Below, in pieces: positions 1 to 56,000 of a stretch of 56,000 bases of DNA. The DNA comes from a virus. Under the pieces are notes generated by a model. It ran no database searches, was not told the origin of the DNA, and worked only from the letters and a program-made list of their open reading frames with translations. The position numbers were made by a program, and so were the translations under genes. Every line of letters starts with the position of its first letter. Positions within the stretch are counted from its first letter, which is position 1. The stretch lies in IMG/VR virus record IMGVR_UViG_3300044626_000250, positions 1-56,000 of that record; one strand, 5' to 3'.

Positions 1-2
1 GA

Positions 3-3000
3 GAGAACTTGGTTGTTTTAGCAGATATTAAATGGGAAAATTTTGAGTTTTTATCAAAAGAAGATATAGACAAGTTAAATAGTTTAAAACCTTTAGCAGA
101 AGAACTTGATAGTATAAACACTTTAAAAATTTCTTCAAAAGATAGTAGAACTGTAGCTGTAGAAAAAAGATTTGCTCAACTTACTAATGAGCTAACTAAT
201 GAACTTGTTGATATAATTGGGAAATATGTTGAACAACAATTAGGTAAAACTATTAGTAGTTCAAAACCAAGACTAGTTACTTTACAAACTCCTACATCTC
301 CAACCAAACCTTCTAATTTAGATAATGCAGAAGGAAGAAAAGTTTTAGAAGATAATATAAATGCCAAGAGACAAGAAGAATTAGATAGTTTATTTGGAAC
401 ATATACTGGTGATGAATATGCAGCTAAAGAAAAAGAAATTAATGATAAATACGATTCACTTGCAGAAAAATTAAAGGATGTTAAAGTTGCTAAGCCTGGA
501 CAATTTGTATTAGATGGAGAAACTTTAAATATACAAATTGGTAATACAGGGATGATGATTGTGTTTACAGCTGAATCAGGAGTCACTGTAGAAAATACAA
601 ATGATAAAATTAAAATCAAACCTGAGTTTGGTGATGCTGTAAAAGTTGTAGAGTTTGTAAAAGAAAAAGGTAATCTAAGTCAAGAAGATGCAATTGCTAA
701 TATTAAAAAGAGTCTTGCTAATTCTGTTGCAGAATATGAATCAACATCTAAACAATTTGAGCAATATGCTGAGGATGAATTTGAACCTTATGTAGAGCCA
801 GCGTTTGAAGAGCCAATCAATGATGCTATTGATCAAGCAAGTAAGTTAGCTGGTAAGCCTATTAGTGCTTCAGTTAAAGCTGCTATTGCTGCAAAGAGAA
901 CTGGTCGTTCTAAGAAAGCTAGACGTGAAATAATATTACAAGATTTAAAGAACTTCAAAAAAGAAGATTGGTCTAAAATAGAAAGATGGATTAAAGCTGT
1001 CCTTCCTAATATCCCTGTATATAGAGTTAAGAATGTAATCCAAGCTACCAATGGTAAACAATCTTGGGGTATGTTCCATAATGGTGCTGTTTATATATAT
1101 GAGAATGCACAAGTTGGTACAACATACCATGAGGTGTTCCATGCTATATGGAGAATGTTTACAGATGCTAAAGAGCAACAAGCTATATTTGATGAGTTTA
1201 CAAGTAGACCAGGTCAATTCTTTGATAGAACATCAGGTAAACTGGTTGACTATTCTAGAGCAACTCCAGATCAAATGGAGGAAGCTCTTGCTGAAGAGTT
1301 TAAAGATTATGTACATGAAGGAAAGAAACCATATAAACCAAAAGATAGTAGACCTTTTATTCTTAAAATGTTCTCTGATCTTGTAAACTTTATTAAAAAA
1401 TTCTTTTTAGGAGGTAAAGAATCTACATCATTAGTTGAAGAGTTATTTAAAAATATAAATCAAGGATCATACAAAGCTAGCATTCCTTTCTCAAATGAAT
1501 TATCATATGCTAATGTTGGTATTCAAGATATTGAAAACATATCTGGAGATGACAGTAGTGCATTTAGTTTAATAGATATGGGAGATGTTCAGAGAAATGA
1601 GATTCTTCAAGAAATGACATATCAAACATTATTAAACTTTATTGATACAGATGAAGATTTGTTTGACATTCCAAACATTAGTAAGTCTAAGATATATGCA
1701 AATCTTTATGGTCATATACAAGGTTTAATAAAAGAAGGAATTGATGTTGCTAAAGAACTCTTAGAAGATCCTGAATATCAAACTCCTGAATTACAACAGT
1801 CTATTATAAGCAATATAGCCAATACCACTTTGTTAATGCAACAATTTGAAGATGGTTGGGAAAGCATTGTAGACAGACATCAAGAATATCTAAGAGGATA
1901 TTCAATTACATTTGATGAGAATGATGAAATTGCTTTAACAGATGATGAGAAAAGTAAAGAAGATCCTTATGGAGATTCTACTAAAATAGATCATTTCAAA
2001 AAAGCAAATGCTGCAATTAAACTTTTACTTTCTACTATACCTATATTAGATGTAAATAGTGAAGAAGGTGATGTACTAACATCTTCTATAGGAGGTGCAA
2101 TTCTTATGCCTACAAGCCAAGCATATATTAGCGTTATGAATAATGTTCATAATTCTAATAACATAGAAGAGATGTTAGAGAAATTACGTCAAATGGCATT
2201 ATATGATCCAACATATGCTGTGTTATATGATCGTTTAACAAAGTCTTCATATAAACTTTCAGGCTTAGATCTTAGTAAAGTTAAAAGTGTACATGGTGTA
2301 AAACTAATTGATGCATTTTGGAAAACATTCAAGAAACAAAATCCTGCAGTTAAGAATGTATTTATTCTTAATAATGGAGAAATTGTAGTTGGGGATGCTA
2401 ATCTTTCCACTGCAGCAGGTCAATTGAAATCTGAATACATAAGTGCTATTGTTGTTAAAGCTAAAGAAGGAAAAGGATTCTTTACATATAATAAAGATAA
2501 AAAAGTTTATGAAGGTAACTCTGCAAAAATTAAATCATTAAGATTAGATGGTGTAGTGCAAATGGTTTCTTTCTTAAAAGAACTTGGTGTAGATTTTTCA
2601 CAAAGTGATGCATTAAAATTAAAAGATGCAGAATTAAAAATATTCAAAGAAGCTGTTTCTGGTATTAGAAACAGTATATTAAATGCAGAAGATATTGCAA
2701 ATTTCTCTAGTAAGACATTGAACATGGACAAACGTTTATTTCAAATTGGCTTATTAAAAGCTTCTGTAGACAATCCTATGTTTGATAGTACATATTTTAA
2801 TGTAGCTGGAGAACGTACACAATCTTATGTAGGTACTAATGCTGCTAGTAATCTATTCACATTCTTATCTGGATTAGAGAAATTTACAAAAGATTCTCTT
2901 GCTAATACTAATTATTCTTATTTAGGAACTGATTCTTTTGCAGAAAATTCTTCTATACTAAATAGAAAATATACTAAAGAAGGAAATGTTATTGAAGGTT

Positions 3001-6000
3001 CAGAAGATTTATTAACTGTTGGATATGTTGGAGGTACAATTAATGAAACAAATGGTAAAACTAAACCATCTTCCAAACTTAATTATAGAGAACGTCTTAT
3101 GCAAGAAATCAATCTTAATTTAAAAGGTTGGTATTTAAATCTTATTCCTGGAGATGCATCTTTAGAATGGATGATAAAAATGGGTAATCCCATTTCATCA
3201 ATTAGTTTAACTAGAGGATTTGGAGAAGTACATGATTTGTTCAAAGGTTATTTCCTATCTGAATTAAAATTAGCTAGAGAAGGTCGTCCTATAGCAAATG
3301 TAAAAGGAAGAAGCACTAATGATATGAGATTTTTTAAATCTATTCTTGGTGAGGTTCTTCATAATAATATAATCTCATCAACAGAATCAGTTGAAAAAGT
3401 TTATGAAGATAATGCTGATAAAATTAATAAAGCGTTAGATGCATTCATTGAGCAAAAGAAAGAATCATTCAAAAAAACATTAATAGACGTTAATATATTA
3501 AAGCAAAATGGTTATGGATATTCATTAGAGAATATTGATCTTCCTCAAGTGATGATTGAATCTGAACTTAACAGACATTTAAATATGTTAACTGTTAATT
3601 ATTTTGTTAGTCAGATTGAAATGCACAAGCTATTATACTCTGATCCTTATCAATATGCTGATGAATTGAAACGTATTAAAAACTTCAATTCATCTGGACA
3701 AGCTATTATGAATAGTTCACCAAAAATGAACAAGCTTTATAATAATGTTTGGAACAAAGGATTTAAAAAAGGCAGTATTGGTTATACAAATTTCACACAA
3801 GAATATTTTAAAACAGCTACACATGAAGATGTAATAGGTATAGTTGATCTACCTAACTATGAGGAATATAAAGAAACTGATGGTGGTGGAATTATGATAT
3901 TTAATGCCTATCGTAATTATAGAATTAGAGCCAGTGATTGGAACACTGCAGAAGAAGCACAGTATCGTTATGACATTGCTTGGGAGAAAAGAGATAAAAA
4001 GGTAGAATTGTCAAAAGAAGAAGAAGCTTTACTTTTAGCAGGTAATCCTCAAGTGAAGAGTGCATACACTCCTCTTAAACCTATTGTTCGTGGAAACAAA
4101 GCAAATGGTAAAAACTACAATGATGTTGTATTAGATAAGTTTGCACTTTATCCTTTGTCTTACAGATTAATGAAACAAATTAATCCAACATCAAATGCTG
4201 TATCTCTTTATGCAAAAATGCAAAAAGAAAAAATAGATTATATTGTATATAACTCATCAAGAAAAGTGGGTGCTGATCAAGCACATCCAACATATAATGC
4301 AAAAGGAGAATTTAATAATGCCCCTTATGCAAAAAGAACTATTGTAAATGTACCATTTTCTATAATGGATGTACAAACAGAAGTTCCTTCAAAAGACATT
4401 AGTTTAGTTACTAGAGGTTCTCAGGTTACTAAACTTATCACAATGGACTTCATGGATGCTGGTGTACCAGTTGATTTTGTATTACTAGATGCAGAAGGAA
4501 ATGAAAATACTAACTTCTCTGAAAGATATAGAACATGGTTTACAATGCCTGAGGAGCAGAAATTAGAAAATTCTGAATTATATCGTGAGATAAAAACTAA
4601 CCAAGATTTATTAAGTGCGTTAATGAAACAAGGTTATAACAACCTTCTTAGATCATTAGGTATTTCTAGTAAAAATGGTGAGTTTAGAATAACAAATTTT
4701 AGTGAAGCTGCTACAACTTTACGTAATGAAATTCTAAAAAGAGAAGTTAATGATAACATCAGTGATGCATTAAAAGGTTTCTTGAATGGTAAAGCTATTT
4801 TAGAAGCTACCCCTGCTTATCAACAAGTTAGAAACATTCTTTATTCTATTGCTGATAGAGAAATCATTTCTCCTAAGATGAATGGTGGTATGAAGGTGCA
4901 AGTTGCTTCTACATTATTAGAATCTGTTCGTGCACAAGAAACAGAAATCAATGGTAAAAAAGGATTTACATCTGACATTCTTAAGTTTTATGAGAAAGAT
5001 GGAAAACGTGTGTGTGAAGTTATGGTGGGTAGATGGTTTAAGTCTGATCTATCTGATGATGAGTTACTAGATTTATGGTATAAAAAAGATAAAAAAGGAA
5101 ATAGAACAGATGAATTAACAGAAGAAGGAGAAAAAGTTATGTCTGGGCTTGCATTTCGTACGCCTACTCAGAAACAAAATTCTATTGATAGTTTTGTAAT
5201 TAAACAATTTCTTCCTGTTGAATTTGGAGATTCTGTAATTGTACCTTCTGCTATTGTTGCTAAGAGTGGATCTGACTTTGATATTGATAAGTTATCAATG
5301 TATTTTAAAAATTTAAAAGTTGGTAAAGATGGTTTGCCAAGATATGTTGAATATCTAAATGATAGTAATTCTACAGTAGAAGAAAGATTTTTAAAATATG
5401 TTTCTAAAAATACCAAAGACTATAAAGATATAGTAAAAGAGTTTAAAAATTCTGAAGAGTTTATTGCAAAAGGTAAAAAGATTAATGAAAGTTTTGGAAA
5501 AGTTGACGAGCAAAGAGCTGCTTTAAAAGACATCAAGCAAGAAGTTGATAGTGTATATTCAATGGGCTATGAGTCATTTAAACAACTTCCATTAGCTATT
5601 AAACAAATATTTTGGAAACAAGAAGAAGATTTAACTGCACAAGATGTAGATGGTATACAAAAAAATATTTACTATTCTGCTATTGCTAATAATCTAATTA
5701 CAAATCTTAAGAAAAATAAAACTATTCAACTTGAACAAACTGTCAAACTTAAAGATGGAAAAACAAAAGTTGAAACTGTAACTATACCAAAAGAAGAAGC
5801 TCTTCCTTATTTACAAGAAATGGTGGCTAACTATAAAGAAATGAACATTCTTTATGGTTTGTCAGAAGAACAACAAACTAAACTTGAAGACATTTTAAGT
5901 AATGCTTTATCTATTAAAGATCTATTAAATAATAAATATAAACTTGAAGTTGCAAAAGTTATTGCAGAAGCTACAGATTTAGATAGTTTAGAGACATTCA

Positions 6001-8549
6001 GTAATAGAAACATGAATGATCAAAACACTCAAGAAGCTTTAGAGAATGCATATAATGAATCATCTCAAAGACTTGTTTCTCATCCTAAAAACTATGACAG
6101 ACTTATTCAACCTAACTCTGCAGAACAATTAAAAGTATTATCAAAGTTCATAGCTGAAAAAACTGTTGGTCAATCATTTGATTATACAGATGTTGGTAAT
6201 ATGTTAGATAGAACATTTATGTCTAGACTTAGACATGCATTTGTTTCAGGTAAATATGCTATTGGTATTGCTGCTGTGAACCAAACTAATCATTCATTAA
6301 ATCAACGTCAAGCTATATTTATTGATAGAGACAGACTTAAATATGTATCTGAGGAAGATAAGTTTTGGTTAGGAGATGCAACAGTTAAGTTTCCTGAATA
6401 TAATAAATTAGGAATTGGTAATTATATTTCTCCTATTTTATCCATGGTTAAGAATGTTGCTGGTCAAGATATATCAGATATCCTTGGACAGTTCATAGAT
6501 GGGTTTGTGGATATTTCTAAAGGTCCTTGGATTATGGAACTTGGTCTTACACCTAATGTAGCATCAACTTGGATGACATTAGTTAAGATGGGAGTACCAG
6601 TTGATACAGTGGCTTATTTTATGAACCAACCTATCATCAAAGATTATTTAAATACTATCGAGAATTCTGGATATTCATATCTATTTATAGATAGTATCAT
6701 GGATGATGTTTTGGAAAAATATACTCCTAAAGGACAAAAGATATCTCAAAAAGATTTTGAAGCTTTAAGAAACAATTTTGAAATTCCTAGTAAAGATAAT
6801 TTGAAAAATCTTGTTGGTGCTTCATCTAAAAATTTAGATGCATTTCAATTAAGACAACAACAATTAATGTTGTGGGAATTTGTTAAATATGCAAAAATGG
6901 CTGAACATATGTTCTTAGTAACACAAGGTTCTAACTTTGATACAGCTAACTTCAATGATCCTTATTTAGTATTTAAGAAAATGATGATGCTTAAAAAAGC
7001 ACAGTCAACTATTATTGGATCTGTAGATAAAGATGGTAAACCAACTTCAGCTGTAAATGCTTTATTAGAGAATTCTTTCTTAGGTGATCTTGGGTCAACT
7101 ATTTTAAATATGAGAAATGCTCTTTCTAAAATATTAATGTCTGATCAACCAGAGATTAGAAATGTTATTGAGAAAGTCCTAACGCCATACATTGATGAAT
7201 CTGATAGAGACTTTGTAAAGATTGCTCAAAAAGCAGTGAATGATCTTTTTGATTATGCTGTTTTCACTGATCAAGGATATGCAGACTTATTGAAATCTGA
7301 ATTAATTAAAGATGGTGGTACAGCTAAACAGATATATAATTTTGTTAAAGATGTTAAAGAAGATGAAGATCATCCTTTACATAACAACCATGTCATTAAT
7401 ATATTAGAATACAAGCCATCTACTAAAGAGGGTAACTATCCTAACAATTTAAAAATCAAAGGACTTGATAATAAAGTGTTTGATCAAAACACTATCATTG
7501 GTGCATTCAGAGAAATAAAAAGATATATCGAAACTGAGAAAGCTATTGGTAATACAAAATACGAATCTATATATAAAGGATTAGTAAATGTTGCTGTATT
7601 ACAGTCAGGGTTGTCTAGTTCTCCTATATCATTTACATCACTACTTCCTTATGAAGATTTTGCTGATGTATATAATCCAACACTTTCCAAGTTGGCAAGT
7701 ATTAAAAACTTAGATGATTTCTATAAGCTTGGTGTGTTCCAAAGAAACAATTGGAATAATGATACGTTTGTTCCTTCAACAAGAGCAAGATGGATTAAAG
7801 TGGATGATCCATACGATTTTGGAAATAGAGTTTCTATATACAATCCATCTATGTACTTCCTTCCTGAAGCTGTTAAAGATGCTGTTTCTAATGGAGAAAT
7901 CCCTGAAATCTTAACACAGTCTGCAAATAATTCAGATTCAAAATTTGATTATATTACATTTAATTGGGAACTTCAACAAGAGATTTTAACAAAAGAAGAA
8001 TTAGAAAAAATTAAACCTTCTGAAAGTGTATTAGATGCTGTATTTGCTAAGAAAAATGAAATGCGTAGAAAAGGAGATTACTCATATATGCAAAAAGGAT
8101 TGTTTCAAAAAGTGTATGACAGTTATGGCGTACCATTAACAACAGAAGATGCAAAAGGTAATACATATTATATATACAAAGCTATCAATGCATGGGGTGA
8201 TTCATATAGAGCTAATGAGTTTTATAATGTAGACAAACCATCTGTGTTTGATAATGGAATGGTTACTGGTGTAGCTGCAAGTAATGGTTTAATAATTGAC
8301 ATATTCAAAGGAACAAGACCAATTGTAGGAGCTGTTACAGCCAACACTGCACCATCTGCAAAAAGAAATGTTACTATAAAAGGTATCTTTAATGGATTAA
8401 ATGAGTTTACGTTAGAACAAAAATCACAAATTTTATCTAACTTTGCTATCAAGCATGGTCTTACTTCAGAACAAGCATTAAAAGATATTAATGCAGCACT
8501 TAAAACCAATCGAGCTGAAGCAATTGAGCAATTAAAAAAATGTTACTAA
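3..8549 (+). CDS. Giant crAss-like phage virion RNA polymerase with N-terminal zincin-like domain (5' partial)
   Basis: The frame is open to the left edge, so the true start is outside the window; residues are numbered from the TTG at position 9. Residues 1756-1760 read DFDID followed by Lys, inside the context SGSDFDIDK. This matches the metal-binding loop of the YonO/phi14:2 gp66 type of single-chain RNA polymerase (double-psi beta-barrel fold, distantly like cellular beta'). The preceding RTPTQKQNS and FLPVEFGDSVIVP stretches fit the same barrel region. Residues 374-378 read HEVFH, a zincin metallopeptidase motif, with a Glu-rich EEALAEEF segment about 45 residues later that could give the third ligand. 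In phi14:2 the homologue is packaged in the virion and transcribes early genes; that role is inferred here. At more than 2,840 residues it is longer than the phi14:2 protein, which fits a fusion of peptidase, polymerase and other virion-cargo segments. The next gene begins 1 nt after the stop, so the two are co-transcribed. Confidence 0.88.
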   Translation, partial: ENLVVLADIKWENFEFLSKEDIDKLNSLKPLAEELDSINTLKISSKDSRTVAVEKRFAQLTNELTNELVDIIGKYVEQQLGKTISSSKPRLVTLQTPTSPTKPSNLDNAEGRKVLEDNINAKRQEELDSLFGTYTGDEYAAKEKEINDKYDSLAEKLKDVKVAKPGQFVLDGETLNIQIGNTGMMIVFTAESGVTVENTNDKIKIKPEFGDAVKVVEFVKEKGNLSQEDAIANIKKSLANSVAEYESTSKQFEQYAEDEFEPYVEPAFEEPINDAIDQASKLAGKPISASVKAAIAAKRTGRSKKARREIILQDLKNFKKEDWSKIERWIKAVLPNIPVYRVKNVIQATNGKQSWGMFHNGAVYIYENAQVGTTYHEVFHAIWRMFTDAKEQQAIFDEFTSRPGQFFDRTSGKLVDYSRATPDQMEEALAEEFKDYVHEGKKPYKPKDSRPFILKMFSDLVNFIKKFFLGGKESTSLVEELFKNINQGSYKASIPFSNELSYANVGIQDIENISGDDSSAFSLIDMGDVQRNEILQEMTYQTLLNFIDTDEDLFDIPNISKSKIYANLYGHIQGLIKEGIDVAKELLEDPEYQTPELQQSIISNIANTTLLMQQFEDGWESIVDRHQEYLRGYSITFDENDEIALTDDEKSKEDPYGDSTKIDHFKKANAAIKLLLSTIPILDVNSEEGDVLTSSIGGAILMPTSQAYISVMNNVHNSNNIEEMLEKLRQMALYDPTYAVLYDRLTKSSYKLSGLDLSKVKSVHGVKLIDAFWKTFKKQNPAVKNVFILNNGEIVVGDANLSTAAGQLKSEYISAIVVKAKEGKGFFTYNKDKKVYEGNSAKIKSLRLDGVVQMVSFLKELGVDFSQSDALKLKDAELKIFKEAVSGIRNSILNAEDIANFSSKTLNMDKRLFQIGLLKASVDNPMFDSTYFNVAGERTQSYVGTNAASNLFTFLSGLEKFTKDSLANTNYSYLGTDSFAENSSILNRKYTKEGNVIEGSEDLLTVGYVGGTINETNGKTKPSSKLNYRERLMQEINLNLKGWYLNLIPGDASLEWMIKMGNPISSISLTRGFGEVHDLFKGYFLSELKLAREGRPIANVKGRSTNDMRFFKSILGEVLHNNIISSTESVEKVYEDNADKINKALDAFIEQKKESFKKTLIDVNILKQNGYGYSLENIDLPQVMIESELNRHLNMLTVNYFVSQIEMHKLLYSDPYQYADELKRIKNFNSSGQAIMNSSPKMNKLYNNVWNKGFKKGSIGYTNFTQEYFKTATHEDVIGIVDLPNYEEYKETDGGGIMIFNAYRNYRIRASDWNTAEEAQYRYDIAWEKRDKKVELSKEEEALLLAGNPQVKSAYTPLKPIVRGNKANGKNYNDVVLDKFALYPLSYRLMKQINPTSNAVSLYAKMQKEKIDYIVYNSSRKVGADQAHPTYNAKGEFNNAPYAKRTIVNVPFSIMDVQTEVPSKDISLVTRGSQVTKLITMDFMDAGVPVDFVLLDAEGNENTNFSERYRTWFTMPEEQKLENSELYREIKTNQDLLSALMKQGYNNLLRSLGISSKNGEFRITNFSEAATTLRNEILKREVNDNISDALKGFLNGKAILEATPAYQQVRNILYSIADREIISPKMNGGMKVQVASTLLESVRAQETEINGKKGFTSDILKFYEKDGKRVCEVMVGRWFKSDLSDDELLDLWYKKDKKGNRTDELTEEGEKVMSGLAFRTPTQKQNSIDSFVIKQFLPVEFGDSVIVPSAIVAKSGSDFDIDKLSMYFKNLKVGKDGLPRYVEYLNDSNSTVEERFLKYVSKNTKDYKDIVKEFKNSEEFIAKGKKINESFGKVDEQRAALKDIKQEVDSVYSMGYESFKQLPLAIKQIFWKQEEDLTAQDVDGIQKNIYYSAIANNLITNLKKNKTIQLEQTVKLKDGKTKVETVTIPKEEALPYLQEMVANYKEMNILYGLSEEQQTKLEDILSNALSIKDLLNNKYKLEVAKVIAEATDLDSLETFSNRNMNDQNTQEALENAYNESSQRLVSHPKNYDRLIQPNSAEQLKVLSKFIAEKTVGQSFDYTDVGNMLDRTFMSRLRHAFVSGKYAIGIAAVNQTNHSLNQRQAIFIDRDRLKYVSEEDKFWLGDATVKFPEYNKLGIGNYISPILSMVKNVAGQDISDILGQFIDGFVDISKGPWIMELGLTPNVASTWMTLVKMGVPVDTVAYFMNQPIIKDYLNTIENSGYSYLFIDSIMDDVLEKYTPKGQKISQKDFEALRNNFEIPSKDNLKNLVGASSKNLDAFQLRQQQLMLWEFVKYAKMAEHMFLVTQGSNFDTANFNDPYLVFKKMMMLKKAQSTIIGSVDKDGKPTSAVNALLENSFLGDLGSTILNMRNALSKILMSDQPEIRNVIEKVLTPYIDESDRDFVKIAQKAVNDLFDYAVFTDQGYADLLKSELIKDGGTAKQIYNFVKDVKEDEDHPLHNNHVINILEYKPSTKEGNYPNNLKIKGLDNKVFDQNTIIGAFREIKRYIETEKAIGNTKYESIYKGLVNVAVLQSGLSSSPISFTSLLPYEDFADVYNPTLSKLASIKNLDDFYKLGVFQRNNWNNDTFVPSTRARWIKVDDPYDFGNRVSIYNPSMYFLPEAVKDAVSNGEIPEILTQSANNSDSKFDYITFNWELQQEILTKEELEKIKPSESVLDAVFAKKNEMRRKGDYSYMQKGLFQKVYDSYGVPLTTEDAKGNTYYIYKAINAWGDSYRANEFYNVDKPSVFDNGMVTGVAASNGLIIDIFKGTRPIVGAVTANTAPSAKRNVTIKGIFNGLNEFTLEQKSQILSNFAIKHGLTSEQALKDINAALKTNRAEAIEQLKKCY

Positions 8550-8550
8550 T

Positions 8551-11500
8551 ATGAGTTGTGTTAATCCTAATATCCCAGAGTTTCAAGAATTAGTTAGAAA
8601 GACAGGAAACTATCTTCTAGCTGAAATAGAATATACTAAAGGTTCTCCTGTTATACAATCTAATGGTAAGATGTTGAATCTTCCTGAAGAAGCTAAACAG
8701 AAAATTTATGAGAACTATGTAAATTTAATGGGTAGAAAAAGAGAAGGTAAGGAAGAAGGTTATGATAGTTTTAATAGAATGTTTGATAATCTTCAAGTAT
8801 TTAAAACAAAAGACACTTATATATTTGGACAATGGGATGCAAAAAATAATGTGTTTCAAGGAAGACTTATGTCTTCTCCTAACATTAGACAGTTATACGA
8901 AGCGTTAGATGAGTTAGTTGGCATGGTTGATTTCATGGCATCAGTTCCCCCAGATATGGGTAGGATGCTTGAAAGAAAAGGTATGTATAAATTAAATGTA
9001 GATAAGCTATATGATTTCAAGGGAGAGAAAATGGTTAAGAATTTATATTTCTCAAACAAAGAATCAGTTAAGAAGATTTTTAAAAAAGAAGAAAGTGAAA
9101 TAACCAAATCAGATGTTATAAAATATGATAAATTTTTTAACTATCAAGAAATTCTTAGAAAGTTAAGCGATGCATTTAAAAAAGGAAACTTTGATAACAT
9201 CTATCCTATTCTTAAAGAGTTAGGAATATATGATTATAACGCATATAAGATTCTTAATAAATTTAAACAGTTAGATAAAAACTTTTCAGAAGGAGAATTG
9301 AAAAAGTTTCGTGCAATGGATCTTTACACGAAAATGGTATCAGAAGAAACTGTTACAGGTGATATAAATTATCAACTCACTTCACAAGAAAAACAAAGAT
9401 ATAAGATATATAAAGAGTATATGTCAATTATATCAGATGTTAAAGATCAAATTATTAAAAATAGTGCTTCTAATTTTATTAATATAGACAAAAGAGATCT
9501 TTTTAATAATCCAAAAATTTACAATCAATTAGATAATGAGTTAAATAAAACTCTAGCAACCTATCTATCTAAGTTTGGTATCAAAACAGAAGTGTTAAAA
9601 GATATCCAAGATAGATTTGGTATTGATTCATATGCACATTTAGATATATTAAATAAAATTATATACACTTCTGAAACTAATCAAGGAGAATATCCACAAC
9701 AAGCAGGTAAGATAATTGCTTATATGATGCAACATAATCCTCTTGTAACAGAGATTATGGCCAATATGAAAAGATCATCAATGTTTGGCAGTCGTCTAAG
9801 CAAAGAAGACATGTTTGATGCTATTGGTGATATGATTTCAGAACAATTATATAAAAAGACAAACACTGAAGTGCCCACTTCTATTTTAGAAAAAATCAAC
9901 ATGTTGATTAGACAATTCTTTTCATTTATTACACAGGTGAGAATGAATAGAATTAATAGAAACGTTGGTATAATTGCTGATAATATATTGTTACAAAATC
10001 AATCATTAATAACATTCTCTCCTTTTAAACCTGGAGCAGCTAATAAACCAGTTGTAAGAGTTAGTTTCCAAGAGGCATTAGATGGAGATGCATTCGCTAC
10101 ATCAATTGTAGATAGAATGGCTGATAAATTTATTCTTGGTGGAAGTATTTCTTTTTCTGAACAAGGTCCTGTTTGGAGACCTGATGAAAATCAAGTGCAT
10201 GATCTTGATTGGGCTTCTTCATATCCAAGACAAGATACTAAAAATATATTTGAAAGTATTTATCCAGATGGTCAAAGAATTTATATTAGAGAGATATATG
10301 ATAAAAGCACTCAAGAATGGACAGACACTTGGCTATTAGCTGAAGATGGTCATTCAATTAAAAACTTAGTGCTATCAGATGATGGTAAGAATAAAATTCT
10401 TGCTTATGACATTGTTGATAATGAAACTGGTAAAGTGGTTAGTCAATATATTCCAAAATCAGATTCTCATACAGGAGATGTAGTTGCTAAACCTATCGAT
10501 ATTTTTTCTAGTGATAATATTAATAAAGAACAATTTCCTACACAAGATTTTATTACTTCTTCAGGAACAACAGTTAAACTTGGAAACTGGAGATCTTCGT
10601 TTGAAGCTAAACTTAGATATGGTAGATTAAAAGATCTTTGGGATTATAATAGATTCATTCCTGAAGAAAACATATATCAAGGAGAACCTTCTGAAGGTAA
10701 TTTTCAGTTGGAAGGAATGCCTATGTCAGCAGCTTCTGAAGAAACACTTACAAAGGTGAGAGCTCTTATTGAAAAAATGGGAGTTAGTATGAAGTCTCTT
10801 GTTGAATATGCTAAAACTTCTAAGCTAAATTTAGATGGTGTAAATGCTGTTGCTGATATGATTCATGGAATCATTGCTGTAGCTGAAGGAAAAGAAGCTG
10901 TATCTCTTACAGAAGAGATGGTGCACATTGCTACAGCTATATTAGAATTAAAGAATCCTAAGATGATTACAGAAATGATTGCAAAGATTGATCGTTTCAA
11001 AATATATAACATTACATTAAATGCATATAAAACTAATCGTGACTATCAACTTCCTAATGGTAAACCAGACATTCGTAAGATAAAGAAAGAAGCTGTTGAT
11101 AAATTAATTGCAGAATTAATTGTTAATCAAGGAAGAGATGTTGCTCAATATCCAGAACTTCTTGAACAAGAGAACATAAACTTTGTTCAACGTATATGGA
11201 ATAAAGTGTTAGATTGGTTTAGAGGAATGTACAAGGCTAATAATGTTGATATATTCAAACAAACTTCAGATATTATAATCAATGATGGATTCGAAGGAGA
11301 TTATAGAGATATTCAAAATAAACAAATTTATTTTCAATATAGTGATGCTCAAAAAAATGCACAAGCATTATTATTAAAAACTCAAGACGATTTAAAGAAA
11401 GTTGAAGTTAAAGAAAAAATAGATCCTTTATTTATGGATACTGAAGAAGCTAGTAACTTTTATGAAATACAAAATGCTAATGGTGTTTGGGAAAGAGTTG

Positions 11501-14500
11501 AAAAAAGGGTTACTGATCGTGTTAAATCTTGGTATCGTCAAAGATTTGGAAACAAAACTTTCAGCAAGGAAGAGCAAGCATTCAATGAGTTTAAAAGAAA
11601 GTTTGGTGTAAAAGCACATGGTTGGTTTGAAGATATTCATCAGAGATATTTTGAATCTGATGGTACAAGAAAGATTTCAATTGGTCAACGTAATGTAGCT
11701 CTTGAGAAAACAGAAGAGGACATGTACGTTCAATTGGAAGAATATTTTACTGATCTTGTTAAGAAGTTTTCTGAAAATGGAAAAAATCCTCTTGTATTTT
11801 CTGAGGTAAAAGTATATGATCCAAAAGAAAAAGAAGCTGGAACGCTTGACTTAGTTATTATTGATGAAACAGGTAAAGCTAACATTTTTGACTGGAAGTT
11901 TATGAGCGTTAGTCAAAATTCAGATGACGTTGCTTGGTACAAACAAGGTGCATATAATATACAGCTTGGTAGATATAAAGAAATTCTTCGTAACAATTAT
12001 GGTATAAAAGAATTTGGAATGAATAGAGCAATTCCTATCATAATGGAAATAAAAAGTCCAATGACAAAATCAGCTACTGCTGAACCTTATGTTGCTGGTA
12101 TAGCAATTGGTTCTGTAGATACATCAAAAATCAAAGAACTAAAACTTATTCCTATATCAGAAGAAACAGAAAGTACAGGTTTTGATACATTAGATAAACT
12201 TATAAAAGATTTAAATGCTGTATATAGACAAATTGGTAAACAAGATGTAAATAATGAGGAGGAAAAAGAATTTAAATCAAAAAGATTAAATACAATTAAA
12301 GCTGCTATTAGAGCTGCTCAAGGATCATTAAACATTAGCCCATTGATCGAAGTGATTCGAGAAATGAAACTTAGTGGACAAATGATCATTGATGATTATA
12401 ATACAACCTATCTAAATCGTCCTGCTACAGAAAATGATCTTACTAATAAAGAGCTTTCTAAATTTTCTGATGAAATGAGAGAATACTTAGCAATGGCAGA
12501 AATTTTTGGTAGAGTGGATGATCGTATAAGAGATCTTATTTATAACTCTGAAATGGAAACTGCTGCTACTACATCAGAACAAAAAGCTGCTGTTAAAATT
12601 AGAAAAGAACTTTTAGATAGTATTGTAGAGGAAGCTAGTGAAATTAGAGACAGTAGAGAAACGATTAAGGAAATCTCTGGTAAATTTGCTGATAAATTTA
12701 TTGGACAAAGAAATCTTGTAGCTGGACTTCTTAATCCTGAAGCAGTGCTAAAAGGGTTAGGATCTTTTTTTAATGGTATTTCTGATCTTCCATTAGCATC
12801 ACTTAAGATTTTATATAAGCTTGTAAATAACTCTAAAGCTAATGCATCTAGGATTGCTAAAGAGGAAGTTGATGAATTGATGGAAATTAGAAAACGTCTT
12901 GTTGATAGAGGAGGAGATGTAAGATCTTTAATTAAACAAATTTATCAAAAAGATGATAACAATAAATGGGTTAATAAACTTATTTATAAATATAGTAAAG
13001 AGTTTTATGACGCTGTTGATCAAAATGCTCAATCTGAATTTAGAAGTAAGTCTTGGTTAGAAAATAACATTGATGTAGATGCTTACATGGAAGAAGCCAT
13101 TCAAAAAATGAATGAAAACATTAGTTATTATGAACGAAGATATTCTGAACATCCTGATGTATTAGAACAAATAGTTTATGAAGAAAAGTTAAAATGGGAC
13201 TTAACTGATGAAAACTTTAATGGTTGGAATAATTATATTATAAAAAGACATCCATTACAAAAATGGACATCTGAAGAATATATAGAGCTATCAAAAGATA
13301 AGGATTTATTAGAACTTTATGAATTCATCTCTCGTATAAATGATAAAGCAAAAGGTGTTGGATATATAGAAAATAAATTAGCTTCTACATTTCTACCTTT
13401 TGTTAGAAAATCTATGGCTGAAAGTCTTGCATGGGATGCCAGTCTTTCTGTTCTAACTTCTTTAGGAGATGGTTTAACTGTTAGAGCTGAAGATGTTGGA
13501 TTAGGTTCAATTAATGAACTTACAAAAGAATTAGAGCATTCTATTCCTAAATATTATACACATGATTTTAGTAGAGCTGAAGATGGTACAAATGACTACA
13601 GTGATGTAAGTGAGGACCTTTTCAAAAATATGATTATGTATATTAATCATATGGAAAAATATTCAATGCTATCTGAAATTGAAGGACAGTTACAACTTGT
13701 TAAAACTATTGAAGCTGGAAAAGATCATTTGAATACAAGTTTATTTGGAGATATTATCATTAAAGATGGTAAGCCAGATGAAGTGGCAGGAAACAAAGAA
13801 AACACACAAATGTTTGAGGATTTTATGCGTGGTGTATTCTATGAGCAAAAATATCCTTTGTCAGATTCAGACACTCCTTTAAATATAAATCTTAAAAATT
13901 TTATTAAAAAAGGAATTAATAGAGTGGCTGGTAGAGAGGTATATACTGTTGAAGAAAATCCTAGTGCTATTTCCTTAGTTAAATCTATTGATGCATTGAA
14001 TAGAGGGTTTCAATTAAAAACTCTTGGGTTTGAAGTGTTATCTGGAGCTGTAAATGCATTTGGTGCTAACATTCAAATTGCTACACAAGCTGGTAACTAT
14101 TTTAAAGCTAGAGAAGTTTTAGTTAATGAAGGTAAATTGATTGGGAATAAGTTTAAAAATGATGATGAAAGAAATATGTTTGTTCAATTAGTTGATGCAT
14201 TCATGCCTTTGAAAGATGATCCTAGTTATGAGAAACTAAAAAAAGCTGGACTTACAAAACTTACACAAGGAAGCTTTTCTGATTTCTTAATGATGTTTAT
14301 GAGAAATCCTGAGCAACATATTGAAAAATCAGTATTCCTCACTCTATTACAAAACACAATGGTTATTGATGGTAAGCTTGTTAATATTAGAGAGTATGTA
14401 AAAAATAAATATAAAGATAGATATACATCAGCAGAAGTTTACAAATCTACATCTGATATAATGGATAAGGAAATAGAGGAACTTAAAAAAACAAAATCTA

Positions 14501-15462
14501 TTGATGTTATTAAAAAACTAGAAGATGGTAAATTAGTTATTCCTGGATTTGATCTTAATGATTTTAATGAATTACAAAGATTAACAAACCTAACTAGAAC
14601 TATTTCTAGAAATGCTACAGGGGGAATGGCAGATTCTGATATGAATAGAGCTTCTATGAACATTTGGTTAAAGTCAATGCTCGTATTTAAGGGATGGATT
14701 CCTAAACTTTTAAAGACACGTTTTGCTCAATTCGCTGAAACATCTGATGATTTCTCAACTTCAATTAATGAGGATGGATTAACTCTTGGACAAAAATATG
14801 ATATTGGTCGTATTAGATTATTTGGTCATGTTTTAGGAGATGGTATCATTGCAGGAGTTAGAAATATAAATAATATCATTGCTTTAAATGATGCAGGGTT
14901 GGAACGATTAGATAAAATGTATGAAGATTTTTCTAAAAGTTATGAGAAACGTACAGGTAAAGTTTTACAGATGGATAAAGCTGATTTTATTGATTTAATG
15001 AGAAACAATTTACGTAATCAAATTAAAGAGTTAGCAATACTAATGAGTTTATTTGGTGCATATTTAGCATTAGGACTTATGGCTCCAGACGATGATGATG
15101 ATAAGGCAGCTAAGAACTTTTATCGTTTTTCACAAAGAACTATAGATAAATTTGTTGGAGAGCTTTCCTTCTTCTACAATCCTGTTGAGTTTCAAAAACT
15201 ACTTAGTGGAAGTGCATTCCCTGCATTGGGACTTTTCTCAGACATTGAAAGATTTACAAGTCATTTCTTTATGGAAACTACAGGTTTAGATTTGTCAGAC
15301 ACTGATCTTACAGTAGAAGAAGTAGAAAAGAAAGCACAGCCAGTTAAATATCTATCTAAAATGTTCCCAATCACAAAATCAATGATAACATATATGGCAC
15401 TTTTTGATGCTGATTTTGCTAAGGAATACGATGTTACAATACAAAGAAGTAATAATAGATAG
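8551..15462 (+). CDS. Giant virion-associated protein with PD-(D/E)XK nuclease domain and degenerate zincin-like motif
   Basis: A 2,303-residue protein that starts at ATG 1 nt after the stop of the RNA polymerase gene. Residues about 1085-1116 contain E1085, then GTLD (D1100), then DWK (D1114, K1116), the layout of a RecB/Cas4-type PD-(D/E)XK nuclease core. Around residues 787-792 the sequence TEEMVH resembles the HEVFH zincin site of the preceding protein but lacks the first His, so it is probably an inactive copy. Near the C-terminus (about residues 2160-2180) is a hydrophobic stretch, LMSLFGAYLALGLM, followed by an acidic DDDDD run. It could be a membrane-interacting segment used during DNA ejection. 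In crAss-like phages such giant genes sit together and are thought to be ejected with the polymerase. The nuclease call is fairly secure; the role of the whole protein is inferred. Confidence 0.75.
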   Translation: MSCVNPNIPEFQELVRKTGNYLLAEIEYTKGSPVIQSNGKMLNLPEEAKQKIYENYVNLMGRKREGKEEGYDSFNRMFDNLQVFKTKDTYIFGQWDAKNNVFQGRLMSSPNIRQLYEALDELVGMVDFMASVPPDMGRMLERKGMYKLNVDKLYDFKGEKMVKNLYFSNKESVKKIFKKEESEITKSDVIKYDKFFNYQEILRKLSDAFKKGNFDNIYPILKELGIYDYNAYKILNKFKQLDKNFSEGELKKFRAMDLYTKMVSEETVTGDINYQLTSQEKQRYKIYKEYMSIISDVKDQIIKNSASNFINIDKRDLFNNPKIYNQLDNELNKTLATYLSKFGIKTEVLKDIQDRFGIDSYAHLDILNKIIYTSETNQGEYPQQAGKIIAYMMQHNPLVTEIMANMKRSSMFGSRLSKEDMFDAIGDMISEQLYKKTNTEVPTSILEKINMLIRQFFSFITQVRMNRINRNVGIIADNILLQNQSLITFSPFKPGAANKPVVRVSFQEALDGDAFATSIVDRMADKFILGGSISFSEQGPVWRPDENQVHDLDWASSYPRQDTKNIFESIYPDGQRIYIREIYDKSTQEWTDTWLLAEDGHSIKNLVLSDDGKNKILAYDIVDNETGKVVSQYIPKSDSHTGDVVAKPIDIFSSDNINKEQFPTQDFITSSGTTVKLGNWRSSFEAKLRYGRLKDLWDYNRFIPEENIYQGEPSEGNFQLEGMPMSAASEETLTKVRALIEKMGVSMKSLVEYAKTSKLNLDGVNAVADMIHGIIAVAEGKEAVSLTEEMVHIATAILELKNPKMITEMIAKIDRFKIYNITLNAYKTNRDYQLPNGKPDIRKIKKEAVDKLIAELIVNQGRDVAQYPELLEQENINFVQRIWNKVLDWFRGMYKANNVDIFKQTSDIIINDGFEGDYRDIQNKQIYFQYSDAQKNAQALLLKTQDDLKKVEVKEKIDPLFMDTEEASNFYEIQNANGVWERVEKRVTDRVKSWYRQRFGNKTFSKEEQAFNEFKRKFGVKAHGWFEDIHQRYFESDGTRKISIGQRNVALEKTEEDMYVQLEEYFTDLVKKFSENGKNPLVFSEVKVYDPKEKEAGTLDLVIIDETGKANIFDWKFMSVSQNSDDVAWYKQGAYNIQLGRYKEILRNNYGIKEFGMNRAIPIIMEIKSPMTKSATAEPYVAGIAIGSVDTSKIKELKLIPISEETESTGFDTLDKLIKDLNAVYRQIGKQDVNNEEEKEFKSKRLNTIKAAIRAAQGSLNISPLIEVIREMKLSGQMIIDDYNTTYLNRPATENDLTNKELSKFSDEMREYLAMAEIFGRVDDRIRDLIYNSEMETAATTSEQKAAVKIRKELLDSIVEEASEIRDSRETIKEISGKFADKFIGQRNLVAGLLNPEAVLKGLGSFFNGISDLPLASLKILYKLVNNSKANASRIAKEEVDELMEIRKRLVDRGGDVRSLIKQIYQKDDNNKWVNKLIYKYSKEFYDAVDQNAQSEFRSKSWLENNIDVDAYMEEAIQKMNENISYYERRYSEHPDVLEQIVYEEKLKWDLTDENFNGWNNYIIKRHPLQKWTSEEYIELSKDKDLLELYEFISRINDKAKGVGYIENKLASTFLPFVRKSMAESLAWDASLSVLTSLGDGLTVRAEDVGLGSINELTKELEHSIPKYYTHDFSRAEDGTNDYSDVSEDLFKNMIMYINHMEKYSMLSEIEGQLQLVKTIEAGKDHLNTSLFGDIIIKDGKPDEVAGNKENTQMFEDFMRGVFYEQKYPLSDSDTPLNINLKNFIKKGINRVAGREVYTVEENPSAISLVKSIDALNRGFQLKTLGFEVLSGAVNAFGANIQIATQAGNYFKAREVLVNEGKLIGNKFKNDDERNMFVQLVDAFMPLKDDPSYEKLKKAGLTKLTQGSFSDFLMMFMRNPEQHIEKSVFLTLLQNTMVIDGKLVNIREYVKNKYKDRYTSAEVYKSTSDIMDKEIEELKKTKSIDVIKKLEDGKLVIPGFDLNDFNELQRLTNLTRTISRNATGGMADSDMNRASMNIWLKSMLVFKGWIPKLLKTRFAQFAETSDDFSTSINEDGLTLGQKYDIGRIRLFGHVLGDGIIAGVRNINNIIALNDAGLERLDKMYEDFSKSYEKRTGKVLQMDKADFIDLMRNNLRNQIKELAILMSLFGAYLALGLMAPDDDDDKAAKNFYRFSQRTIDKFVGELSFFYNPVEFQKLLSGSAFPALGLFSDIERFTSHFFMETTGLDLSDTDLTVEEVEKKAQPVKYLSKMFPITKSMITYMALFDADFAKEYDVTIQRSNNR

Positions 15463-15474
15463 TAATGCTATATT

Positions 15475-15987
15475 ATGGGCAAAACTTTAAATATCATGGA
15501 AAATAATAGTGCAGAAATGTCTATTTTTGCTTATACTAAAAATAATAAAATGAAAGCATTCTTCCTGAACGTGTTAGCAGGTCTAACATTGTTCTTTGCC
15601 CCTATTACTGGACTAATTGTAGTAGTTGGACTTGTAATTATATTTGATACATTCACAGGAATTTATAAATCTGTGAGGTTAAAAGGTTGGTGTTCTATTC
15701 GTAGTAGAAAACTTTCTCAAATAATTAGCAAACTAGTTCTTTACGAACTATCAGTTTTAGTATTATTTCCAATAGATAAATTTTTATTAAATGAATTCTT
15801 TTTAAGTTTTGTTTCAATTCAATTCTTTGCTACAAAACTTGTATGCATATTCCTTATTCTTGTAGAAGTTACGTCTATTAAAGAAAATATAGAAGAAGCA
15901 TTAAATATTGATATATTAAAAGCTGTTAAACGTTTTCTTAGTAGAGCAAAAGAATTTTCTAACGATGTTGATGATATAAAAAATTAA
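15475..15987 (+). CDS. Putative phage holin
   Basis: A 170-residue protein. Residues about 28-60 are strongly hydrophobic (FFLNVLAGLTLFFAPITGL and onward), followed by FDTFTGIYKSVRLKGW, then further hydrophobic segments at about 85-105 and 110-135. The pattern of a hydrophobic hairpin, an FDxxTG loop and basic residues is typical of holins from Bacteroidota phages, which make the inner-membrane lesion that releases the endolysin. It sits directly before a membrane-anchored spanin-like gene and an M15 endolysin, so a lysis-cassette role is well supported. The C-terminal 30 residues are charged and probably cytoplasmic. The start is the ATG 12 nt after the previous stop; an internal ATG at residue 8 is also possible. 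Confidence 0.75.
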   Translation: MGKTLNIMENNSAEMSIFAYTKNNKMKAFFLNVLAGLTLFFAPITGLIVVVGLVIIFDTFTGIYKSVRLKGWCSIRSRKLSQIISKLVLYELSVLVLFPIDKFLLNEFFLSFVSIQFFATKLVCIFLILVEVTSIKENIEEALNIDILKAVKRFLSRAKEFSNDVDDIKN

Positions 15988-15988
15988 T

Positions 15989-16603
15989 ATGAAACTTGAT
16001 TTAAAATATATAGTTATTGGTGTTCTTGTAGTTATCATTATATTAATGAGAAACTGTGAATCTACAGTTGTTCCTAAAGAACCAGTTGTTATAACAAAGT
16101 ATGATACTATATGGAAAAAAACACACGACACTATTACAAAAGAAGTGAAGGTTGTTAAAATACAATATGTTAAACCAGAGGGTCCTGAGTACACTCCAGG
16201 AGAACACATAGATACTTGTAGAGCAAGATTCAATTACTTATTGAAACAACACATTGCAAGAAGAACTTACACAGATACAATTAAACTAGACAGTCTTGGA
16301 ACTATAACAATAATTGACACTGTATGGTTGAACAAACTTAAAAACAGAACTTATATTAATAATTACAAGATACCTCTTGTCACCAAGACAATTACAATTA
16401 TAAAGCAACCAGATCCCAAAAGACAGTTATATATAGGAGGTAACTTGTTTGGTGACAGGAGAACCCTACAATCGTTTACTCCTGGTGTTTTATATAAAGA
16501 CAAGAAAGATAGAATCTTCCAAGCTAATGTTGGTGTAAACTTTGATGGTACATTAATATTTGGTGTTGGTACATATTGGAAAATCAACCTAAACAAAAAA
16601 TAA
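15989..16603 (+). CDS. Membrane-anchored periplasmic protein, spanin-like
   Basis: A 204-residue protein with one N-terminal transmembrane segment (about residues 7-22, YIVIGVLVVIIILM), then a Lys/Thr-rich region with repeated YDTI, HDTI and IIDTVW motifs. The C-terminus has beta-like segments ending GVNFDGTLIFGVGTYWKI, reminiscent of outer-membrane hairpins. I recall small phage proteins with this layout (inner-membrane anchor, DT-repeat stalk, glycine/aromatic C-terminus) beside holins and endolysins in Bacteroides phages. A spanin role, bridging inner and outer membrane in the last lysis step, is inferred from position and topology and not from a diagnostic motif. It lies 1 nt after the holin stop and 6 nt before the endolysin. 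Confidence 0.5.
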   Translation: MKLDLKYIVIGVLVVIIILMRNCESTVVPKEPVVITKYDTIWKKTHDTITKEVKVVKIQYVKPEGPEYTPGEHIDTCRARFNYLLKQHIARRTYTDTIKLDSLGTITIIDTVWLNKLKNRTYINNYKIPLVTKTITIIKQPDPKRQLYIGGNLFGDRRTLQSFTPGVLYKDKKDRIFQANVGVNFDGTLIFGVGTYWKINLNKK

Positions 16604-16609
16604 TAACCA

Positions 16610-17026
16610 ATGGTAACAAGTGCACAATGTTTAAAAAAATATGGTGATCCTACTAAAGAGTCTAATATGACTCTATGGGATGTACCAACTGAATTGGAAG
16701 TGGGAGTTATACCAAAAAGACTTTATTGTAATAAAGATATGGTCGCACCTCTTACACAAGCATTTAAAAATCTTATAGCAACAGGTTTTGTAAAAGAACT
16801 AAAAACTTGGGATGGATGCTTTAATATAAGAAAGAAGAGAGGATTAACTAGTATGTCATTACACTCATGGGGAATTGCCATAGATGTTAATGCTGCATGG
16901 AATGGACTTGGTAAAACACCAGTGTTATCTGCAGGATTTGTAAAATGTTTTACAGATGCAGGTTTTGATTGGGGAGGTACATGGACACGTAAAGATGGAA
17001 TGCATTTCCAATTAAATAAAATATAA
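16610..17026 (+). CDS. M15-family peptidase endolysin (VanY/DacB-like)
   Basis: A 138-residue enzyme with the zinc-binding signature of M15 D-Ala-D-Ala or L-Ala-D-Glu peptidases: SLHSWGIAID (H85, D92), a WGGTW segment, and GMHFQL (H132) near the C-terminus. The length matches compact single-domain phage endolysins of this family, with no cell-wall-binding domain. It would cleave peptide bonds in peptidoglycan during host lysis. No signal peptide is seen, so it should need the holin encoded two genes upstream. Its TAA overlaps the ATG of the next small gene by one base. The enzyme class is clear; the exact bond cleaved cannot be read from the sequence. Confidence 0.9.
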   Translation: MVTSAQCLKKYGDPTKESNMTLWDVPTELEVGVIPKRLYCNKDMVAPLTQAFKNLIATGFVKELKTWDGCFNIRKKRGLTSMSLHSWGIAIDVNAAWNGLGKTPVLSAGFVKCFTDAGFDWGGTWTRKDGMHFQLNKI

Positions 17027-17163
17027 TGGCAAAGATAACCAACACAGTAGTAAAATTAGAAACACCAAAGATTAATAGACCAGGTGTACATGCTAAATCA
17101 CAAACATCAAACTTAAAAAGCTCTAAGAATTACAAGAAGCTTTATAGAGGACAAGGTAAGTAA
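17026..17163 (+). CDS. Small basic hypothetical protein (45 aa)
   Basis: A 45-residue frame from an ATG that overlaps the endolysin stop by one base (TAATG) and ends in a TAA that again overlaps the next ATG. The protein is Lys/Ser-rich (MAKITNTVVKLETPKINRPG at the start, KNYKKLYRGQGK at the end). Overlapping start and stop signals on both sides and the absence of other frames support a real gene. No function is recognised. It resembles short basic proteins that are common near structural genes of Bacteroidota phages, but I cannot name a family. Confidence 0.6.
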   Translation: MAKITNTVVKLETPKINRPGVHAKSQTSNLKSSKNYKKLYRGQGK

Positions 17164-17312
17164 TGGAATGGCAATTAGAAATAGGGTTTCATTGGCCACA
17201 TGATAGACTAGCTTTAGGTTGGGAGATCATGCATGCTGATGAAAAATATAATTTTGACACATATATTTTATATGTTGGAATTATGACAATAACATTAGAT
17301 GTATGGAAGTAA
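17163..17312 (+). CDS. Small hypothetical protein (49 aa)
   Basis: A 49-residue frame that begins at the ATG overlapping the previous stop (TAATGG) and ends inside the start of the next gene (10-base overlap). The sequence has many aromatics (MEWQLEIGFHWPHDRLALGW at the start) and is mixed hydrophilic and hydrophobic, without a clear membrane segment. Translational coupling is the main support. Function is unknown. Confidence 0.5.
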   Translation: MEWQLEIGFHWPHDRLALGWEIMHADEKYNFDTYILYVGIMTITLDVWK

Positions 17313-17605
17313 TTTATCAGGGAAATGTAGCAACAGATTGTAGTACAAAAATAACTTGTACCACTACGTCATTGACTATAACTAACATTATTATCAACAA
17401 CCTTGATTCAAATTATGTATTCAACATGAATAGATTTATGTCAGGTCCTGGTATTCATAAGATTCCTATATATGAATTATCGTTAAACGCAGGAGATTCT
17501 ATACAAGATACACAATCCTATATTCTTTTTAAAGGTGATTATATACAACTCATTTCTGATGTAGCTGGAACAACTTATTACATTAGAGCAACACAAGAAA
17601 CATAA
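17303..17605 (+). CDS. Hypothetical beta-rich virion-type protein (100 aa)
   Basis: A 100-residue protein with alternating hydrophobic residues throughout (for example TCTTTSLTITNIIINNL and YIQLISDVAGTTYYIRA), suggesting a small all-beta domain such as a head-fiber or tail-decoration protein. It overlaps the preceding small gene by 10 bases, and its TAA overlaps the ATG of the large fiber gene by one base, so it probably works with that fiber as a chaperone, cap or partner subunit. No family is recognised. Confidence 0.5.
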   Translation: MEVIYQGNVATDCSTKITCTTTSLTITNIIINNLDSNYVFNMNRFMSGPGIHKIPIYELSLNAGDSIQDTQSYILFKGDYIQLISDVAGTTYYIRATQET

Positions 17606-18951
17606 TGTATGAGTTTATAGATAAGAATGGAAACATCTCAGCTAACTCTGCCAAACTTGTTGTAATAGACAAGTATGGAAAAGTAAAAGAAGTTGGTGGT
17701 GGGGGTGGAGGAGGTTCTCCAACAGGCCCTGCAGGAGGTGATTTATCTGGAACCTATCCCAATCCATCTGTTGTATGGGCTAATGGACAAACAACTTATG
17801 ATCTTGTTTACTATCCTTTGTCAAGTAACCCAGCTGGTTATTTAACAGGAATAACATCTTCAGATGTAACAACAGCTCTTGGATATACACCAGTAACAAA
17901 CGCTAGGACACTAACTATTAATGGAACTACGTATGATTTAACTGCAGATAGAAGTTGGACTATATCTGCAGGCTCAGGAACAGTAACATCTGTTGGATTA
18001 ACTATGCCTTCAGCTTTTAGTGTTACAAATAGTCCAATTACATCAAGTGGTGATATAGCTGTAACAGGTGCAGGATTGGTTTCACAATATGTTAGAGGTG
18101 ATGGAACATTAGCTAATTTCCCAAATTCAACAGGAGGTGGTTCATCAGTTAATTATTATCTTAATGGTTCAGTTTCTCAAGGCACATTTGGTGGAACTAC
18201 TTATTATCAAATGAGTAAAACACCTATACTTGGGGCAGGTACTAACTTTACAAGAACAAATGGAGCAGGCGATGGATATATAGCATCTTTTATAACTGAT
18301 GCAGGAGATCCTAGTCAATTAAATATTCCAGGAGGTAATTGGAATGTAGAATTTTATTTTAACGCAAGTAGTGGAGGTGGTTCACCTAGTTTTTATGCTG
18401 AGCTTTATAAGGTGAGTGTAACAAATGTTTTTACGCTTATTGCAAGTGATTCACTTAATCCTGAAGGTATTACAAATGGTACAACTGTTGACCAATACTT
18501 CACTTCAATTCCTGTGCCTCAAACTACATTACTTGTAACTGATAGGTTAGCTGTTAGAATATTTGTAAATACAGGGGGTAGAACTATTACACTGCACACT
18601 GAAAATGGTAATTTATCAGAAGTCTTAACAACATTTACAACAGGCTTAACTGCATTAAATGGATTAACAGATCAAGTACAATTTTTTGATGTTGGAACAG
18701 GAGCTACAAATTTTAATATATCATCAAGTGGTGATACACATACATTTAATCTATTATTTAATATAAGAAGAAATGCAAATAATTCTTCTAATAATAATAT
18801 AAATTATTGTGGATATGCTCCAGATGGTTCTGCTGAATCAGCAACTGTATGGACTATTACAAGACTAACTATATCAGCAAGTGGAGCAATCACAGTAGGA
18901 ACTGCTACAAACGTAGCTTGGACAGATAGAGAAACAACAATATATACATAA
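17605..18951 (+). CDS. Tail/head fiber protein with Gly-rich linker and ALGYTP motif
   Basis: A 448-residue protein. Residues 1-30 form a small N-terminal anchor domain (MYEFIDKNGNISANSAKLVV) followed by a run of about seven glycines. Next come GDLSGTYPNPSV and TTALGYTPV, motifs seen again and again in phage tail fibers and structural adhesins. The rest is rich in Ser, Thr, Gly and Asn with beta-strand periodicity, including a probable beta-sandwich at about residues 185-340. Such proteins usually contact the host surface. Its ATG overlaps the preceding stop. The C-terminus (TWTITRLTISASGAI) is also beta-like, and no intramolecular chaperone domain is evident. Confidence 0.7.
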   Translation: MYEFIDKNGNISANSAKLVVIDKYGKVKEVGGGGGGGSPTGPAGGDLSGTYPNPSVVWANGQTTYDLVYYPLSSNPAGYLTGITSSDVTTALGYTPVTNARTLTINGTTYDLTADRSWTISAGSGTVTSVGLTMPSAFSVTNSPITSSGDIAVTGAGLVSQYVRGDGTLANFPNSTGGGSSVNYYLNGSVSQGTFGGTTYYQMSKTPILGAGTNFTRTNGAGDGYIASFITDAGDPSQLNIPGGNWNVEFYFNASSGGGSPSFYAELYKVSVTNVFTLIASDSLNPEGITNGTTVDQYFTSIPVPQTTLLVTDRLAVRIFVNTGGRTITLHTENGNLSEVLTTFTTGLTALNGLTDQVQFFDVGTGATNFNISSSGDTHTFNLLFNIRRNANNSSNNNINYCGYAPDGSAESATVWTITRLTISASGAITVGTATNVAWTDRETTIYT

Positions 18952-18956
18952 AAATT

Positions 18957-19247
18957 ATGCCAATTACAAGTAATAATCCAATAGAAGTAGATGGAAATGT
19001 TTACCCATATTTTATGGTTAATTTAGCAATATCACCATTAGTTAAACCAACTGATATAGGTGGTAGCGTAGCTATGAAATTAACACCTTATAGAGTTTTA
19101 GAAGATGGAAGTTCAGTAAGTTTACCTGACAATTCTATTCCTATAACATATATGGATGTTTTTGAGAGTGGAGATTCTGCTGCAACAACAGCTACAATTA
19201 CTATTATGGGAGCATTGCAACAGTTTATAATTGATAAAGGTATTTAA
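18957..19247 (+). CDS. Hypothetical protein between fiber genes (96 aa)
   Basis: A 96-residue protein that starts 5 nt after the fiber gene and stops 2 nt before the next. It begins MPITSNNPIEVDGNVYPYFM and has a short central beta-like stretch, with a hydrophobic C-terminal helix-like tail (ATITIMGALQQFIIDKGI). The size and place suggest a small fiber-associated or connector protein. No family is recognised. Confidence 0.5.
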   Translation: MPITSNNPIEVDGNVYPYFMVNLAISPLVKPTDIGGSVAMKLTPYRVLEDGSSVSLPDNSIPITYMDVFESGDSAATTATITIMGALQQFIIDKGI

Positions 19248-19249
19248 TT

Positions 19250-20530
19250 ATGGCAGTAAGATTTGCAGTGGCATCTGGTAATTGGAGTAACACAGCTATT
19301 TGGAATGGTGGAACATTACCAACAAGTGCAGATGATGTGTATGCTAATACATTTACTGTTACTATTGATGGTACGTTCACTGTATTATCAGTTAGAAACA
19401 CAGCATTAGCTTCTCCAGTAATTACAGTGGGTGGTCAGTTTATATATGCAAACAATGGTAATCTAACTTGTACTGCAGCAATTCCTTTTTATTCTGGAGT
19501 ATTATCTTTGGCAGTTATTGAAATGACATTAACTGCTGGTAATATAGCCACATTTAATGGAAGTAGTTTGAGTACTTCAAGTACAGCACTTACAGCTACT
19601 GGTTCAATAGGTTTAAGATTATCAGGAACAGGAACATTTAATATAAATGGCAATTTTACAACTGACCTTGGAGGTGGTTCAGGAAATAATAATAAAAATA
19701 TGATTAACGCTACAGCTGCTGGAATAGTTAATGTTGTAGGAACTTTAATTAATAATAATGGTAATGTATCTAATAATGCTATTATAACTATTTCTAATAA
19801 TGCTACTGTAAATTGTACAGGTAATGTATTTTCAAATACAAACACTGGTACATCTGGTGGTTCAGCAATATTTATTTCAACAGGAACATTAAATGTTACT
19901 GGAAATTTATTATCATCAAATTCAATAACAGTATTTACAACAGGAGGAGCAGTTAATATAATTGGTAATGTTACAGGAGGAACTAGTCAACCAGCTATTT
20001 TTAATAATAATACAGCAGCTGTTATTTCTGTTACTGGAATAATAACTTCTGGAACAGGAGCACCAGCAATATATTCTTCCTTTGCTTTAACAAGTGCATA
20101 TTCTGCTGGTACTTTTGTAAAGGTGTCAGGTAACGTAGTTAATTCAACTAATATAATGGCTATTGTAGCACCAAGAGTAACAATAGACACAAACACATCA
20201 AGTTGGTTGTTTCAAATATCAACAGGTGGTAATAGAACTTTATATGCAGCAGGTGTTGCTTTAGGTAATCCTGCAATTACAGATGTTAGACTTGGAACTA
20301 TTTATGGGGCATCAGGTGAACTTACAGGAACATTAATTGTACCATCTCCTTCTAATGTATTACAAGGTGTTGGAACAGATGCTACAGTGGGAACATTGTT
20401 AATGACACCAGCAGACTTTTGGAATTATTTAATTTCAAGTGGTTTCACTGCTAATAGTATTGGTGATAGATTACAGAACGCAAGCACTGTTGCTACAACT
20501 GGTGGACAAATAGCAAGTTATAATATATAA
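19250..20530 (+). CDS. Repetitive beta-solenoid-like fiber/adhesin protein
   Basis: A 426-residue protein that opens with ASGNWSNTAIWNGGTLPTS, a pattern common at the start of parallel beta-helix or G8-like surface domains. The body is built of short, irregular repeats of hydrophobic strands and Asn/Thr/Gly turns (for example INNNGNVSNNAIITISNNA and NVTGNLLSSNSI), typical of a beta-solenoid. Cysteines are almost absent. The C-terminal 90 residues leave the repeat pattern (AGVALGNPAITDVRLGTIYG and beyond) and may be a capping or trimerisation module. A role in receptor or polysaccharide binding is inferred. No catalytic residues can be identified. Confidence 0.6.
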   Translation: MAVRFAVASGNWSNTAIWNGGTLPTSADDVYANTFTVTIDGTFTVLSVRNTALASPVITVGGQFIYANNGNLTCTAAIPFYSGVLSLAVIEMTLTAGNIATFNGSSLSTSSTALTATGSIGLRLSGTGTFNINGNFTTDLGGGSGNNNKNMINATAAGIVNVVGTLINNNGNVSNNAIITISNNATVNCTGNVFSNTNTGTSGGSAIFISTGTLNVTGNLLSSNSITVFTTGGAVNIIGNVTGGTSQPAIFNNNTAAVISVTGIITSGTGAPAIYSSFALTSAYSAGTFVKVSGNVVNSTNIMAIVAPRVTIDTNTSSWLFQISTGGNRTLYAAGVALGNPAITDVRLGTIYGASGELTGTLIVPSPSNVLQGVGTDATVGTLLMTPADFWNYLISSGFTANSIGDRLQNASTVATTGGQIASYNI

Positions 20531-20548
20531 ATATAAAAATAAATTAAT

Positions 20549-20556
20549 TACATTTG
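20549..20556 (+). promoter_or_regulatory. Candidate -7 box TACATTTG upstream of a membrane-protein gene
   Basis: TACATTTG matches the Bacteroidota -7 consensus TAnnTTTG and lies 18 nt before the ATG at 20575. Its surroundings, TTACATTTGTAACTAAA, resemble the leader at 55.94 kb on the other strand (TTATATTTGTAATTAAA). No clear TTG-type -33 box is seen upstream. Confidence 0.45.
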
Positions 20557-20574
20557 TAACTAAAATAAAAAATT

Positions 20575-20922
20575 ATGAGTACATTTATAACCTTATTGAA
20601 AACTATGTCAACTTTCTTTACAAGTTTTCAACAAATATTCTTTAAAGACTTCATTAAAGAACGCAGATACCTACATTTCTTTTTATCAATAGCTATTGTA
20701 TTAGCTTCTTTTATATTTGCATACAATTTTATGAACTTTGATGGTGGACCTTTTTGGGTTTACGTAGTAATAGGATGGTTTCAAGGATATGCTATTAACT
20801 GGGTAAGAGAATGGTATTACAATTACAAATCTAAATATGAAATACCATTTGATTATTTAGATGTATATGCAGGAGCATATGGAGGAATAATAGCATCAAT
20901 AATTTATTTAATAATAATATAA
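20575..20922 (+). CDS. Small multi-pass membrane protein (115 aa)
   Basis: A 115-residue protein with three likely membrane segments: about residues 33-52 (FFLSIAIVLASFIFAYNF), 58-75 (GPFWVYVVIGWFQGYAI) and 98-115 (AYGGIIASIIYLIII, at the very C-terminus). The N-terminal 30 residues are charged. It could be a second holin or antiholin, or a membrane protein that alters later infection, but no family is recognised. It sits apart from the lysis cassette among adhesin genes and has its own promoter-like box just upstream, which suggests separate timing. Confidence 0.55.
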   Translation: MSTFITLLKTMSTFFTSFQQIFFKDFIKERRYLHFFLSIAIVLASFIFAYNFMNFDGGPFWVYVVIGWFQGYAINWVREWYYNYKSKYEIPFDYLDVYAGAYGGIIASIIYLIII

Positions 20923-20934
20923 AAATATATAGAA

Positions 20935-21651
20935 ATGGCAATACCATCAAGAGGAATAGGCTGGAGTACAGAAGATAACCTGTTATGGCAGATATCTAAA
21001 CAACTAGAGCAACTTACTAATGTTACAGCTAAGGGTTGTACAACCACTACAAGCACAAGTAGTAGCACAACCACCACAACAACCACCTTACCTGTTTATC
21101 AAGTGTATACAGCTTTATTAACACAAACAGGAGCTAGTACGCCAAATGCAGTTGGAGATCTTCCATTATTACCTGGTACTACTTATGAAATTATTGACAA
21201 TGATGGTGGTACAGCTGATTTTACAAATGTAGGTGCTCCTAACAATAATGTAGGAACATTTTTTGTTGCTACAGGAACAACACCAACTAGTTGGGGAGAT
21301 AATTTATTAGGTCAATTACAATATGATTCAGGGGCTCCAACAGTAATAGTGTTAGAGAACACTATTGGTAATATTTATTTTACATATAGAGATCCAGGTC
21401 AATATAAATGTTGGTCTGATAATTTATTTACACAAGATAAAACAACTGTTTTTATAAGTGATACAGTTAATACTAAATCAATTTCAGATCCTTTACAAAT
21501 GAGAGTGTTATGTTCTATTGATACAGGTCAACAACCAGGTTATTTAAATATATTCACAGGAACAGTGGCTCCATCTTATGAAGATGGTATAATAACTAAT
21601 GATGGTAACTTACAGTTTTATGTAACATTTGAAATCAGAGTTTATAACTAA
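20935..21651 (+). CDS. Modular surface protein: SKQLE N-module, Thr-rich linker, beta C-domain
   Basis: A 238-residue protein with three parts. Residues 1-35 (MAIPSRGIGWSTEDNLLWQI then SKQLEQL and a Cys) form a module almost repeated in the gene at 21667. Residues about 36-51 are a Thr/Ser-only linker. From about residue 52 there is a beta-rich domain that starts YQVYTALLTQTG, contains VLENTIGNI and ends FEIRVYN. The same landmarks (YKVYSARVEM, VFENTLGV, IEIRVYP) occur in the gene at 24339, so the C-domain is also shared. Swapping of modules among neighbours is typical of adhesins or decoration proteins. The attachment function of the N-module is inferred; no enzyme motif is visible. Confidence 0.6.
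   Translation: MAIPSRGIGWSTEDNLLWQISKQLEQLTNVTAKGCTTTTSTSSSTTTTTTTLPVYQVYTALLTQTGASTPNAVGDLPLLPGTTYEIIDNDGGTADFTNVGAPNNNVGTFFVATGTTPTSWGDNLLGQLQYDSGAPTVIVLENTIGNIYFTYRDPGQYKCWSDNLFTQDKTTVFISDTVNTKSISDPLQMRVLCSIDTGQQPGYLNIFTGTVAPSYEDGIITNDGNLQFYVTFEIRVYN
21040..21088 (+). repeat. Thr-codon low-complexity tract (first)
   Basis: Imperfect ACA/ACC/ACT/AGT triplet run that encodes the Thr/Ser linker of the modular protein at 20935. Similar tracts recur at about 21.8 and 24.0 kb. Confidence 0.8.
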
Positions 21652-21666
21652 TAATATAAAAGAAAA

Positions 21667-21834
21667 ATGGCTATACCTAGTAGACAAATTGGACAAAGCA
21701 CACAAGCTAATTTACTTTGGCAGATATCTAAGCAGTTAGAACGTCTAATCTGTGTAGCAGCTTGTGGATGTTCTACAACCACGACAACAACAACTATAGA
21801 ACCTACAACCACTACGACCACAACAGTATCATAA
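21667..21834 (+). CDS. Short SKQLE-module protein with mucin-like Thr-rich tail (55 aa)
   Basis: A 55-residue frame from the ATG in AGAAAAATGG to TAA. Residues 1-27 (MAIPSRQIGQSTQANLLWQI then SKQLERL) match the N-terminal module of the 20935 gene at about 20 of 27 positions. A Cys-rich segment (CVAACGC) follows, and then two Thr runs split by IEP. There is no C-terminal beta domain, so it is either a free-standing short module or the remnant of a copy that lost its C-domain. The region around the ATG is also similar to the longer gene (GAAATGGCWATACC), which supports duplication. Function is unknown. Confidence 0.6.
   Translation: MAIPSRQIGQSTQANLLWQISKQLERLICVAACGCSTTTTTTTIEPTTTTTTTVS
21775..21828 (+). 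repeat. Thr-codon low-complexity tract (second)
   Basis: ACA/ACC/ACG/ACT triplets that encode two Thr runs separated by Ile-Glu-Pro at the end of the 55-residue protein. The composition matches the tracts at about 21.06 and 24.0 kb. Confidence 0.8.
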
Positions 21835-21859
21835 ATAATCATATTAAACCAACTACATT

Positions 21860-22876
21860 ATGAAAGAATTGAAATTTATCCAGGCTTGTCCTAGTGACAT
21901 TTATTACACATGGCAAGTAAATTTATGGATGGAGAGTCTTAAAGAAATAGGACACTCTGACAAAGCAATCAATCTAATCTTTACACCTAAAGGAAGAGAG
22001 AATAGAGATAAGTGGAAACAGATAGAAGATCTATATCCAGAAGCAGAGTTTCATTATTATGAAGATGAGGATAATTTGAATAGATTAATTAGTATATACA
22101 TTCCTGTATTAAGACCATATGTTTTATGGAGACATTTTAAATTACATCCAGAACTAAGTGATTGTGCTATATTCTATTGTGATTCAGACATTCTTTTCAT
22201 GAAAGATTTCAATGTGGATCAGTTTTTGGAAGATGATGTAAACTACTTATCAGATACAAACAGTTATATCAATGCTAAGTATTTTGATAGTAAGATCAAT
22301 CAAGTGCTACCAGAGAAACTGGAAGAGTATAAAACTAGAGATGTTCTTGCTGAAATAGCAAGTGTTGTTGGAATAAGCAGAGAAATAGCTGAAGCTAATA
22401 ATGATCATTCAGGAGGAGCTCAATATCTATTAAAGAATGTAGATAGTGACTTCTGGAGTAAGGTGATGAATGATTGTATTCTTATAAGAACCTATTTACA
22501 ACAAGTGAATAGAGAATTCTTTAAAGATGAGAACAGTGGATTCCAAAGTTGGTGTGCAGATATGTGGGCTGTTCTTTGGAACATCTGGTTAAGAAATCAA
22601 GAAACTAAAGTGGTGAAAGAACTAGCATTTGCTTGGGCAACAGATCCACTTATTAAATTAGATACGCACACCATCTTTCATAATGCAGGCATAGTGTCTG
22701 AAACAGGAAATGGTTATCCAGCTTTTTATAAAGGTAAATATCACATGGGAACAGATCCAACAAAAGATCCTAACCTAGATATGATTCTTGAGAATGAACA
22801 ATCAAAAAAATATTGCACGTGGTTCTATGCAAGTAAACTAAATGAACTAAAACAAAAATATAAACTTAATTATTAA
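21860..22876 (+). CDS. Putative glycosyltransferase (GT-A-like, DSD motif)
   Basis: A 338-residue soluble protein. It starts MKELKFIQACPSDIYYTWQV and has an IFYCDSDILFMKDF segment (D108, D110), the DxD metal/nucleotide-sugar site of GT-A-fold glycosyltransferases. Later landmarks are DHSGGAQYL, SWCADMWAVLW and a HTIFHNAG segment, all compatible with a sugar-transfer active site. It lies between Thr-rich mucin-like modular genes on the same strand, so glycosylation of these virion proteins is a natural hypothesis; modification of a host surface glycan or of another virion protein is equally possible. The start is the first ATG after the previous stop (25 nt). The enzyme class is moderately certain and the substrate unknown. 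Confidence 0.7.
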   Translation: MKELKFIQACPSDIYYTWQVNLWMESLKEIGHSDKAINLIFTPKGRENRDKWKQIEDLYPEAEFHYYEDEDNLNRLISIYIPVLRPYVLWRHFKLHPELSDCAIFYCDSDILFMKDFNVDQFLEDDVNYLSDTNSYINAKYFDSKINQVLPEKLEEYKTRDVLAEIASVVGISREIAEANNDHSGGAQYLLKNVDSDFWSKVMNDCILIRTYLQQVNREFFKDENSGFQSWCADMWAVLWNIWLRNQETKVVKELAFAWATDPLIKLDTHTIFHNAGIVSETGNGYPAFYKGKYHMGTDPTKDPNLDMILENEQSKKYCTWFYASKLNELKQKYKLNY

Positions 22877-22881
22877 ATAAA

Positions 22882-23670
22882 ATGACACCAAACAAACGTG
22901 ACTTAAAAGCGTATTCTCGCTTTGATGGAACTGGTAGAATCGTACCAGGAAGCACTGTGCTTAGACGTAACAAACCTAAAGTGGGTAATTGGAAAGAAGT
23001 GCAGGCATATGAATGTTGTTCACCTTCTCTAAACACTTCATATAGATGCTGTATAGCAATACAAGCTGTTGCAGATAGTGATAGTGGATTGTATGGTTTT
23101 ACATTACAAACTAGAAATAATGGAGGACCTAATTTAACAGGAAGTATTCAATGGACATCTACAGCAAGTGAGAGTTTTTCTCTTGTTGCTGATGGAAGTA
23201 ATTATGATTTTGAATATGATTTGGAAGGTGTAATTCCTCACACTGTGTATCTATGTATAGATAATGCTTCTCAGATTCAAGATTTTGAAATTGGATTTGG
23301 TCCTGGTAATTCTGTAGCAATAAGCAATCTTTATCAACTAGAAGGCATTAATGAATGGGATGGTGATGATATGGAATTCAATTCTTTAGATTTTACAGGC
23401 ATCACTACAATAACACGTCTATATAACGATAATACAGGATTAGTACATATAAACATTACAGGTTGTGTAAACTTGGAGGAGGTTGAGATAGAGGGTAATG
23501 CTTTAACAGAAGCTTCTGTAGATCATGTTCTTATTACACTTGATGACAATGGTCTTACCAATGGTTATGTTGATATTAGTGGAGGAACTAATTCTACACC
23601 ATCTGCTCTAGGTTTAGCAGCTGAAGCAAGTCTTATATTAAAAGGTTGGGACGTATTTATTAACCCTTAA
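22882..23670 (+). CDS. Modular adhesin-like protein: RFDG/ECC module, beta domain, LRR-like C-domain
   Basis: A 262-residue protein. Residues 5-45 (DLKAYSRFDGTGRIVPGS through WKEVQAYECC) form a module repeated in the genes at 23825 and 24097. Residues about 50-145 are beta-rich, with paired Cys (YRCC). The C-terminal 100 residues look like a short leucine-rich-repeat domain: FNSLDFTGITTITRLYNDN, then HINITGCVNLEEVEIEGNAL and VDISGGTNSTPSALGLAAEA, ending KGWDVFINP. This LRR type is familiar from tail and adhesin proteins of Bacteroidota phages. Binding to a host glycan or protein is inferred. Confidence 0.6.
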   Translation: MTPNKRDLKAYSRFDGTGRIVPGSTVLRRNKPKVGNWKEVQAYECCSPSLNTSYRCCIAIQAVADSDSGLYGFTLQTRNNGGPNLTGSIQWTSTASESFSLVADGSNYDFEYDLEGVIPHTVYLCIDNASQIQDFEIGFGPGNSVAISNLYQLEGINEWDGDDMEFNSLDFTGITTITRLYNDNTGLVHINITGCVNLEEVEIEGNALTEASVDHVLITLDDNGLTNGYVDISGGTNSTPSALGLAAEASLILKGWDVFINP

Positions 23671-23682
23671 AATTTAAATATC

Positions 23683-23823
23683 ATGTCAATAAAAAAAGTA
23701 ACCCCAGAAGAACAAGCAATTAGAAATGCTCAAGATAAAACAGTTTCTGATTATATAAAAGAAGGCAAGACTCTTGAAGAAGCTAGAGCTCTTGTTTTAG
23801 CTAACAAACAAACAACTAATTAA
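23683..23823 (+). CDS. Small hypothetical protein (46 aa)
   Basis: A 46-residue frame, ATG to TAA, 12 nt after the LRR-like gene and 1 nt before the next start. The sequence (MSIKKVTPEEQAIRNAQDKT then VSDYIKEGKTLEEARALVLA) predicts two amphipathic helices. An A-rich leader (AATTTAAATATC) precedes it. No function is recognised; compact packing with its neighbours supports translation. Confidence 0.55.
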   Translation: MSIKKVTPEEQAIRNAQDKTVSDYIKEGKTLEEARALVLANKQTTN

Positions 23824-23824
23824 A

Positions 23825-24091
23825 ATGGCAACTAATAACAGACCTCTGAAAGCATATGTTAGATTCGATGGATCTGGCAGAATTGTTGCTGGAAGTTTGA
23901 TTCTTAGAAAGAACAAACCTAAGGTGGGTAAGTGGAAAGAAATACAAGCATATGAGTGCTGTTTTCTTACTACAACCACCACAACAACTGTTGCTCCTAC
24001 TACTACTAGTACAACAACTGTAGCACCTACAACAACAACTAGTACTACAGCTGGACCTACAACAACTACTACAACAACTCCAGCACCTTAA
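23825..24091 (+). CDS. RFDG/ECC-module protein with long mucin-like Thr-rich tail (88 aa)
   Basis: Residues 5-47 (PLKAYVRFDGSGRIVAGS through WKEIQAYECC) are a close copy of the N-terminal module of the 22882 gene. Residues about 49-88 consist of Thr runs separated by VAP, AGP and PAP, a Pro/Thr/Ser pattern like eukaryotic mucins. There is no C-terminal folded domain. The Thr tail could be an extended, possibly O-glycosylated stalk; the nearby glycosyltransferase at 21860 makes that worth testing. The conserved ending Glu-Cys-Cys in all three copies may form disulfides or bind metal. Confidence 0.6.
   Translation: MATNNRPLKAYVRFDGSGRIVAGSLILRKNKPKVGKWKEIQAYECCFLTTTTTTTVAPTTTSTTTVAPTTTTSTTAGPTTTTTTTPAP
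23969..24088 (+). repeat. Thr-codon low-complexity tract (third, longest)
   Basis: About 120 bases dominated by ACT/ACA/ACC codons with interspersed GTTGCTCCT, GTAGCACCT and GCTGGACCT, giving a mucin-like protein tail. It is a direct repeat in three rough units and a plausible site for slippage or recombination with the tracts at about 21.06 and 21.8 kb. Confidence 0.8.
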
Positions 24092-24096
24092 TTATC

Positions 24097-24318
24097 ATGG
24101 CAAGAAGTAATAACAATAACAAGCTTAAAGCTTTTGTACGTTTTGATGGAACAGGACGTATTATACCAAGTAGTTTAATTGTACAAGCATTTAAACCTGC
24201 TGTAGGTAACTATGTAGAGATAGATGCTAAAGAGTGTTGTAATTATGTTCCAGGTATTCTTCTTTTAGAAGATGGAGGATCATTGCTACAGGAAGATAAT
24301 GGAGAAATTTTACTTTAA
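24097..24318 (+). CDS. Third RFDG/ECC-module protein (73 aa)
   Basis: Residues about 8-49 (KLKAFVRFDGTGRIIPSS through YVEIDAKECC) are the most divergent of three copies of the module found in the 22882 and 23825 genes. The 24-residue tail is different: YVPGILLLEDGGSLLQEDNG then EILL, acidic and Leu-rich in place of Thr-rich. It starts 5 nt after the previous stop. The pattern of conserved head and different tail supports a modular anchor that carries varied C-terminal parts. Function is unknown. Confidence 0.6.
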   Translation: MARSNNNNKLKAFVRFDGTGRIIPSSLIVQAFKPAVGNYVEIDAKECCNYVPGILLLEDGGSLLQEDNGEILL

Positions 24319-24338
24319 CAATATTAAAAATAACAAAA

Positions 24339-24782
24339 ATGGCAAATAAAAAAATAAGTCAGCTTACAGCAGCTGCAGCCTTAACAGGAACAGAATTACT
24401 ACCAATTGTACAAGGTGGTGAAACAGTACAAACAACAGCACAAGACATTGCTGATCTTGGTGGAGGTGGATTACTATACAAAGTGTATTCAGCTAGAGTT
24501 GAAATGAGTGATGGTAGTGCTACTGTTTTTGAAAATACATTAGGAGTTACAATTACATGGACATCAACAAGTGGTCAAATAAGCACAGGAACAGTTGGTG
24601 GACTTATTGGTCAAAATAATGTTTATGTTCAAGTTAGTAGTCGTACAACTACTAGTTCTCCTAAGATTGTAAGTGGAGAATTTAATCCTACTCCATGGAA
24701 TGTAATGGTAAAACAAACAGATAATGCAGGAGTTGCAGATAGCACTCAGTCTATATTTATAGAAATTCGTGTATATCCATAA
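24339..24782 (+). CDS. Structural/adhesin-type protein with KKISQLTAA N-module
   Basis: A 147-residue protein. Residues 3-35 (NKKISQLTAAAALTGTELLP then IVQGGETVQTT) match an N-terminal segment that recurs in many phage tail and fiber proteins. From about residue 47 a beta domain begins YKVYSARVEM, contains VFENTLGV and ends IEIRVYP, sharing landmarks with the C-domain of the 20935 gene. This is thus a second combination of a common virion-attachment head with the same C-domain. A role as a virion surface protein is inferred. Confidence 0.6.
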   Translation: MANKKISQLTAAAALTGTELLPIVQGGETVQTTAQDIADLGGGGLLYKVYSARVEMSDGSATVFENTLGVTITWTSTSGQISTGTVGGLIGQNNVYVQVSSRTTTSSPKIVSGEFNPTPWNVMVKQTDNAGVADSTQSIFIEIRVYP

Positions 24783-24795
24783 CATAAAAAACAAA

Positions 24796-25209
24796 ATGGC
24801 ACTAAAATCCCTATTTCCAGATGACATGATGAAATCATCATCTGAAGGCTTAACGTTAGAAAGCATAGCTGCCAAGCTTACTTACTTCCATGAGCAATTA
24901 CATCTGCTACATTGGCAAACAACATCATATGCTCAACACCAAGCTCTTGGTGGATTATATGATTATGTTCATGACTTCAAAGATGGATTGGTTGAAAAGA
25001 TTATGGGATATACAGGTAAAAGACCTAGTCCATATAAAATAGAACCATTAATAAATTGCACAGGAGAGCAGTGCGTTAGTAATCTTTTATCTTTTGCATC
25101 AGCTTTAAAGATGTATGGTGAGAAGAATGGTTATCATGATGTATGTAATCTAGCAGATTCATTATCAGGAGAAGCAGCTAAAACTAAATACCTATTAACA
25201 TTGTCATAA
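24796..25209 (+). CDS. Dps/ferritin-like four-helix protein
   Basis: A 137-residue protein. The start chosen is ATG at 24796, in an AACAAAATGGCA leader after the previous stop; an in-frame upstream ATG overlaps the preceding gene. The stretch LTYFHEQLHLLHWQTTSYAQ followed by HQALGGLYDYVHDFKDGL resembles the helix with ferroxidase-type His/Trp and Asp residues in Dps-like proteins. It is seen in phage proteins of the ferritin-like superfamily (I recall DUF5856, unverified). The usual second Dps metal-site pattern is not obvious, so iron oxidation is uncertain. A pair of Cys (NCTGEQC) lies in the C-terminal third. It may protect DNA or be a structural four-helix protein. The last base of the stop is the first base of the next ATG. 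Confidence 0.6.
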   Translation: MALKSLFPDDMMKSSSEGLTLESIAAKLTYFHEQLHLLHWQTTSYAQHQALGGLYDYVHDFKDGLVEKIMGYTGKRPSPYKIEPLINCTGEQCVSNLLSFASALKMYGEKNGYHDVCNLADSLSGEAAKTKYLLTLS

Positions 25210-25496
25210 TGGAGATAAACAGAAAACATTTTCCTAAGGTGATGCAAGATAATGATGAAGTTTTTCTTGCACACTTGGAAGGTGTTATCTCTTCTGTTGA
25301 TGAACTCTGTAGTCTGGAGATAACAAAAAATCCTGACAGCTATAGATTCAGAATAGCAGCTAGTCATCCAATGTACAACAATATGCTTATAGAAGAAATT
25401 CTTAAATTTTGCAATATGTTTAAAATAAGAATAGATATGAGCAAGAGTATTAAAACATCAAGTGTTATAACATTTGAAATAAATTTAGAGAGTTAA
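25209..25496 (+). CDS. Hypothetical protein (95 aa)
   Basis: A 95-residue protein whose ATG overlaps the stop of the Dps-like gene by one base, so the two are probably translationally coupled. The sequence mixes beta and helix (HLEGVISSVDELCSLEI, then YRFRIAASHPMYNNMLIEEI) and has an internal EILKFCNMFKIRIDMSKSIK stretch. No motif or family is recognised. It might be a partner of the Dps-like protein. Confidence 0.5.
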   Translation: MEINRKHFPKVMQDNDEVFLAHLEGVISSVDELCSLEITKNPDSYRFRIAASHPMYNNMLIEEILKFCNMFKIRIDMSKSIKTSSVITFEINLES

Positions 25497-25508
25497 AATA
25501 TTATTTTA

Positions 25509-25516
25509 TATATTTA
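25509..25516 (+). promoter_or_regulatory. Candidate -7-like box TATATTTA
   Basis: Lies in the 47-base gap before the gene at 25544, in an AT-only context (TTTTATATATTTACAATTAA). It differs from TAnnTTTG at the last base, as does TATCTTTA before recA. It could drive the 25.5-30.2 kb gene set. Confidence 0.3.
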
Positions 25517-25543
25517 CAATTAATTTTAAAACCAAATTACATT

Positions 25544-25783
25544 ATGGCACAGTATGATCCTAACAAGAGATACACTTGGCAACCAGAAGACAAATTCGAA
25601 TTCAATGGAAGAGAATTTGGTCTAATTCTTAATTCTTTAAGAGCTATTCTTAATACAGAAGAAGCTGCAAAGATTTTATTAGCTCAACAAGCTAATGCTG
25701 CTATTGAGGGAGTTATGGCAAAAAATGTTGAATTAGACATTGTTAAAGAAGCAATGGAAGAGGTTTCTTCTAAAGATCTTTAA
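25544..25783 (+). CDS. Hypothetical protein (79 aa)
   Basis: A 79-residue, mostly helical acidic protein (YTWQPEDKFEFNGREFGLIL, then LRAILNTEEAAKILLAQQAN, with a Glu-rich C-terminus). It is preceded by a 47-base AT-rich gap with a promoter-like box. No family is recognised with confidence. A small hairpin (25792-25816) follows the stop. Confidence 0.5.
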   Translation: MAQYDPNKRYTWQPEDKFEFNGREFGLILNSLRAILNTEEAAKILLAQQANAAIEGVMAKNVELDIVKEAMEEVSSKDL

Positions 25784-25791
25784 AAAACAGT

Positions 25792-25816
25792 TCTGGTTGG
25801 GTGATTAAGAACCAGA
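25792..25816 (+). other. Intergenic hairpin TCTGGTT/AACCAGA
   Basis: Perfect 7-bp arms with an 11-base loop (GGGTGATTAAG), between the genes at 25544 and 25841. It is not followed by a T-run, so an intrinsic terminator is unlikely. It may be a structured leader or a processing site. Confidence 0.45.
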
Positions 25817-25840
25817 TGTAGATAATATAAGCACTTCTCT

Positions 25841-26056
25841 ATGAGAATATATGAACCAAAAAATAGAATAGATGTTATAACACCTAGGGGAGAAGGTATC
25901 ATCTGGTTAGTGACTGATTATGGTCATGAGACAGATACCATCTATACAATTATAATTAATTCAACAGGTGAGATGTGGCAATACACTCACAAAGATATAA
26001 TAGTTAAACCCAATATAACATTTAAACGCTATGATGACAACAAATCCAACAGGTAA
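25841..26056 (+). CDS. Hypothetical protein (71 aa)
   Basis: A 71-residue beta-rich protein (IDVITPRGEGIIWLVTDYGH, then DTIYTIIINSTGEMWQYTHK). It looks like a small barrel with strands of alternating hydrophobics. It overlaps the start of the basic gene at 26031 by 26 bases. Function is not recognised. Confidence 0.5.
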   Translation: MRIYEPKNRIDVITPRGEGIIWLVTDYGHETDTIYTIIINSTGEMWQYTHKDIIVKPNITFKRYDDNKSNR

Positions 26057-26981
26057 ATCTGTTAAAAAAACTCCTGTTAAGAAAACTTCAACAGTTAAAA
26101 AAACTCCATCCACTAAAAAATTAGGCAATACTTCTCTTATACCTGGTATGGGTATGACTACTGTATCAGGATATGAAAATATGAGTGCTAAAAAAGGTGT
26201 TTCTATTAAGAAAGCACAAGATGGTACTCTTCAACCTATGGGTGAAAATTCTCGTAAAGTTGGTGAACGTAAATATGTTTCTGAAGATGGAAATTATAAA
26301 ATGAAATTTAAAGGAAAGGATGCTGATGGTTCTACTAGTGCTGTCCAAAGAAGAACATTAAAAGGGTTTTTAAAAGGAGCACCTAAAGCTGCTGGTAAAA
26401 TGAAAATGAAAAATGGTGGAGCAACTTTAAGACAAGCTCCAAAATCAACAATGGAAAAAATCTCTAGTACAAAACTAAAAGATGTTCCAGAAAAAGCAGT
26501 TAATGTTGCTAAAAAATTCATTAAATCAGGAAAAGATAAAGTTAGAAACACTATTAATAAAGTAAAAAATACTACTGTAGGAGAAGCTGCTGAAAATGCT
26601 GTAGAATTATTTACTGGATATAATCCTAATAGAAAACCTATTAAAAAAGCAGACAAAGTATTATCTGCTATGGCTAAGAGAAATGGTGGTAAAGTGGGTA
26701 AAATGAGAAATGGTGGTTCTGTTAAAAATATTTCTGCTGGACCTTCTAAAAAATCTCCTACTGCTTCTAAAGTAGATCCTAAAGGAGCATATACAAAAGT
26801 ACAAGAACGTACACTTGGAAATATGAAAATGGGTGGTTCTTTAAAGAAACCTTCTGATGATCAAAAAGGTTTAAAAGCACTTCCTACACCTGTTAGAAAT
26901 AAAATGGGCTATCAAAAAAATGGTGGTGCTACTAAAATGATGAAATCAGGTGGTAAAATGAAAAAAGGCAAAAGCTGTTAA
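26031..26981 (+). CDS. Basic Lys/Gly-rich repeat protein with KKAQDG and NGG motifs
   Basis: A 316-residue, strongly basic protein (runs such as SVKKTPVKKTSTVKKTPSTK) with low hydrophobicity and probably little fixed structure. It contains SIKKAQDGT (about residue 59) and repeated NGG or GGS motifs in Lys-rich context: KMKNGGATL, KRNGGKVGKMRNGGSVK, KMGGSLKK and YQKNGGATKMMKSGG. It ends in a single Cys (KKGKSC). KKAQ(N/D/M)G recurs in the genes at 27248 and 28902, so this is a small paralogous family. A role in binding packaged DNA or as disordered virion cargo is inferred from charge and position only. ATG at 26031 or 26034 may be used. Confidence 0.55.
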   Translation: MMTTNPTGKSVKKTPVKKTSTVKKTPSTKKLGNTSLIPGMGMTTVSGYENMSAKKGVSIKKAQDGTLQPMGENSRKVGERKYVSEDGNYKMKFKGKDADGSTSAVQRRTLKGFLKGAPKAAGKMKMKNGGATLRQAPKSTMEKISSTKLKDVPEKAVNVAKKFIKSGKDKVRNTINKVKNTTVGEAAENAVELFTGYNPNRKPIKKADKVLSAMAKRNGGKVGKMRNGGSVKNISAGPSKKSPTASKVDPKGAYTKVQERTLGNMKMGGSLKKPSDDQKGLKALPTPVRNKMGYQKNGGATKMMKSGGKMKKGKSC

Positions 26982-26984
26982 GCC

Positions 26985-27248
26985 ATGGCTACAGCTAAAA
27001 AGATTAGTTGCTTGGAAGGATATGCTAAAAAAGGCACAAAGAAAAAAGGCAATAAGACAGTGAACAACTGTGTTAAAATCACGCCTAAAGCTAAAGATGG
27101 TAAATGGATACAAAAAGCTACAGCCTCTATTAAACGTAGAGGAACTGAAGGCAAATGTACACCTATCACTAAACCTGGTTGTACTGGTAGAGCTAAAGCT
27201 CTTGCAAAAACTTTCAAAAAAATTGCTAAATCTAATAAAAAGAAATAA
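26985..27248 (+). CDS. Small basic Cys-containing protein (87 aa)
   Basis: An 87-residue, very basic protein, 3 nt after the previous stop. It has four Cys (SCLEGY, NNCVK, GKCTPITKPGC) and ends in a Lys-rich helix (RAKALAKTFKKIAKSNKKK). The segment KWIQKATASIKRRGTEGKC is a pattern I recall from short basic proteins of phages and some large viruses. The Cys spacing might bind zinc. A nucleic-acid-binding or DNA-packing role is possible but unproven. Its stop overlaps the next ATG (TAATGG). Confidence 0.55.
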   Translation: MATAKKISCLEGYAKKGTKKKGNKTVNNCVKITPKAKDGKWIQKATASIKRRGTEGKCTPITKPGCTGRAKALAKTFKKIAKSNKKK

Positions 27249-27742
27249 TGGCTAAAATAACAAAAGTTCCTAATGGTCCTCTTATTAAGAAGAAAGGCCC
27301 TTTTAAAGGAAGTACGTTAAAGACTGGTGGTCCTGTTAAAAAAGCACAGAATGGTGTCTCCACCACTACAAAACCTAATTATAGTAATATGAAAACTACT
27401 AAAAAAAGTTTTTTTAAGGATAAGGAATACACTCCAACAGCTATAGATAGTTCATATTACAGACAAGGTTTTGATATGGCAACAAAAGGAAAATCTTCTA
27501 TACCTGCTTATGATATGAAAACTACACAAGGTTTACGTGGATACGAAGAAGCTACTAAGAGAGGTTTAAATCCAAAGAAAAAACCTAAAGCTAAGACTGG
27601 TGCAATGATTAAACGTGCTGATGGTTCATATTCAAAACGTGGATTATGGGATAACATAAGAGCTAATAAAGGATCTGGAAAGAAACCTACAAAGCAAATG
27701 CTTGTACAAGAACGTAAAATAAAAGCTAAATCTAAGAAATAA
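27248..27742 (+). CDS. Basic KKAQNG-family protein (164 aa)
   Basis: A 164-residue, Lys-rich protein with PVKKAQNGVSTT at about residues 32-43 and a Gly/Lys-rich N-terminus (GPLIKKKGPFKGSTLKTGG). A central part, YYRQGFDMATKGKSS, resembles the NYKIGFIRGVKG part of the 28902 gene (both follow a Tyr and precede a Lys/Gly turn). No Cys. The C-terminus KPTKQMLVQERKIKAKSKK is a basic helix. It belongs to the same family as the 26031 and 28902 genes. Start and stop overlap both neighbours by one base. Confidence 0.55.
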   Translation: MAKITKVPNGPLIKKKGPFKGSTLKTGGPVKKAQNGVSTTTKPNYSNMKTTKKSFFKDKEYTPTAIDSSYYRQGFDMATKGKSSIPAYDMKTTQGLRGYEEATKRGLNPKKKPKAKTGAMIKRADGSYSKRGLWDNIRANKGSGKKPTKQMLVQERKIKAKSKK

Positions 27743-28380
27743 TGCCTACATTTATTAAAACTGGTTTTTGGGAAAATAGAACTCTTCCAAAACAAGGATA
27801 CAAAGGAGAATTAAATCTTGATTATTTTGTATCCACACTAATACCTGCTGTTACATATGCAGAAGTGATTTCAGCATTAGGTTATACACCTGAAGATAAG
27901 TCTATGAGTGCTTATTCAATGCGAGTGAATAATACAAATGCCACTGCAAATGCTACTCAAACAACGTATAGAAGTCCTGGAATTCAGACATACACTGGTT
28001 CTATAGCTTGGACTGGAACAACTGCTCCAAGTGGAGCAACAAATCATTCTTATAATTGGACACAAATAGGAAATTTGGTCACTTTAAACATTACACTAAA
28101 ATATGCAGTAGCTGGATCTGCATTAACTATAGCTCTTATAGATTTACCATCTGATTGTCCAAGTCCTATTAGACCAAGTGGATTAACTTCTGCTGCTGAA
28201 AAATTGTATATTGGATCTGGAAGATTTAGTGTAAGTACTACAGCCCAATCATCTACACCATTTACAGAAGCAAGTATTAGAAATAATAGTACAGTTACTG
28301 GTTTTCAAGTTTTTATGCAGAATGCAGCTGCTTTGGGAGTTACATTAGCACAAGTTACAATACAATACTATACATCATGA
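27742..28380 (+). CDS. Fiber-like protein with ALGYTP motif
   Basis: A 212-residue protein. Residues about 35-50 read TYAEVISALGYTPED, the same motif type as in the large fiber at 17605. The remainder is a beta-rich jelly-roll-like domain (SYNWTQIGNLVTLNITLKYA, FQVFMQNAAALGVTLAQVTI). It probably forms a short fiber or head decoration. It is embedded between the basic KKAQNG genes, which suggests those also encode virion components. Its ATG overlaps the previous TAA, and its TGA overlaps the next ATG (ATGA). Confidence 0.6.
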   Translation: MPTFIKTGFWENRTLPKQGYKGELNLDYFVSTLIPAVTYAEVISALGYTPEDKSMSAYSMRVNNTNATANATQTTYRSPGIQTYTGSIAWTGTTAPSGATNHSYNWTQIGNLVTLNITLKYAVAGSALTIALIDLPSDCPSPIRPSGLTSAAEKLYIGSGRFSVSTTAQSSTPFTEASIRNNSTVTGFQVFMQNAAALGVTLAQVTIQYYTS

Positions 28381-28541
28381 GACATATAAAACAAAAAGTA
28401 GAAACACCATACATAGTGGTGTTGGCAGAAGAACCATTAGAACAACATCTTTCTATAACAACCTTTCCAGATCTTTTTGAAATTGTAGATAATGAACTAC
28501 CACAAATAGTAGAGTATCTAAATTTTCAAAATGGAAACTAA
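28377..28541 (+). CDS. Small acidic hypothetical protein (54 aa)
   Basis: A 54-residue frame that begins in the ATGA overlap with the fiber-like gene. It is acidic (LAEEPLEQHLSITTFPDLFE, then IVDNELPQIVEYLNF), in contrast to its basic neighbours. Coupling to the fiber gene suggests a chaperone or a fiber partner; function is not recognised. Confidence 0.5.
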   Translation: MRHIKQKVETPYIVVLAEEPLEQHLSITTFPDLFEIVDNELPQIVEYLNFQNGN

Positions 28542-28556
28542 TATCATAAAATAGTT

Positions 28557-28835
28557 ATGGCAACACCAGCATGGCAAAGAAAAGAAGGAAAGAATCCTTC
28601 TGGAGGACTAAATGCTAAAGGCGTAGCTTCATATAGAAAAGCTAATCCTGGAAGCAAACTTAAAACAGCTGTTACAACAAAACCTTCTAAGCTTAAAGCT
28701 GGAAGCAAGGCTGCAGGAAGACGTAAGTCATTTTGTAGTAGAATGTCAGGTATGAAGAAGAAACTCACATCTGCTAAGACAGCAAATGACCCAAACTCAA
28801 GAATCAATAAAAGCTTGAGAAAATGGAACTGTTAA
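28557..28835 (+). CDS. Small conserved basic protein (DUF6321-like)
   Basis: A 92-residue protein with a distinctive signature that I recall as the DUF6321 family, seen in diverse phages: PAWQRKEGKNPSGGLNAKG near the N-terminus, AGRRKSFCSRMSGMKKK in the centre, and NDPNSRINKSLRKWNC at the C-terminus. Two Cys are present. The molecular role is unknown; the basic charge and the position among basic virion-type genes suggest nucleic-acid contact. The family name is from memory and was not checked. Confidence 0.7.
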   Translation: MATPAWQRKEGKNPSGGLNAKGVASYRKANPGSKLKTAVTTKPSKLKAGSKAAGRRKSFCSRMSGMKKKLTSAKTANDPNSRINKSLRKWNC

Positions 28836-28844
28836 TAACAAACT

Positions 28845-28865
28845 AAATAACTTCTTTGGTTATTT
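28845..28865 (+). other. AT-rich hairpin upstream of a basic-protein gene
   Basis: Perfect 7-bp arms AAATAAC/GTTATTT with loop TTCTTTG, in the 66-base gap before the gene at 28902. The stem is weak and there is no T-run, so it is not a convincing terminator. Confidence 0.3.
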
Positions 28866-28901
28866 ACAAAAAGCAATATCAACAATATAATAATGTAAAT
28901 T

Positions 28902-29996
28902 ATGGCAACAACAAAAAAACCTGTTAAAAAAATGCAAGGAGGTGGTACAACAAAAAAACCTATTGTACTTCGACCTGATTATAGAAATTTACAACTAGCT
29001 AGATCTTATAATAATGCAAAAGTAGGAAATAAACTTAATACTCCTGCTACTAAACAAGACAGTACTAATTATAAAATAGGATTTATAAGAGGTGTAAAAG
29101 GATGGAAACCTTCTGCAGATAGATTAAAATATGAAGGAGAAGGTGAATACCAAAAAATGGGTAGATGGGAAGGACAAAATATGAAAAAAGAAGCTCTTTC
29201 AAAAAAGAAAACTAGTGGTAAAACAACCAAAGCTAAAAATGGTACATCATTAGGTATGAAATCTGTTAAAGCTGGATTTGATAAAAATCCTGGTGTAACT
29301 AGAGCTGATATTATTACAGCTGCTACAAAGAAAGCTAAATCTGGTACAAAAGTTAAGAAAGCTGGACTAGGAGATAGTATAAAAGGACTTTTTAGTAATG
29401 GTGGAGCAGGTAAAATGTTAGGAGGATTTGCATTAGGTAGTATGTTAGGTGGTCGTGCTAAATCTGGCTCTACTGTAAAGAAAGCACAAATGGGAAGTTT
29501 TGTAACAAATGAGTTTGCTGCAAAGAATAGAGCTTTTCCAGCTAATCCTAAACCTAAATCTACTTCTAATACAAAATTGTTAGATAGTTCAATAAAAAAA
29601 GGTAAAGCTATAAATGCTTTCCAAGGTAAAAAGGGAATGGTTGCTAAATCTGGTACATCTGTTAAAAAAGCTCAGAATGGTTGGTATAGATATAATGGTA
29701 GACTTGTAAATGATGATGTAAGTATTTCACGTATGCACAAAGTTGTAAAAGCAAATAGTCCTAAAAGTAATAAAGGTTTAAAACCTATAAAATCATCTAA
29801 TGAAAATATAATTCATGGAGGAGGTTCCCCTTCATTTTCATATAAAAGATATGAATATAAAAAACCTGTAACAAACCATGCTGATAGTTTAAAAGCTTAT
29901 AATTCTACTAAATTACTAGATAAAGAATCTGATAGATATTCTTCAGGTTATAGATCTGGTGGGTCAGTAAAAAAATGCAAATATGGCTGCAAGTAA
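28902..29996 (+). CDS. Basic KKAQNG-family protein with Cys-rich C-terminus (364 aa)
   Basis: A 364-residue Lys/Gly/Ser-rich protein. The family motif occurs repeatedly: KPVKKMQGGG at the start, KVKKAGLGD, STVKKAQMGSF and TSVKKAQNGWY, each preceded by a (A/K)SG(T/S) stretch such as AKSGTK, AKSGST and AKSGTS. Between two motifs is a Gly-rich helix, GGAGKMLGGFALGSMLGGRA. The C-terminus ends SVKKCKYGCK with two Cys. The regular spacing of KSGxxVKK units suggests tandem modules that bind a repetitive ligand such as DNA or a virion surface. It may also be a substrate for proteolysis or modification. Function is unknown. Confidence 0.55.
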   Translation: MATTKKPVKKMQGGGTTKKPIVLRPDYRNLQLARSYNNAKVGNKLNTPATKQDSTNYKIGFIRGVKGWKPSADRLKYEGEGEYQKMGRWEGQNMKKEALSKKKTSGKTTKAKNGTSLGMKSVKAGFDKNPGVTRADIITAATKKAKSGTKVKKAGLGDSIKGLFSNGGAGKMLGGFALGSMLGGRAKSGSTVKKAQMGSFVTNEFAAKNRAFPANPKPKSTSNTKLLDSSIKKGKAINAFQGKKGMVAKSGTSVKKAQNGWYRYNGRLVNDDVSISRMHKVVKANSPKSNKGLKPIKSSNENIIHGGGSPSFSYKRYEYKKPVTNHADSLKAYNSTKLLDKESDRYSSGYRSGGSVKKCKYGCK

Positions 29997-30159
29997 ATCA
30001 ATGACAGCTGGTAAAGCTAAGAAGAGTGGAGCACCAAGAATGGCCCCAAAGGTTGCTATCCCTAGCAAAAAGAATCCTATGTGGATGAAAGAATCTGATA
30101 CAAAATCACAACGTAAATCTCCTATGCTTCCTATGAAGCAAAAAAGATTATCAAAATAA
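29983..30159 (+). CDS. Small basic hypothetical protein (58 aa)
   Basis: A 58-residue basic frame whose ATG lies 14 bases inside the 3' end of the previous gene; it ends just before the convergent terminator. The sequence (MAASKSMTAGKAKKSGAPRM, then Lys/Met/Pro-rich) is similar in composition to the basic neighbours but lacks the KKAQNG motif. It is the last rightward gene in the block. Function is unknown. Confidence 0.5.
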   Translation: MAASKSMTAGKAKKSGAPRMAPKVAIPSKKNPMWMKESDTKSQRKSPMLPMKQKRLSK

Positions 30160-30196
30160 TATTCTTTGTTTTTCTTTTCTTTTTTTTTTTCTAAAG

Positions 30197-30229
30197 AAAA
30201 AGCCCCTCTTTAAATAGAAGGGCTTTTTT
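30197..30229. terminator. Bidirectional intrinsic terminator between convergent blocks
   Basis: Arms AAAAAGCCC (30197-30205) and GGGCTTTTT (30220-30228), extended inward by a few pairs, with T-runs in both reading directions. It lies between the last rightward gene (stop 30159) and the last leftward gene (stop 30233). Confidence 0.85.
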
Positions 30230-30232
30230 GAT

Positions 30233-30901
30233 TTATTTATTTATTGTTAAGTCAAAGAAGTTACCAAAACTCTCTAATCTAGAAACATCTATTTTCTTAT
30301 GTTTTAAAAAAGGAATCACGCTATCATAGAATGATTGTTTATCTTCTTTCCACCCTGGATGAAATGATATATGCATAGGTACATTTAGATCCCATAAAGT
30401 TTTATCTTTTAATAGTTCTGTTTCATGACCTTCTACATCTATTTTAATCACTGATATATCTTGTTCAGATAGATTGTACTTATCAAGAATATCTTTTATA
30501 GAAACACATTTACATTTTATCACATTGGTTTTACATGAATCTCGTGTGATGCTTTGTCCAAGCACATCACATCCTATTTCTATTTCAGGATGTATAGACA
30601 CAGCAGCATTATTTAAATGAATGTTCTCAATTTTGTTCAGCTCTATGTTCTGTTTAAACTCATCGTGAGCTATTCCATCTGGTTCAAAACAAATACATTG
30701 TTTAGAAAACTGAGATGCTACTAATGATATAGGTCCAATCCAAGATCCTATATCAATAAATGTTTTATCTTTATCAAGACGAGGAATGATAAAATCAAAT
30801 GTAGAGTTTTCCCAACCTTCATAGTGATCTGACCAAAACTTTGAGTTTAATTCAGTGTCTACAACATTAAAACTCTTTCCAAATTTTTTTACTGTATTCA
30901 T
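30233..30901 (-). CDS. FkbM-type SAM-dependent methyltransferase
   Basis: A 222-residue Rossmann-fold methyltransferase. The SAM-binding glycine loop is FIDIGSWIGP (residues 48-57), followed by the acidic ribose contact CFEPDG (E73). The later segment SVIKIDVEGHETELLKD is the hallmark of the FkbM family. FkbM enzymes usually O-methylate sugars or natural products. The gene overlaps the upstream glycosyltransferase by 4 bases, so together with two glycosyltransferases it forms a glycan-modifying cassette at the end of the leftward operon. The target (virion protein, host capsule or O-antigen) is unknown. Confidence 0.82.
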   Translation of the reverse strand: MNTVKKFGKSFNVVDTELNSKFWSDHYEGWENSTFDFIIPRLDKDKTFIDIGSWIGPISLVASQFSKQCICFEPDGIAHDEFKQNIELNKIENIHLNNAAVSIHPEIEIGCDVLGQSITRDSCKTNVIKCKCVSIKDILDKYNLSEQDISVIKIDVEGHETELLKDKTLWDLNVPMHISFHPGWKEDKQSFYDSVIPFLKHKKIDVSRLESFGNFFDLTINK

Positions 30902-31515
30902 AATTGTTGTTTTAATTTACTTCCCCAAGATGAAACACCTGAAGCATGCTCTAGATAGTATCTCCATTCTTCTGGTATCTCATTCAAGTACCAAGGAATA
31001 TGTTTAATACAATAAGGTTTATCTAATCTGATAGCACTATATGTAAATGGTGAGTTAGGTGGATATAGTGCAAATGTAGTGTCTATATCAGCAATCCAAC
31101 CATGCTCGTTTTTATTAACCCAAAACTTACTTTCCCAGTCTATTATATTCTGTCTAAGAGGTGTCTCAGGAAGATTTAGGTCTAGAGAGAAGCCAACCTT
31201 TGTATTGTCTTTTGCAATGTTTAACATTACATCTAACCAATCATCTGGAACTCCTTCATAAGAACAATCTGAATCAGCTATTATAAAATAGTCTTTCAGA
31301 TGTTCTTTTAAATCATTTCCCCATACACTATGAGGACCTCCATTTGTTTTAGCATATACAACTTCAACAGGGCACGTTTTATAATATTCCAATAATGGTG
31401 GATATGTAGATTGCTGATCATATATAATCACATCTATTCTACTTTCTTTAGATAGGAAGTCTACTGTTTCTTTGAGTGTAGATAGAAGATTTCTATTTAC
31501 GATTATTGCTTTCAC
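30898..31515 (-). CDS. Putative glycosyltransferase, GT2-like
   Basis: A 205-residue protein. It begins MKAIIVNRNLLSTLKETVDF, has IDVIIYDQQST (typical of the first half of a GT-A nucleotide-binding fold) and a DYFIIADSDCSY segment with the DxD motif at D81-D83. It is shorter than most GT2 enzymes and lacks any membrane segment. It overlaps the next gene upstream by 23 bases and the methyltransferase downstream by 4, so the three are co-expressed. Confidence 0.7.
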   Translation of the reverse strand: MKAIIVNRNLLSTLKETVDFLSKESRIDVIIYDQQSTYPPLLEYYKTCPVEVVYAKTNGGPHSVWGNDLKEHLKDYFIIADSDCSYEGVPDDWLDVMLNIAKDNTKVGFSLDLNLPETPLRQNIIDWESKFWVNKNEHGWIADIDTTFALYPPNSPFTYSAIRLDKPYCIKHIPWYLNEIPEEWRYYLEHASGVSSWGSKLKQQL

Positions 31516-32257
31516 TAATAAAATCTTTTAGCATTTGTGCATAGTCTTTGTTCCAATGAGGAACTAACTGAATATGTCCTGTACGTATAATACCTTTTTT
31601 TCTTAAAGCTTCAATGTATTCACTGTGTCTCTGTATGATGTTAGGTCTATCTGCAGTGTCTGTACCTTGTCCAGATTGATGATAACCACGACCACCCCAC
31701 ATGTAAAACCAAGAAGCTTCTGATTCAGGCATTGTTACATCAATAACATGTTGTCTTCCTAGAGCATGTATCTTATTAACTAATGTCATATCTCCACCAG
31801 CATTCTGAATAGGACTCTTACCTATTTGTTCCCAAACTTTTTTGCTATATACAATACCAGAATTACCAAGTCCCATTATTTTTGTTATACGAGGTTCATT
31901 ATAGAATACACCTGTGGCCCAATGAATAATGTTTGTATCTTCTTTCCAATGTTTTGCAATGTTAGATAGATGATTGCTTAACGCTACATCATCATCGTCC
32001 CATACAGCAATAAGTTCTCCAGAACATTGTTCTATTGCATAGTTTTCTTTATCCCCAATTGTAGGGAATGTTTCATCCATATTAAATATCTTTATCTCTG
32101 GATGATCGTACACTAACTTTTGAAGAGGGTAGTCATTAACTATGATTAGTTCTTTCTTACCTGGATACTCTTGTATGAGGAAGCTTTGTATTGCTTCCTC
32201 AAGAGTATCTACTCTTCCATAAGTGATGCATTTGCAACTGATGAAAGGATATTCCAT
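31493..32257 (-). CDS. GT2-family glycosyltransferase
   Basis: Numbered from the ATG at 32257, which follows the preceding stop within one base; an in-frame ATG 24 bases upstream (32281) would overlap that gene and is less likely. The start MEYPFISCKCITYGRVDTLE, then KKELIIVND, TIGDKENYAIEQCSGELIAV and WDDDD (residues 86-90) are the standard GT2 N-terminal fold with the metal-binding acidic cluster. Later MPESEASWFYMWGGRGYHQSG-like residues fit the acceptor side. It probably transfers a sugar from a nucleotide donor; the acceptor is unknown. Confidence 0.8.
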   Translation of the reverse strand: MEYPFISCKCITYGRVDTLEEAIQSFLIQEYPGKKELIIVNDYPLQKLVYDHPEIKIFNMDETFPTIGDKENYAIEQCSGELIAVWDDDDVALSNHLSNIAKHWKEDTNIIHWATGVFYNEPRITKIMGLGNSGIVYSKKVWEQIGKSPIQNAGGDMTLVNKIHALGRQHVIDVTMPESEASWFYMWGGRGYHQSGQGTDTADRPNIIQRHSEYIEALRKKGIIRTGHIQLVPHWNKDYAQMLKDFISESNNRK

Positions 32258-32258
32258 A

Positions 32259-32540
32259 TTACCATTTATATATAACATCAAAAGGAGAAACTAACATAAC
32301 TGTTTCTTCTTCTGATAAAGGGATTAAAGGGGCCCTTTGTAATATTGATGGATCTACTAACACAACATCTCCTTTTTTAAGGACTGTCACTGTATCACCT
32401 ACACTATGAACAGTTAGTTTGTTCATTTTCTTTAGCATTTCTTTTTCTAAAGCTTCTTTTGTGTTTTCGTCTACAATAAGTTTGCTTTCTTCTTTCTTAG
32501 GTAGTTCTAAGAATATTCTGTTTCCAATTAAATTTCCCAT
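32259..32540 (-). CDS. Hypothetical protein (93 aa)
   Basis: A 93-residue protein with an acidic helical start and a C-terminal beta part (TVHSVGDTVTVLKKGDVVLV) that looks like a small barrel of the chaperonin-10 or KOW type by hydrophobic pattern (VGDxVxVLKKGDVVLVDPS). GroES-like loops have a similar rhythm, but this is a weak resemblance. Its ATG overlaps the previous stop by one base. Confidence 0.5.
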   Translation of the reverse strand: MGNLIGNRIFLELPKKEESKLIVDENTKEALEKEMLKKMNKLTVHSVGDTVTVLKKGDVVLVDPSILQRAPLIPLSEEETVMLVSPFDVIYKW

Positions 32541-32818
32541 TAGTCTTTGTGTTCTGTTAGTTTATAAAATCTTTCAGCATCTTCTTTGTTAAGATAGATT
32601 TCTGATTGAACGTTTTCTGTAACTCTTTTAAGTCTAGTTACTTTGTTGGTTTTAGGATTGATTTCTGGAACTTCTTTAGTTTGTTCATGAAGATCATCTA
32701 ATAAGACAATTGTCTCTCCTGATTCAATAGATACAGTTCTAATAACCATATCAATGTTAAAAGAGTCTCTAAACTCTTTGTCTTCTACTTTTCTTGTGTA
32801 AAAAAATTGGTTTCTCAT
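32540..32818 (-). CDS. Hypothetical protein (92 aa)
   Basis: A 92-residue protein (MRNQFFYTRKVEDKEFRDSF, then IDMVIRTVSIESGETIVLLD). It is mainly beta in the first half with a charged C-terminal half ending in HKD. It shares a stop/start overlap with the 32259 gene. No family is recognised. Confidence 0.5.
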   Translation of the reverse strand: MRNQFFYTRKVEDKEFRDSFNIDMVIRTVSIESGETIVLLDDLHEQTKEVPEINPKTNKVTRLKRVTENVQSEIYLNKEDAERFYKLTEHKD

Positions 32819-32830
32819 ATATAATATTAA

Positions 32831-33013
32831 TTAAACGCTTACTACTAATATCCAACATAAATCAATAGAAGGAGGAAAAGTTTCTCCTCTTGTTAAAGCG
32901 ATATAGTCTTTACCACTTCTATATAATCCACTAACGTTGGCTTTCTTTCCTGTACGTCCTACTGTTGCTTCACTATTCATTTCCAATAGTGATAATAAAA
33001 TTTTCTTAATCAT
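32831..33013 (-). CDS. Small hypothetical protein (60 aa)
   Basis: A 60-residue protein (MIKKILLSLLEMNSEATVGR, then GLYRSGKDYIALTRGETFPP) with a hydrophobic C-terminus (CWILVVSV). It follows the PhoH-like gene after a 13-base gap. No function is recognised. Confidence 0.45.
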   Translation of the reverse strand: MIKKILLSLLEMNSEATVGRTGKKANVSGLYRSGKDYIALTRGETFPPSIDLCWILVVSV

Positions 33014-33026
33014 GATATTTGTTTTT

Positions 33027-33674
33027 TTAGTTATACTCTAAGTCTAATATTTTACCTACTAAGTCACTTCTGTGATTAGCTTTAAGTTTAATCCATTCTA
33101 TTCCCTCTATCTTTTTTGAGAGTTCTATAGCATAAGACAGTCCAGTGTATGATTCCTTTATGTCTTTCTGCTCGTTATCACCATTGATGATGATTTTACC
33201 TGTCTTACCAAGTCTTGTTAAAATTGCAAGCATTTCAGCTTTAGTTAGATTCTGTGCTTCTTCTACAACAAGAACATCGTCAACTGTTTTACCTCTTACA
33301 AATTGTACAGGGAGTGCTTTGATTTTTTGATTTTTGATAAGTTCTTCGATCTTCACCTTATCATAACATCTAATAAGGTTTTCTTGGAAAGCTTCTAAAT
33401 ATGGATCGAATTTTTCTTTAAGGTCTCCAGGAAGAAAACCCATGGAAGTTCCCACTTCAACTGAAGCTCTAGTAACCAATATATGATTACATTGCTTCTT
33501 CATTAAGAAATCTAAAGCAACCTGTGCACACACTAAAGACTTACCACTTCCTGCTCTACCAGTTACAATTACAATCTGATTGTCTATTATAAGTTGCTTA
33601 GCAAGCTTTTGTTCTTCATTAAGAGTGAGGTTGTATTTAATCTCGCTCTTTCTTTCTCTGTTAGGCTCCTTCAT
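33027..33674 (-). CDS. phoH: PhoH-like P-loop ATPase
   Basis: A 215-residue protein with NLTLNEEQKLAKQLIIDNQI, Walker A GRAGSGKS (residues 39-46), then the family-typical VTRASVEVGTSMGFLPGDLK and EKFDPYL segments, and Walker B VLVVEEAQN. These match the PhoH family of predicted RNA or DNA helicase-like ATPases, which are frequent phage accessory genes. The exact role is unsettled. Its start overlaps the HNH gene's 3' end by 14 bases. Confidence 0.9.
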   Translation of the reverse strand: MKEPNRERKSEIKYNLTLNEEQKLAKQLIIDNQIVIVTGRAGSGKSLVCAQVALDFLMKKQCNHILVTRASVEVGTSMGFLPGDLKEKFDPYLEAFQENLIRCYDKVKIEELIKNQKIKALPVQFVRGKTVDDVLVVEEAQNLTKAEMLAILTRLGKTGKIIINGDNEQKDIKESYTGLSYAIELSKKIEGIEWIKLKANHRSDLVGKILDLEYN

Positions 33675-34089
33675 ATTTATTTTTTAAATATTCTATCCTT
33701 TCTTTTACAATGTCATCATAATGACCTCTTGTCTTTTTATCATGACATAATAAACAAAGATACATAATATTTTCTTTCTCAAAAGCAAGGTGAGGATATT
33801 TTGACTTTTCTAGTACATGATCAAACATATACGTGAGAGGATCATGACCTAAAAACACTTTACAAACTTCACAATTGTGCTGCTTGTTCTCTTTCCAATA
33901 ACGCATAAAGAACTGCTTCATCTCAGATGGTTGTTGGTTATGTCCATCATTATGGACAAAATTTGACTTTTTGCTGGAAATAACAGACATTTTACTAGTT
34001 AAACCCTTACCAGATGATAAGGGTTTTCTAGGTTTACATTTAAAACAATATTCAGAATTTGCATTCTTTCCACATGTTTTACATTTCAT
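33661..34089 (-). CDS. HNH endonuclease with N-terminal zinc ribbon
   Basis: A 142-residue protein. The N-terminus has CKTC and CFKC (C3, C6, C15, C18), a likely zinc ribbon. The nuclease core shows CEVC (C73, C76), FDHVL (D90, H91), N107, and CLLCHDKK (C112, C115, H116), the beta-beta-alpha HNH pattern with structural Cys. It could be a free-standing homing-type nuclease or a processing enzyme. Its ATG overlaps the MazG-like stop by one base. Confidence 0.82.
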   Translation of the reverse strand: MKCKTCGKNANSEYCFKCKPRKPLSSGKGLTSKMSVISSKKSNFVHNDGHNQQPSEMKQFFMRYWKENKQHNCEVCKVFLGHDPLTYMFDHVLEKSKYPHLAFEKENIMYLCLLCHDKKTRGHYDDIVKERIEYLKNKYEGA

Positions 34090-34508
34090 TATGTACGTGA
34101 TTGATTTGTTATAGCAAAATCAACATGACTAGTAATAGTTCTAAAGCCCATAGGTGTTTGTTCTAATATATCTCTTTCTTTTTCAAGATTCCTATTAAGA
34201 GCATTCTCCTCTGTAAACTTCTCTGGATAACGAGCTTCTAGTTTAGCAATGTTTGTATCAAGAATTTCTCTTAAGTCCCAACCATTCATGTTACATAAGT
34301 TAGCAATATACCACATAATATCTCCTATCTCTTCTTTGATGTTTACAAAGTCTAATGGTTTCTTATATGCAATTGTTTTCTTATATACATCAGCTATCTC
34401 TGCAGCTTCTGTTTGCATACCTAACACCATGTGAAGATCATCTAGTATTGCACCATCTATCTTAACACATGTACGTGCTGCTTTCTGTTGATAATCATTA
34501 ATATTCAT
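34089..34508 (-). CDS. mazG: MazG-like nucleotide pyrophosphohydrolase
   Basis: A 139-residue protein with the metal-binding pattern EAAE (residues 34-37) and EEIGD (59-63), followed by WYIANLC, as in the MazG/all-alpha NTP pyrophosphatase superfamily. The C-terminus KLEARYPEKFTEENALNRN is also typical of phage MazG-like proteins. Such enzymes hydrolyse NTPs or dNTPs, and phage copies have been suggested to adjust nucleotide pools or (p)ppGpp signalling. The gene overlaps the recA 3' end by 11 bases. Confidence 0.85.
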   Translation of the reverse strand: MNINDYQQKAARTCVKIDGAILDDLHMVLGMQTEAAEIADVYKKTIAYKKPLDFVNIKEEIGDIMWYIANLCNMNGWDLREILDTNIAKLEARYPEKFTEENALNRNLEKERDILEQTPMGFRTITSHVDFAITNQSRT

Positions 34509-35550
34509 TTTCTATATCTTTAATTATTAATTCTACAATTTCTTGTGGTTCTGGTTCTGAAAATTCTGTTTCTTCTTCACATTCCTCAACACCTTTTAGT
34601 TTGTTTATCACTTTAGCTTCTAGCTCTAATAGTTCTTCAAAGTTTTCTTCAAGATAGTCTTTCATCTTTTCCATTCCTTGAAACTTCTCTTCCTTATATG
34701 TGAACCATGCTCCTCCTTTTTTAACAAAGTCAAACTCTACAGCATAGTCAATAATTTCTCCAAGCTTATCAAATCCATGGCCCCAAACAATGTTAATCTT
34801 AGCTTGACCAAATGGAGAAGCTAACTTGTTCTTGATTACATCAACAGTTGTTTTGTTAAGCTCATTGATCTTGTCATTGATTTTCCACACTTTCCATCTA
34901 ACGTCAGCATAATACTTAATAGCTTTACCTCCTGTAGTGGTTGTAGGCTCACCCATAGAACCAATTGCATCTCTTAGTTGAGAAATGATAAATAATGTAC
35001 AATGGTGTATATCTAACATACCTTTTACCTTCATACAAAACTTACTATTGATTCTAGCTTGAAGACCAATTGTAGCATCTCCCATCTCACCTTGTAACAC
35101 TGCTTTTGGTGTAGCAGCTGATTGACTGTCTATAACTATACAAGAAGTTATATCTTTCTCAATAAGAGCCAAGATCATATCGTATCCTTCTTCTTGTGTT
35201 TCTGGTTGATATATAAGTAGTTTATCTATATCAACACCTAATGCTCTTGCATACTTTTTGTCAAATGAATGCTCGTAGTCAAACAGTGCTGCTCTTTTTT
35301 CTGGAAAAGCTTTTTGATATTCTGCAATCTGATGTAACACAATTGTAGATTTACCACTACTCTCTGGACCAAACACTTCTATAATCTTTCCAAGCGCAGT
35401 ACCACCTGTGCCCATAGCTTCGTTTAATTGTAAAGAACCTGTATTTACAATTGTTAATTCAGTAGGAGAAACTCTCTCCATACCATACTTTTTTTCTAAT
35501 TCAGCAAGTACTAAATCAATACCTTGCTTTTCTTCTTTCTTTTTTGCCAT
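34498..35550 (-). CDS. recA: RecA-like recombinase
   Basis: A 350-residue protein: Walker A GPESSGKS (residues 61-68), then ALFDYEHSFDKKYARALGVD, SCIVIDSQSAATPKA (Walker B region), and IISQLRDAIG with a TTTTGGKAIKYYADVRWKV segment, all characteristic of RecA's core. The C-terminus is acidic (EECEEETEFSEPEPQ). It would pair homologous DNA in recombination-dependent replication or repair. It has its own promoter-like element upstream (35575-35600), after a terminator, so it begins a new transcription unit with mazG, HNH and phoH. Confidence 0.92.
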   Translation of the reverse strand: MAKKKEEKQGIDLVLAELEKKYGMERVSPTELTIVNTGSLQLNEAMGTGGTALGKIIEVFGPESSGKSTIVLHQIAEYQKAFPEKRAALFDYEHSFDKKYARALGVDIDKLLIYQPETQEEGYDMILALIEKDITSCIVIDSQSAATPKAVLQGEMGDATIGLQARINSKFCMKVKGMLDIHHCTLFIISQLRDAIGSMGEPTTTTGGKAIKYYADVRWKVWKINDKINELNKTTVDVIKNKLASPFGQAKINIVWGHGFDKLGEIIDYAVEFDFVKKGGAWFTYKEEKFQGMEKMKDYLEENFEELLELEAKVINKLKGVEECEEETEFSEPEPQEIVELIIKDIENEY

Positions 35551-35574
35551 TGTTTAATTGTTTTAATTATTGTT

Positions 35575-35600
35575 TAAAGATAGTAATTTTTTTAATTATT
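35575..35600 (-). promoter_or_regulatory. Candidate promoter of the recA operon
   Basis: Read on the minus strand: AATAATTAAAAAAATTAC then TATCTTTA. It matches the element at 55935-55960 at about 22 of 26 positions and ends 24 bases before the recA ATG. TATCTTTA differs from TAnnTTTG in the last base. Confidence 0.55.
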
Positions 35601-35675
35601 TCCTAACCTTTTGTGGTAGGATAGACCCCATAATTTAGGGTTTATGTTTCTATGATTTGTAATATTTTTAGAGAT

Positions 35676-35703
35676 AAAAAACCCCAGAAGAATACCTCTG
35701 GGG
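35676..35703 (-). terminator. Intrinsic terminator, leftward
   Basis: Arms CCCCAGA/TCTGGGG with an 8-base loop, followed on the minus strand by TTTTTT. It lies between the DUF5522-like gene and the recA promoter. Confidence 0.8.
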
Positions 35704-35732
35704 AATTTTAAACAACAAAAAAATAGAAAAGC

Positions 35733-35903
35733 TTATTCTTGTTCTATGGCATCTTTGCCATATGGACAATTGATGCAATTATTATTGCAGCATTTGCCTT
35801 GTTCTGTTAAATATTTTGAAGTGAATACAACCCTACCATCTTCTAAATAGTAGTCTACACCCTCTATATAATCTCTATCTGCCATAATATCTATGATTTT
35901 CAT
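35733..35903 (-). CDS. Small DUF5522-like Cys protein (56 aa)
   Basis: A 56-residue frame on the minus strand: it begins MKIIDIMADRDYIEGVDYYL and continues EDGRVVFTSKYL, then GKCCNNNCINCPYG. The pattern YYLEDGRVVFTxxYL plus CC-x3-C-x2-CPY is what I recall as DUF5522, a small bacterial family with a probable metal-binding Cys cluster. Here four Cys are present. The function of the family is unknown. It is the last gene before the terminator. Confidence 0.72.
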   Translation of the reverse strand: MKIIDIMADRDYIEGVDYYLEDGRVVFTSKYLTEQGKCCNNNCINCPYGKDAIEQE

Positions 35904-35907
35904 AATG

Positions 35908-36081
35908 CTAATATACAGAATTTTTTCTATTCATTGAAGACTCAATAACAATTTCTCCCTTTTTAAATAAATATTCAACACTGGTGATATTTAAATCAAA
36001 CATCTGTGAGATTTCTAAAGCTGTTAATGTAGGGAATCTTTCTTTATATTCAAATATTAAAAGTTTAGTTTTAATTTTCAT
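35908..36081 (-). CDS. Small putative winged-helix/HTH protein (57 aa)
   Basis: A 57-residue frame, ATG 36081 to TAG, that overlaps the upstream gene by 11 bases. The segment LTALEISQMFDLNITSVEYL then FKKGEIVIES has the rhythm of a helix-turn-helix (short helix, turn, recognition helix, wing). This is a possible small DNA-binding regulator; the resemblance is by pattern only. Confidence 0.45.
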   Translation of the reverse strand: MKIKTKLLIFEYKERFPTLTALEISQMFDLNITSVEYLFKKGEIVIESSMNRKNSVY

Positions 36082-36322
36082 TATTTCTAAGTTGCTTTAA
36101 TATCGTACTTTCATCTTCATACACATATCTATACTTATGATCTTTATATTCATCTAGTATAAAAGCATTATCGTATTTAGTAAGTCTTCTAAAGAATATA
36201 CTTTTATCATTGTTTGTCTCAACAGCTAGAATCAATCTGCTATCATCATATCCACAAACTACACCTGAATAATTAGGATGAGTTACTACTGTGTCTTTAT
36301 ATTGATCAAATAACCTGCGCAT
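36071..36322 (-). CDS. Hypothetical protein (83 aa)
   Basis: An 83-residue charged protein (MRRLFDQYKDTVVTHPNYSG, then VVCGYDDSRLILAVETNNDK), probably with a small beta-barrel-like core (GxVCGYDDSRLILAVE resembles the start of phage SH3-like domains). It overlaps both neighbours. No function is recognised. Confidence 0.5.
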   Translation of the reverse strand: MRRLFDQYKDTVVTHPNYSGVVCGYDDSRLILAVETNNDKSIFFRRLTKYDNAFILDEYKDHKYRYVYEDESTILKQLRNNEN

Positions 36323-36623
36323 CTTCTATAATTTTTAGTCTACGTTCTATTTCATACTCCACTTTCAAAATGAAATTAATCTTTTCTTCAAGCTCTTGAC
36401 TAAGAATTCTACCAGCAAATGGTAAAAGCATTTCAAGATTGGTATAAACTTTAGCAAGCCCAAACTTTGTATAGATTTGAGAATATTTAAATCCAGGTAT
36501 TTGTACAAGATCTGTAAACACTTCATCTACATAATGTAACACTGCAGGAATTTCAAATGTCATTCCAATCTGATCTTCTTCTAAATACGCTTTGTATTTT
36601 TCATTAAATTCTGTTGATTTCAT
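36306..36623 (-). CDS. Hypothetical helical protein (105 aa)
   Basis: A 105-residue helical protein (MKSTEFNEKYKAYLEEDQIG at the start; ILSQELEEKINFILKVEYEI near the end). It is preceded by a TACATTTG promoter-like box inside a hairpin loop, so it may begin a transcription unit that runs to the terminator at 35.7 kb. No function is recognised. Confidence 0.5.
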   Translation of the reverse strand: MKSTEFNEKYKAYLEEDQIGMTFEIPAVLHYVDEVFTDLVQIPGFKYSQIYTKFGLAKVYTNLEMLLPFAGRILSQELEEKINFILKVEYEIERRLKIIEDAQVI

Positions 36624-36637
36624 AATATTTATTTTTT

Positions 36638-36664
36638 AGGGAGACAAATGTAATTCATCTCCCT
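36638..36664 (-). promoter_or_regulatory. Hairpin with TACATTTG box in its loop
   Basis: Arms AGGGAGA/TCTCCCT enclose a 13-base loop whose minus-strand sequence contains TACATTTG (36652 down to 36645), a TAnnTTTG match 21 bases before the ATG at 36623. There is no T-run after the stem. The arms equal those of the terminator at 41.6 kb. Confidence 0.5.
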
Positions 36665-36672
36665 GATTATTC

Positions 36673-37065
36673 CTAATTTTCTTCTAATGCTGGTAAATCA
36701 ATTGGTTTTAGTCTTTCTTCTAAAAGATCAAATGCATTTTCTATAGCAGCAATTTCACAGTTTTTTCTATATGTATATCCAACTGTAGATTTGTTTTCAT
36801 TAATAGTCCACCAAAATCCATTTGATTCATCTAACAATGTACCTATATAGATATTATTTTCATCAAATACATCAAATAATGTTCTTGGTTGTACATCTAT
36901 TAATGTAGCAAGTCTTTCGTTTGTTACACCTTCCTGCTTCATCATCTCTTTGAATTCTTCAGGAACAGCTTCATCTGCAAAAGATGCTACCATTTGATTA
37001 AAGAACCAAGTTCTTATCACCTCTGTTGTAAGAGGATGCTTTTCTAATAGTTCACTTGTTTTCAT
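36673..37065 (-). CDS. Hypothetical protein (130 aa)
   Basis: A 130-residue acidic protein (MKTSELLEKHPLTTEVIRTW at the start; PRTLFDVFDENNIYIGTLLD in the middle). The C-terminal half may be a small alpha-beta fold. Its start overlaps the upstream gene by 4 bases (ATGA). No family is recognised. Confidence 0.5.
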   Translation of the reverse strand: MKTSELLEKHPLTTEVIRTWFFNQMVASFADEAVPEEFKEMMKQEGVTNERLATLIDVQPRTLFDVFDENNIYIGTLLDESNGFWWTINENKSTVGYTYRKNCEIAAIENAFDLLEERLKPIDLPALEEN

Positions 37066-37262
37066 AAATTTATTTCTTTAGTTAGTTCTATATATGCTTT
37101 TGACCACCAATCTCTTTCAAAATCATATTCTGAAAGAAGATTAATATCTCTAGTAGCATTATATTTAATTTCGTACATAAGACTTACAATTTCACAGAAC
37201 GTGGCTGTCTTCTCCATACTGAATTCATTTAAGATTTTATTTAATATATCTTCGTTATACAT
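37062..37262 (-). CDS. Hypothetical protein (66 aa)
   Basis: A 66-residue helical protein (MYNEDILNKILNEFSMEKTA at the start; DFERDWWSKAYIELTKEINL at the end). It overlaps the upstream gene by 8 bases and the downstream one by 4. No function is recognised. Confidence 0.5.
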   Translation of the reverse strand: MYNEDILNKILNEFSMEKTATFCEIVSLMYEIKYNATRDINLLSEYDFERDWWSKAYIELTKEINL

Positions 37263-37806
37263 ATTCTTTTATTTTATTAATATTTAATATTTCATTTTCT
37301 TCATCCCAACCTTTCCAAACTTCTTGATCTTCATCAAATTTTACATTGAGTCTTTCTTCCCAATATTCACGTAAATCTGATGTTTTATTAAATATACGCC
37401 ATTGCATACTTAATTCATCTCTACGTAATCCATTAACTTCAATTCTTTTTATTTTCTGAAATTGTTCTTTGAATTCATTTGAAGTTTTTGAATACTTTCC
37501 TTCTTTGATTAATTGAAAATCTTTCTTAAATTTTGGATTAAGTTTATAAACTAAAACTACTAAACCATCTTCGTAATCATAGTCATCGATGAGGGTATCA
37601 GTCCTTTCATATTCTCCATCTAAAAATTCTCTAAATGCATCTATGTTGATTGGCTTAAAAAGAACATATATACAATCTTCATATTGTATTTCTTTTTGTA
37701 AATCTTTAACAAACGCATTTATATACCCATGATATTTAAATCCTTCATTGGGCACTTTTAATGTGGGAACCATAAAAAAACTTGTTATGTTCTTTTTTAT
37801 ATCCAT
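37255..37806 (-). CDS. Hypothetical protein (183 aa)
   Basis: A 183-residue, charged alpha-beta protein (MDIKKNITSFFMVPTLKVPN at the start; YDYEDGLVVLVYKLNPKFKK in the middle). The first half resembles a small domain of unknown type found in phages; I cannot name it. Its ATG overlaps the nuclease stop by one base. Confidence 0.5.
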   Translation of the reverse strand: MDIKKNITSFFMVPTLKVPNEGFKYHGYINAFVKDLQKEIQYEDCIYVLFKPINIDAFREFLDGEYERTDTLIDDYDYEDGLVVLVYKLNPKFKKDFQLIKEGKYSKTSNEFKEQFQKIKRIEVNGLRRDELSMQWRIFNKTSDLREYWEERLNVKFDEDQEVWKGWDEENEILNINKIKEYV

Positions 37807-38864
37807 TACATTCCTTTAATGTTAACTACACCATTTGATTCATAATTCTTTCTGCTCATATTCCAAACATTATTTTCTGTAGCCCATTTAAGATCTTCTA
37901 TGATTTGTTTAACACCTGGATAGGTTCTACCCTTGTGTTCAAATCCAAGATAACACTCTTCCATGTCCTCATCAGATAATGTATATATTAATGGATTCAT
38001 ATAATTTGTGCTGTCACAAACTAAAAACTGTATGTTTTCTACATGATATCCATATAACTCACTCTGCTTATCGCCCATGGTTAGCATCAAAATTGCTCTA
38101 TAATAAAGAAATGCTTGAATATAAGCTCTTCTGTAAAGATAATACTCTTCATAGAAATTTTCAACAGTCCAAGTACATTTTAAATCAATTGGTGTAATCT
38201 TTTTTTCTTCATGATCGATTATCACCTTGTCTAGCATGCTTTTAAACAAATGACCATCCACTGAAAAGCCTTCAATCTTTAACTGATTCAGCACTGTATA
38301 GCGAGGACTATCTACCTGATTAACTATATGACTAGTAACAGAATTGATTTTTAGTTCTTCTACAATCTTCTCAGCCCAGCTAATGTCAGCAACAGTCACA
38401 ACAGTTAGATTTTTACTTCTAACAGTTTTGATTTCATTGTAATACACTTCAGCATCACTTCCAATAAACTTACCTAGTACAGCTTCATATTTAAGCTTAT
38501 ATCCACTTTCTACATAAGCATCTCTAGAGATTTCTTCAAAGGTCCTACTTACATTACCTTGATCATCTGTAGCCATTATTGTGAATCTATATAATGCTTC
38601 AACAAAATCTAGCATCATAGCTGTTGGTGGATTAGCACATGCAGATAGATAAAACTTGTCATCAAACTCTTCTGGTTCTAATAACAAGCAATCAACAATC
38701 TTACCCATATTAATAGCTTGATTCTCTTTTTCTTGTACATCTTCACCAAGAATATATTTTCTATAATATTTCTTTCTATCAAGACTAAAGTCTTTTAGTG
38801 AACTTGAGCTATCAATCATCTTAGCTCTATAATTTGCTTCTGTTTTCGTTTTTCCTGTTATCAT
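37806..38864 (-). CDS. PD-(D/E)XK nuclease
   Basis: A 352-residue protein. Near the N-terminus SSLKDFSLDRKKYYRKYILG and MGKIVDCLLLEPEEFD (a His-less version of the RecB-like start). The catalytic core is KSMLDKVIID (D212) followed by ITPIDLKC (D227, K229), the D-x(n)-DxK pattern of PD-(D/E)XK exonucleases. The next segment, NFYEEYYLYRRAYIQAFLYY, is the usual QxxxY-type helix (Q215-like Gln in AYIQAFLY). These enzymes process DNA ends in phage recombination; here with RecA and the ATPase at 48618. Its ATG overlaps the next upstream gene (ATGA). Confidence 0.82.
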   Translation of the reverse strand: MITGKTKTEANYRAKMIDSSSSLKDFSLDRKKYYRKYILGEDVQEKENQAINMGKIVDCLLLEPEEFDDKFYLSACANPPTAMMLDFVEALYRFTIMATDDQGNVSRTFEEISRDAYVESGYKLKYEAVLGKFIGSDAEVYYNEIKTVRSKNLTVVTVADISWAEKIVEELKINSVTSHIVNQVDSPRYTVLNQLKIEGFSVDGHLFKSMLDKVIIDHEEKKITPIDLKCTWTVENFYEEYYLYRRAYIQAFLYYRAILMLTMGDKQSELYGYHVENIQFLVCDSTNYMNPLIYTLSDEDMEECYLGFEHKGRTYPGVKQIIEDLKWATENNVWNMSRKNYESNGVVNIKGM

Positions 38865-39088
38865 AATGTCTGTTTAAATGCTTCTATAATTTGAGGATAG
38901 AGTGCTCTCACCTCTCTTGGTACTCTAGAGAAAAACCATCTTACTTCGCACTCGTATTCTTCTCCATTTGTATCTAGTCCTTGTGGATGCACCAACCAGA
39001 AATAATGTTTCTTGTCTCTATGCTCTACAAAACCTTCACGCCAAACTTCTTGGAAGCTTGGTTCTTTGTTAATTTCTATTCTACTCAT
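38861..39088 (-). CDS. Hypothetical protein (75 aa)
   Basis: A 75-residue protein (FQEVWREGFVEHRDKKHYFW, then LVHPQGLDTNGEEYECEVRW), rich in aromatic residues and charged. It overlaps both neighbours with ATGA arrangements. Function is unknown. Confidence 0.5.
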   Translation of the reverse strand: MSRIEINKEPSFQEVWREGFVEHRDKKHYFWLVHPQGLDTNGEEYECEVRWFFSRVPREVRALYPQIIEAFKQTL

Positions 39089-39333
39089 AGCTCTACTTCA
39101 TCAGGAACCCAATCATACCCATATAATTTATAGTCTTTGCCTCCAGGAAATTGACTTGTATAAGTTCTATCTGAAACATAAACTAATTTACTAGTTAACT
39201 CTTCATATGAAAGAGTCATCATATCTCCTTGATATGTCACTTCCATTTTGTCTTTATCAGCTATGCATTTACGCACATCATAATCCTTTAATCTTGCTTG
39301 ACCACTAGGTAAAGTTGTTACATTTTTTCTCAT
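39085..39333 (-). CDS. Hypothetical protein (82 aa)
   Basis: Start placed at the ATG at 39333, which overlaps the preceding stop in ATGA form. An upstream in-frame ATG at 39387 would overlap the previous gene by 58 bases and is less likely. The protein (MRKNVTTLPSGQARLKDYDV, then DKMEVTYQGDMMTLSYEELT) is beta-rich in the middle. No family is recognised. Confidence 0.5.
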   Translation of the reverse strand: MRKNVTTLPSGQARLKDYDVRKCIADKDKMEVTYQGDMMTLSYEELTSKLVYVSDRTYTSQFPGGKDYKLYGYDWVPDEVEL

Positions 39334-39521
39334 TTCTTTTCTAATTGAATTATACATCTTTTTAAATAATTTGCCATGTCTAAACATTCCTCATAAGAAT
39401 GTTGTAACCAGCCTTTCAGATCTATGTCTGTTCTTTCAAGTGTTGTATTGTATTTATCAATACCTCTTTTACTTCTTTCTAATAAATCAGCTCTTACAGC
39501 TTCTACAACTTTGTCTGTCAT
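39330..39521 (-). CDS. Small all-alpha protein, possibly MazG-superfamily-like (63 aa)
   Basis: A 63-residue helical protein (DKVVEAVRADLLERSKRGID, then LKGWLQHSYEECLDMANYLK). The pattern R-x2-R-x4-KYxTTLER...W-x2-H-x3-E-x2-D-x2-NYL is one I recall from phage proteins. Its E-x2-D pair in a helix resembles the metal site of all-alpha NTP pyrophosphatases, which are also represented by the MazG-like gene at 34089. The enzymatic role is uncertain. It couples to the HNH gene upstream by ATGA. Confidence 0.55.
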   Translation of the reverse strand: MTDKVVEAVRADLLERSKRGIDKYNTTLERTDIDLKGWLQHSYEECLDMANYLKRCIIQLEKK

Positions 39522-39919
39522 ATTTTTTTCTTTTTAGATTGTTTTTCTAATTGTGTTTTTGCATTGTGACAGGTTTCACAAAGACATTGTAAATTATCTT
39601 GTTCACAGAACAGTCTCTCTACAAATGATGGAAGATCATTAGCACAAGTAAGTGTTCCTGCTGGTTTTATATGATCTATATTAACTAGCTTCTCAGCAAA
39701 CCAACCCTTACATTTGTTACATTGATATTCAAACTTTTGTCTTTTATTAATTCCTTTATAAGGCCTTCTTGCTGCCATTTTGCAATCTGTTATTGGCTTC
39801 CACCATCTACTCTTTTGTCTAAGACCACTTCTAATGAATGACCAGAATGCACTTTCACTCATTGTTCCTCCATTTCTTGTCTTTTCAACCCTAGACTTTT
39901 TTATCACTTTCTTTGCCAT
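39518..39919 (-). CDS. HNH endonuclease (133 aa)
   Basis: The start chosen is ATG at 39919 (MAKKVIKKSRVEKTRNGG); an upstream in-frame TTG lies inside the hairpin at 39936-39970. The core has CNKCKGWF, VNIDHIKPA (D-H), N and CLCETCHNAKT, the HNH nuclease pattern with paired structural Cys. The length suits free-standing phage HNH nucleases. It follows the rIIB gene after a strong hairpin, so it may be expressed separately. Confidence 0.85.
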   Translation of the reverse strand: MAKKVIKKSRVEKTRNGGTMSESAFWSFIRSGLRQKSRWWKPITDCKMAARRPYKGINKRQKFEYQCNKCKGWFAEKLVNIDHIKPAGTLTCANDLPSFVERLFCEQDNLQCLCETCHNAKTQLEKQSKKKKI

Positions 39920-39935
39920 AATTGTTTTAATTAAA

Positions 39936-39970
39936 ATTCGTCCCAAATTTAATCAAAAAATGGGACGAAT
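39936..39970 (-). terminator. Strong hairpin after rIIB-like gene (terminator or leader)
   Basis: Perfect 10-bp arms ATTCGTCCCA/TGGGACGAAT with a 15-base loop, followed on the minus strand by TTTTAATT. It lies 11 bases after the rIIB-like stop and 16 bases before the HNH start, so it could end the rIIB transcript or sit in the HNH leader. Confidence 0.6.
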
Positions 39971-39981
39971 AATTAATTTAG

Positions 39982-41544
39982 TTAGTCAATTGTAACAATA
40001 CGATTGCTAATTTCAGATTTCATTTCTTCTAATGAACCAACAATCTTTCTCAATTCTTCAGAAGATAATGTTGGAAGATTAAATTCATGTTTACTAGCTT
40101 CTACAGTGAAACCTTCTTTAGCTTTTTCTGTTAGAGATTCCAATTCGCGAATTGCGTATTGCTCATCTAGCTGTAAGAAATCAAAGCTTCTGTCATTCAT
40201 AATCTGATCTGCTTCTTCAACAGTAGTTAGCATGAATGGAAGATATTCCCAACATCTACCTTTCTCTGTACCAATACCTACCACCTTCATAGGATTATGA
40301 AGAGTCATAACAGTGGTATCACCACAAAGAACATAAGGAGCTGTATAACCTGCAAAGTGTAATCCTGCTGTAGCACAATCTTGTGTAGACCAGTTACAAT
40401 CTTCTTTAGGCATGTTCACCACTTGACCAATTCTGATGTCAAATGTTTTAGTCCAGTTGTCAGTGAATCTATTCTCTTCTCTATTAGGAAGATCTAGATA
40501 AAGCTCTGTTAAGCTACCTATTCTTTGACCATGATCTACAGGCCATTCTTCAGTGTTAGTATATTCTTCTACTTCTCCTGTACCATCACATGTTTCACAA
40601 TCTATCCAACCTTCTGATTCATCATCATAATCAAAACAATCATTATCCCATCCACCTTCACCTAAACAATCAGGACATGTAGTTGTTGTATGAGTTTCTG
40701 TTCTAGTTAGTTTATCAGCATGTACAAGTTTGTATTCTCCATCTTCTAAGAAGATTGTATAATCATCTGGATTCTTCTTCCATACAGCTTTCACCTTGTT
40801 ATAAGCATTGCTCACAAAATATACAAGCTCTGGAGAACCATGTAATGTTACAACGTTACGAAGAGCTACAAAGAATCCTTGTTTAGTGATTTTGAAACTG
40901 TTCTCACTTAAGAATCTATACAATTCATTAGCAACCTCAGCTCTAGGATTCAAACAACACCACATAAAGAATCTCTTAAGAGATATATACTCTTCATCTT
41001 CATTCAATGTTTCTTCAAATGATTTATGATCTGCAGGTAAACTTCCAATTCTATCTACCACCTCAATAAACTTCTCAACAAGTAATTGAGGCATGCTTCT
41101 AGATGTTCCTGCTAGATATACAGAACTTCCTTTTACATCAAAATCAGGAAGATCTGCAAGTAGTTTAATTCCTTTCTTCAAGGCTTGCATCTTTTTCACA
41201 TCAGCTTCGTGTGCTATTCTTTCTTCAGACACTTTAGCTGTTGATATAACAGTGAGCATGTCATCAAATGATTTAGCATTAAGTATTGCATAATAGTCTT
41301 CTTCTGTAGCTTCTGACTTACTCAATACATTACCATTACTTGTAACAACAGTGAGAGTGTCATTTACCAATCTAAGTTTTTTGTACAGAGGCTTTCCTGA
41401 TCTATCTTCAGTGTTAAAATCTTCTCCATCATACTCATCATCTTGGTATTTAATTAAACTTTCTAGCTTACTAGCTACTACTTTCTCAATTGCTCTTTCT
41501 GCAGAGTTTTTGAACCATTCTAAGGACATAAATTTGTTTTTCAT
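39982..41544 (-). CDS. rIIB: rIIB-like protein with inserted zinc motif
   Basis: A 520-residue protein. Features that recall T4 RIIB-like proteins are: KRFFMWCCLNPRAEVANELYR then FLSENSFKITKQGFFVALRN; HGSPELV; and, in the C-half, a Cys-containing CATAGLHFAGYTAPYVLCGD stretch followed by NPMKVVGIGTEKGRCWEYLP. An insertion at about residues 286-325 carries CPDC (C290, C293) and CETCDGTGE (C316, C319), the DnaJ-type CxxCxGxG zinc pattern. The neighbour 41619 is rIIA-like, as in T4, where the pair affects lysis inhibition and exclusion by prophages. That function is only inferred here. The gene has its own terminator and leader upstream. Confidence 0.7.
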   Translation of the reverse strand: MKNKFMSLEWFKNSAERAIEKVVASKLESLIKYQDDEYDGEDFNTEDRSGKPLYKKLRLVNDTLTVVTSNGNVLSKSEATEEDYYAILNAKSFDDMLTVISTAKVSEERIAHEADVKKMQALKKGIKLLADLPDFDVKGSSVYLAGTSRSMPQLLVEKFIEVVDRIGSLPADHKSFEETLNEDEEYISLKRFFMWCCLNPRAEVANELYRFLSENSFKITKQGFFVALRNVVTLHGSPELVYFVSNAYNKVKAVWKKNPDDYTIFLEDGEYKLVHADKLTRTETHTTTTCPDCLGEGGWDNDCFDYDDESEGWIDCETCDGTGEVEEYTNTEEWPVDHGQRIGSLTELYLDLPNREENRFTDNWTKTFDIRIGQVVNMPKEDCNWSTQDCATAGLHFAGYTAPYVLCGDTTVMTLHNPMKVVGIGTEKGRCWEYLPFMLTTVEEADQIMNDRSFDFLQLDEQYAIRELESLTEKAKEGFTVEASKHEFNLPTLSSEELRKIVGSLEEMKSEISNRIVTID

Positions 41545-41579
41545 TTTTCTATTTATTTAATTGTTAATATGTTAAGTTA

Positions 41580-41611
41580 CAAAAAAACAGGGAGACTACC
41601 AAATCTCCCTG
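41580..41611 (-). terminator. Intrinsic terminator after rIIA-like gene
   Basis: Arms CAGGGAGA/TCTCCCTG (8 bp) with an 8-base loop, followed on the minus strand by TTTTTTTG. It separates the rIIA-like and rIIB-like genes. The T-run merges with TTTGTAACTTAA, similar to the -7 regions elsewhere, so promoter overlap is possible. Confidence 0.82.
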
Positions 41612-41618
41612 TGTTAAA

Positions 41619-43931
41619 TTAATTTGCCAATTCATCGATTAGCTCTTCTGTTATAGGAGATGCAATCTCCTCATCAAGTTTTAAGTTATATCTATTAAGA
41701 TCTACTTTGAATTTGTAATATTTCATAAGATCTACAATAGAATTAATAACTTCAGTGTTACTAGCATAACCTCCTGTATAAGCCATTAAGGCATTTAAGA
41801 AAGGAAGCTTTTCAAATACATCTTTCATTTCATTATATAAATGATAGATTTCGTGATCAAATAAGTTGTGCTCTTCAGCAACAGTCAACATTGCTGCAAA
41901 CACGTCAGGACTAGAATGTGTATAATGTTTGTATTGATATTTATACAATGCATCTAGTTTATCATGCAAACTCGTACAAACACCATTTAGTTTATTCATA
42001 TTGTTGAAAGTGTTTTTGTATTTGTTTATAAGATTGTAAATCAAATGAGCTGTAACTATTCTCTTAAATGTTTTAGTTTTTCCTTCCATAAATTTGTCAT
42101 AAGTAATTAAATTGTGAATCTCTAAGTCTTTTAGTATGTTCATCTCTCTAGATGAGAAAGTCATGATCTTGAATTTTTGTTTTGCCATGATTTCATACAA
42201 TGGATCTAGTTTTAGATAGTCATCGTGATGAGCATATACAATCAGGTTTGGTTCTCTAGGAACTTCATTCAATTTCTTAGTGACAGGAACAAATTTACAT
42301 TTTCTACCATCGTTGTATCTCTCTAGATCTACACCTATCTTACCTACAATTTCTCCTTGTAATTTAATAATACGTTTACCATTATCATCTACTCTTGAAG
42401 TTGACATTCCTTTAGTTCTTACAGTCTTACGAGCATCAAGCCAAGATTTAGGAATAACAATTTCATCAAGGTTCTTCATTTTACTAATGAACATCTGTTG
42501 AATAGATTGAAACTCTTGTATTCTTTGTCTCCACTGAGTCTTTGGATGTAAACCAAGTTGAAGAATTTCAAAATACGTATTCATTCCTGTAGAAGATCTG
42601 TCTCCTAGTTGGTACGTTTCTTTCTTCTTAACAAAACTATATGTAGGACTTCCCCAAGATTTTGTATTAAGAGTTTCTCTCATATATATACGCTTGTTTG
42701 TTCCAAGAACTCCTGTATACAAATAACATTTTTCATCAGCATTAGAAGTTGTAACCTTTCTATTCCAATAGTTCTTAGCTTCTTTCATCTTATCTCTTTC
42801 TAGAAAATACATAACTTCGTATTCTCCAAAAATATAATCTCTATGTTTATGTAAAAGCTTTAGGTCAAGAAGTTCAATTCCATCAACCTTTGGCTCTTTA
42901 ATTTTCAACACAGAGAATTTCAAAAGATTCTCTATTTCCCAGTCACCATTGCCAATAATCTTAACTGTTTTAGTATAATTAGAATAATAATCAAATACAG
43001 TTTTGATATCTACAGAACTTGTGATTGAATCATTGTATTTTTCAATCATATAATCTGCAAGCTTTGCTATTTTATCAAGAATGATTTGTTTTGATTCTTG
43101 TGTATAACGTAAAGACTCTCTGTTAGGAGTTGGAAACAATCCATCAGTTAAAGAAAACTTAAGACCAATAGGAATGTTTATTCTATCTATACCAAGTTTA
43201 ATGAAATCTATAGGATAGTAGACATTATCTAGACAGATGTGTAATTGTGTTTCTTTAGATAGTTCTGAAAATTGGAATATATCATTTCTATGAATTAGGA
43301 AATCATTATTGATTCCATCTACATTGAAATAAACATTCTCAAAATAAGCAAGCTGCTCATTTATCTTATTTATAAAATCACTTCTATCCTGCCATTTAAC
43401 AGGAACAATAACTTTAACACCATTGTTCTCTGTTGTTGATTGTTCATATAATAGATCAATTGTATTTACATCTTCTCCTTCATACATCATATACTTACGC
43501 TCAACACCATTCTTTCTACATACAAAATAGAAACTAGAAGTGTAGGCAAGAGGGGCCTTGAAACCAAGACCCATCATACCTAATTCTGTGTTACTATCTC
43601 TCTTAGTAGACTTACCATATTTACTGATGATGTTCTTTACATCTTCAGCATCTAGACCAATACCAAAATCTTCAACAGAAAACTCATAGTTATCACTATC
43701 GTTTCTACTAAATGATACTACTATGGGTTTATCCACTCCAACTCTTCTATGACTATCTAGAGCATTACTTGCGCATTCTCTAATAGTTGAGCCTATTGAA
43801 TCTGAATATAGATTCTTACTTAACATCTGCATCAATATTTGTGCAGAATCTAAGTCTAGTGACATTCCAATTGAATCTTGTGATTCTCCTTGTTGTAATA
43901 CGTGTGCTTCTTTTTGTTTTTCTAAAATCAT
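41619..43931 (-). CDS. rIIA: rIIA-like GHKL ATPase
   Basis: A 770-residue protein with a GHKL (Hsp90/MutL-type) ATP-binding domain: the N-box E-C-A-S-N-A-L-D (E52, N56, D59), the G1 box EDFGIG (D88, G90, G92), and GMMGLGFKAPLAY (118-130). In phage this combination marks T4 rIIA-like proteins. The remainder has no recognisable motif. T4 RIIA is membrane-associated and affects lysis and exclusion; there are no transmembrane segments in this copy. It is followed by the rIIB-like gene. Confidence 0.85.
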   Translation of the reverse strand: MILEKQKEAHVLQQGESQDSIGMSLDLDSAQILMQMLSKNLYSDSIGSTIRECASNALDSHRRVGVDKPIVVSFSRNDSDNYEFSVEDFGIGLDAEDVKNIISKYGKSTKRDSNTELGMMGLGFKAPLAYTSSFYFVCRKNGVERKYMMYEGEDVNTIDLLYEQSTTENNGVKVIVPVKWQDRSDFINKINEQLAYFENVYFNVDGINNDFLIHRNDIFQFSELSKETQLHICLDNVYYPIDFIKLGIDRINIPIGLKFSLTDGLFPTPNRESLRYTQESKQIILDKIAKLADYMIEKYNDSITSSVDIKTVFDYYSNYTKTVKIIGNGDWEIENLLKFSVLKIKEPKVDGIELLDLKLLHKHRDYIFGEYEVMYFLERDKMKEAKNYWNRKVTTSNADEKCYLYTGVLGTNKRIYMRETLNTKSWGSPTYSFVKKKETYQLGDRSSTGMNTYFEILQLGLHPKTQWRQRIQEFQSIQQMFISKMKNLDEIVIPKSWLDARKTVRTKGMSTSRVDDNGKRIIKLQGEIVGKIGVDLERYNDGRKCKFVPVTKKLNEVPREPNLIVYAHHDDYLKLDPLYEIMAKQKFKIMTFSSREMNILKDLEIHNLITYDKFMEGKTKTFKRIVTAHLIYNLINKYKNTFNNMNKLNGVCTSLHDKLDALYKYQYKHYTHSSPDVFAAMLTVAEEHNLFDHEIYHLYNEMKDVFEKLPFLNALMAYTGGYASNTEVINSIVDLMKYYKFKVDLNRYNLKLDEEIASPITEELIDELAN

Positions 43932-43948
43932 TGTTCTAAGTTTTAAAA

Positions 43949-44191
43949 TTAATCTACTATTCCTCCTTTATAATAATTCTCAATTGTATTATGTACAGGA
44001 ATAAATTCCTTATAATATCTATTTGCCACTTCTTTATCTACAAAAGAATAATGACATCCATTACAATACTTCAAGCTATTGTTAAGATCATAAAATTTAA
44101 CAAAAGATTCTTCTGTATCTGGCCAATCTTCTGTTCTAATTAGTTTTGATTCTGCTCCTCTATAAGCTGCATTCCAATATTCTATTTTCAT
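43949..44191 (-). CDS. Hypothetical protein (80 aa)
   Basis: An 80-residue protein (MKIEYWNAAYRGAESKLIRT, then LKYCNGCHYSFVDKEVANRY), with a CNGCH motif that might bind metal. It is located between two small paralogous genes and rIIA. No function is recognised. Confidence 0.5.
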   Translation of the reverse strand: MKIEYWNAAYRGAESKLIRTEDWPDTEESFVKFYDLNNSLKYCNGCHYSFVDKEVANRYYKEFIPVHNTIENYYKGGIVD

Positions 44192-44203
44192 TGTTCTAAA
44201 TAT

Positions 44204-44482
44204 TTAATTGTTATTTTCTCTTTTTACTAAAAATATATCTCTACCTCCTAAGTATTGATACATTGCATCATTGTGTTTTGTAACATCTTGTTCAAAAATT
44301 CTACTTTTCCATGTCCAAGTACCATTACCTCTTATGTCTCTTCTAAGACTCACTTTAAATGTTGCTCCATCTTTTTTAGAAGGGAGTCTTAACACTTTTA
44401 AGTATTTTAAATCACTATTTGCTGAGATGATTATTTCATCTCCAACTTCTACTTCACTAACTCGTATTAATCTATTTTCCAT
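44204..44482 (-). CDS. MENR-family small protein, paralogue 1 (92 aa)
   Basis: A 92-residue protein. It starts MENRLIRVSEVEVGDEIIIS, continues KYLKVLRLPSKKD and ends FLVKRENNN. It shares its start (MENR, VGDEI), KYLKVL and the LVKRE ending with the next upstream gene, so the two are tandem paralogues. The predicted fold is a small beta barrel. No function is known. The two genes overlap by one base. Confidence 0.55.
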   Translation of the reverse strand: MENRLIRVSEVEVGDEIIISANSDLKYLKVLRLPSKKDGATFKVSLRRDIRGNGTWTWKSRIFEQDVTKHNDAMYQYLGGRDIFLVKRENNN

Positions 44483-44823
44483 TATATTTCTCTTTTAACT
44501 AACCATAATTTTTTAAAATTCAAATCAAATCTCTCAACAGGACTATTTTCTTCAGGAGCTTTAATGTTATATTCCTTAACATCATATGTATATGGAACAA
44601 TACCTTTTACCTTATGGTCATATTTAGTTCCTTGTTTAGAGGTGACATCTACATTCACTTTACATCTTACAGATACATATCTATCTACTCCTGTTCTCCA
44701 TGTCCATCCCACTTTACTCTTTCTAGGAGTTTCTAACACCTTTAAGTATTTACCTTGTTGTGTTAATGTTAGAATTTCATCTCCTGGTTGTAATTCTTCA
44801 ATTGTAATTTCTCTATTTTCCAT
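44482..44823 (-). CDS. MENR-family small protein, paralogue 2 (113 aa)
   Basis: A 113-residue protein (MENREITIEELQPGDEILTL, then GKYLKVLETPRKSK, WTWRTGVDRYVSVRCKVNVD, ending LWLVKREI). It is a paralogue of the 44204 gene, with about 20 extra residues in the middle. The pair looks like a duplication that has diverged. Confidence 0.55.
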   Translation of the reverse strand: MENREITIEELQPGDEILTLTQQGKYLKVLETPRKSKVGWTWRTGVDRYVSVRCKVNVDVTSKQGTKYDHKVKGIVPYTYDVKEYNIKAPEENSPVERFDLNFKKLWLVKREI

Positions 44824-44835
44824 TGTTTTTAATTG

Positions 44836-45552
44836 TTAAAAGGGCATACCATCTAGCCACGCAATTGTTTCATTGTGGTTTTCCCATATTATTTTATTTA
44901 CTTTTCCAAATGTTCCTTCTGTATCCCAATCCATTCCTCTATAACTTGCAGAAGCTGGATGACTGACAATAAATTGCCATGTAAAAGGAGCACAATACTT
45001 CTTATACTTAGCTGCTTCTTTACCAAAATAAACTGTTGGAACATTTGTTTCATTAATTACATTTTCATATAAATATTTAATGAATGGTTCCCAGACATCT
45101 AAATGACTGCCTGCTTTGTTTATTTCTGTTGTAAGAGCTGCATTAAGCATAAGCACTCCTTGATTAGCTAGATATTGCACATCTGGATTTCTCCACCAAT
45201 CAAGGTTTAACCCATTAAACAATTCTGTTTCTATTCCATAATAGAATTGATCTAATGTTGGTTGTAGTTTTCCTGTTATAGAACAGCCCATTAATAGGCC
45301 ATCAGCTACAGGACTTCCATTGTAGGTAGTGTGATAGGGACATAATCCCATAAGAACAACTTTAAGTTCATCTAGAGGAGTTTCTTTGAAACATCTCCAA
45401 ACAAGTGAAGAAAGAGGGGCAATAGTTTTACCCCTCTTACTGTCAAACTTTAAGCGTTCATATATTTTATCACAATCTTCACTTTCTATGAATGGCCTGA
45501 GTTTCTCATGCCAGCTTTCATGAATCTTGTCTTCAAAACTAGTCCACTTCAT
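44836..45552 (-). CDS. ung: Uracil-DNA-glycosylase-fold protein with altered motif A (GLCPYH)
   Basis: A 238-residue protein of the family 1 UDG fold. Motif A, normally GQDPYH, reads GLCPYH (residues 69-74), so the catalytic Asp is replaced by Cys71 and the adjacent Gln by Leu. Other landmarks are intact: GSPVADGLLMGCS, VLMLNAALTTE with GSH, and motif B as SHPASASYRG (H198). The coding bases (ATGGGATTATGTCCCTATCAC on the minus strand) are unambiguous. In family 1 enzymes loss of this Asp reduces activity strongly, so this copy may be inactive, slow, or use another mechanism, or serve as a DNA-binding or decoy protein. It overlaps the next gene upstream by 14 bases. Confidence 0.8.
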   Translation of the reverse strand: MKWTSFEDKIHESWHEKLRPFIESEDCDKIYERLKFDSKRGKTIAPLSSLVWRCFKETPLDELKVVLMGLCPYHTTYNGSPVADGLLMGCSITGKLQPTLDQFYYGIETELFNGLNLDWWRNPDVQYLANQGVLMLNAALTTEINKAGSHLDVWEPFIKYLYENVINETNVPTVYFGKEAAKYKKYCAPFTWQFIVSHPASASYRGMDWDTEGTFGKVNKIIWENHNETIAWLDGMPF

Positions 45553-45718
45553 CTTCTATTAATTGTCTAATTGATTCTTTACATAATTCTATTTCGTGAT
45601 CAGGTGATCCTCCTTCTTCTATTTCATCATGACATAAAGAAACATAGTCCCATATTTCACTAAACTTATCTGGGTGAGAATTCTTGAATCCTCTAGCCCA
45701 TTGTACTAACTCTTCCAT
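45539..45718 (-). CDS. Small acidic hypothetical protein (59 aa)
   Basis: A 59-residue acidic, helical frame (MEELVQWARGFKNSHPDKFS, then EIWDYVSLCHDEIEEGGSPD). Its ATG overlaps the DUF932-like stop (TAATG), and its own TAG lies inside the UDG-like gene, so it is translationally coupled to both. An acidic small protein next to a UDG-fold protein recalls known UDG inhibitors such as PBS2 Ugi in size and charge, but no sequence similarity is claimed. Confidence 0.5.
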   Translation of the reverse strand: MEELVQWARGFKNSHPDKFSEIWDYVSLCHDEIEEGGSPDHEIELCKESIRQLIEDEVD

Positions 45719-46494
45719 TATACAGGGAATAATTCTAATTGATTAGCAACAGGAAGAGGAAGAATCATTTCTTGTTTCTTACTAACAATGCCAGAAGCTT
45801 GAACAAAGAAACTATGAGCATCTATATGATTATTCATCCATAAGCTTGGGTGAACTTCTTTCATACTAAATGTTGTAAACTGGTAAAGCTCCCATAAACT
45901 ATTAGCTGCACCATAATCATGTGTTGGTTTTTCTAATTCTCTTTTGATTATGTTCATCTGTGTAGATTCAATGAATTGTTCTTCAATAATCATACGACCA
46001 ATTAGTTCAGCTTGAGCTCTTCTATCTAATTCAATAGTTTTCATAACTTCTCTTTCAGCTTGCATATTTTGAAAAGCTTCTCCTGCTCTTTTTATATACT
46101 CTGTAATAGCTTGTGGTGTAAATGTTTGGATTTCTCCTTGGTGTTTCTTTTTGAAAGCACCATAATCACCTGACACACATCCATTCTCACATATAAATAT
46201 CTTAGTTCCAATAGCAAACTTTAATGATAAGCTCTTATCATATGAATTCTGCCAACCAATTTGCAATTGCATTTCTGAATCAGCTACATTTCTAATAGCA
46301 AATTTACCATTAGCAACATTACCATTTCTTGCAGATGAATACAGTTCTGTTTGTAATTCAAAACCTGCTTGATGAATACTCTCTAGTGTAAGATCCATCA
46401 GTTGTGCATGACTCACTGGTTTGTAAGTTCGTGTTTGTTCAGGAAGTTCTGCAGCTAGCAACATTCCTTTTGTTGTTCCATAAGTTGTTTCCAT
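45718..46494 (-). CDS. DUF932-like protein with C-terminal QLELF
   Basis: A 258-residue protein. The sequence from SHAQLMDLTLESIHQAGFEL to NGKFAIRNVADSEMQLQIGW and the later ENGCVSGDYG segment resemble the DUF932/phage-plasmid-like family. The extreme C-terminus, VANQLELFPV, contains QLELF, a match to the bacterial sliding-clamp-binding peptide QL(S/D)LF. This suggests an association with the replication fork. The DNA polymerase ends with the related QLNLF. Family membership is from pattern recognition and the clamp interaction is inferred. Confidence 0.6.
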   Translation of the reverse strand: METTYGTTKGMLLAAELPEQTRTYKPVSHAQLMDLTLESIHQAGFELQTELYSSARNGNVANGKFAIRNVADSEMQLQIGWQNSYDKSLSLKFAIGTKIFICENGCVSGDYGAFKKKHQGEIQTFTPQAITEYIKRAGEAFQNMQAEREVMKTIELDRRAQAELIGRMIIEEQFIESTQMNIIKRELEKPTHDYGAANSLWELYQFTTFSMKEVHPSLWMNNHIDAHSFFVQASGIVSKKQEMILPLPVANQLELFPV

Positions 46495-46498
46495 TGTT

Positions 46499-46678
46499 TT
46501 ATTGTTTTAAATCCATTTTTCTATTAAAAAATCTACTAAGAATGCCTTCAAGGTTTTCTATACTAATACATTCAGCTTCATCATTGTATGTAGTTAATAA
46601 CCATTCAACATTTTCTTTAATCTGTTCTTCAAGAAGATCTAATTTTTCTTCTTCTTCTAAATCATTGTAATCTCTCAT
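46499..46678 (-). CDS. Small acidic helical protein (59 aa)
   Basis: A 59-residue frame (MRDYNDLEEEEKLDLLEEQI, then KENVEWLLTTYNDEAECISI), strongly acidic at the N-terminus and helical. Its ATG overlaps the primase stop in ATGA form; its stop lies 4 bases before the DUF932-like start. Function is unknown. Confidence 0.5.
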   Translation of the reverse strand: MRDYNDLEEEEKLDLLEEQIKENVEWLLTTYNDEAECISIENLEGILSRFFNRKMDLKQ

Positions 46679-47676
46679 AATAATTTTTTCTTTTTTAATA
46701 CTTGTTCTAGTTTATTCATTCCATAATCTTTTGCAAGGTCTGCAAAGTCTTTAATACCATCTGATAGATAGGTCCTAGGTACATTTATATATTCAAAACC
46801 AAATAGTTTTGTTATCTCCTGAGAGTTCTTTACACCTGTGGGATCAGAATCAAATGCTAATATTTGTCTTGGAGAATGTGCTTTAAATAGTTCTACATTT
46901 TCCTGAGAGAAGCATGATATTCCTTCATTCTGTACTGCTGTGCAGTTTGGATATAGTTTCTTCATCACCATGTAATCCTTTTTACTTTTATTAATGATTA
47001 GTGGTGTGTCTGAAGGACTAATGTTTCCATCTATAGCTGTAATAGGAACATTATTAGGAACCCATTTCCATTTAGCTTCGACAAATGGTCTATATATCTT
47101 CCAATGGCCATCATATAGATAACCAAATCTAAGATCAGAATCTTTAAGAGAAAACTTCTGTTTGTTTAGATAAACTTCTTTAATAGCATATACATTGTTA
47201 TCTTTTAGATCTTGTATGTCCTGATGATATAGATTCCAATATGCTAGTTCATCATTGTTAAACTTTCTGGTTACCACTTGTATTAATGAATATCTCTTAC
47301 CAATCTCTTCAGGTTGTTTGTATGACTGTGTAATCACCTTGTAATCACCAACCACTCCTGTGGATATACCAAGACCAAAATCTCTATCAATCATCTTTAG
47401 GACATCAGGAAAACTTGATACGTTATATAGCATCTGTACAAAATTGAAGCAGTTACCTCTTTTGTTTGCATCAGCAAAATCTATAAAACTCACATTACCA
47501 TGTTTTGTACCTATAATAAAAGAAGGATTGTCATCTTTTCTAAAAGGACTATTAGTAGCTACATTCAACTTCCAATTCTTATTACCCATATAAAACCTAA
47601 ATATATCATATTCTGATATCTTACTAAGAATAGATTCTGTACTTAATTTTTCTTTTCTTTTTCCTTGTATAGCCAT
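46675..47676 (-). CDS. dnaG: DnaG-like primase with TOPRIM domain, lacking zinc-finger cysteines
   Basis: A 333-residue protein. N-terminal landmarks SPFRKDDNPSF and GNVSFIDFADANKRGNCFNF correspond to the zinc-binding domain of DnaG-like primases but lack its CxxH and CxxC ligands (only C76 is present). The TOPRIM part has PLIINKSKKDYMVMKKL (residues 226-241), IQNEGISCFS-like residues, and ILAFDSDPTG (D276, D278, G281). It would synthesise RNA primers with the neighbouring helicase. It follows the SSB-like gene and a terminator. Confidence 0.82.
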   Translation of the reverse strand: MAIQGKRKEKLSTESILSKISEYDIFRFYMGNKNWKLNVATNSPFRKDDNPSFIIGTKHGNVSFIDFADANKRGNCFNFVQMLYNVSSFPDVLKMIDRDFGLGISTGVVGDYKVITQSYKQPEEIGKRYSLIQVVTRKFNNDELAYWNLYHQDIQDLKDNNVYAIKEVYLNKQKFSLKDSDLRFGYLYDGHWKIYRPFVEAKWKWVPNNVPITAIDGNISPSDTPLIINKSKKDYMVMKKLYPNCTAVQNEGISCFSQENVELFKAHSPRQILAFDSDPTGVKNSQEITKLFGFEYINVPRTYLSDGIKDFADLAKDYGMNKLEQVLKKKKLL

Positions 47677-47686
47677 AATATAAATT

Positions 47687-47713
47687 AAAAACCCTCTACA
47701 TTTCTGCAGAGGG
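47687..47713 (-). terminator. Intrinsic terminator before primase gene
   Basis: Arms CCCTCT/AGAGGG with a 10-base loop, followed on the minus strand by TTTTTAATT. It is located between the SSB-like stop (47736) and the primase ATG (47676), so it may attenuate and not fully stop transcription. Confidence 0.7.
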
Positions 47714-47735
47714 CTTCTATTAATAATTAATTCAA

Positions 47736-48602
47736 TTAATAATCATCACCATCTTCTGAAATGAATTTGTCTGATGCAACCAAGTTGTCATCTGGATTAT
47801 AATCTTGAATGTCTTTGAATGTGTAATAGTCTTTACAACCATATTCACCAATCACATTAACAACAAATCTTTCGTGTGGTTTTAAATCTTTAGATTTCTT
47901 GTTAGTCAATTGTTTTAACACATCTTTGTTAGAATAGTCAATCAATCTAAAATTCTTTAAAGAATATGCAGGGAAGAAAGCTTTATTGTATACACCTTGG
48001 TATTCTTTAGACTCTCCATCTTTCTCTTTAACTATTACAATAGCCAAAGCTCCAACATTACCACACCATTCTCCACCAATTTGATCTTTCAAATCTTTAA
48101 CATTACCCTTCATTAGTTTCTTCCAATCAAGTTGTAATGTTGTATCAGCATGGCGATAGTCAAGTTCACTCAACCATCCACGAATGAAGTTGTAAAGATC
48201 TTCTTCACCAACATATGCCTGACGATAATCTCTTGTAGTAAACCACTCTGGTAAATTACTAGGATCATCTGCCCAAGAACATGTACCAATTTCATTGATA
48301 TATTGTTGCTTTGTACCATCTTTGTTTTCTCTCTCTTTATTCTCTAAGAAGAAAGACACTTTAAACTTATCTTGATTCTTAACTTCTTCAAGCCAAAAAT
48401 CTATTCTAAGCACTGTATTACCATCTCTTTCATTGAGATATTCTGCAGCTTTAGAATCTTCTTTAATATCCATACCTAGAACATCTTTAAATTGTTCAAT
48501 GGTTGGATTAATGGCTATCACTTTAGCCTCAAATAATCCTACTTTCTTTCCAAAGTCAGTTGACAATGTACTTTCTCTTTTACTTCCTCCAATTGCGCTC
48601 AT
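47736..48602 (-). CDS. Probable single-stranded-DNA-binding protein
   Basis: A 288-residue protein located between the ATPase and primase. The predicted beta-rich central domain (TVLRIDFWLEEVKNQDKFKV, then VSFFLENKERENKDGTK, and VGALAIVIVKEKDGESKEYQ) and the acidic C-terminus (SEDGDDY) fit the layout of phage SSB proteins: an OB-like core plus an acidic tail that recruits partners. The crAss-like phages I know of carry an SSB in the same part of the replication block. No signature motif can be claimed, so this is an inference from context and tail. Confidence 0.55.
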   Translation of the reverse strand: MSAIGGSKRESTLSTDFGKKVGLFEAKVIAINPTIEQFKDVLGMDIKEDSKAAEYLNERDGNTVLRIDFWLEEVKNQDKFKVSFFLENKERENKDGTKQQYINEIGTCSWADDPSNLPEWFTTRDYRQAYVGEEDLYNFIRGWLSELDYRHADTTLQLDWKKLMKGNVKDLKDQIGGEWCGNVGALAIVIVKEKDGESKEYQGVYNKAFFPAYSLKNFRLIDYSNKDVLKQLTNKKSKDLKPHERFVVNVIGEYGCKDYYTFKDIQDYNPDDNLVASDKFISEDGDDY

Positions 48603-48617
48603 TTTTGTTTATTTAAT

Positions 48618-49289
48618 TTAGTTATAATATTCTCTTATTGTGTTAGACACTTCTTGTAAATTATTTGGTATTTTCAATTCACTAAACATTCCATCAGGAG
48701 ATTTAGCAGGGAACTTCTTGTAACGATTTGTTACAAAGTTATAATCAATAGTCCCATCTTTCTTTTCTTCTACATTAGTATATAATACCACTGTAAAAAG
48801 TCCTTCAAGATTAATTTGGTTATCAATAAGTTTACCTGCAGTTTTGATCTTATACCCTACAATCTCTCCACCATCTTCAATAGATTCAGGGTGAGTGAAA
48901 TAGTATATGATAAGATCATCTCTTAATTGTCTAGCAGTTCTAACAAGGTCCACCATATCTTTAGCCATTAAGCTAAATTTAGTAAAACCTGTCTCAGTTG
49001 CTTTTGCCACCATATTGAATCCCATAATGTAATTACTGTCTTCGATAATGATTTGCTTAATGTGAGGAGCTTTTTCTGAGATTGTTTTTAGCAATCTAGA
49101 GATTTCATTTGCATCATCTGCCTCTTTGTAATTCTTGCTGTCTACGTTGTACAACTTCTCGCTTCCTTTAAATGGAAGCTCTTTTTTCGCTACGTTAATA
49201 ATGTACGTTTCCTTTGGGTCTAAATGCTTGATGCTAGTTGATTTTCCAGTACCAGTCTGCCCTACAATTCCAATTAGTTTTGAACTCAT
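48618..49289 (-). CDS. Sak4/AAA-type recombination ATPase
   Basis: A 223-residue protein with Walker A GQTGTGKS (residues 10-17) near the N-terminus, KQIIIEDSNYIMG (Walker B) and DDLIIYYFTHPES (sensor-like). This layout is found in phage AAA_24/Sak4-like proteins, which assist single-strand annealing and homologous recombination. A promoter-like element lies just upstream, and the SSB-like gene follows 15 bases downstream, as often with Sak4. The ATPase class is secure and the exact role inferred. Confidence 0.78.
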   Translation of the reverse strand: MSSKLIGIVGQTGTGKSTSIKHLDPKETYIINVAKKELPFKGSEKLYNVDSKNYKEADDANEISRLLKTISEKAPHIKQIIIEDSNYIMGFNMVAKATETGFTKFSLMAKDMVDLVRTARQLRDDLIIYYFTHPESIEDGGEIVGYKIKTAGKLIDNQINLEGLFTVVLYTNVEEKKDGTIDYNFVTNRYKKFPAKSPDGMFSELKIPNNLQEVSNTIREYYN

Positions 49290-49313
49290 TTTAATTTATT
49301 TAATTAGTGTTTT

Positions 49314-49347
49314 TAAAGATATAAATATACGTATAATTTTTTTAATT
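49314..49347 (-). promoter_or_regulatory. Candidate promoter of the ATPase-SSB unit
   Basis: Minus strand AATTAAAAAAATTA, then TACGTATATTTA, then TATCTTTA. The first and last parts equal parts of the recA element, with 12 bases between them instead of one. It contains the palindrome TATACGTATA (49326-49335). Confidence 0.4.
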
Positions 49348-49348
49348 A

Positions 49349-50422
49349 TCAAACGTATTTAATCTTATTCTCGTCAAAGAATTCAAGAGCTTTTTTCAAC
49401 CATTTAAGCTCAACAGGTTCATTAGTGCTAATGATGTATATGTGAGCTTTCTTATCTGGCGTATTATATTCAAATGCCATACATCTGTTTATCTTCTGCG
49501 CAAGATTCTCTGCATTACTATCAAAATAGTTTATTATCACTCTGTTAAGAGGTTTGTATGTGACACCTGTGTTACCAATCTTCACAACAGCCATATGATT
49601 TCCTTTACCTTCAGCAAAATCAGCAAACATTTGTTTCTCGCTGGATTTACTGTGATAAGAAGGTATCCCTAAACTGTCTGAAACCTTGGTAGTTCCACAG
49701 AACACCAACACTCTCTCATCTTTATGTTTAGCCAAAAGTGCCTTTGTAGCATTTGTTTTGGCTAGGGATGATTGTATAATACGCATTCTAGCAAGACGCA
49801 TAAACATTGTGTCACTACGAGTTGCCATCATTTTGTTAATCACCCAGCTCACATTGTCAAACTGTTTCTTCTCAGTCTTTTTCTTTCCTTTAAAGTCAAG
49901 CAATGTCTTGTCATCTAAAGGAACTCTAATCACTGTGATTTCATAGTCTACAATTACACCTTCTTCAATAGCTTTTTCAATTGGATAGTGAGCTATAACA
50001 TGAATGTCAAGCTCTTTTTCTAAATTGATTTCACTATCTATAGAAAGTGTACCAGTTAGCCCTAATATCTGTTTGTTATTAGCAAATAGCTCTTTACAAA
50101 CTTCTATCTGGGCCTCACTCAAGAGATGTATCTCATCTATTATAACAACATCATACTCTTGGTCAATATACTTCTTCAAAGAAAGGTGAGTTGTGTAAGT
50201 TACCCTACTCGTATCATAATCTCTTTCTTCAAAGTCATTTTGCCAAGACTCTTTGATTTTATTATCTGGATAAGCAATCAAGATGTTTGGATTGTCTAGC
50301 TCTTCAAGAATATTAATGGTAGTTCTACATTTCCCAAATCTTGGACATAGATTAAGAATACCATGTTTCTCTTTGAGCCATACATCAGCAAACTCTTTCT
50401 GTCTTTTATCTCTTAGTGTCAT
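49349..50422 (-). CDS. SF2 helicase (DEIH box)
   Basis: A 357-residue protein with Walker A-like PRFGKCRTT (residues 27-35), VVIIDEIH (D96-H99) and LGLTGTLS (motif III), then a C-terminal half with GNTGVTYKPLNRVIINYFDS and QKINRCMA (motif VI-like). It belongs to the SNF2/DEAD-like SF2 helicases found in crAss-like phage replication modules. It could unwind or remodel DNA at the fork or help transcription. Its ATG overlaps a 30-residue small gene (ATGA). Confidence 0.83.
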   Translation of the reverse strand: MTLRDKRQKEFADVWLKEKHGILNLCPRFGKCRTTINILEELDNPNILIAYPDNKIKESWQNDFEERDYDTSRVTYTTHLSLKKYIDQEYDVVIIDEIHLLSEAQIEVCKELFANNKQILGLTGTLSIDSEINLEKELDIHVIAHYPIEKAIEEGVIVDYEITVIRVPLDDKTLLDFKGKKKTEKKQFDNVSWVINKMMATRSDTMFMRLARMRIIQSSLAKTNATKALLAKHKDERVLVFCGTTKVSDSLGIPSYHSKSSEKQMFADFAEGKGNHMAVVKIGNTGVTYKPLNRVIINYFDSNAENLAQKINRCMAFEYNTPDKKAHIYIISTNEPVELKWLKKALEFFDENKIKYV

Positions 50423-50511
50423 TTATTTGCTTTATCTATTAAGTAATACCATAACCAAATTACCTTTGGTCTTATGAATTCATAAGCTGCCCACATTAAA
50501 AAATATTTCAT
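50419..50511 (-). CDS. Tiny hydrophobic-aromatic protein (30 aa)
   Basis: A 30-residue frame that begins in the ATGA overlap with the DnaB-like stop and ends in a TGA that overlaps the SF2 helicase ATG (again ATGA). The sequence MKYFLMWAAYEFIRPKVIWL then WYYLIDKANK is rich in aromatic and hydrophobic residues, like a short membrane-associated peptide. The double coupling is the main evidence that it is translated. Confidence 0.5.
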   Translation of the reverse strand: MKYFLMWAAYEFIRPKVIWLWYYLIDKANK

Positions 50512-51569
50512 TCTCTTAGGAAATAAGTTTTGTTAATCACTGATTCATAATCAGCATCTGTTATATCTTTCTTCTTAGGAAGCTCTTTGAACATACCCAC
50601 TTGGCCCATAAAGCCAAGACCAATACGTACATCGTCTTCACCATAACTATTCTTGATTAGTCTTAAGCTTCTGAAGTATTTAGCACCATAGTCATCTTTT
50701 AACTTATCAAGATTATATCCTGATGGATCTGCCACTTTATATCTCATAGGATCAAAGAGAGCAAGAACAACATCAGAATCATTCTGTGTTTGTGAACTGT
50801 CTGCAAAATCCTCTAGTTGAGGTTCTACATCACCATTCTTAATCCTTATAGGATTAGATATATCTCTATTGAACTGACTAACAACTACAGGTGTATATCC
50901 AAAGAAGTCTCTGGCATATCTTAGTTCATCAGACATTTTATCAATAGCTTGTTTCTTTGTTGGTTGATCTTTTGTTAGTTTTAATAAACCAATATGATCA
51001 ATAACAACAATTGTAACAACATTTGGGTCATCAGGAACATAAACCTTGTTATATTCATCCAATTCTTCAATGTGTCCATTTTTTAGAGCATGTGTTCTTA
51101 GATTCTTTGCTATTCCAATAGGATTATCTGGTCCATCAATGATTGTAATAACATCATTCATAGCATCAATGTAATCTTTCTGTAATAGAAACAGATCATG
51201 TTCATCACTTGTCATCTTATCAGTCCAACCAAGAAGTTTACCAACAGGAAGTATTATTCCCTGATCAGTAAATATTCTTCTGCTCACCCACTTAGCCATT
51301 TTGTATGTTCTACTACGTTCCATTGAATGGTATATAATCTTAAGTTTAACCTTTGGGTTTTTTTGATTTATATACCAATCAAATGGATTAAGAACAAATG
51401 CATCATCAATGAATGAAGTTTTACCTGAACCTGTTAGACCACCTACGAGATAATACATGCTCTTCCTAAGACCAACATACCTATTAAGTCTGTTAAATCC
51501 CATAGGAATACCATCATTATCTCCAGATAGTCCTTTCTCTACTTCTTGTTTTAATATGTCAAAACTCAT
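50508..51569 (-). CDS. dnaB: DnaB-like replicative helicase
   Basis: Start chosen at ATG 51569 (MSFDILKQEVEKG), overlapping the upstream TGA; a TTG 12 bases upstream is less likely. The 353-residue protein has Walker A GGLTGSGKT (residues 43-51), IIYHSMERSRTYKMAKWVSR (motif 1a region), VTIVVIDHIGLLK (Walker B) and PVVVSQFNRD (motif 3, with arginine), the SF4 DnaB pattern. No N-terminal DnaB collar domain is present, so it is a compact, RecA-core-only helicase. It should be the fork helicase. Confidence 0.86.
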   Translation of the reverse strand: MSFDILKQEVEKGLSGDNDGIPMGFNRLNRYVGLRKSMYYLVGGLTGSGKTSFIDDAFVLNPFDWYINQKNPKVKLKIIYHSMERSRTYKMAKWVSRRIFTDQGIILPVGKLLGWTDKMTSDEHDLFLLQKDYIDAMNDVITIIDGPDNPIGIAKNLRTHALKNGHIEELDEYNKVYVPDDPNVVTIVVIDHIGLLKLTKDQPTKKQAIDKMSDELRYARDFFGYTPVVVSQFNRDISNPIRIKNGDVEPQLEDFADSSQTQNDSDVVLALFDPMRYKVADPSGYNLDKLKDDYGAKYFRSLRLIKNSYGEDDVRIGLGFMGQVGMFKELPKKKDITDADYESVINKTYFLRE

Positions 51570-51685
51570 TGTTTTATACAATTTGCTATTGTAAATAATA
51601 TTAAAATTATTATACCCATGAAAATAACAATTTTAGTTGCTGTTTTCACAACATAATCAAATTCTTTTTTGTCTTGTGGTGTCAT
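51566..51685 (-). CDS. Small single-pass membrane protein (39 aa)
   Basis: A 39-residue frame: MTPQDKKEFDYVVKTATKIV then IFMGIIILILFTIANC, a charged N-terminus and a single membrane helix. Its ATG overlaps the stop of the 51682 gene, and its TGA overlaps the DnaB-like ATG (both ATGA). Such short membrane proteins in phage early regions sometimes alter the host membrane or exclusion. Function is unknown. Confidence 0.55.
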   Translation of the reverse strand: MTPQDKKEFDYVVKTATKIVIFMGIIILILFTIANCIKQ

Positions 51686-51897
51686 AGTTTTTCTATTTCT
51701 TGTTGAACTTCTGAATAAAATTTAACTTGCTTATTATTTACGCCATATAGATTATGATGACTTCTTAATATCTCATCAACTGCTATTAATGCACATTGTT
51801 TTAATTGGTTATCAAATACAATAGGATTCATAAAATCTTTATTTAATAAATCATCATACTTGCTGTATAATTCATTTGCTTTTTCTTCTGGTGTCAT
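51682..51897 (-). CDS. Hypothetical protein (71 aa)
   Basis: A 71-residue helical protein (MTPEEKANELYSKYDDLLNK, then QLKQCALIAVDEILRSHHNL). The arrangement YSKYDxLLN-x(n)-CALIAVDEIL is one I have seen in phage small proteins next to replication genes. Function is unknown. It couples by ATGA to both neighbours. Confidence 0.5.
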   Translation of the reverse strand: MTPEEKANELYSKYDDLLNKDFMNPIVFDNQLKQCALIAVDEILRSHHNLYGVNNKQVKFYSEVQQEIEKL

Positions 51898-52373
51898 AAG
51901 TTTACTTGTATTTTACGTGTTTCACATCCCATTTTGTGTATTCCACCTGCTTGATTACAATAGGCACACTTCTCTGTGATGATCTTGTACCCAGTGTCAA
52001 TACGCTTAAAGTCTTTCACTACATAATTCTTGAATCCAAAGCTGTCCATTGGCATACCTCTAGTAATATAAGGACCACCAGATGGATCAATCATATCAAT
52101 CTCATCAGTCAGTGTGTCAACCATACTTACATACTTATACCCTAACCTATATTCTTTTATATCTGGATCATATTCATGAACAGCTTTCTTAAATTCCTCT
52201 AATGGCATTGGTGTTTGTACCTCACTACAATATTCTTCATATGCTCTTGTGTAATCATTAGGCATACCAATTCTGCAAAAATCAAAATTACCTTCCCATA
52301 GTATATCATGGTTTTCATCTCTTGTAAATTTGAATTCATCACCATATCTGTTTTTATATGTCTGTGCTTCCAT
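51894..52373 (-). CDS. Hypothetical protein with C-terminal zinc-like motif (159 aa)
   Basis: A 159-residue, acidic protein. The C-terminus has CAYCNQAGGIHKMGC (two Cys, His, Cys), a possible zinc-binding finger. The centre (YRLGYKYVSMVDTLTDEIDM) has no known motif. It overlaps the upstream wHTH protein by 20 bases, so it is probably part of the same unit. Role unknown. Confidence 0.5.
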   Translation of the reverse strand: MEAQTYKNRYGDEFKFTRDENHDILWEGNFDFCRIGMPNDYTRAYEEYCSEVQTPMPLEEFKKAVHEYDPDIKEYRLGYKYVSMVDTLTDEIDMIDPSGGPYITRGMPMDSFGFKNYVVKDFKRIDTGYKIITEKCAYCNQAGGIHKMGCETRKIQVNL

Positions 52374-52980
52374 TTGGTTTTTGTGTTTCTTTAATAGTTA
52401 TACCTTCGTTAATTAGTTCTATAAATGGTTCATAGCTTCTTTGATTTAAATATGTTAAGCTATTCTGCATATATGTTAGTTTATTTGTGGATTGTGATAT
52501 AGATGCTTCTTTCTTTTGAAGAACATCAAATTTAAGAGCTTCTATCAATTGAGAAGATGTATATTCTCCTTCTAGAAGTATTTTGTCATATTTCAGCCTA
52601 CATTCATCTTTATTCTGTCTAAGGGTTCTACTTCCTGAGAAGCTTTTACCATTATGTGTGAATGTATCTGTACCTGGATAGGTTAGCCACCAATCATTAA
52701 ACTCTGTTGTAGCAGGTTTTTGTTTTACAATTTTCTTTTCTTCTTTGCTATCAATAAATGATAACAGTTCTTTTCCCAATAATGTAATCTTTTCATCATG
52801 CTCACTTATCAAGCCTTTACGAATTAAACCAGACAACAAAGCAGCAATTTTCATACTCCCATCACATAATGGTTGAATGTCAATTTGCTGCTCAATAAGT
52901 TTTAATAGGAATATGTGATCTAAGCTATAGGATTTCTTGATTAGTTCTTCGAAGTGCCAAGGGCTCAGATTTAGTTTCAT
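52354..52980 (-). CDS. wHTH protein, possible helicase loader
   Basis: A 208-residue protein. Residues about 30-75 (LCDGSMKIAALLSGLIRKGL then ISEHDEKITLLGKELLSF) form a winged-helix-like domain. Residues about 90-195 (FNDWWLTYPGTDTFTHNGKS, NKLTYMQNSLTYLNQRSYEP) resemble the C-terminal domains of some phage replication loaders (DnaT/gp59-type by layout only). It lies just upstream of the DnaB-like helicase gene, where a loader is expected. This is an inference. Confidence 0.45.
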   Translation of the reverse strand: MKLNLSPWHFEELIKKSYSLDHIFLLKLIEQQIDIQPLCDGSMKIAALLSGLIRKGLISEHDEKITLLGKELLSFIDSKEEKKIVKQKPATTEFNDWWLTYPGTDTFTHNGKSFSGSRTLRQNKDECRLKYDKILLEGEYTSSQLIEALKFDVLQKKEASISQSTNKLTYMQNSLTYLNQRSYEPFIELINEGITIKETQKPNGSTDI

Positions 52981-53158
52981 GTAGGTTTGGTATTAATTGT
53001 ACTTGTATTAATGCAGGAAGTCGTTTGTTTCTTTCTTGTTCTTCCCATAGTTGCCATTCATATTCTTCTTCAGCATGTCTGTGTAACATTGTTAAATAAT
53101 GTCTGTCACTCTCTAATTGCCAATTGAATAGATCTTCAAAGTTAATGCTTTCTCCCAT
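52925..53158 (-). CDS. Hypothetical protein (77 aa)
   Basis: A 77-residue helical, charged protein (FEDLFNWQLESDRHYLTMLH, then RHAEEEYEWQLWEEQERNKR). It overlaps the wHTH gene by 56 bases, which is unusual and may indicate regulated coupling. No function is recognised. Confidence 0.45.
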   Translation of the reverse strand: MGESINFEDLFNWQLESDRHYLTMLHRHAEEEYEWQLWEEQERNKRLPALIQVQLIPNLHETKSEPLALRRTNQEIL

Positions 53159-53168
53159 AATTTTAAAT

Positions 53169-53387
53169 TTATTTTTTATATTTCTCTAATAGTTCTAAGT
53201 CCTCTATATAAGGAATTTGATATTTTTCTTTGATTAATATTATATCAGAAAGAATGTCTACAATATCTCTTTTGTGTCCACGTCTTATATCAATATTGTT
53301 TGTTCTTTCAAGTTCTTCAAGATACATATATACCTTTAGATACTTAGGTTGTATCACCTCATTGCAAATTGCTGTTTTTAAGTTCAT
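53169..53387 (-). CDS. Hypothetical protein (72 aa)
   Basis: A 72-residue protein (MNLKTAICNEVIQPKYLKVY, then MYLEELERTNNIDIRRGHKR, then DIVDILSDIILIKEKYQIPY). It is a helical protein without recognisable motif. It is located between the polymerase-side genes and the wHTH gene. Confidence 0.5.
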   Translation of the reverse strand: MNLKTAICNEVIQPKYLKVYMYLEELERTNNIDIRRGHKRDIVDILSDIILIKEKYQIPYIEDLELLEKYKK

Positions 53388-53391
53388 AATA

Positions 53392-53652
53392 TTAATTTTT
53401 TATACGAAGACCAAGGGCAAGATTAAAAGAATCAAACCTTTTCTCTCCATTAACTTTATTGCATTTAAATGTTTTTCTTATGAGTTTAACAGCATAGAGT
53501 TTAAACTCTGCAAATTGCTCTCTTGTCATAGTGATATTAAAATACCACTTGTCATCATTAAATGTGTCCATCATTGTTTTACCAACCATGGCTAGCTCAT
53601 ATTCAACAAGATGTCTCATAATGTTATCTCTTGTTATTTTAACTTTTTCCAT
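53392..53652 (-). CDS. Hypothetical protein (86 aa)
   Basis: An 86-residue protein (MEKVKITRDNIMRHLVEYEL at the start; FNITMTREQFAEFKLYAVKL in the middle). It lies 2 bases after the DNA polymerase stop and so is probably co-translated. No family is recognised; it may be a polymerase accessory factor. Confidence 0.5.
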   Translation of the reverse strand: MEKVKITRDNIMRHLVEYELAMVGKTMMDTFNDDKWYFNITMTREQFAEFKLYAVKLIRKTFKCNKVNGEKRFDSFNLALGLRIKN

Positions 53653-53654
53653 TA

Positions 53655-55613
53655 TTAAAATAAATTTAATTGATTAGGGATTACTACTACATTACGTTTC
53701 TTACCTTCTGTTAGCACTTTATTAATTATTCTATTAGCTTTTTCAATATAATAGTCATAATTAATACCTTCTACTTTAGTTTTGCTAGGTAGATAGTTAC
53801 AAACTGTTGCCATCCACTCTCCTGCTTCCACTTGACTGATCTTTGCAGCATTAGTTTGACACTCTTCGTTCTTCACTTTAAGAAGCTTTACACCCTCTTC
53901 AGATATATAATATCTAATTAGTTTGTTATACATCTCTGTTTCTCCTGTTTGTCTATTAATACCTTCATAATGAAAGTCTCTTGTAGCTTTCTGTCTTAGA
54001 CAAAAATCATAAATATTTTTATGATTTCGTATAGTAGTGCTAACAGGAGTACCATCAACAAAATATTGTTCAAGAGCAATAGGGACCACCCTGGCACTCT
54101 TGTTCTTGTGTAATTCAAAGTCAGTAAGGAAATCACCTTTTTTCTTAATCTCTCCATCTGTTTTAATTGCTAAATAATCATTAACTGTACTAAATATAAT
54201 TTTAGAATAATCTGTACGTTCAAGTTCATACTTTGTGACATCACACCACCAATCATTAATCTCAAACATCTTATCAATTAATCCTTTCTTAATTCTAATT
54301 GTTACACCATCTGTATTAGCTGATATAACATTAATACCTGCTAACTCATATGCTTCAATAAGCATCATTAAACTTAATTCACCAGTGATTGTTGTAAACA
54401 TAGTTAGTTGTCTGTCATATATCCAAGATTGTACATCTGATGATTTACCATATACAGAATTAACAGCAAGCTTTAGAGCTCCAACAATTCCTTTTATCTT
54501 CTTATCAGTCTTGGCCAGAGGTTTTAGTTCAAGTCTTTTGTCAAACATTGTTTTATAACCTCTAAGAAACTCTTTTCCTAAATGTGCAGGATAACGTCCA
54601 TTATTGATAATAATAGCAGGATAGTAAGAACTTACGTCCCAATCAATGATTTCATATTCATCATCAGCCTCAAATATCTTAGGACCATTAACACTATGAA
54701 GACCACCCTTGGCAAATGTATATGTGTTTCCATAGAATTTTATTTCTTCCATGAAATCATCAGTCATTCCCATAGTCATCTTTCTTGTTCTTTCAAAGAA
54801 TTCATTTAGCTCAGGAGTAACAAATGTTACATAAGAAGCAATACAATTTTTAACAGCTATTGTTTTTCTAAAGAACCCTTTACGTGGTAATTCATTATAT
54901 TCAATACCCTTTTCTTGTATATAAAACTTCTTAATCATCTCATCACCAATCTTACTGTCAGAATAGTTCATACATTGAATACCAAACTCAGCTTCTATAT
55001 TTTGTCTCAGCTCAATTTGGTTGTTTCCTTTATATAATGGATGATCAGTCTTTCCTATTGTTATTTTATAGAATTCATATGTAGCCATTACATCATTCTT
55101 GCAATAAGTTCTGGTGATGTGTCTGTCTGTTGGTGTCATATCCACCTTTGTATGATGAACAGGCATTTCCTCAATGTTCTCATAGTCCATCTCAAACTCA
55201 AGTCTCTTTAGACTCACCATACGATTCTTATTATCGTAATGATTTATCTTAAACAAATCAATTTGTCTTAGAGATAGGTTTTGTTCTTTGAATTCAGGGA
55301 ACACATCATAATTAGCATCATGAATAACATCAGCAGCATTCTGTGCAATCTTAGCACATATTTCTAATGCAGGAAGATCATGCCATCTGTCGTAAGTTCT
55401 TAAGATCCATTCAACCACTTGGCTGTCAAATCTTATATTGTTATACCCAACCCAATAATGATCATTGTGTTCATCACAGAAATTAATAAATGCATCTATT
55501 TCATTTTTACTCTTACTAATTTCAAATTCATAATAAACATCAGTTTGTGGATTGTATATACCCACAAAGAACATTTCTAATAAGGTTTCTATGTCATAGA
55601 TTAATACATTCAT
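53655..55613 (-). CDS. polB: Family B DNA polymerase with 3'-5' exonuclease and C-terminal clamp motif
   Basis: A 652-residue protein. Exonuclease motifs: IYDIET (D7, E9), NNIRFDS (D63) and YCKNDVMATYE (D174). Polymerase motif A DVSSYYP (D326), motif B KLAVNSVYG (K381-G389), motif C SANTDGV (N433, D435), in which the first acidic residue is Asn. NTD in motif C occurs in several phage PolB enzymes. The C-terminus ends NQLNLF, a bacterial beta-clamp-binding peptide of the type QLxLF. The shortened palm/fingers region fits a compact phage PolB without TPR insertions that are large. It lies near the start of the leftward block as seen here. Confidence 0.9.
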   Translation of the reverse strand: MNVLIYDIETLLEMFFVGIYNPQTDVYYEFEISKSKNEIDAFINFCDEHNDHYWVGYNNIRFDSQVVEWILRTYDRWHDLPALEICAKIAQNAADVIHDANYDVFPEFKEQNLSLRQIDLFKINHYDNKNRMVSLKRLEFEMDYENIEEMPVHHTKVDMTPTDRHITRTYCKNDVMATYEFYKITIGKTDHPLYKGNNQIELRQNIEAEFGIQCMNYSDSKIGDEMIKKFYIQEKGIEYNELPRKGFFRKTIAVKNCIASYVTFVTPELNEFFERTRKMTMGMTDDFMEEIKFYGNTYTFAKGGLHSVNGPKIFEADDEYEIIDWDVSSYYPAIIINNGRYPAHLGKEFLRGYKTMFDKRLELKPLAKTDKKIKGIVGALKLAVNSVYGKSSDVQSWIYDRQLTMFTTITGELSLMMLIEAYELAGINVISANTDGVTIRIKKGLIDKMFEINDWWCDVTKYELERTDYSKIIFSTVNDYLAIKTDGEIKKKGDFLTDFELHKNKSARVVPIALEQYFVDGTPVSTTIRNHKNIYDFCLRQKATRDFHYEGINRQTGETEMYNKLIRYYISEEGVKLLKVKNEECQTNAAKISQVEAGEWMATVCNYLPSKTKVEGINYDYYIEKANRIINKVLTEGKKRNVVVIPNQLNLF

Positions 55614-55915
55614 TATAATAATGGTTTTTTAGTTGCTATTTCATATACAGAATTAAACAATGGATCTGTATTAATAATCTTTAACAATATCAATAAGTGG
55701 TCTGCGTCAACATAATTAAGGTTTTCATAATTAAGTTTTGTTACAATATTTAAACCATCTCCAAAATCTTCAATGATTAATGCTGGTTTATCATGTAAGT
55801 GCTCACTCCAAGTTTCTACAGCAGCATAATACAATGTGTGTATTTTCTTTTTACCTTCTTCTTTGCAATCATATTCATATTCATATTGATTGTCAATAAA
55901 TATTTGGTTTTTCAT
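55613..55915 (-). CDS. Hypothetical protein upstream of polymerase (100 aa)
   Basis: A 100-residue, acidic alpha-beta protein (MKNQIFIDNQYEYEYDCKEE at the start; AVETWSEHLHDKPALIIEDF in the centre). Its stop overlaps the polymerase ATG by one base, so it is translated together with it. It is the first gene after the promoter-like element at 55.94 kb. No family is recognised. Confidence 0.55.
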   Translation of the reverse strand: MKNQIFIDNQYEYEYDCKEEGKKKIHTLYYAAVETWSEHLHDKPALIIEDFGDGLNIVTKLNYENLNYVDADHLLILLKIINTDPLFNSVYEIATKKPLL

Positions 55916-55934
55916 TTATTTTGTTATTTAATTA

Positions 55935-55960
55935 CAAATATAATAATTATTTTAATTATT
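55935..55960 (-). promoter_or_regulatory. Candidate promoter of the polymerase unit
   Basis: Minus strand AATAATTAAAATAATTAT then TATATTTG. TATATTTG matches TAnnTTTG, 19 bases before the ATG at 55915. The whole 26-base element matches the recA one at about 22 positions. No TTG-type -33 box is seen. Confidence 0.6.
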
Positions 55961-56000
55961 CTTCATCGTCTGTCAAAAGTCTAATTACAACTTTTTGATC
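55956..56000 (-). CDS. C-terminal end of a further leftward gene (partial)
   Basis: On the minus strand the window begins in an open frame that encodes DQKVVIRLLTDDEE followed by TAA. The acidic ending and the position right before the candidate promoter suggest the end of another gene of the same block. Only 14 residues can be seen, so neither identity nor reality is certain. Confidence 0.4.
   Translation of the reverse strand, partial: DQKVVIRLLTDDEE

Follow-up and report, generated by a model that had tools for sequence, protein, structure and literature searches.

Family-1 uracil-DNA glycosylases (UDGs) are treated as defined by the motif GQDPYH, the Asp of which is held to be near-indispensable; exchanging this Asp for Asn impairs Ung strongly. 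The stretch of viral DNA analysed here (the window, 56,000 nucleotides) carries on its minus strand, at 44836-45552, a gene for a UDG-fold protein of 238 amino acids having Cys71 at the position of this catalytic Asp, as established from the open reading frame (ORF), homology, AlphaFold and Foldseek. The window was assigned to a crAss-like phage because the matches of its giant ORF (9-8549) are to crAss-like phages, the phi14:2 RNA polymerase subunit among them. The locus raises a concrete question: by what route a glycosylase loses its catalytic acid, moves it and perhaps gains it back. An earlier note on this DNA had taken the retained fold and the replaced base to suggest a non-catalytic binder, a decoy, an inhibitor or a changed chemistry.

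Motifs, fold and family-1 ancestry

The residues of the window protein were related to E. coli Ung by alignment and by the E. coli numbering; on this basis Cys71 is taken to correspond to Asp64, His74 to His67, residue 84 to position 73, Met88 to Phe77, Cys90 to Val79, Asn137 to Asn123, His198 to His187 and Ala202 to Leu191. All the features of the protein lie on the minus strand. The motif A stretch of the ORF is VVLMGLCPYHTT, with C71 facing E. coli D64 and L70 facing Q63; motif A itself (residues 69-74, 45331-45348) reads GLCPYH in place of GQDPYH, and the relatives show G[MLFYT][CAS]PYH. The uracil-reading segment reads VLMLNAALTTE, and the uracil-recognition segment GVLMLNAALTTE covers residues 132-143 (45124-45159), with Asn137 invariant. 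Motif B (SHPASASYR, residues 197-205, 44938-44964) retains the invariant catalytic His198, and its intercalating Leu is replaced by Ala202. These readings of motif A, the uracil segment and the motif B His agree with the earlier note. The alignment revealed further changes which that note had not mentioned: Met88 for Phe77, Ala202 for L191, Cys90 for V79, a 4-residue insertion following motif A, and an unvarying acid at residue 84. In the window protein this acid is Asp (45301-45303), and the position is acidic in 156/156 unique Asp-less proteins; Cys90 (45283-45285) never varies in the Asp-less clade and is shared by almost all of its Asp-bearing sisters.

Homology to family-1 UDGs is well beyond chance and extends over the whole length, with PDB Ung matches at E values of about 1e-11 in a single-sequence search and 1e-68 in a profile search. 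The AlphaFold model built on a 15-sequence alignment gave a pLDDT of 80, and that built on a 62-sequence alignment gave a pLDDT of 95 and a pTM of 0.92, with a predicted hairpin at 76-77/80-81. The Foldseek PDB matches of the model were Ung without exception (TM up to 0.82), which bears out the UDG fold claimed earlier. The protein shares with Ung (TIGR00628) the fold, the whole-length alignment, the single-domain size, the motif A Tyr, the PYH His, the Asn of the LLN motif and the motif B His; the uracil-reading Asn137 and the C5-blocking Tyr73 are both invariant. It differs in motif A (G[LM][CA]PYH, with 0 Asp in 103 close relatives), in motif B (HPASAS for HPSPLS, retaining His and Pro with the wedge Leu changed to Ala), in Met for Phe77 and in the 4-residue insertion. 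Its scores also lie under the curated cut-offs, being 21.8 bits against 24.3 for Pfam UDG PF03167 and 78 bits against 185.75 for NCBIfam TIGR00628. The protein is family 1 by ancestry and fold, and strict family-1 membership fails on motif A.

Families 4 and 5 (UdgA with GE[AG]PG, UdgB with GLAPA) likewise have a small residue at the Asp position and are active (PMC5387724, PMC10359453); unlike the window protein they are [4Fe-4S] enzymes with other motifs, in which the water is positioned by the motif 3 Asn. No specific sequence relationship of the window protein to these families was seen. The family 5 motifs GLAPA and HPSPLN were absent from the ORF, the similarity being confined to the first half of motif A, and neither the GEQPG motif nor the KRRIH R-loop of UdgX was found in it. 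With regard to [4Fe-4S] cysteines, conservation extends to C27, C54, C71 and C90, two of which (C54 and C71) can be replaced by Ala.

Conservation of the Asp loss and genomic context

The Asp was missing in 35/35 of the first IMG/VR relatives (49-94% identical). Among the 103 family members first collected, residue 71 was Cys in 101 and Ala in 2 with Asp in none, and the Cys71 codon varied synonymously (TGT 80, TGC 21). Because some later sequence sets had been fished with a Cys-containing pattern, an unbiased sample of 25 long contigs was obtained through the neighbouring primase gene. Exactly one copy of the UDG-like gene was present in 25/25 of these genomes, with Cys at residue 71 in 18, Ala in 5, Ser in 1 and Asp in 1. 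A second UDG, sought in 20 long genomes, was not found, and one scan with clade-specific patterns found no clade members in bacterial genome contigs. The Asp-less UDG-like gene is a conserved single-copy gene of a large crAss-like phage group, and a sequencing error or isolated mutation was rejected on the conservation in relatives and in the primase-chosen genomes. The earlier note had held that GQDPYH in related phages would reduce the change to such an event. This objection applies in part: Asp was found as GQDPYP in the gut crAss-like Steigviridae and as FQDPYF in a nested lineage, while the 35 close relatives were Asp-less. Cysteine as such is not the point, because Ala or Ser replaces Cys71 in several lineages; the same observation speaks against Cys71 acting as a nucleophile, a metal ligand or one half of a disulfide.

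The UDG gene is flanked by a primase and a DUF932 protein on one side and by RIIA/RIIB-like genes on the other. Comparison of neighbourhoods showed the DNA primase (phrog_12622; 46675-47676, minus strand) to be the most regular upstream neighbour and the RIIA-like GHKL ATPase (41619-43931, minus strand) to be a regular downstream neighbour; the DUF932 protein (45718-46494) is the usual immediate upstream neighbour in the relatives. The RIIA-like ATPase and a RIIB-like protein together occupy 39982-43931, directly downstream of the UDG region, and cr116_1, a crAss-like phage of the gut, likewise has next to its UDG a gene labelled 'protector from prophage-induced early lysis'. Two adjacent small ORFs of the window (44482-44823 and 44204-44482), both starting MENR.I, look like mutual duplicates, and many relatives carry homologues of both immediately downstream of the UDG. 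In the structural region a 338-aa protein (21860-22876) matched, at about 30% identity, hypothetical proteins of phages whose hosts are mostly Gram-positive (Lactobacillus, Enterococcus and Staphylococcus) and, at 34%, one of a Chryseobacterium phage, which is unexpected in a crAss-like phage.

The acidic 59-aa ORF (45539-45718, minus strand) overlaps the UDG start at 45539-45552, as reported earlier. It was found at 16/103 loci in variable positions; the special link with the UDG that had been proposed is not supported, and the ORF was rejected as a conserved partner.

A dUTPase was encoded in 21/25 primase-chosen genomes; an earlier, smaller set gave 3/11 clade genomes, the records of which may be fragments. 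Thymidylate synthases were rare (Thy1 in 2/14 and ThyA in 0/14 genomes) and uninformative. The frequency of dUTPase (21/25) disfavours a U-DNA phage with an inactivated UDG.

Residues 71, 74 and 84 in the sister clades

The acids at residues 71 and 84 were compared over 301 unique UDGs. An acid at 84 alone was present in 156, at 71 alone in 103 and at both positions in 42, and no protein had neither. A strict one-for-one swap, as counted earlier (97 against 103 sequences), was dropped on account of the 42 proteins carrying both acids, and the pattern is now stated as 'never neither'. Because the sequences are related, it stands for two or three events in evolution and not for that many independent observations. 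A pattern scan for Asp71 together with acid 84, which demanded PYH, returned no UDG among 86 matches. His74 was invariant in 156/156 unique Asp-less proteins; in the Asp-bearing phage relatives the equivalent position is mostly Pro (P 54, F 5, H 4, R 1). A literature search on the equivalent of residue 84 (His73) found nothing.

Bacterial Ungs have GQDPYH with His, Asn or Met at the position of residue 84. The gut Steigviridae UDGs (crAss001 gp74 for example) are family-1-type phage enzymes about 30-33% identical to the window protein, but they have the Asp in GQDPYP, Thr at 84 and Phe at 88. An Asp-bearing IMG/VR sister clade (L514-L535 and most of L551-L615) stands closer, sharing acid 84, Cys90 and the SHPASA motif B with the window protein; unlike it, these sisters keep GQDPYP and Phe88 and mostly have no loop insertion. 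Since GQDPYP occurs there together with ADG, acid 84 is older than the Asp loss, the order being acid 84 first and loss of the Asp second. Within the loop-insertion clade, Asp-bearing lineages were also present: L548 has MYDPYP with D84, L538-L540 have FQDPYF with D84, and L511/L513 have FQDPYF with Thr or Asn at residue 84, so that there the Asp is present without acid 84. When the motif columns were left out of the trees, the L538/L511 lineage nested in the Asp-less clade, and a single Asp-less clade was not rejected (AU p 0.16 and 0.45); it is therefore possible that the Asp was regained in this lineage.

Selection on the Asp-less clade was no weaker than on the Asp-bearing sisters, the median dN/dS being 0.12 and 0.16, respectively. 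The pocket residues Tyr73, His74, Asn137 and His198 are invariant in the Asp-less clade, and 26 positions are fully invariant over 154 near-full-length unique proteins, some of which share no more than about 41% of their residues with the window protein. In this large natural clade, represented here by 156 unique Asp-less proteins, the Asp is gone and the remaining pocket is under strong selection, and the Asp-bearing sisters and the nested Asp-bearing lineage allow direct comparison.

Proposed mechanism and rival readings

The reading favoured here, with a probability of about 0.5, is that of a remodelled family-1-derived phage UDG most likely still excising uracil or a close deaminated pyrimidine without the motif-A Asp. 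Uracil, or a closely related deaminated pyrimidine, would be flipped out and excised from phage DNA; Tyr73, Asn137 and His198, which are kept, would hold the uracil and stabilise the uracilate as it departs, as they do in Ung. The catalytic water would be held by the invariant His74, and the negative charge once given by Asp71 would now come from the invariant acid 84 in the hairpin after motif A. The hairpin predicted at 76-77/80-81 would turn the chain so that residue 84 comes near residues 73 and 74. The loss of Asp71 would have been tolerable because acid 84 already existed in Asp-bearing ancestors. Co-occurrence suggests that the enzyme acts beside the phage dUTPase, keeping uracil out of phage DNA. 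That the motif-A Asp was in effect relocated, residue 84 (thirteen residues on) pairing with the DPYH-loop His and activating the water in a natural and reversible move, is proposed tentatively.

The placing of the water on His74 and of the charge on acid 84 was suggested by precedents in human UNG H148, in families 4/5 and in the acid-His dyad of UdgX. The DPYH loop of human UNG holds the catalytic water between its residues D145 and H148 (PMC5156901), and computational work, as cited in that paper, indicates that H148 can activate the water while D145 stabilises the transition state. Families 4 and 5 are active without the motif-A Asp, and in family 4 stabilisation of the leaving group by the motif-2 His contributes more than positioning of the water (PMC5387724). 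UdgX activates its nucleophile through an acid-His dyad (PMC10359453). The residue identities, their invariance, the fold and the absence of relaxed selection favour a remodelled enzyme. Against it stand the strong effect of the Asp-to-Asn exchange in Ung, the other Ung features that were lost too (Phe77 to Met, Leu191 to Ala, Gln63 to Leu/Met) and the inactivity of the vaccinia UNG double mutant D68N/H181L (PMC2630940). Acid 84 may also have another role, because the Asp-bearing sisters carry it as well.

The strongest rival is a non-catalytic replication factor binding uracil- or AP-DNA, that is, a replisome scanner, tether or processivity factor. Vaccinia D4 offers the model, being a viral UDG which adjoins replication functions and is needed in replication independently of its catalytic site (PMC2630940). 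The joint loss of the Asp, Phe77 and Leu191 equivalents and the universal single copy beside a DNA primase would fit such a protein. But a pure scaffold would not need strictly conserved His198, water-binding His74 and acid 84, the QD doublet is back or retained inside the clade (L511, L538), and D4 itself, unlike the window protein, keeps the catalytic Asp, is active and has the partner A20; this rival is judged somewhat unlikely. A changed substrate or chemistry is distinctly improbable. The protein would then be a glycosylase that removes hypoxanthine, xanthine or a modified pyrimidine used by rival phages, or it would trap the abasic sugar on Cys71 as a suicide enzyme. In its first half, G[LM][CA]P, motif A does resemble GLAPA of family 5, the substrate range of which is broader (PMC5387724, PMC10359453); Brig1 and Brig3 of the UDG superfamily excise phage-modified bases (PMC13160076), and UdgX cross-links through its His (PMC10359453). 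Yet neither Tyr73, which keeps out pyrimidines substituted at C5, nor the uracil-reading Asn137 varies, the R-loop of UdgX is absent, and the Ala and Ser at residue 71 in several lineages speak against an obligatory nucleophile or metal ligand there.

The chance of a decoy or inhibitor is very small. It would act on a host or rival-phage Ung or on inhibitors of Ung, for example by sequestering a Ugi-like protein, perhaps together with the 59-aa ORF; the fold would offer an Ung-like DNA-binding face and the acidic ORF overlaps the gene in the window, but that ORF is inconstant in relatives and a decoy would have no need of invariant His198, Asn137 and His74. Most genomes also encode dUTPase, so U-rich DNA needing inhibition of Ung is unlikely. 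A degenerating UDG heading for loss is scarcely credible: three classic catalytic or DNA-wedge residues are gone, but the gene is kept in 25/25 genomes, with dN/dS at about 0.12 and 26 fully invariant positions.

Of the earlier interpretation, the retained fold with a replaced base, and perhaps an altered chemistry, stands, and the replacement has become fixed across a large clade of phages. The step from a missing Asp to a probably non-catalytic protein or decoy is weak, because active families 4 and 5 lack the Asp too; it is further countered by the invariant pocket, the unrelaxed selection, acid 84 whenever the Asp is missing and the common dUTPase. The interpretation moves from a dead or decoy protein to a remodelled active site with a putatively relocated acid. 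If true, this would be a catalytic-residue move inside the most conserved UDG family. The case bears on uracil management in the DNA of crAss-like phages, many of which encode both dUTPase and UDG, and cautions that Asp-less genes should not be annotated as ordinary Ung.

Changes at these motifs were also observed in other phages. Cellulophaga phage phi14:2 g042 (L039, 3944-4654), annotated as UDG, has GKEPYR as motif A and EDP for HPS in motif B, so that the catalytic His is replaced by Asp; it is another candidate for an altered or dead phage UDG. In the closely related Flavobacterium phages Fpv1 and FPSV-S29 (L109, L110) motif A is GQDPYP and GEEPYP, respectively, and the QD doublet appears to be changing there too.
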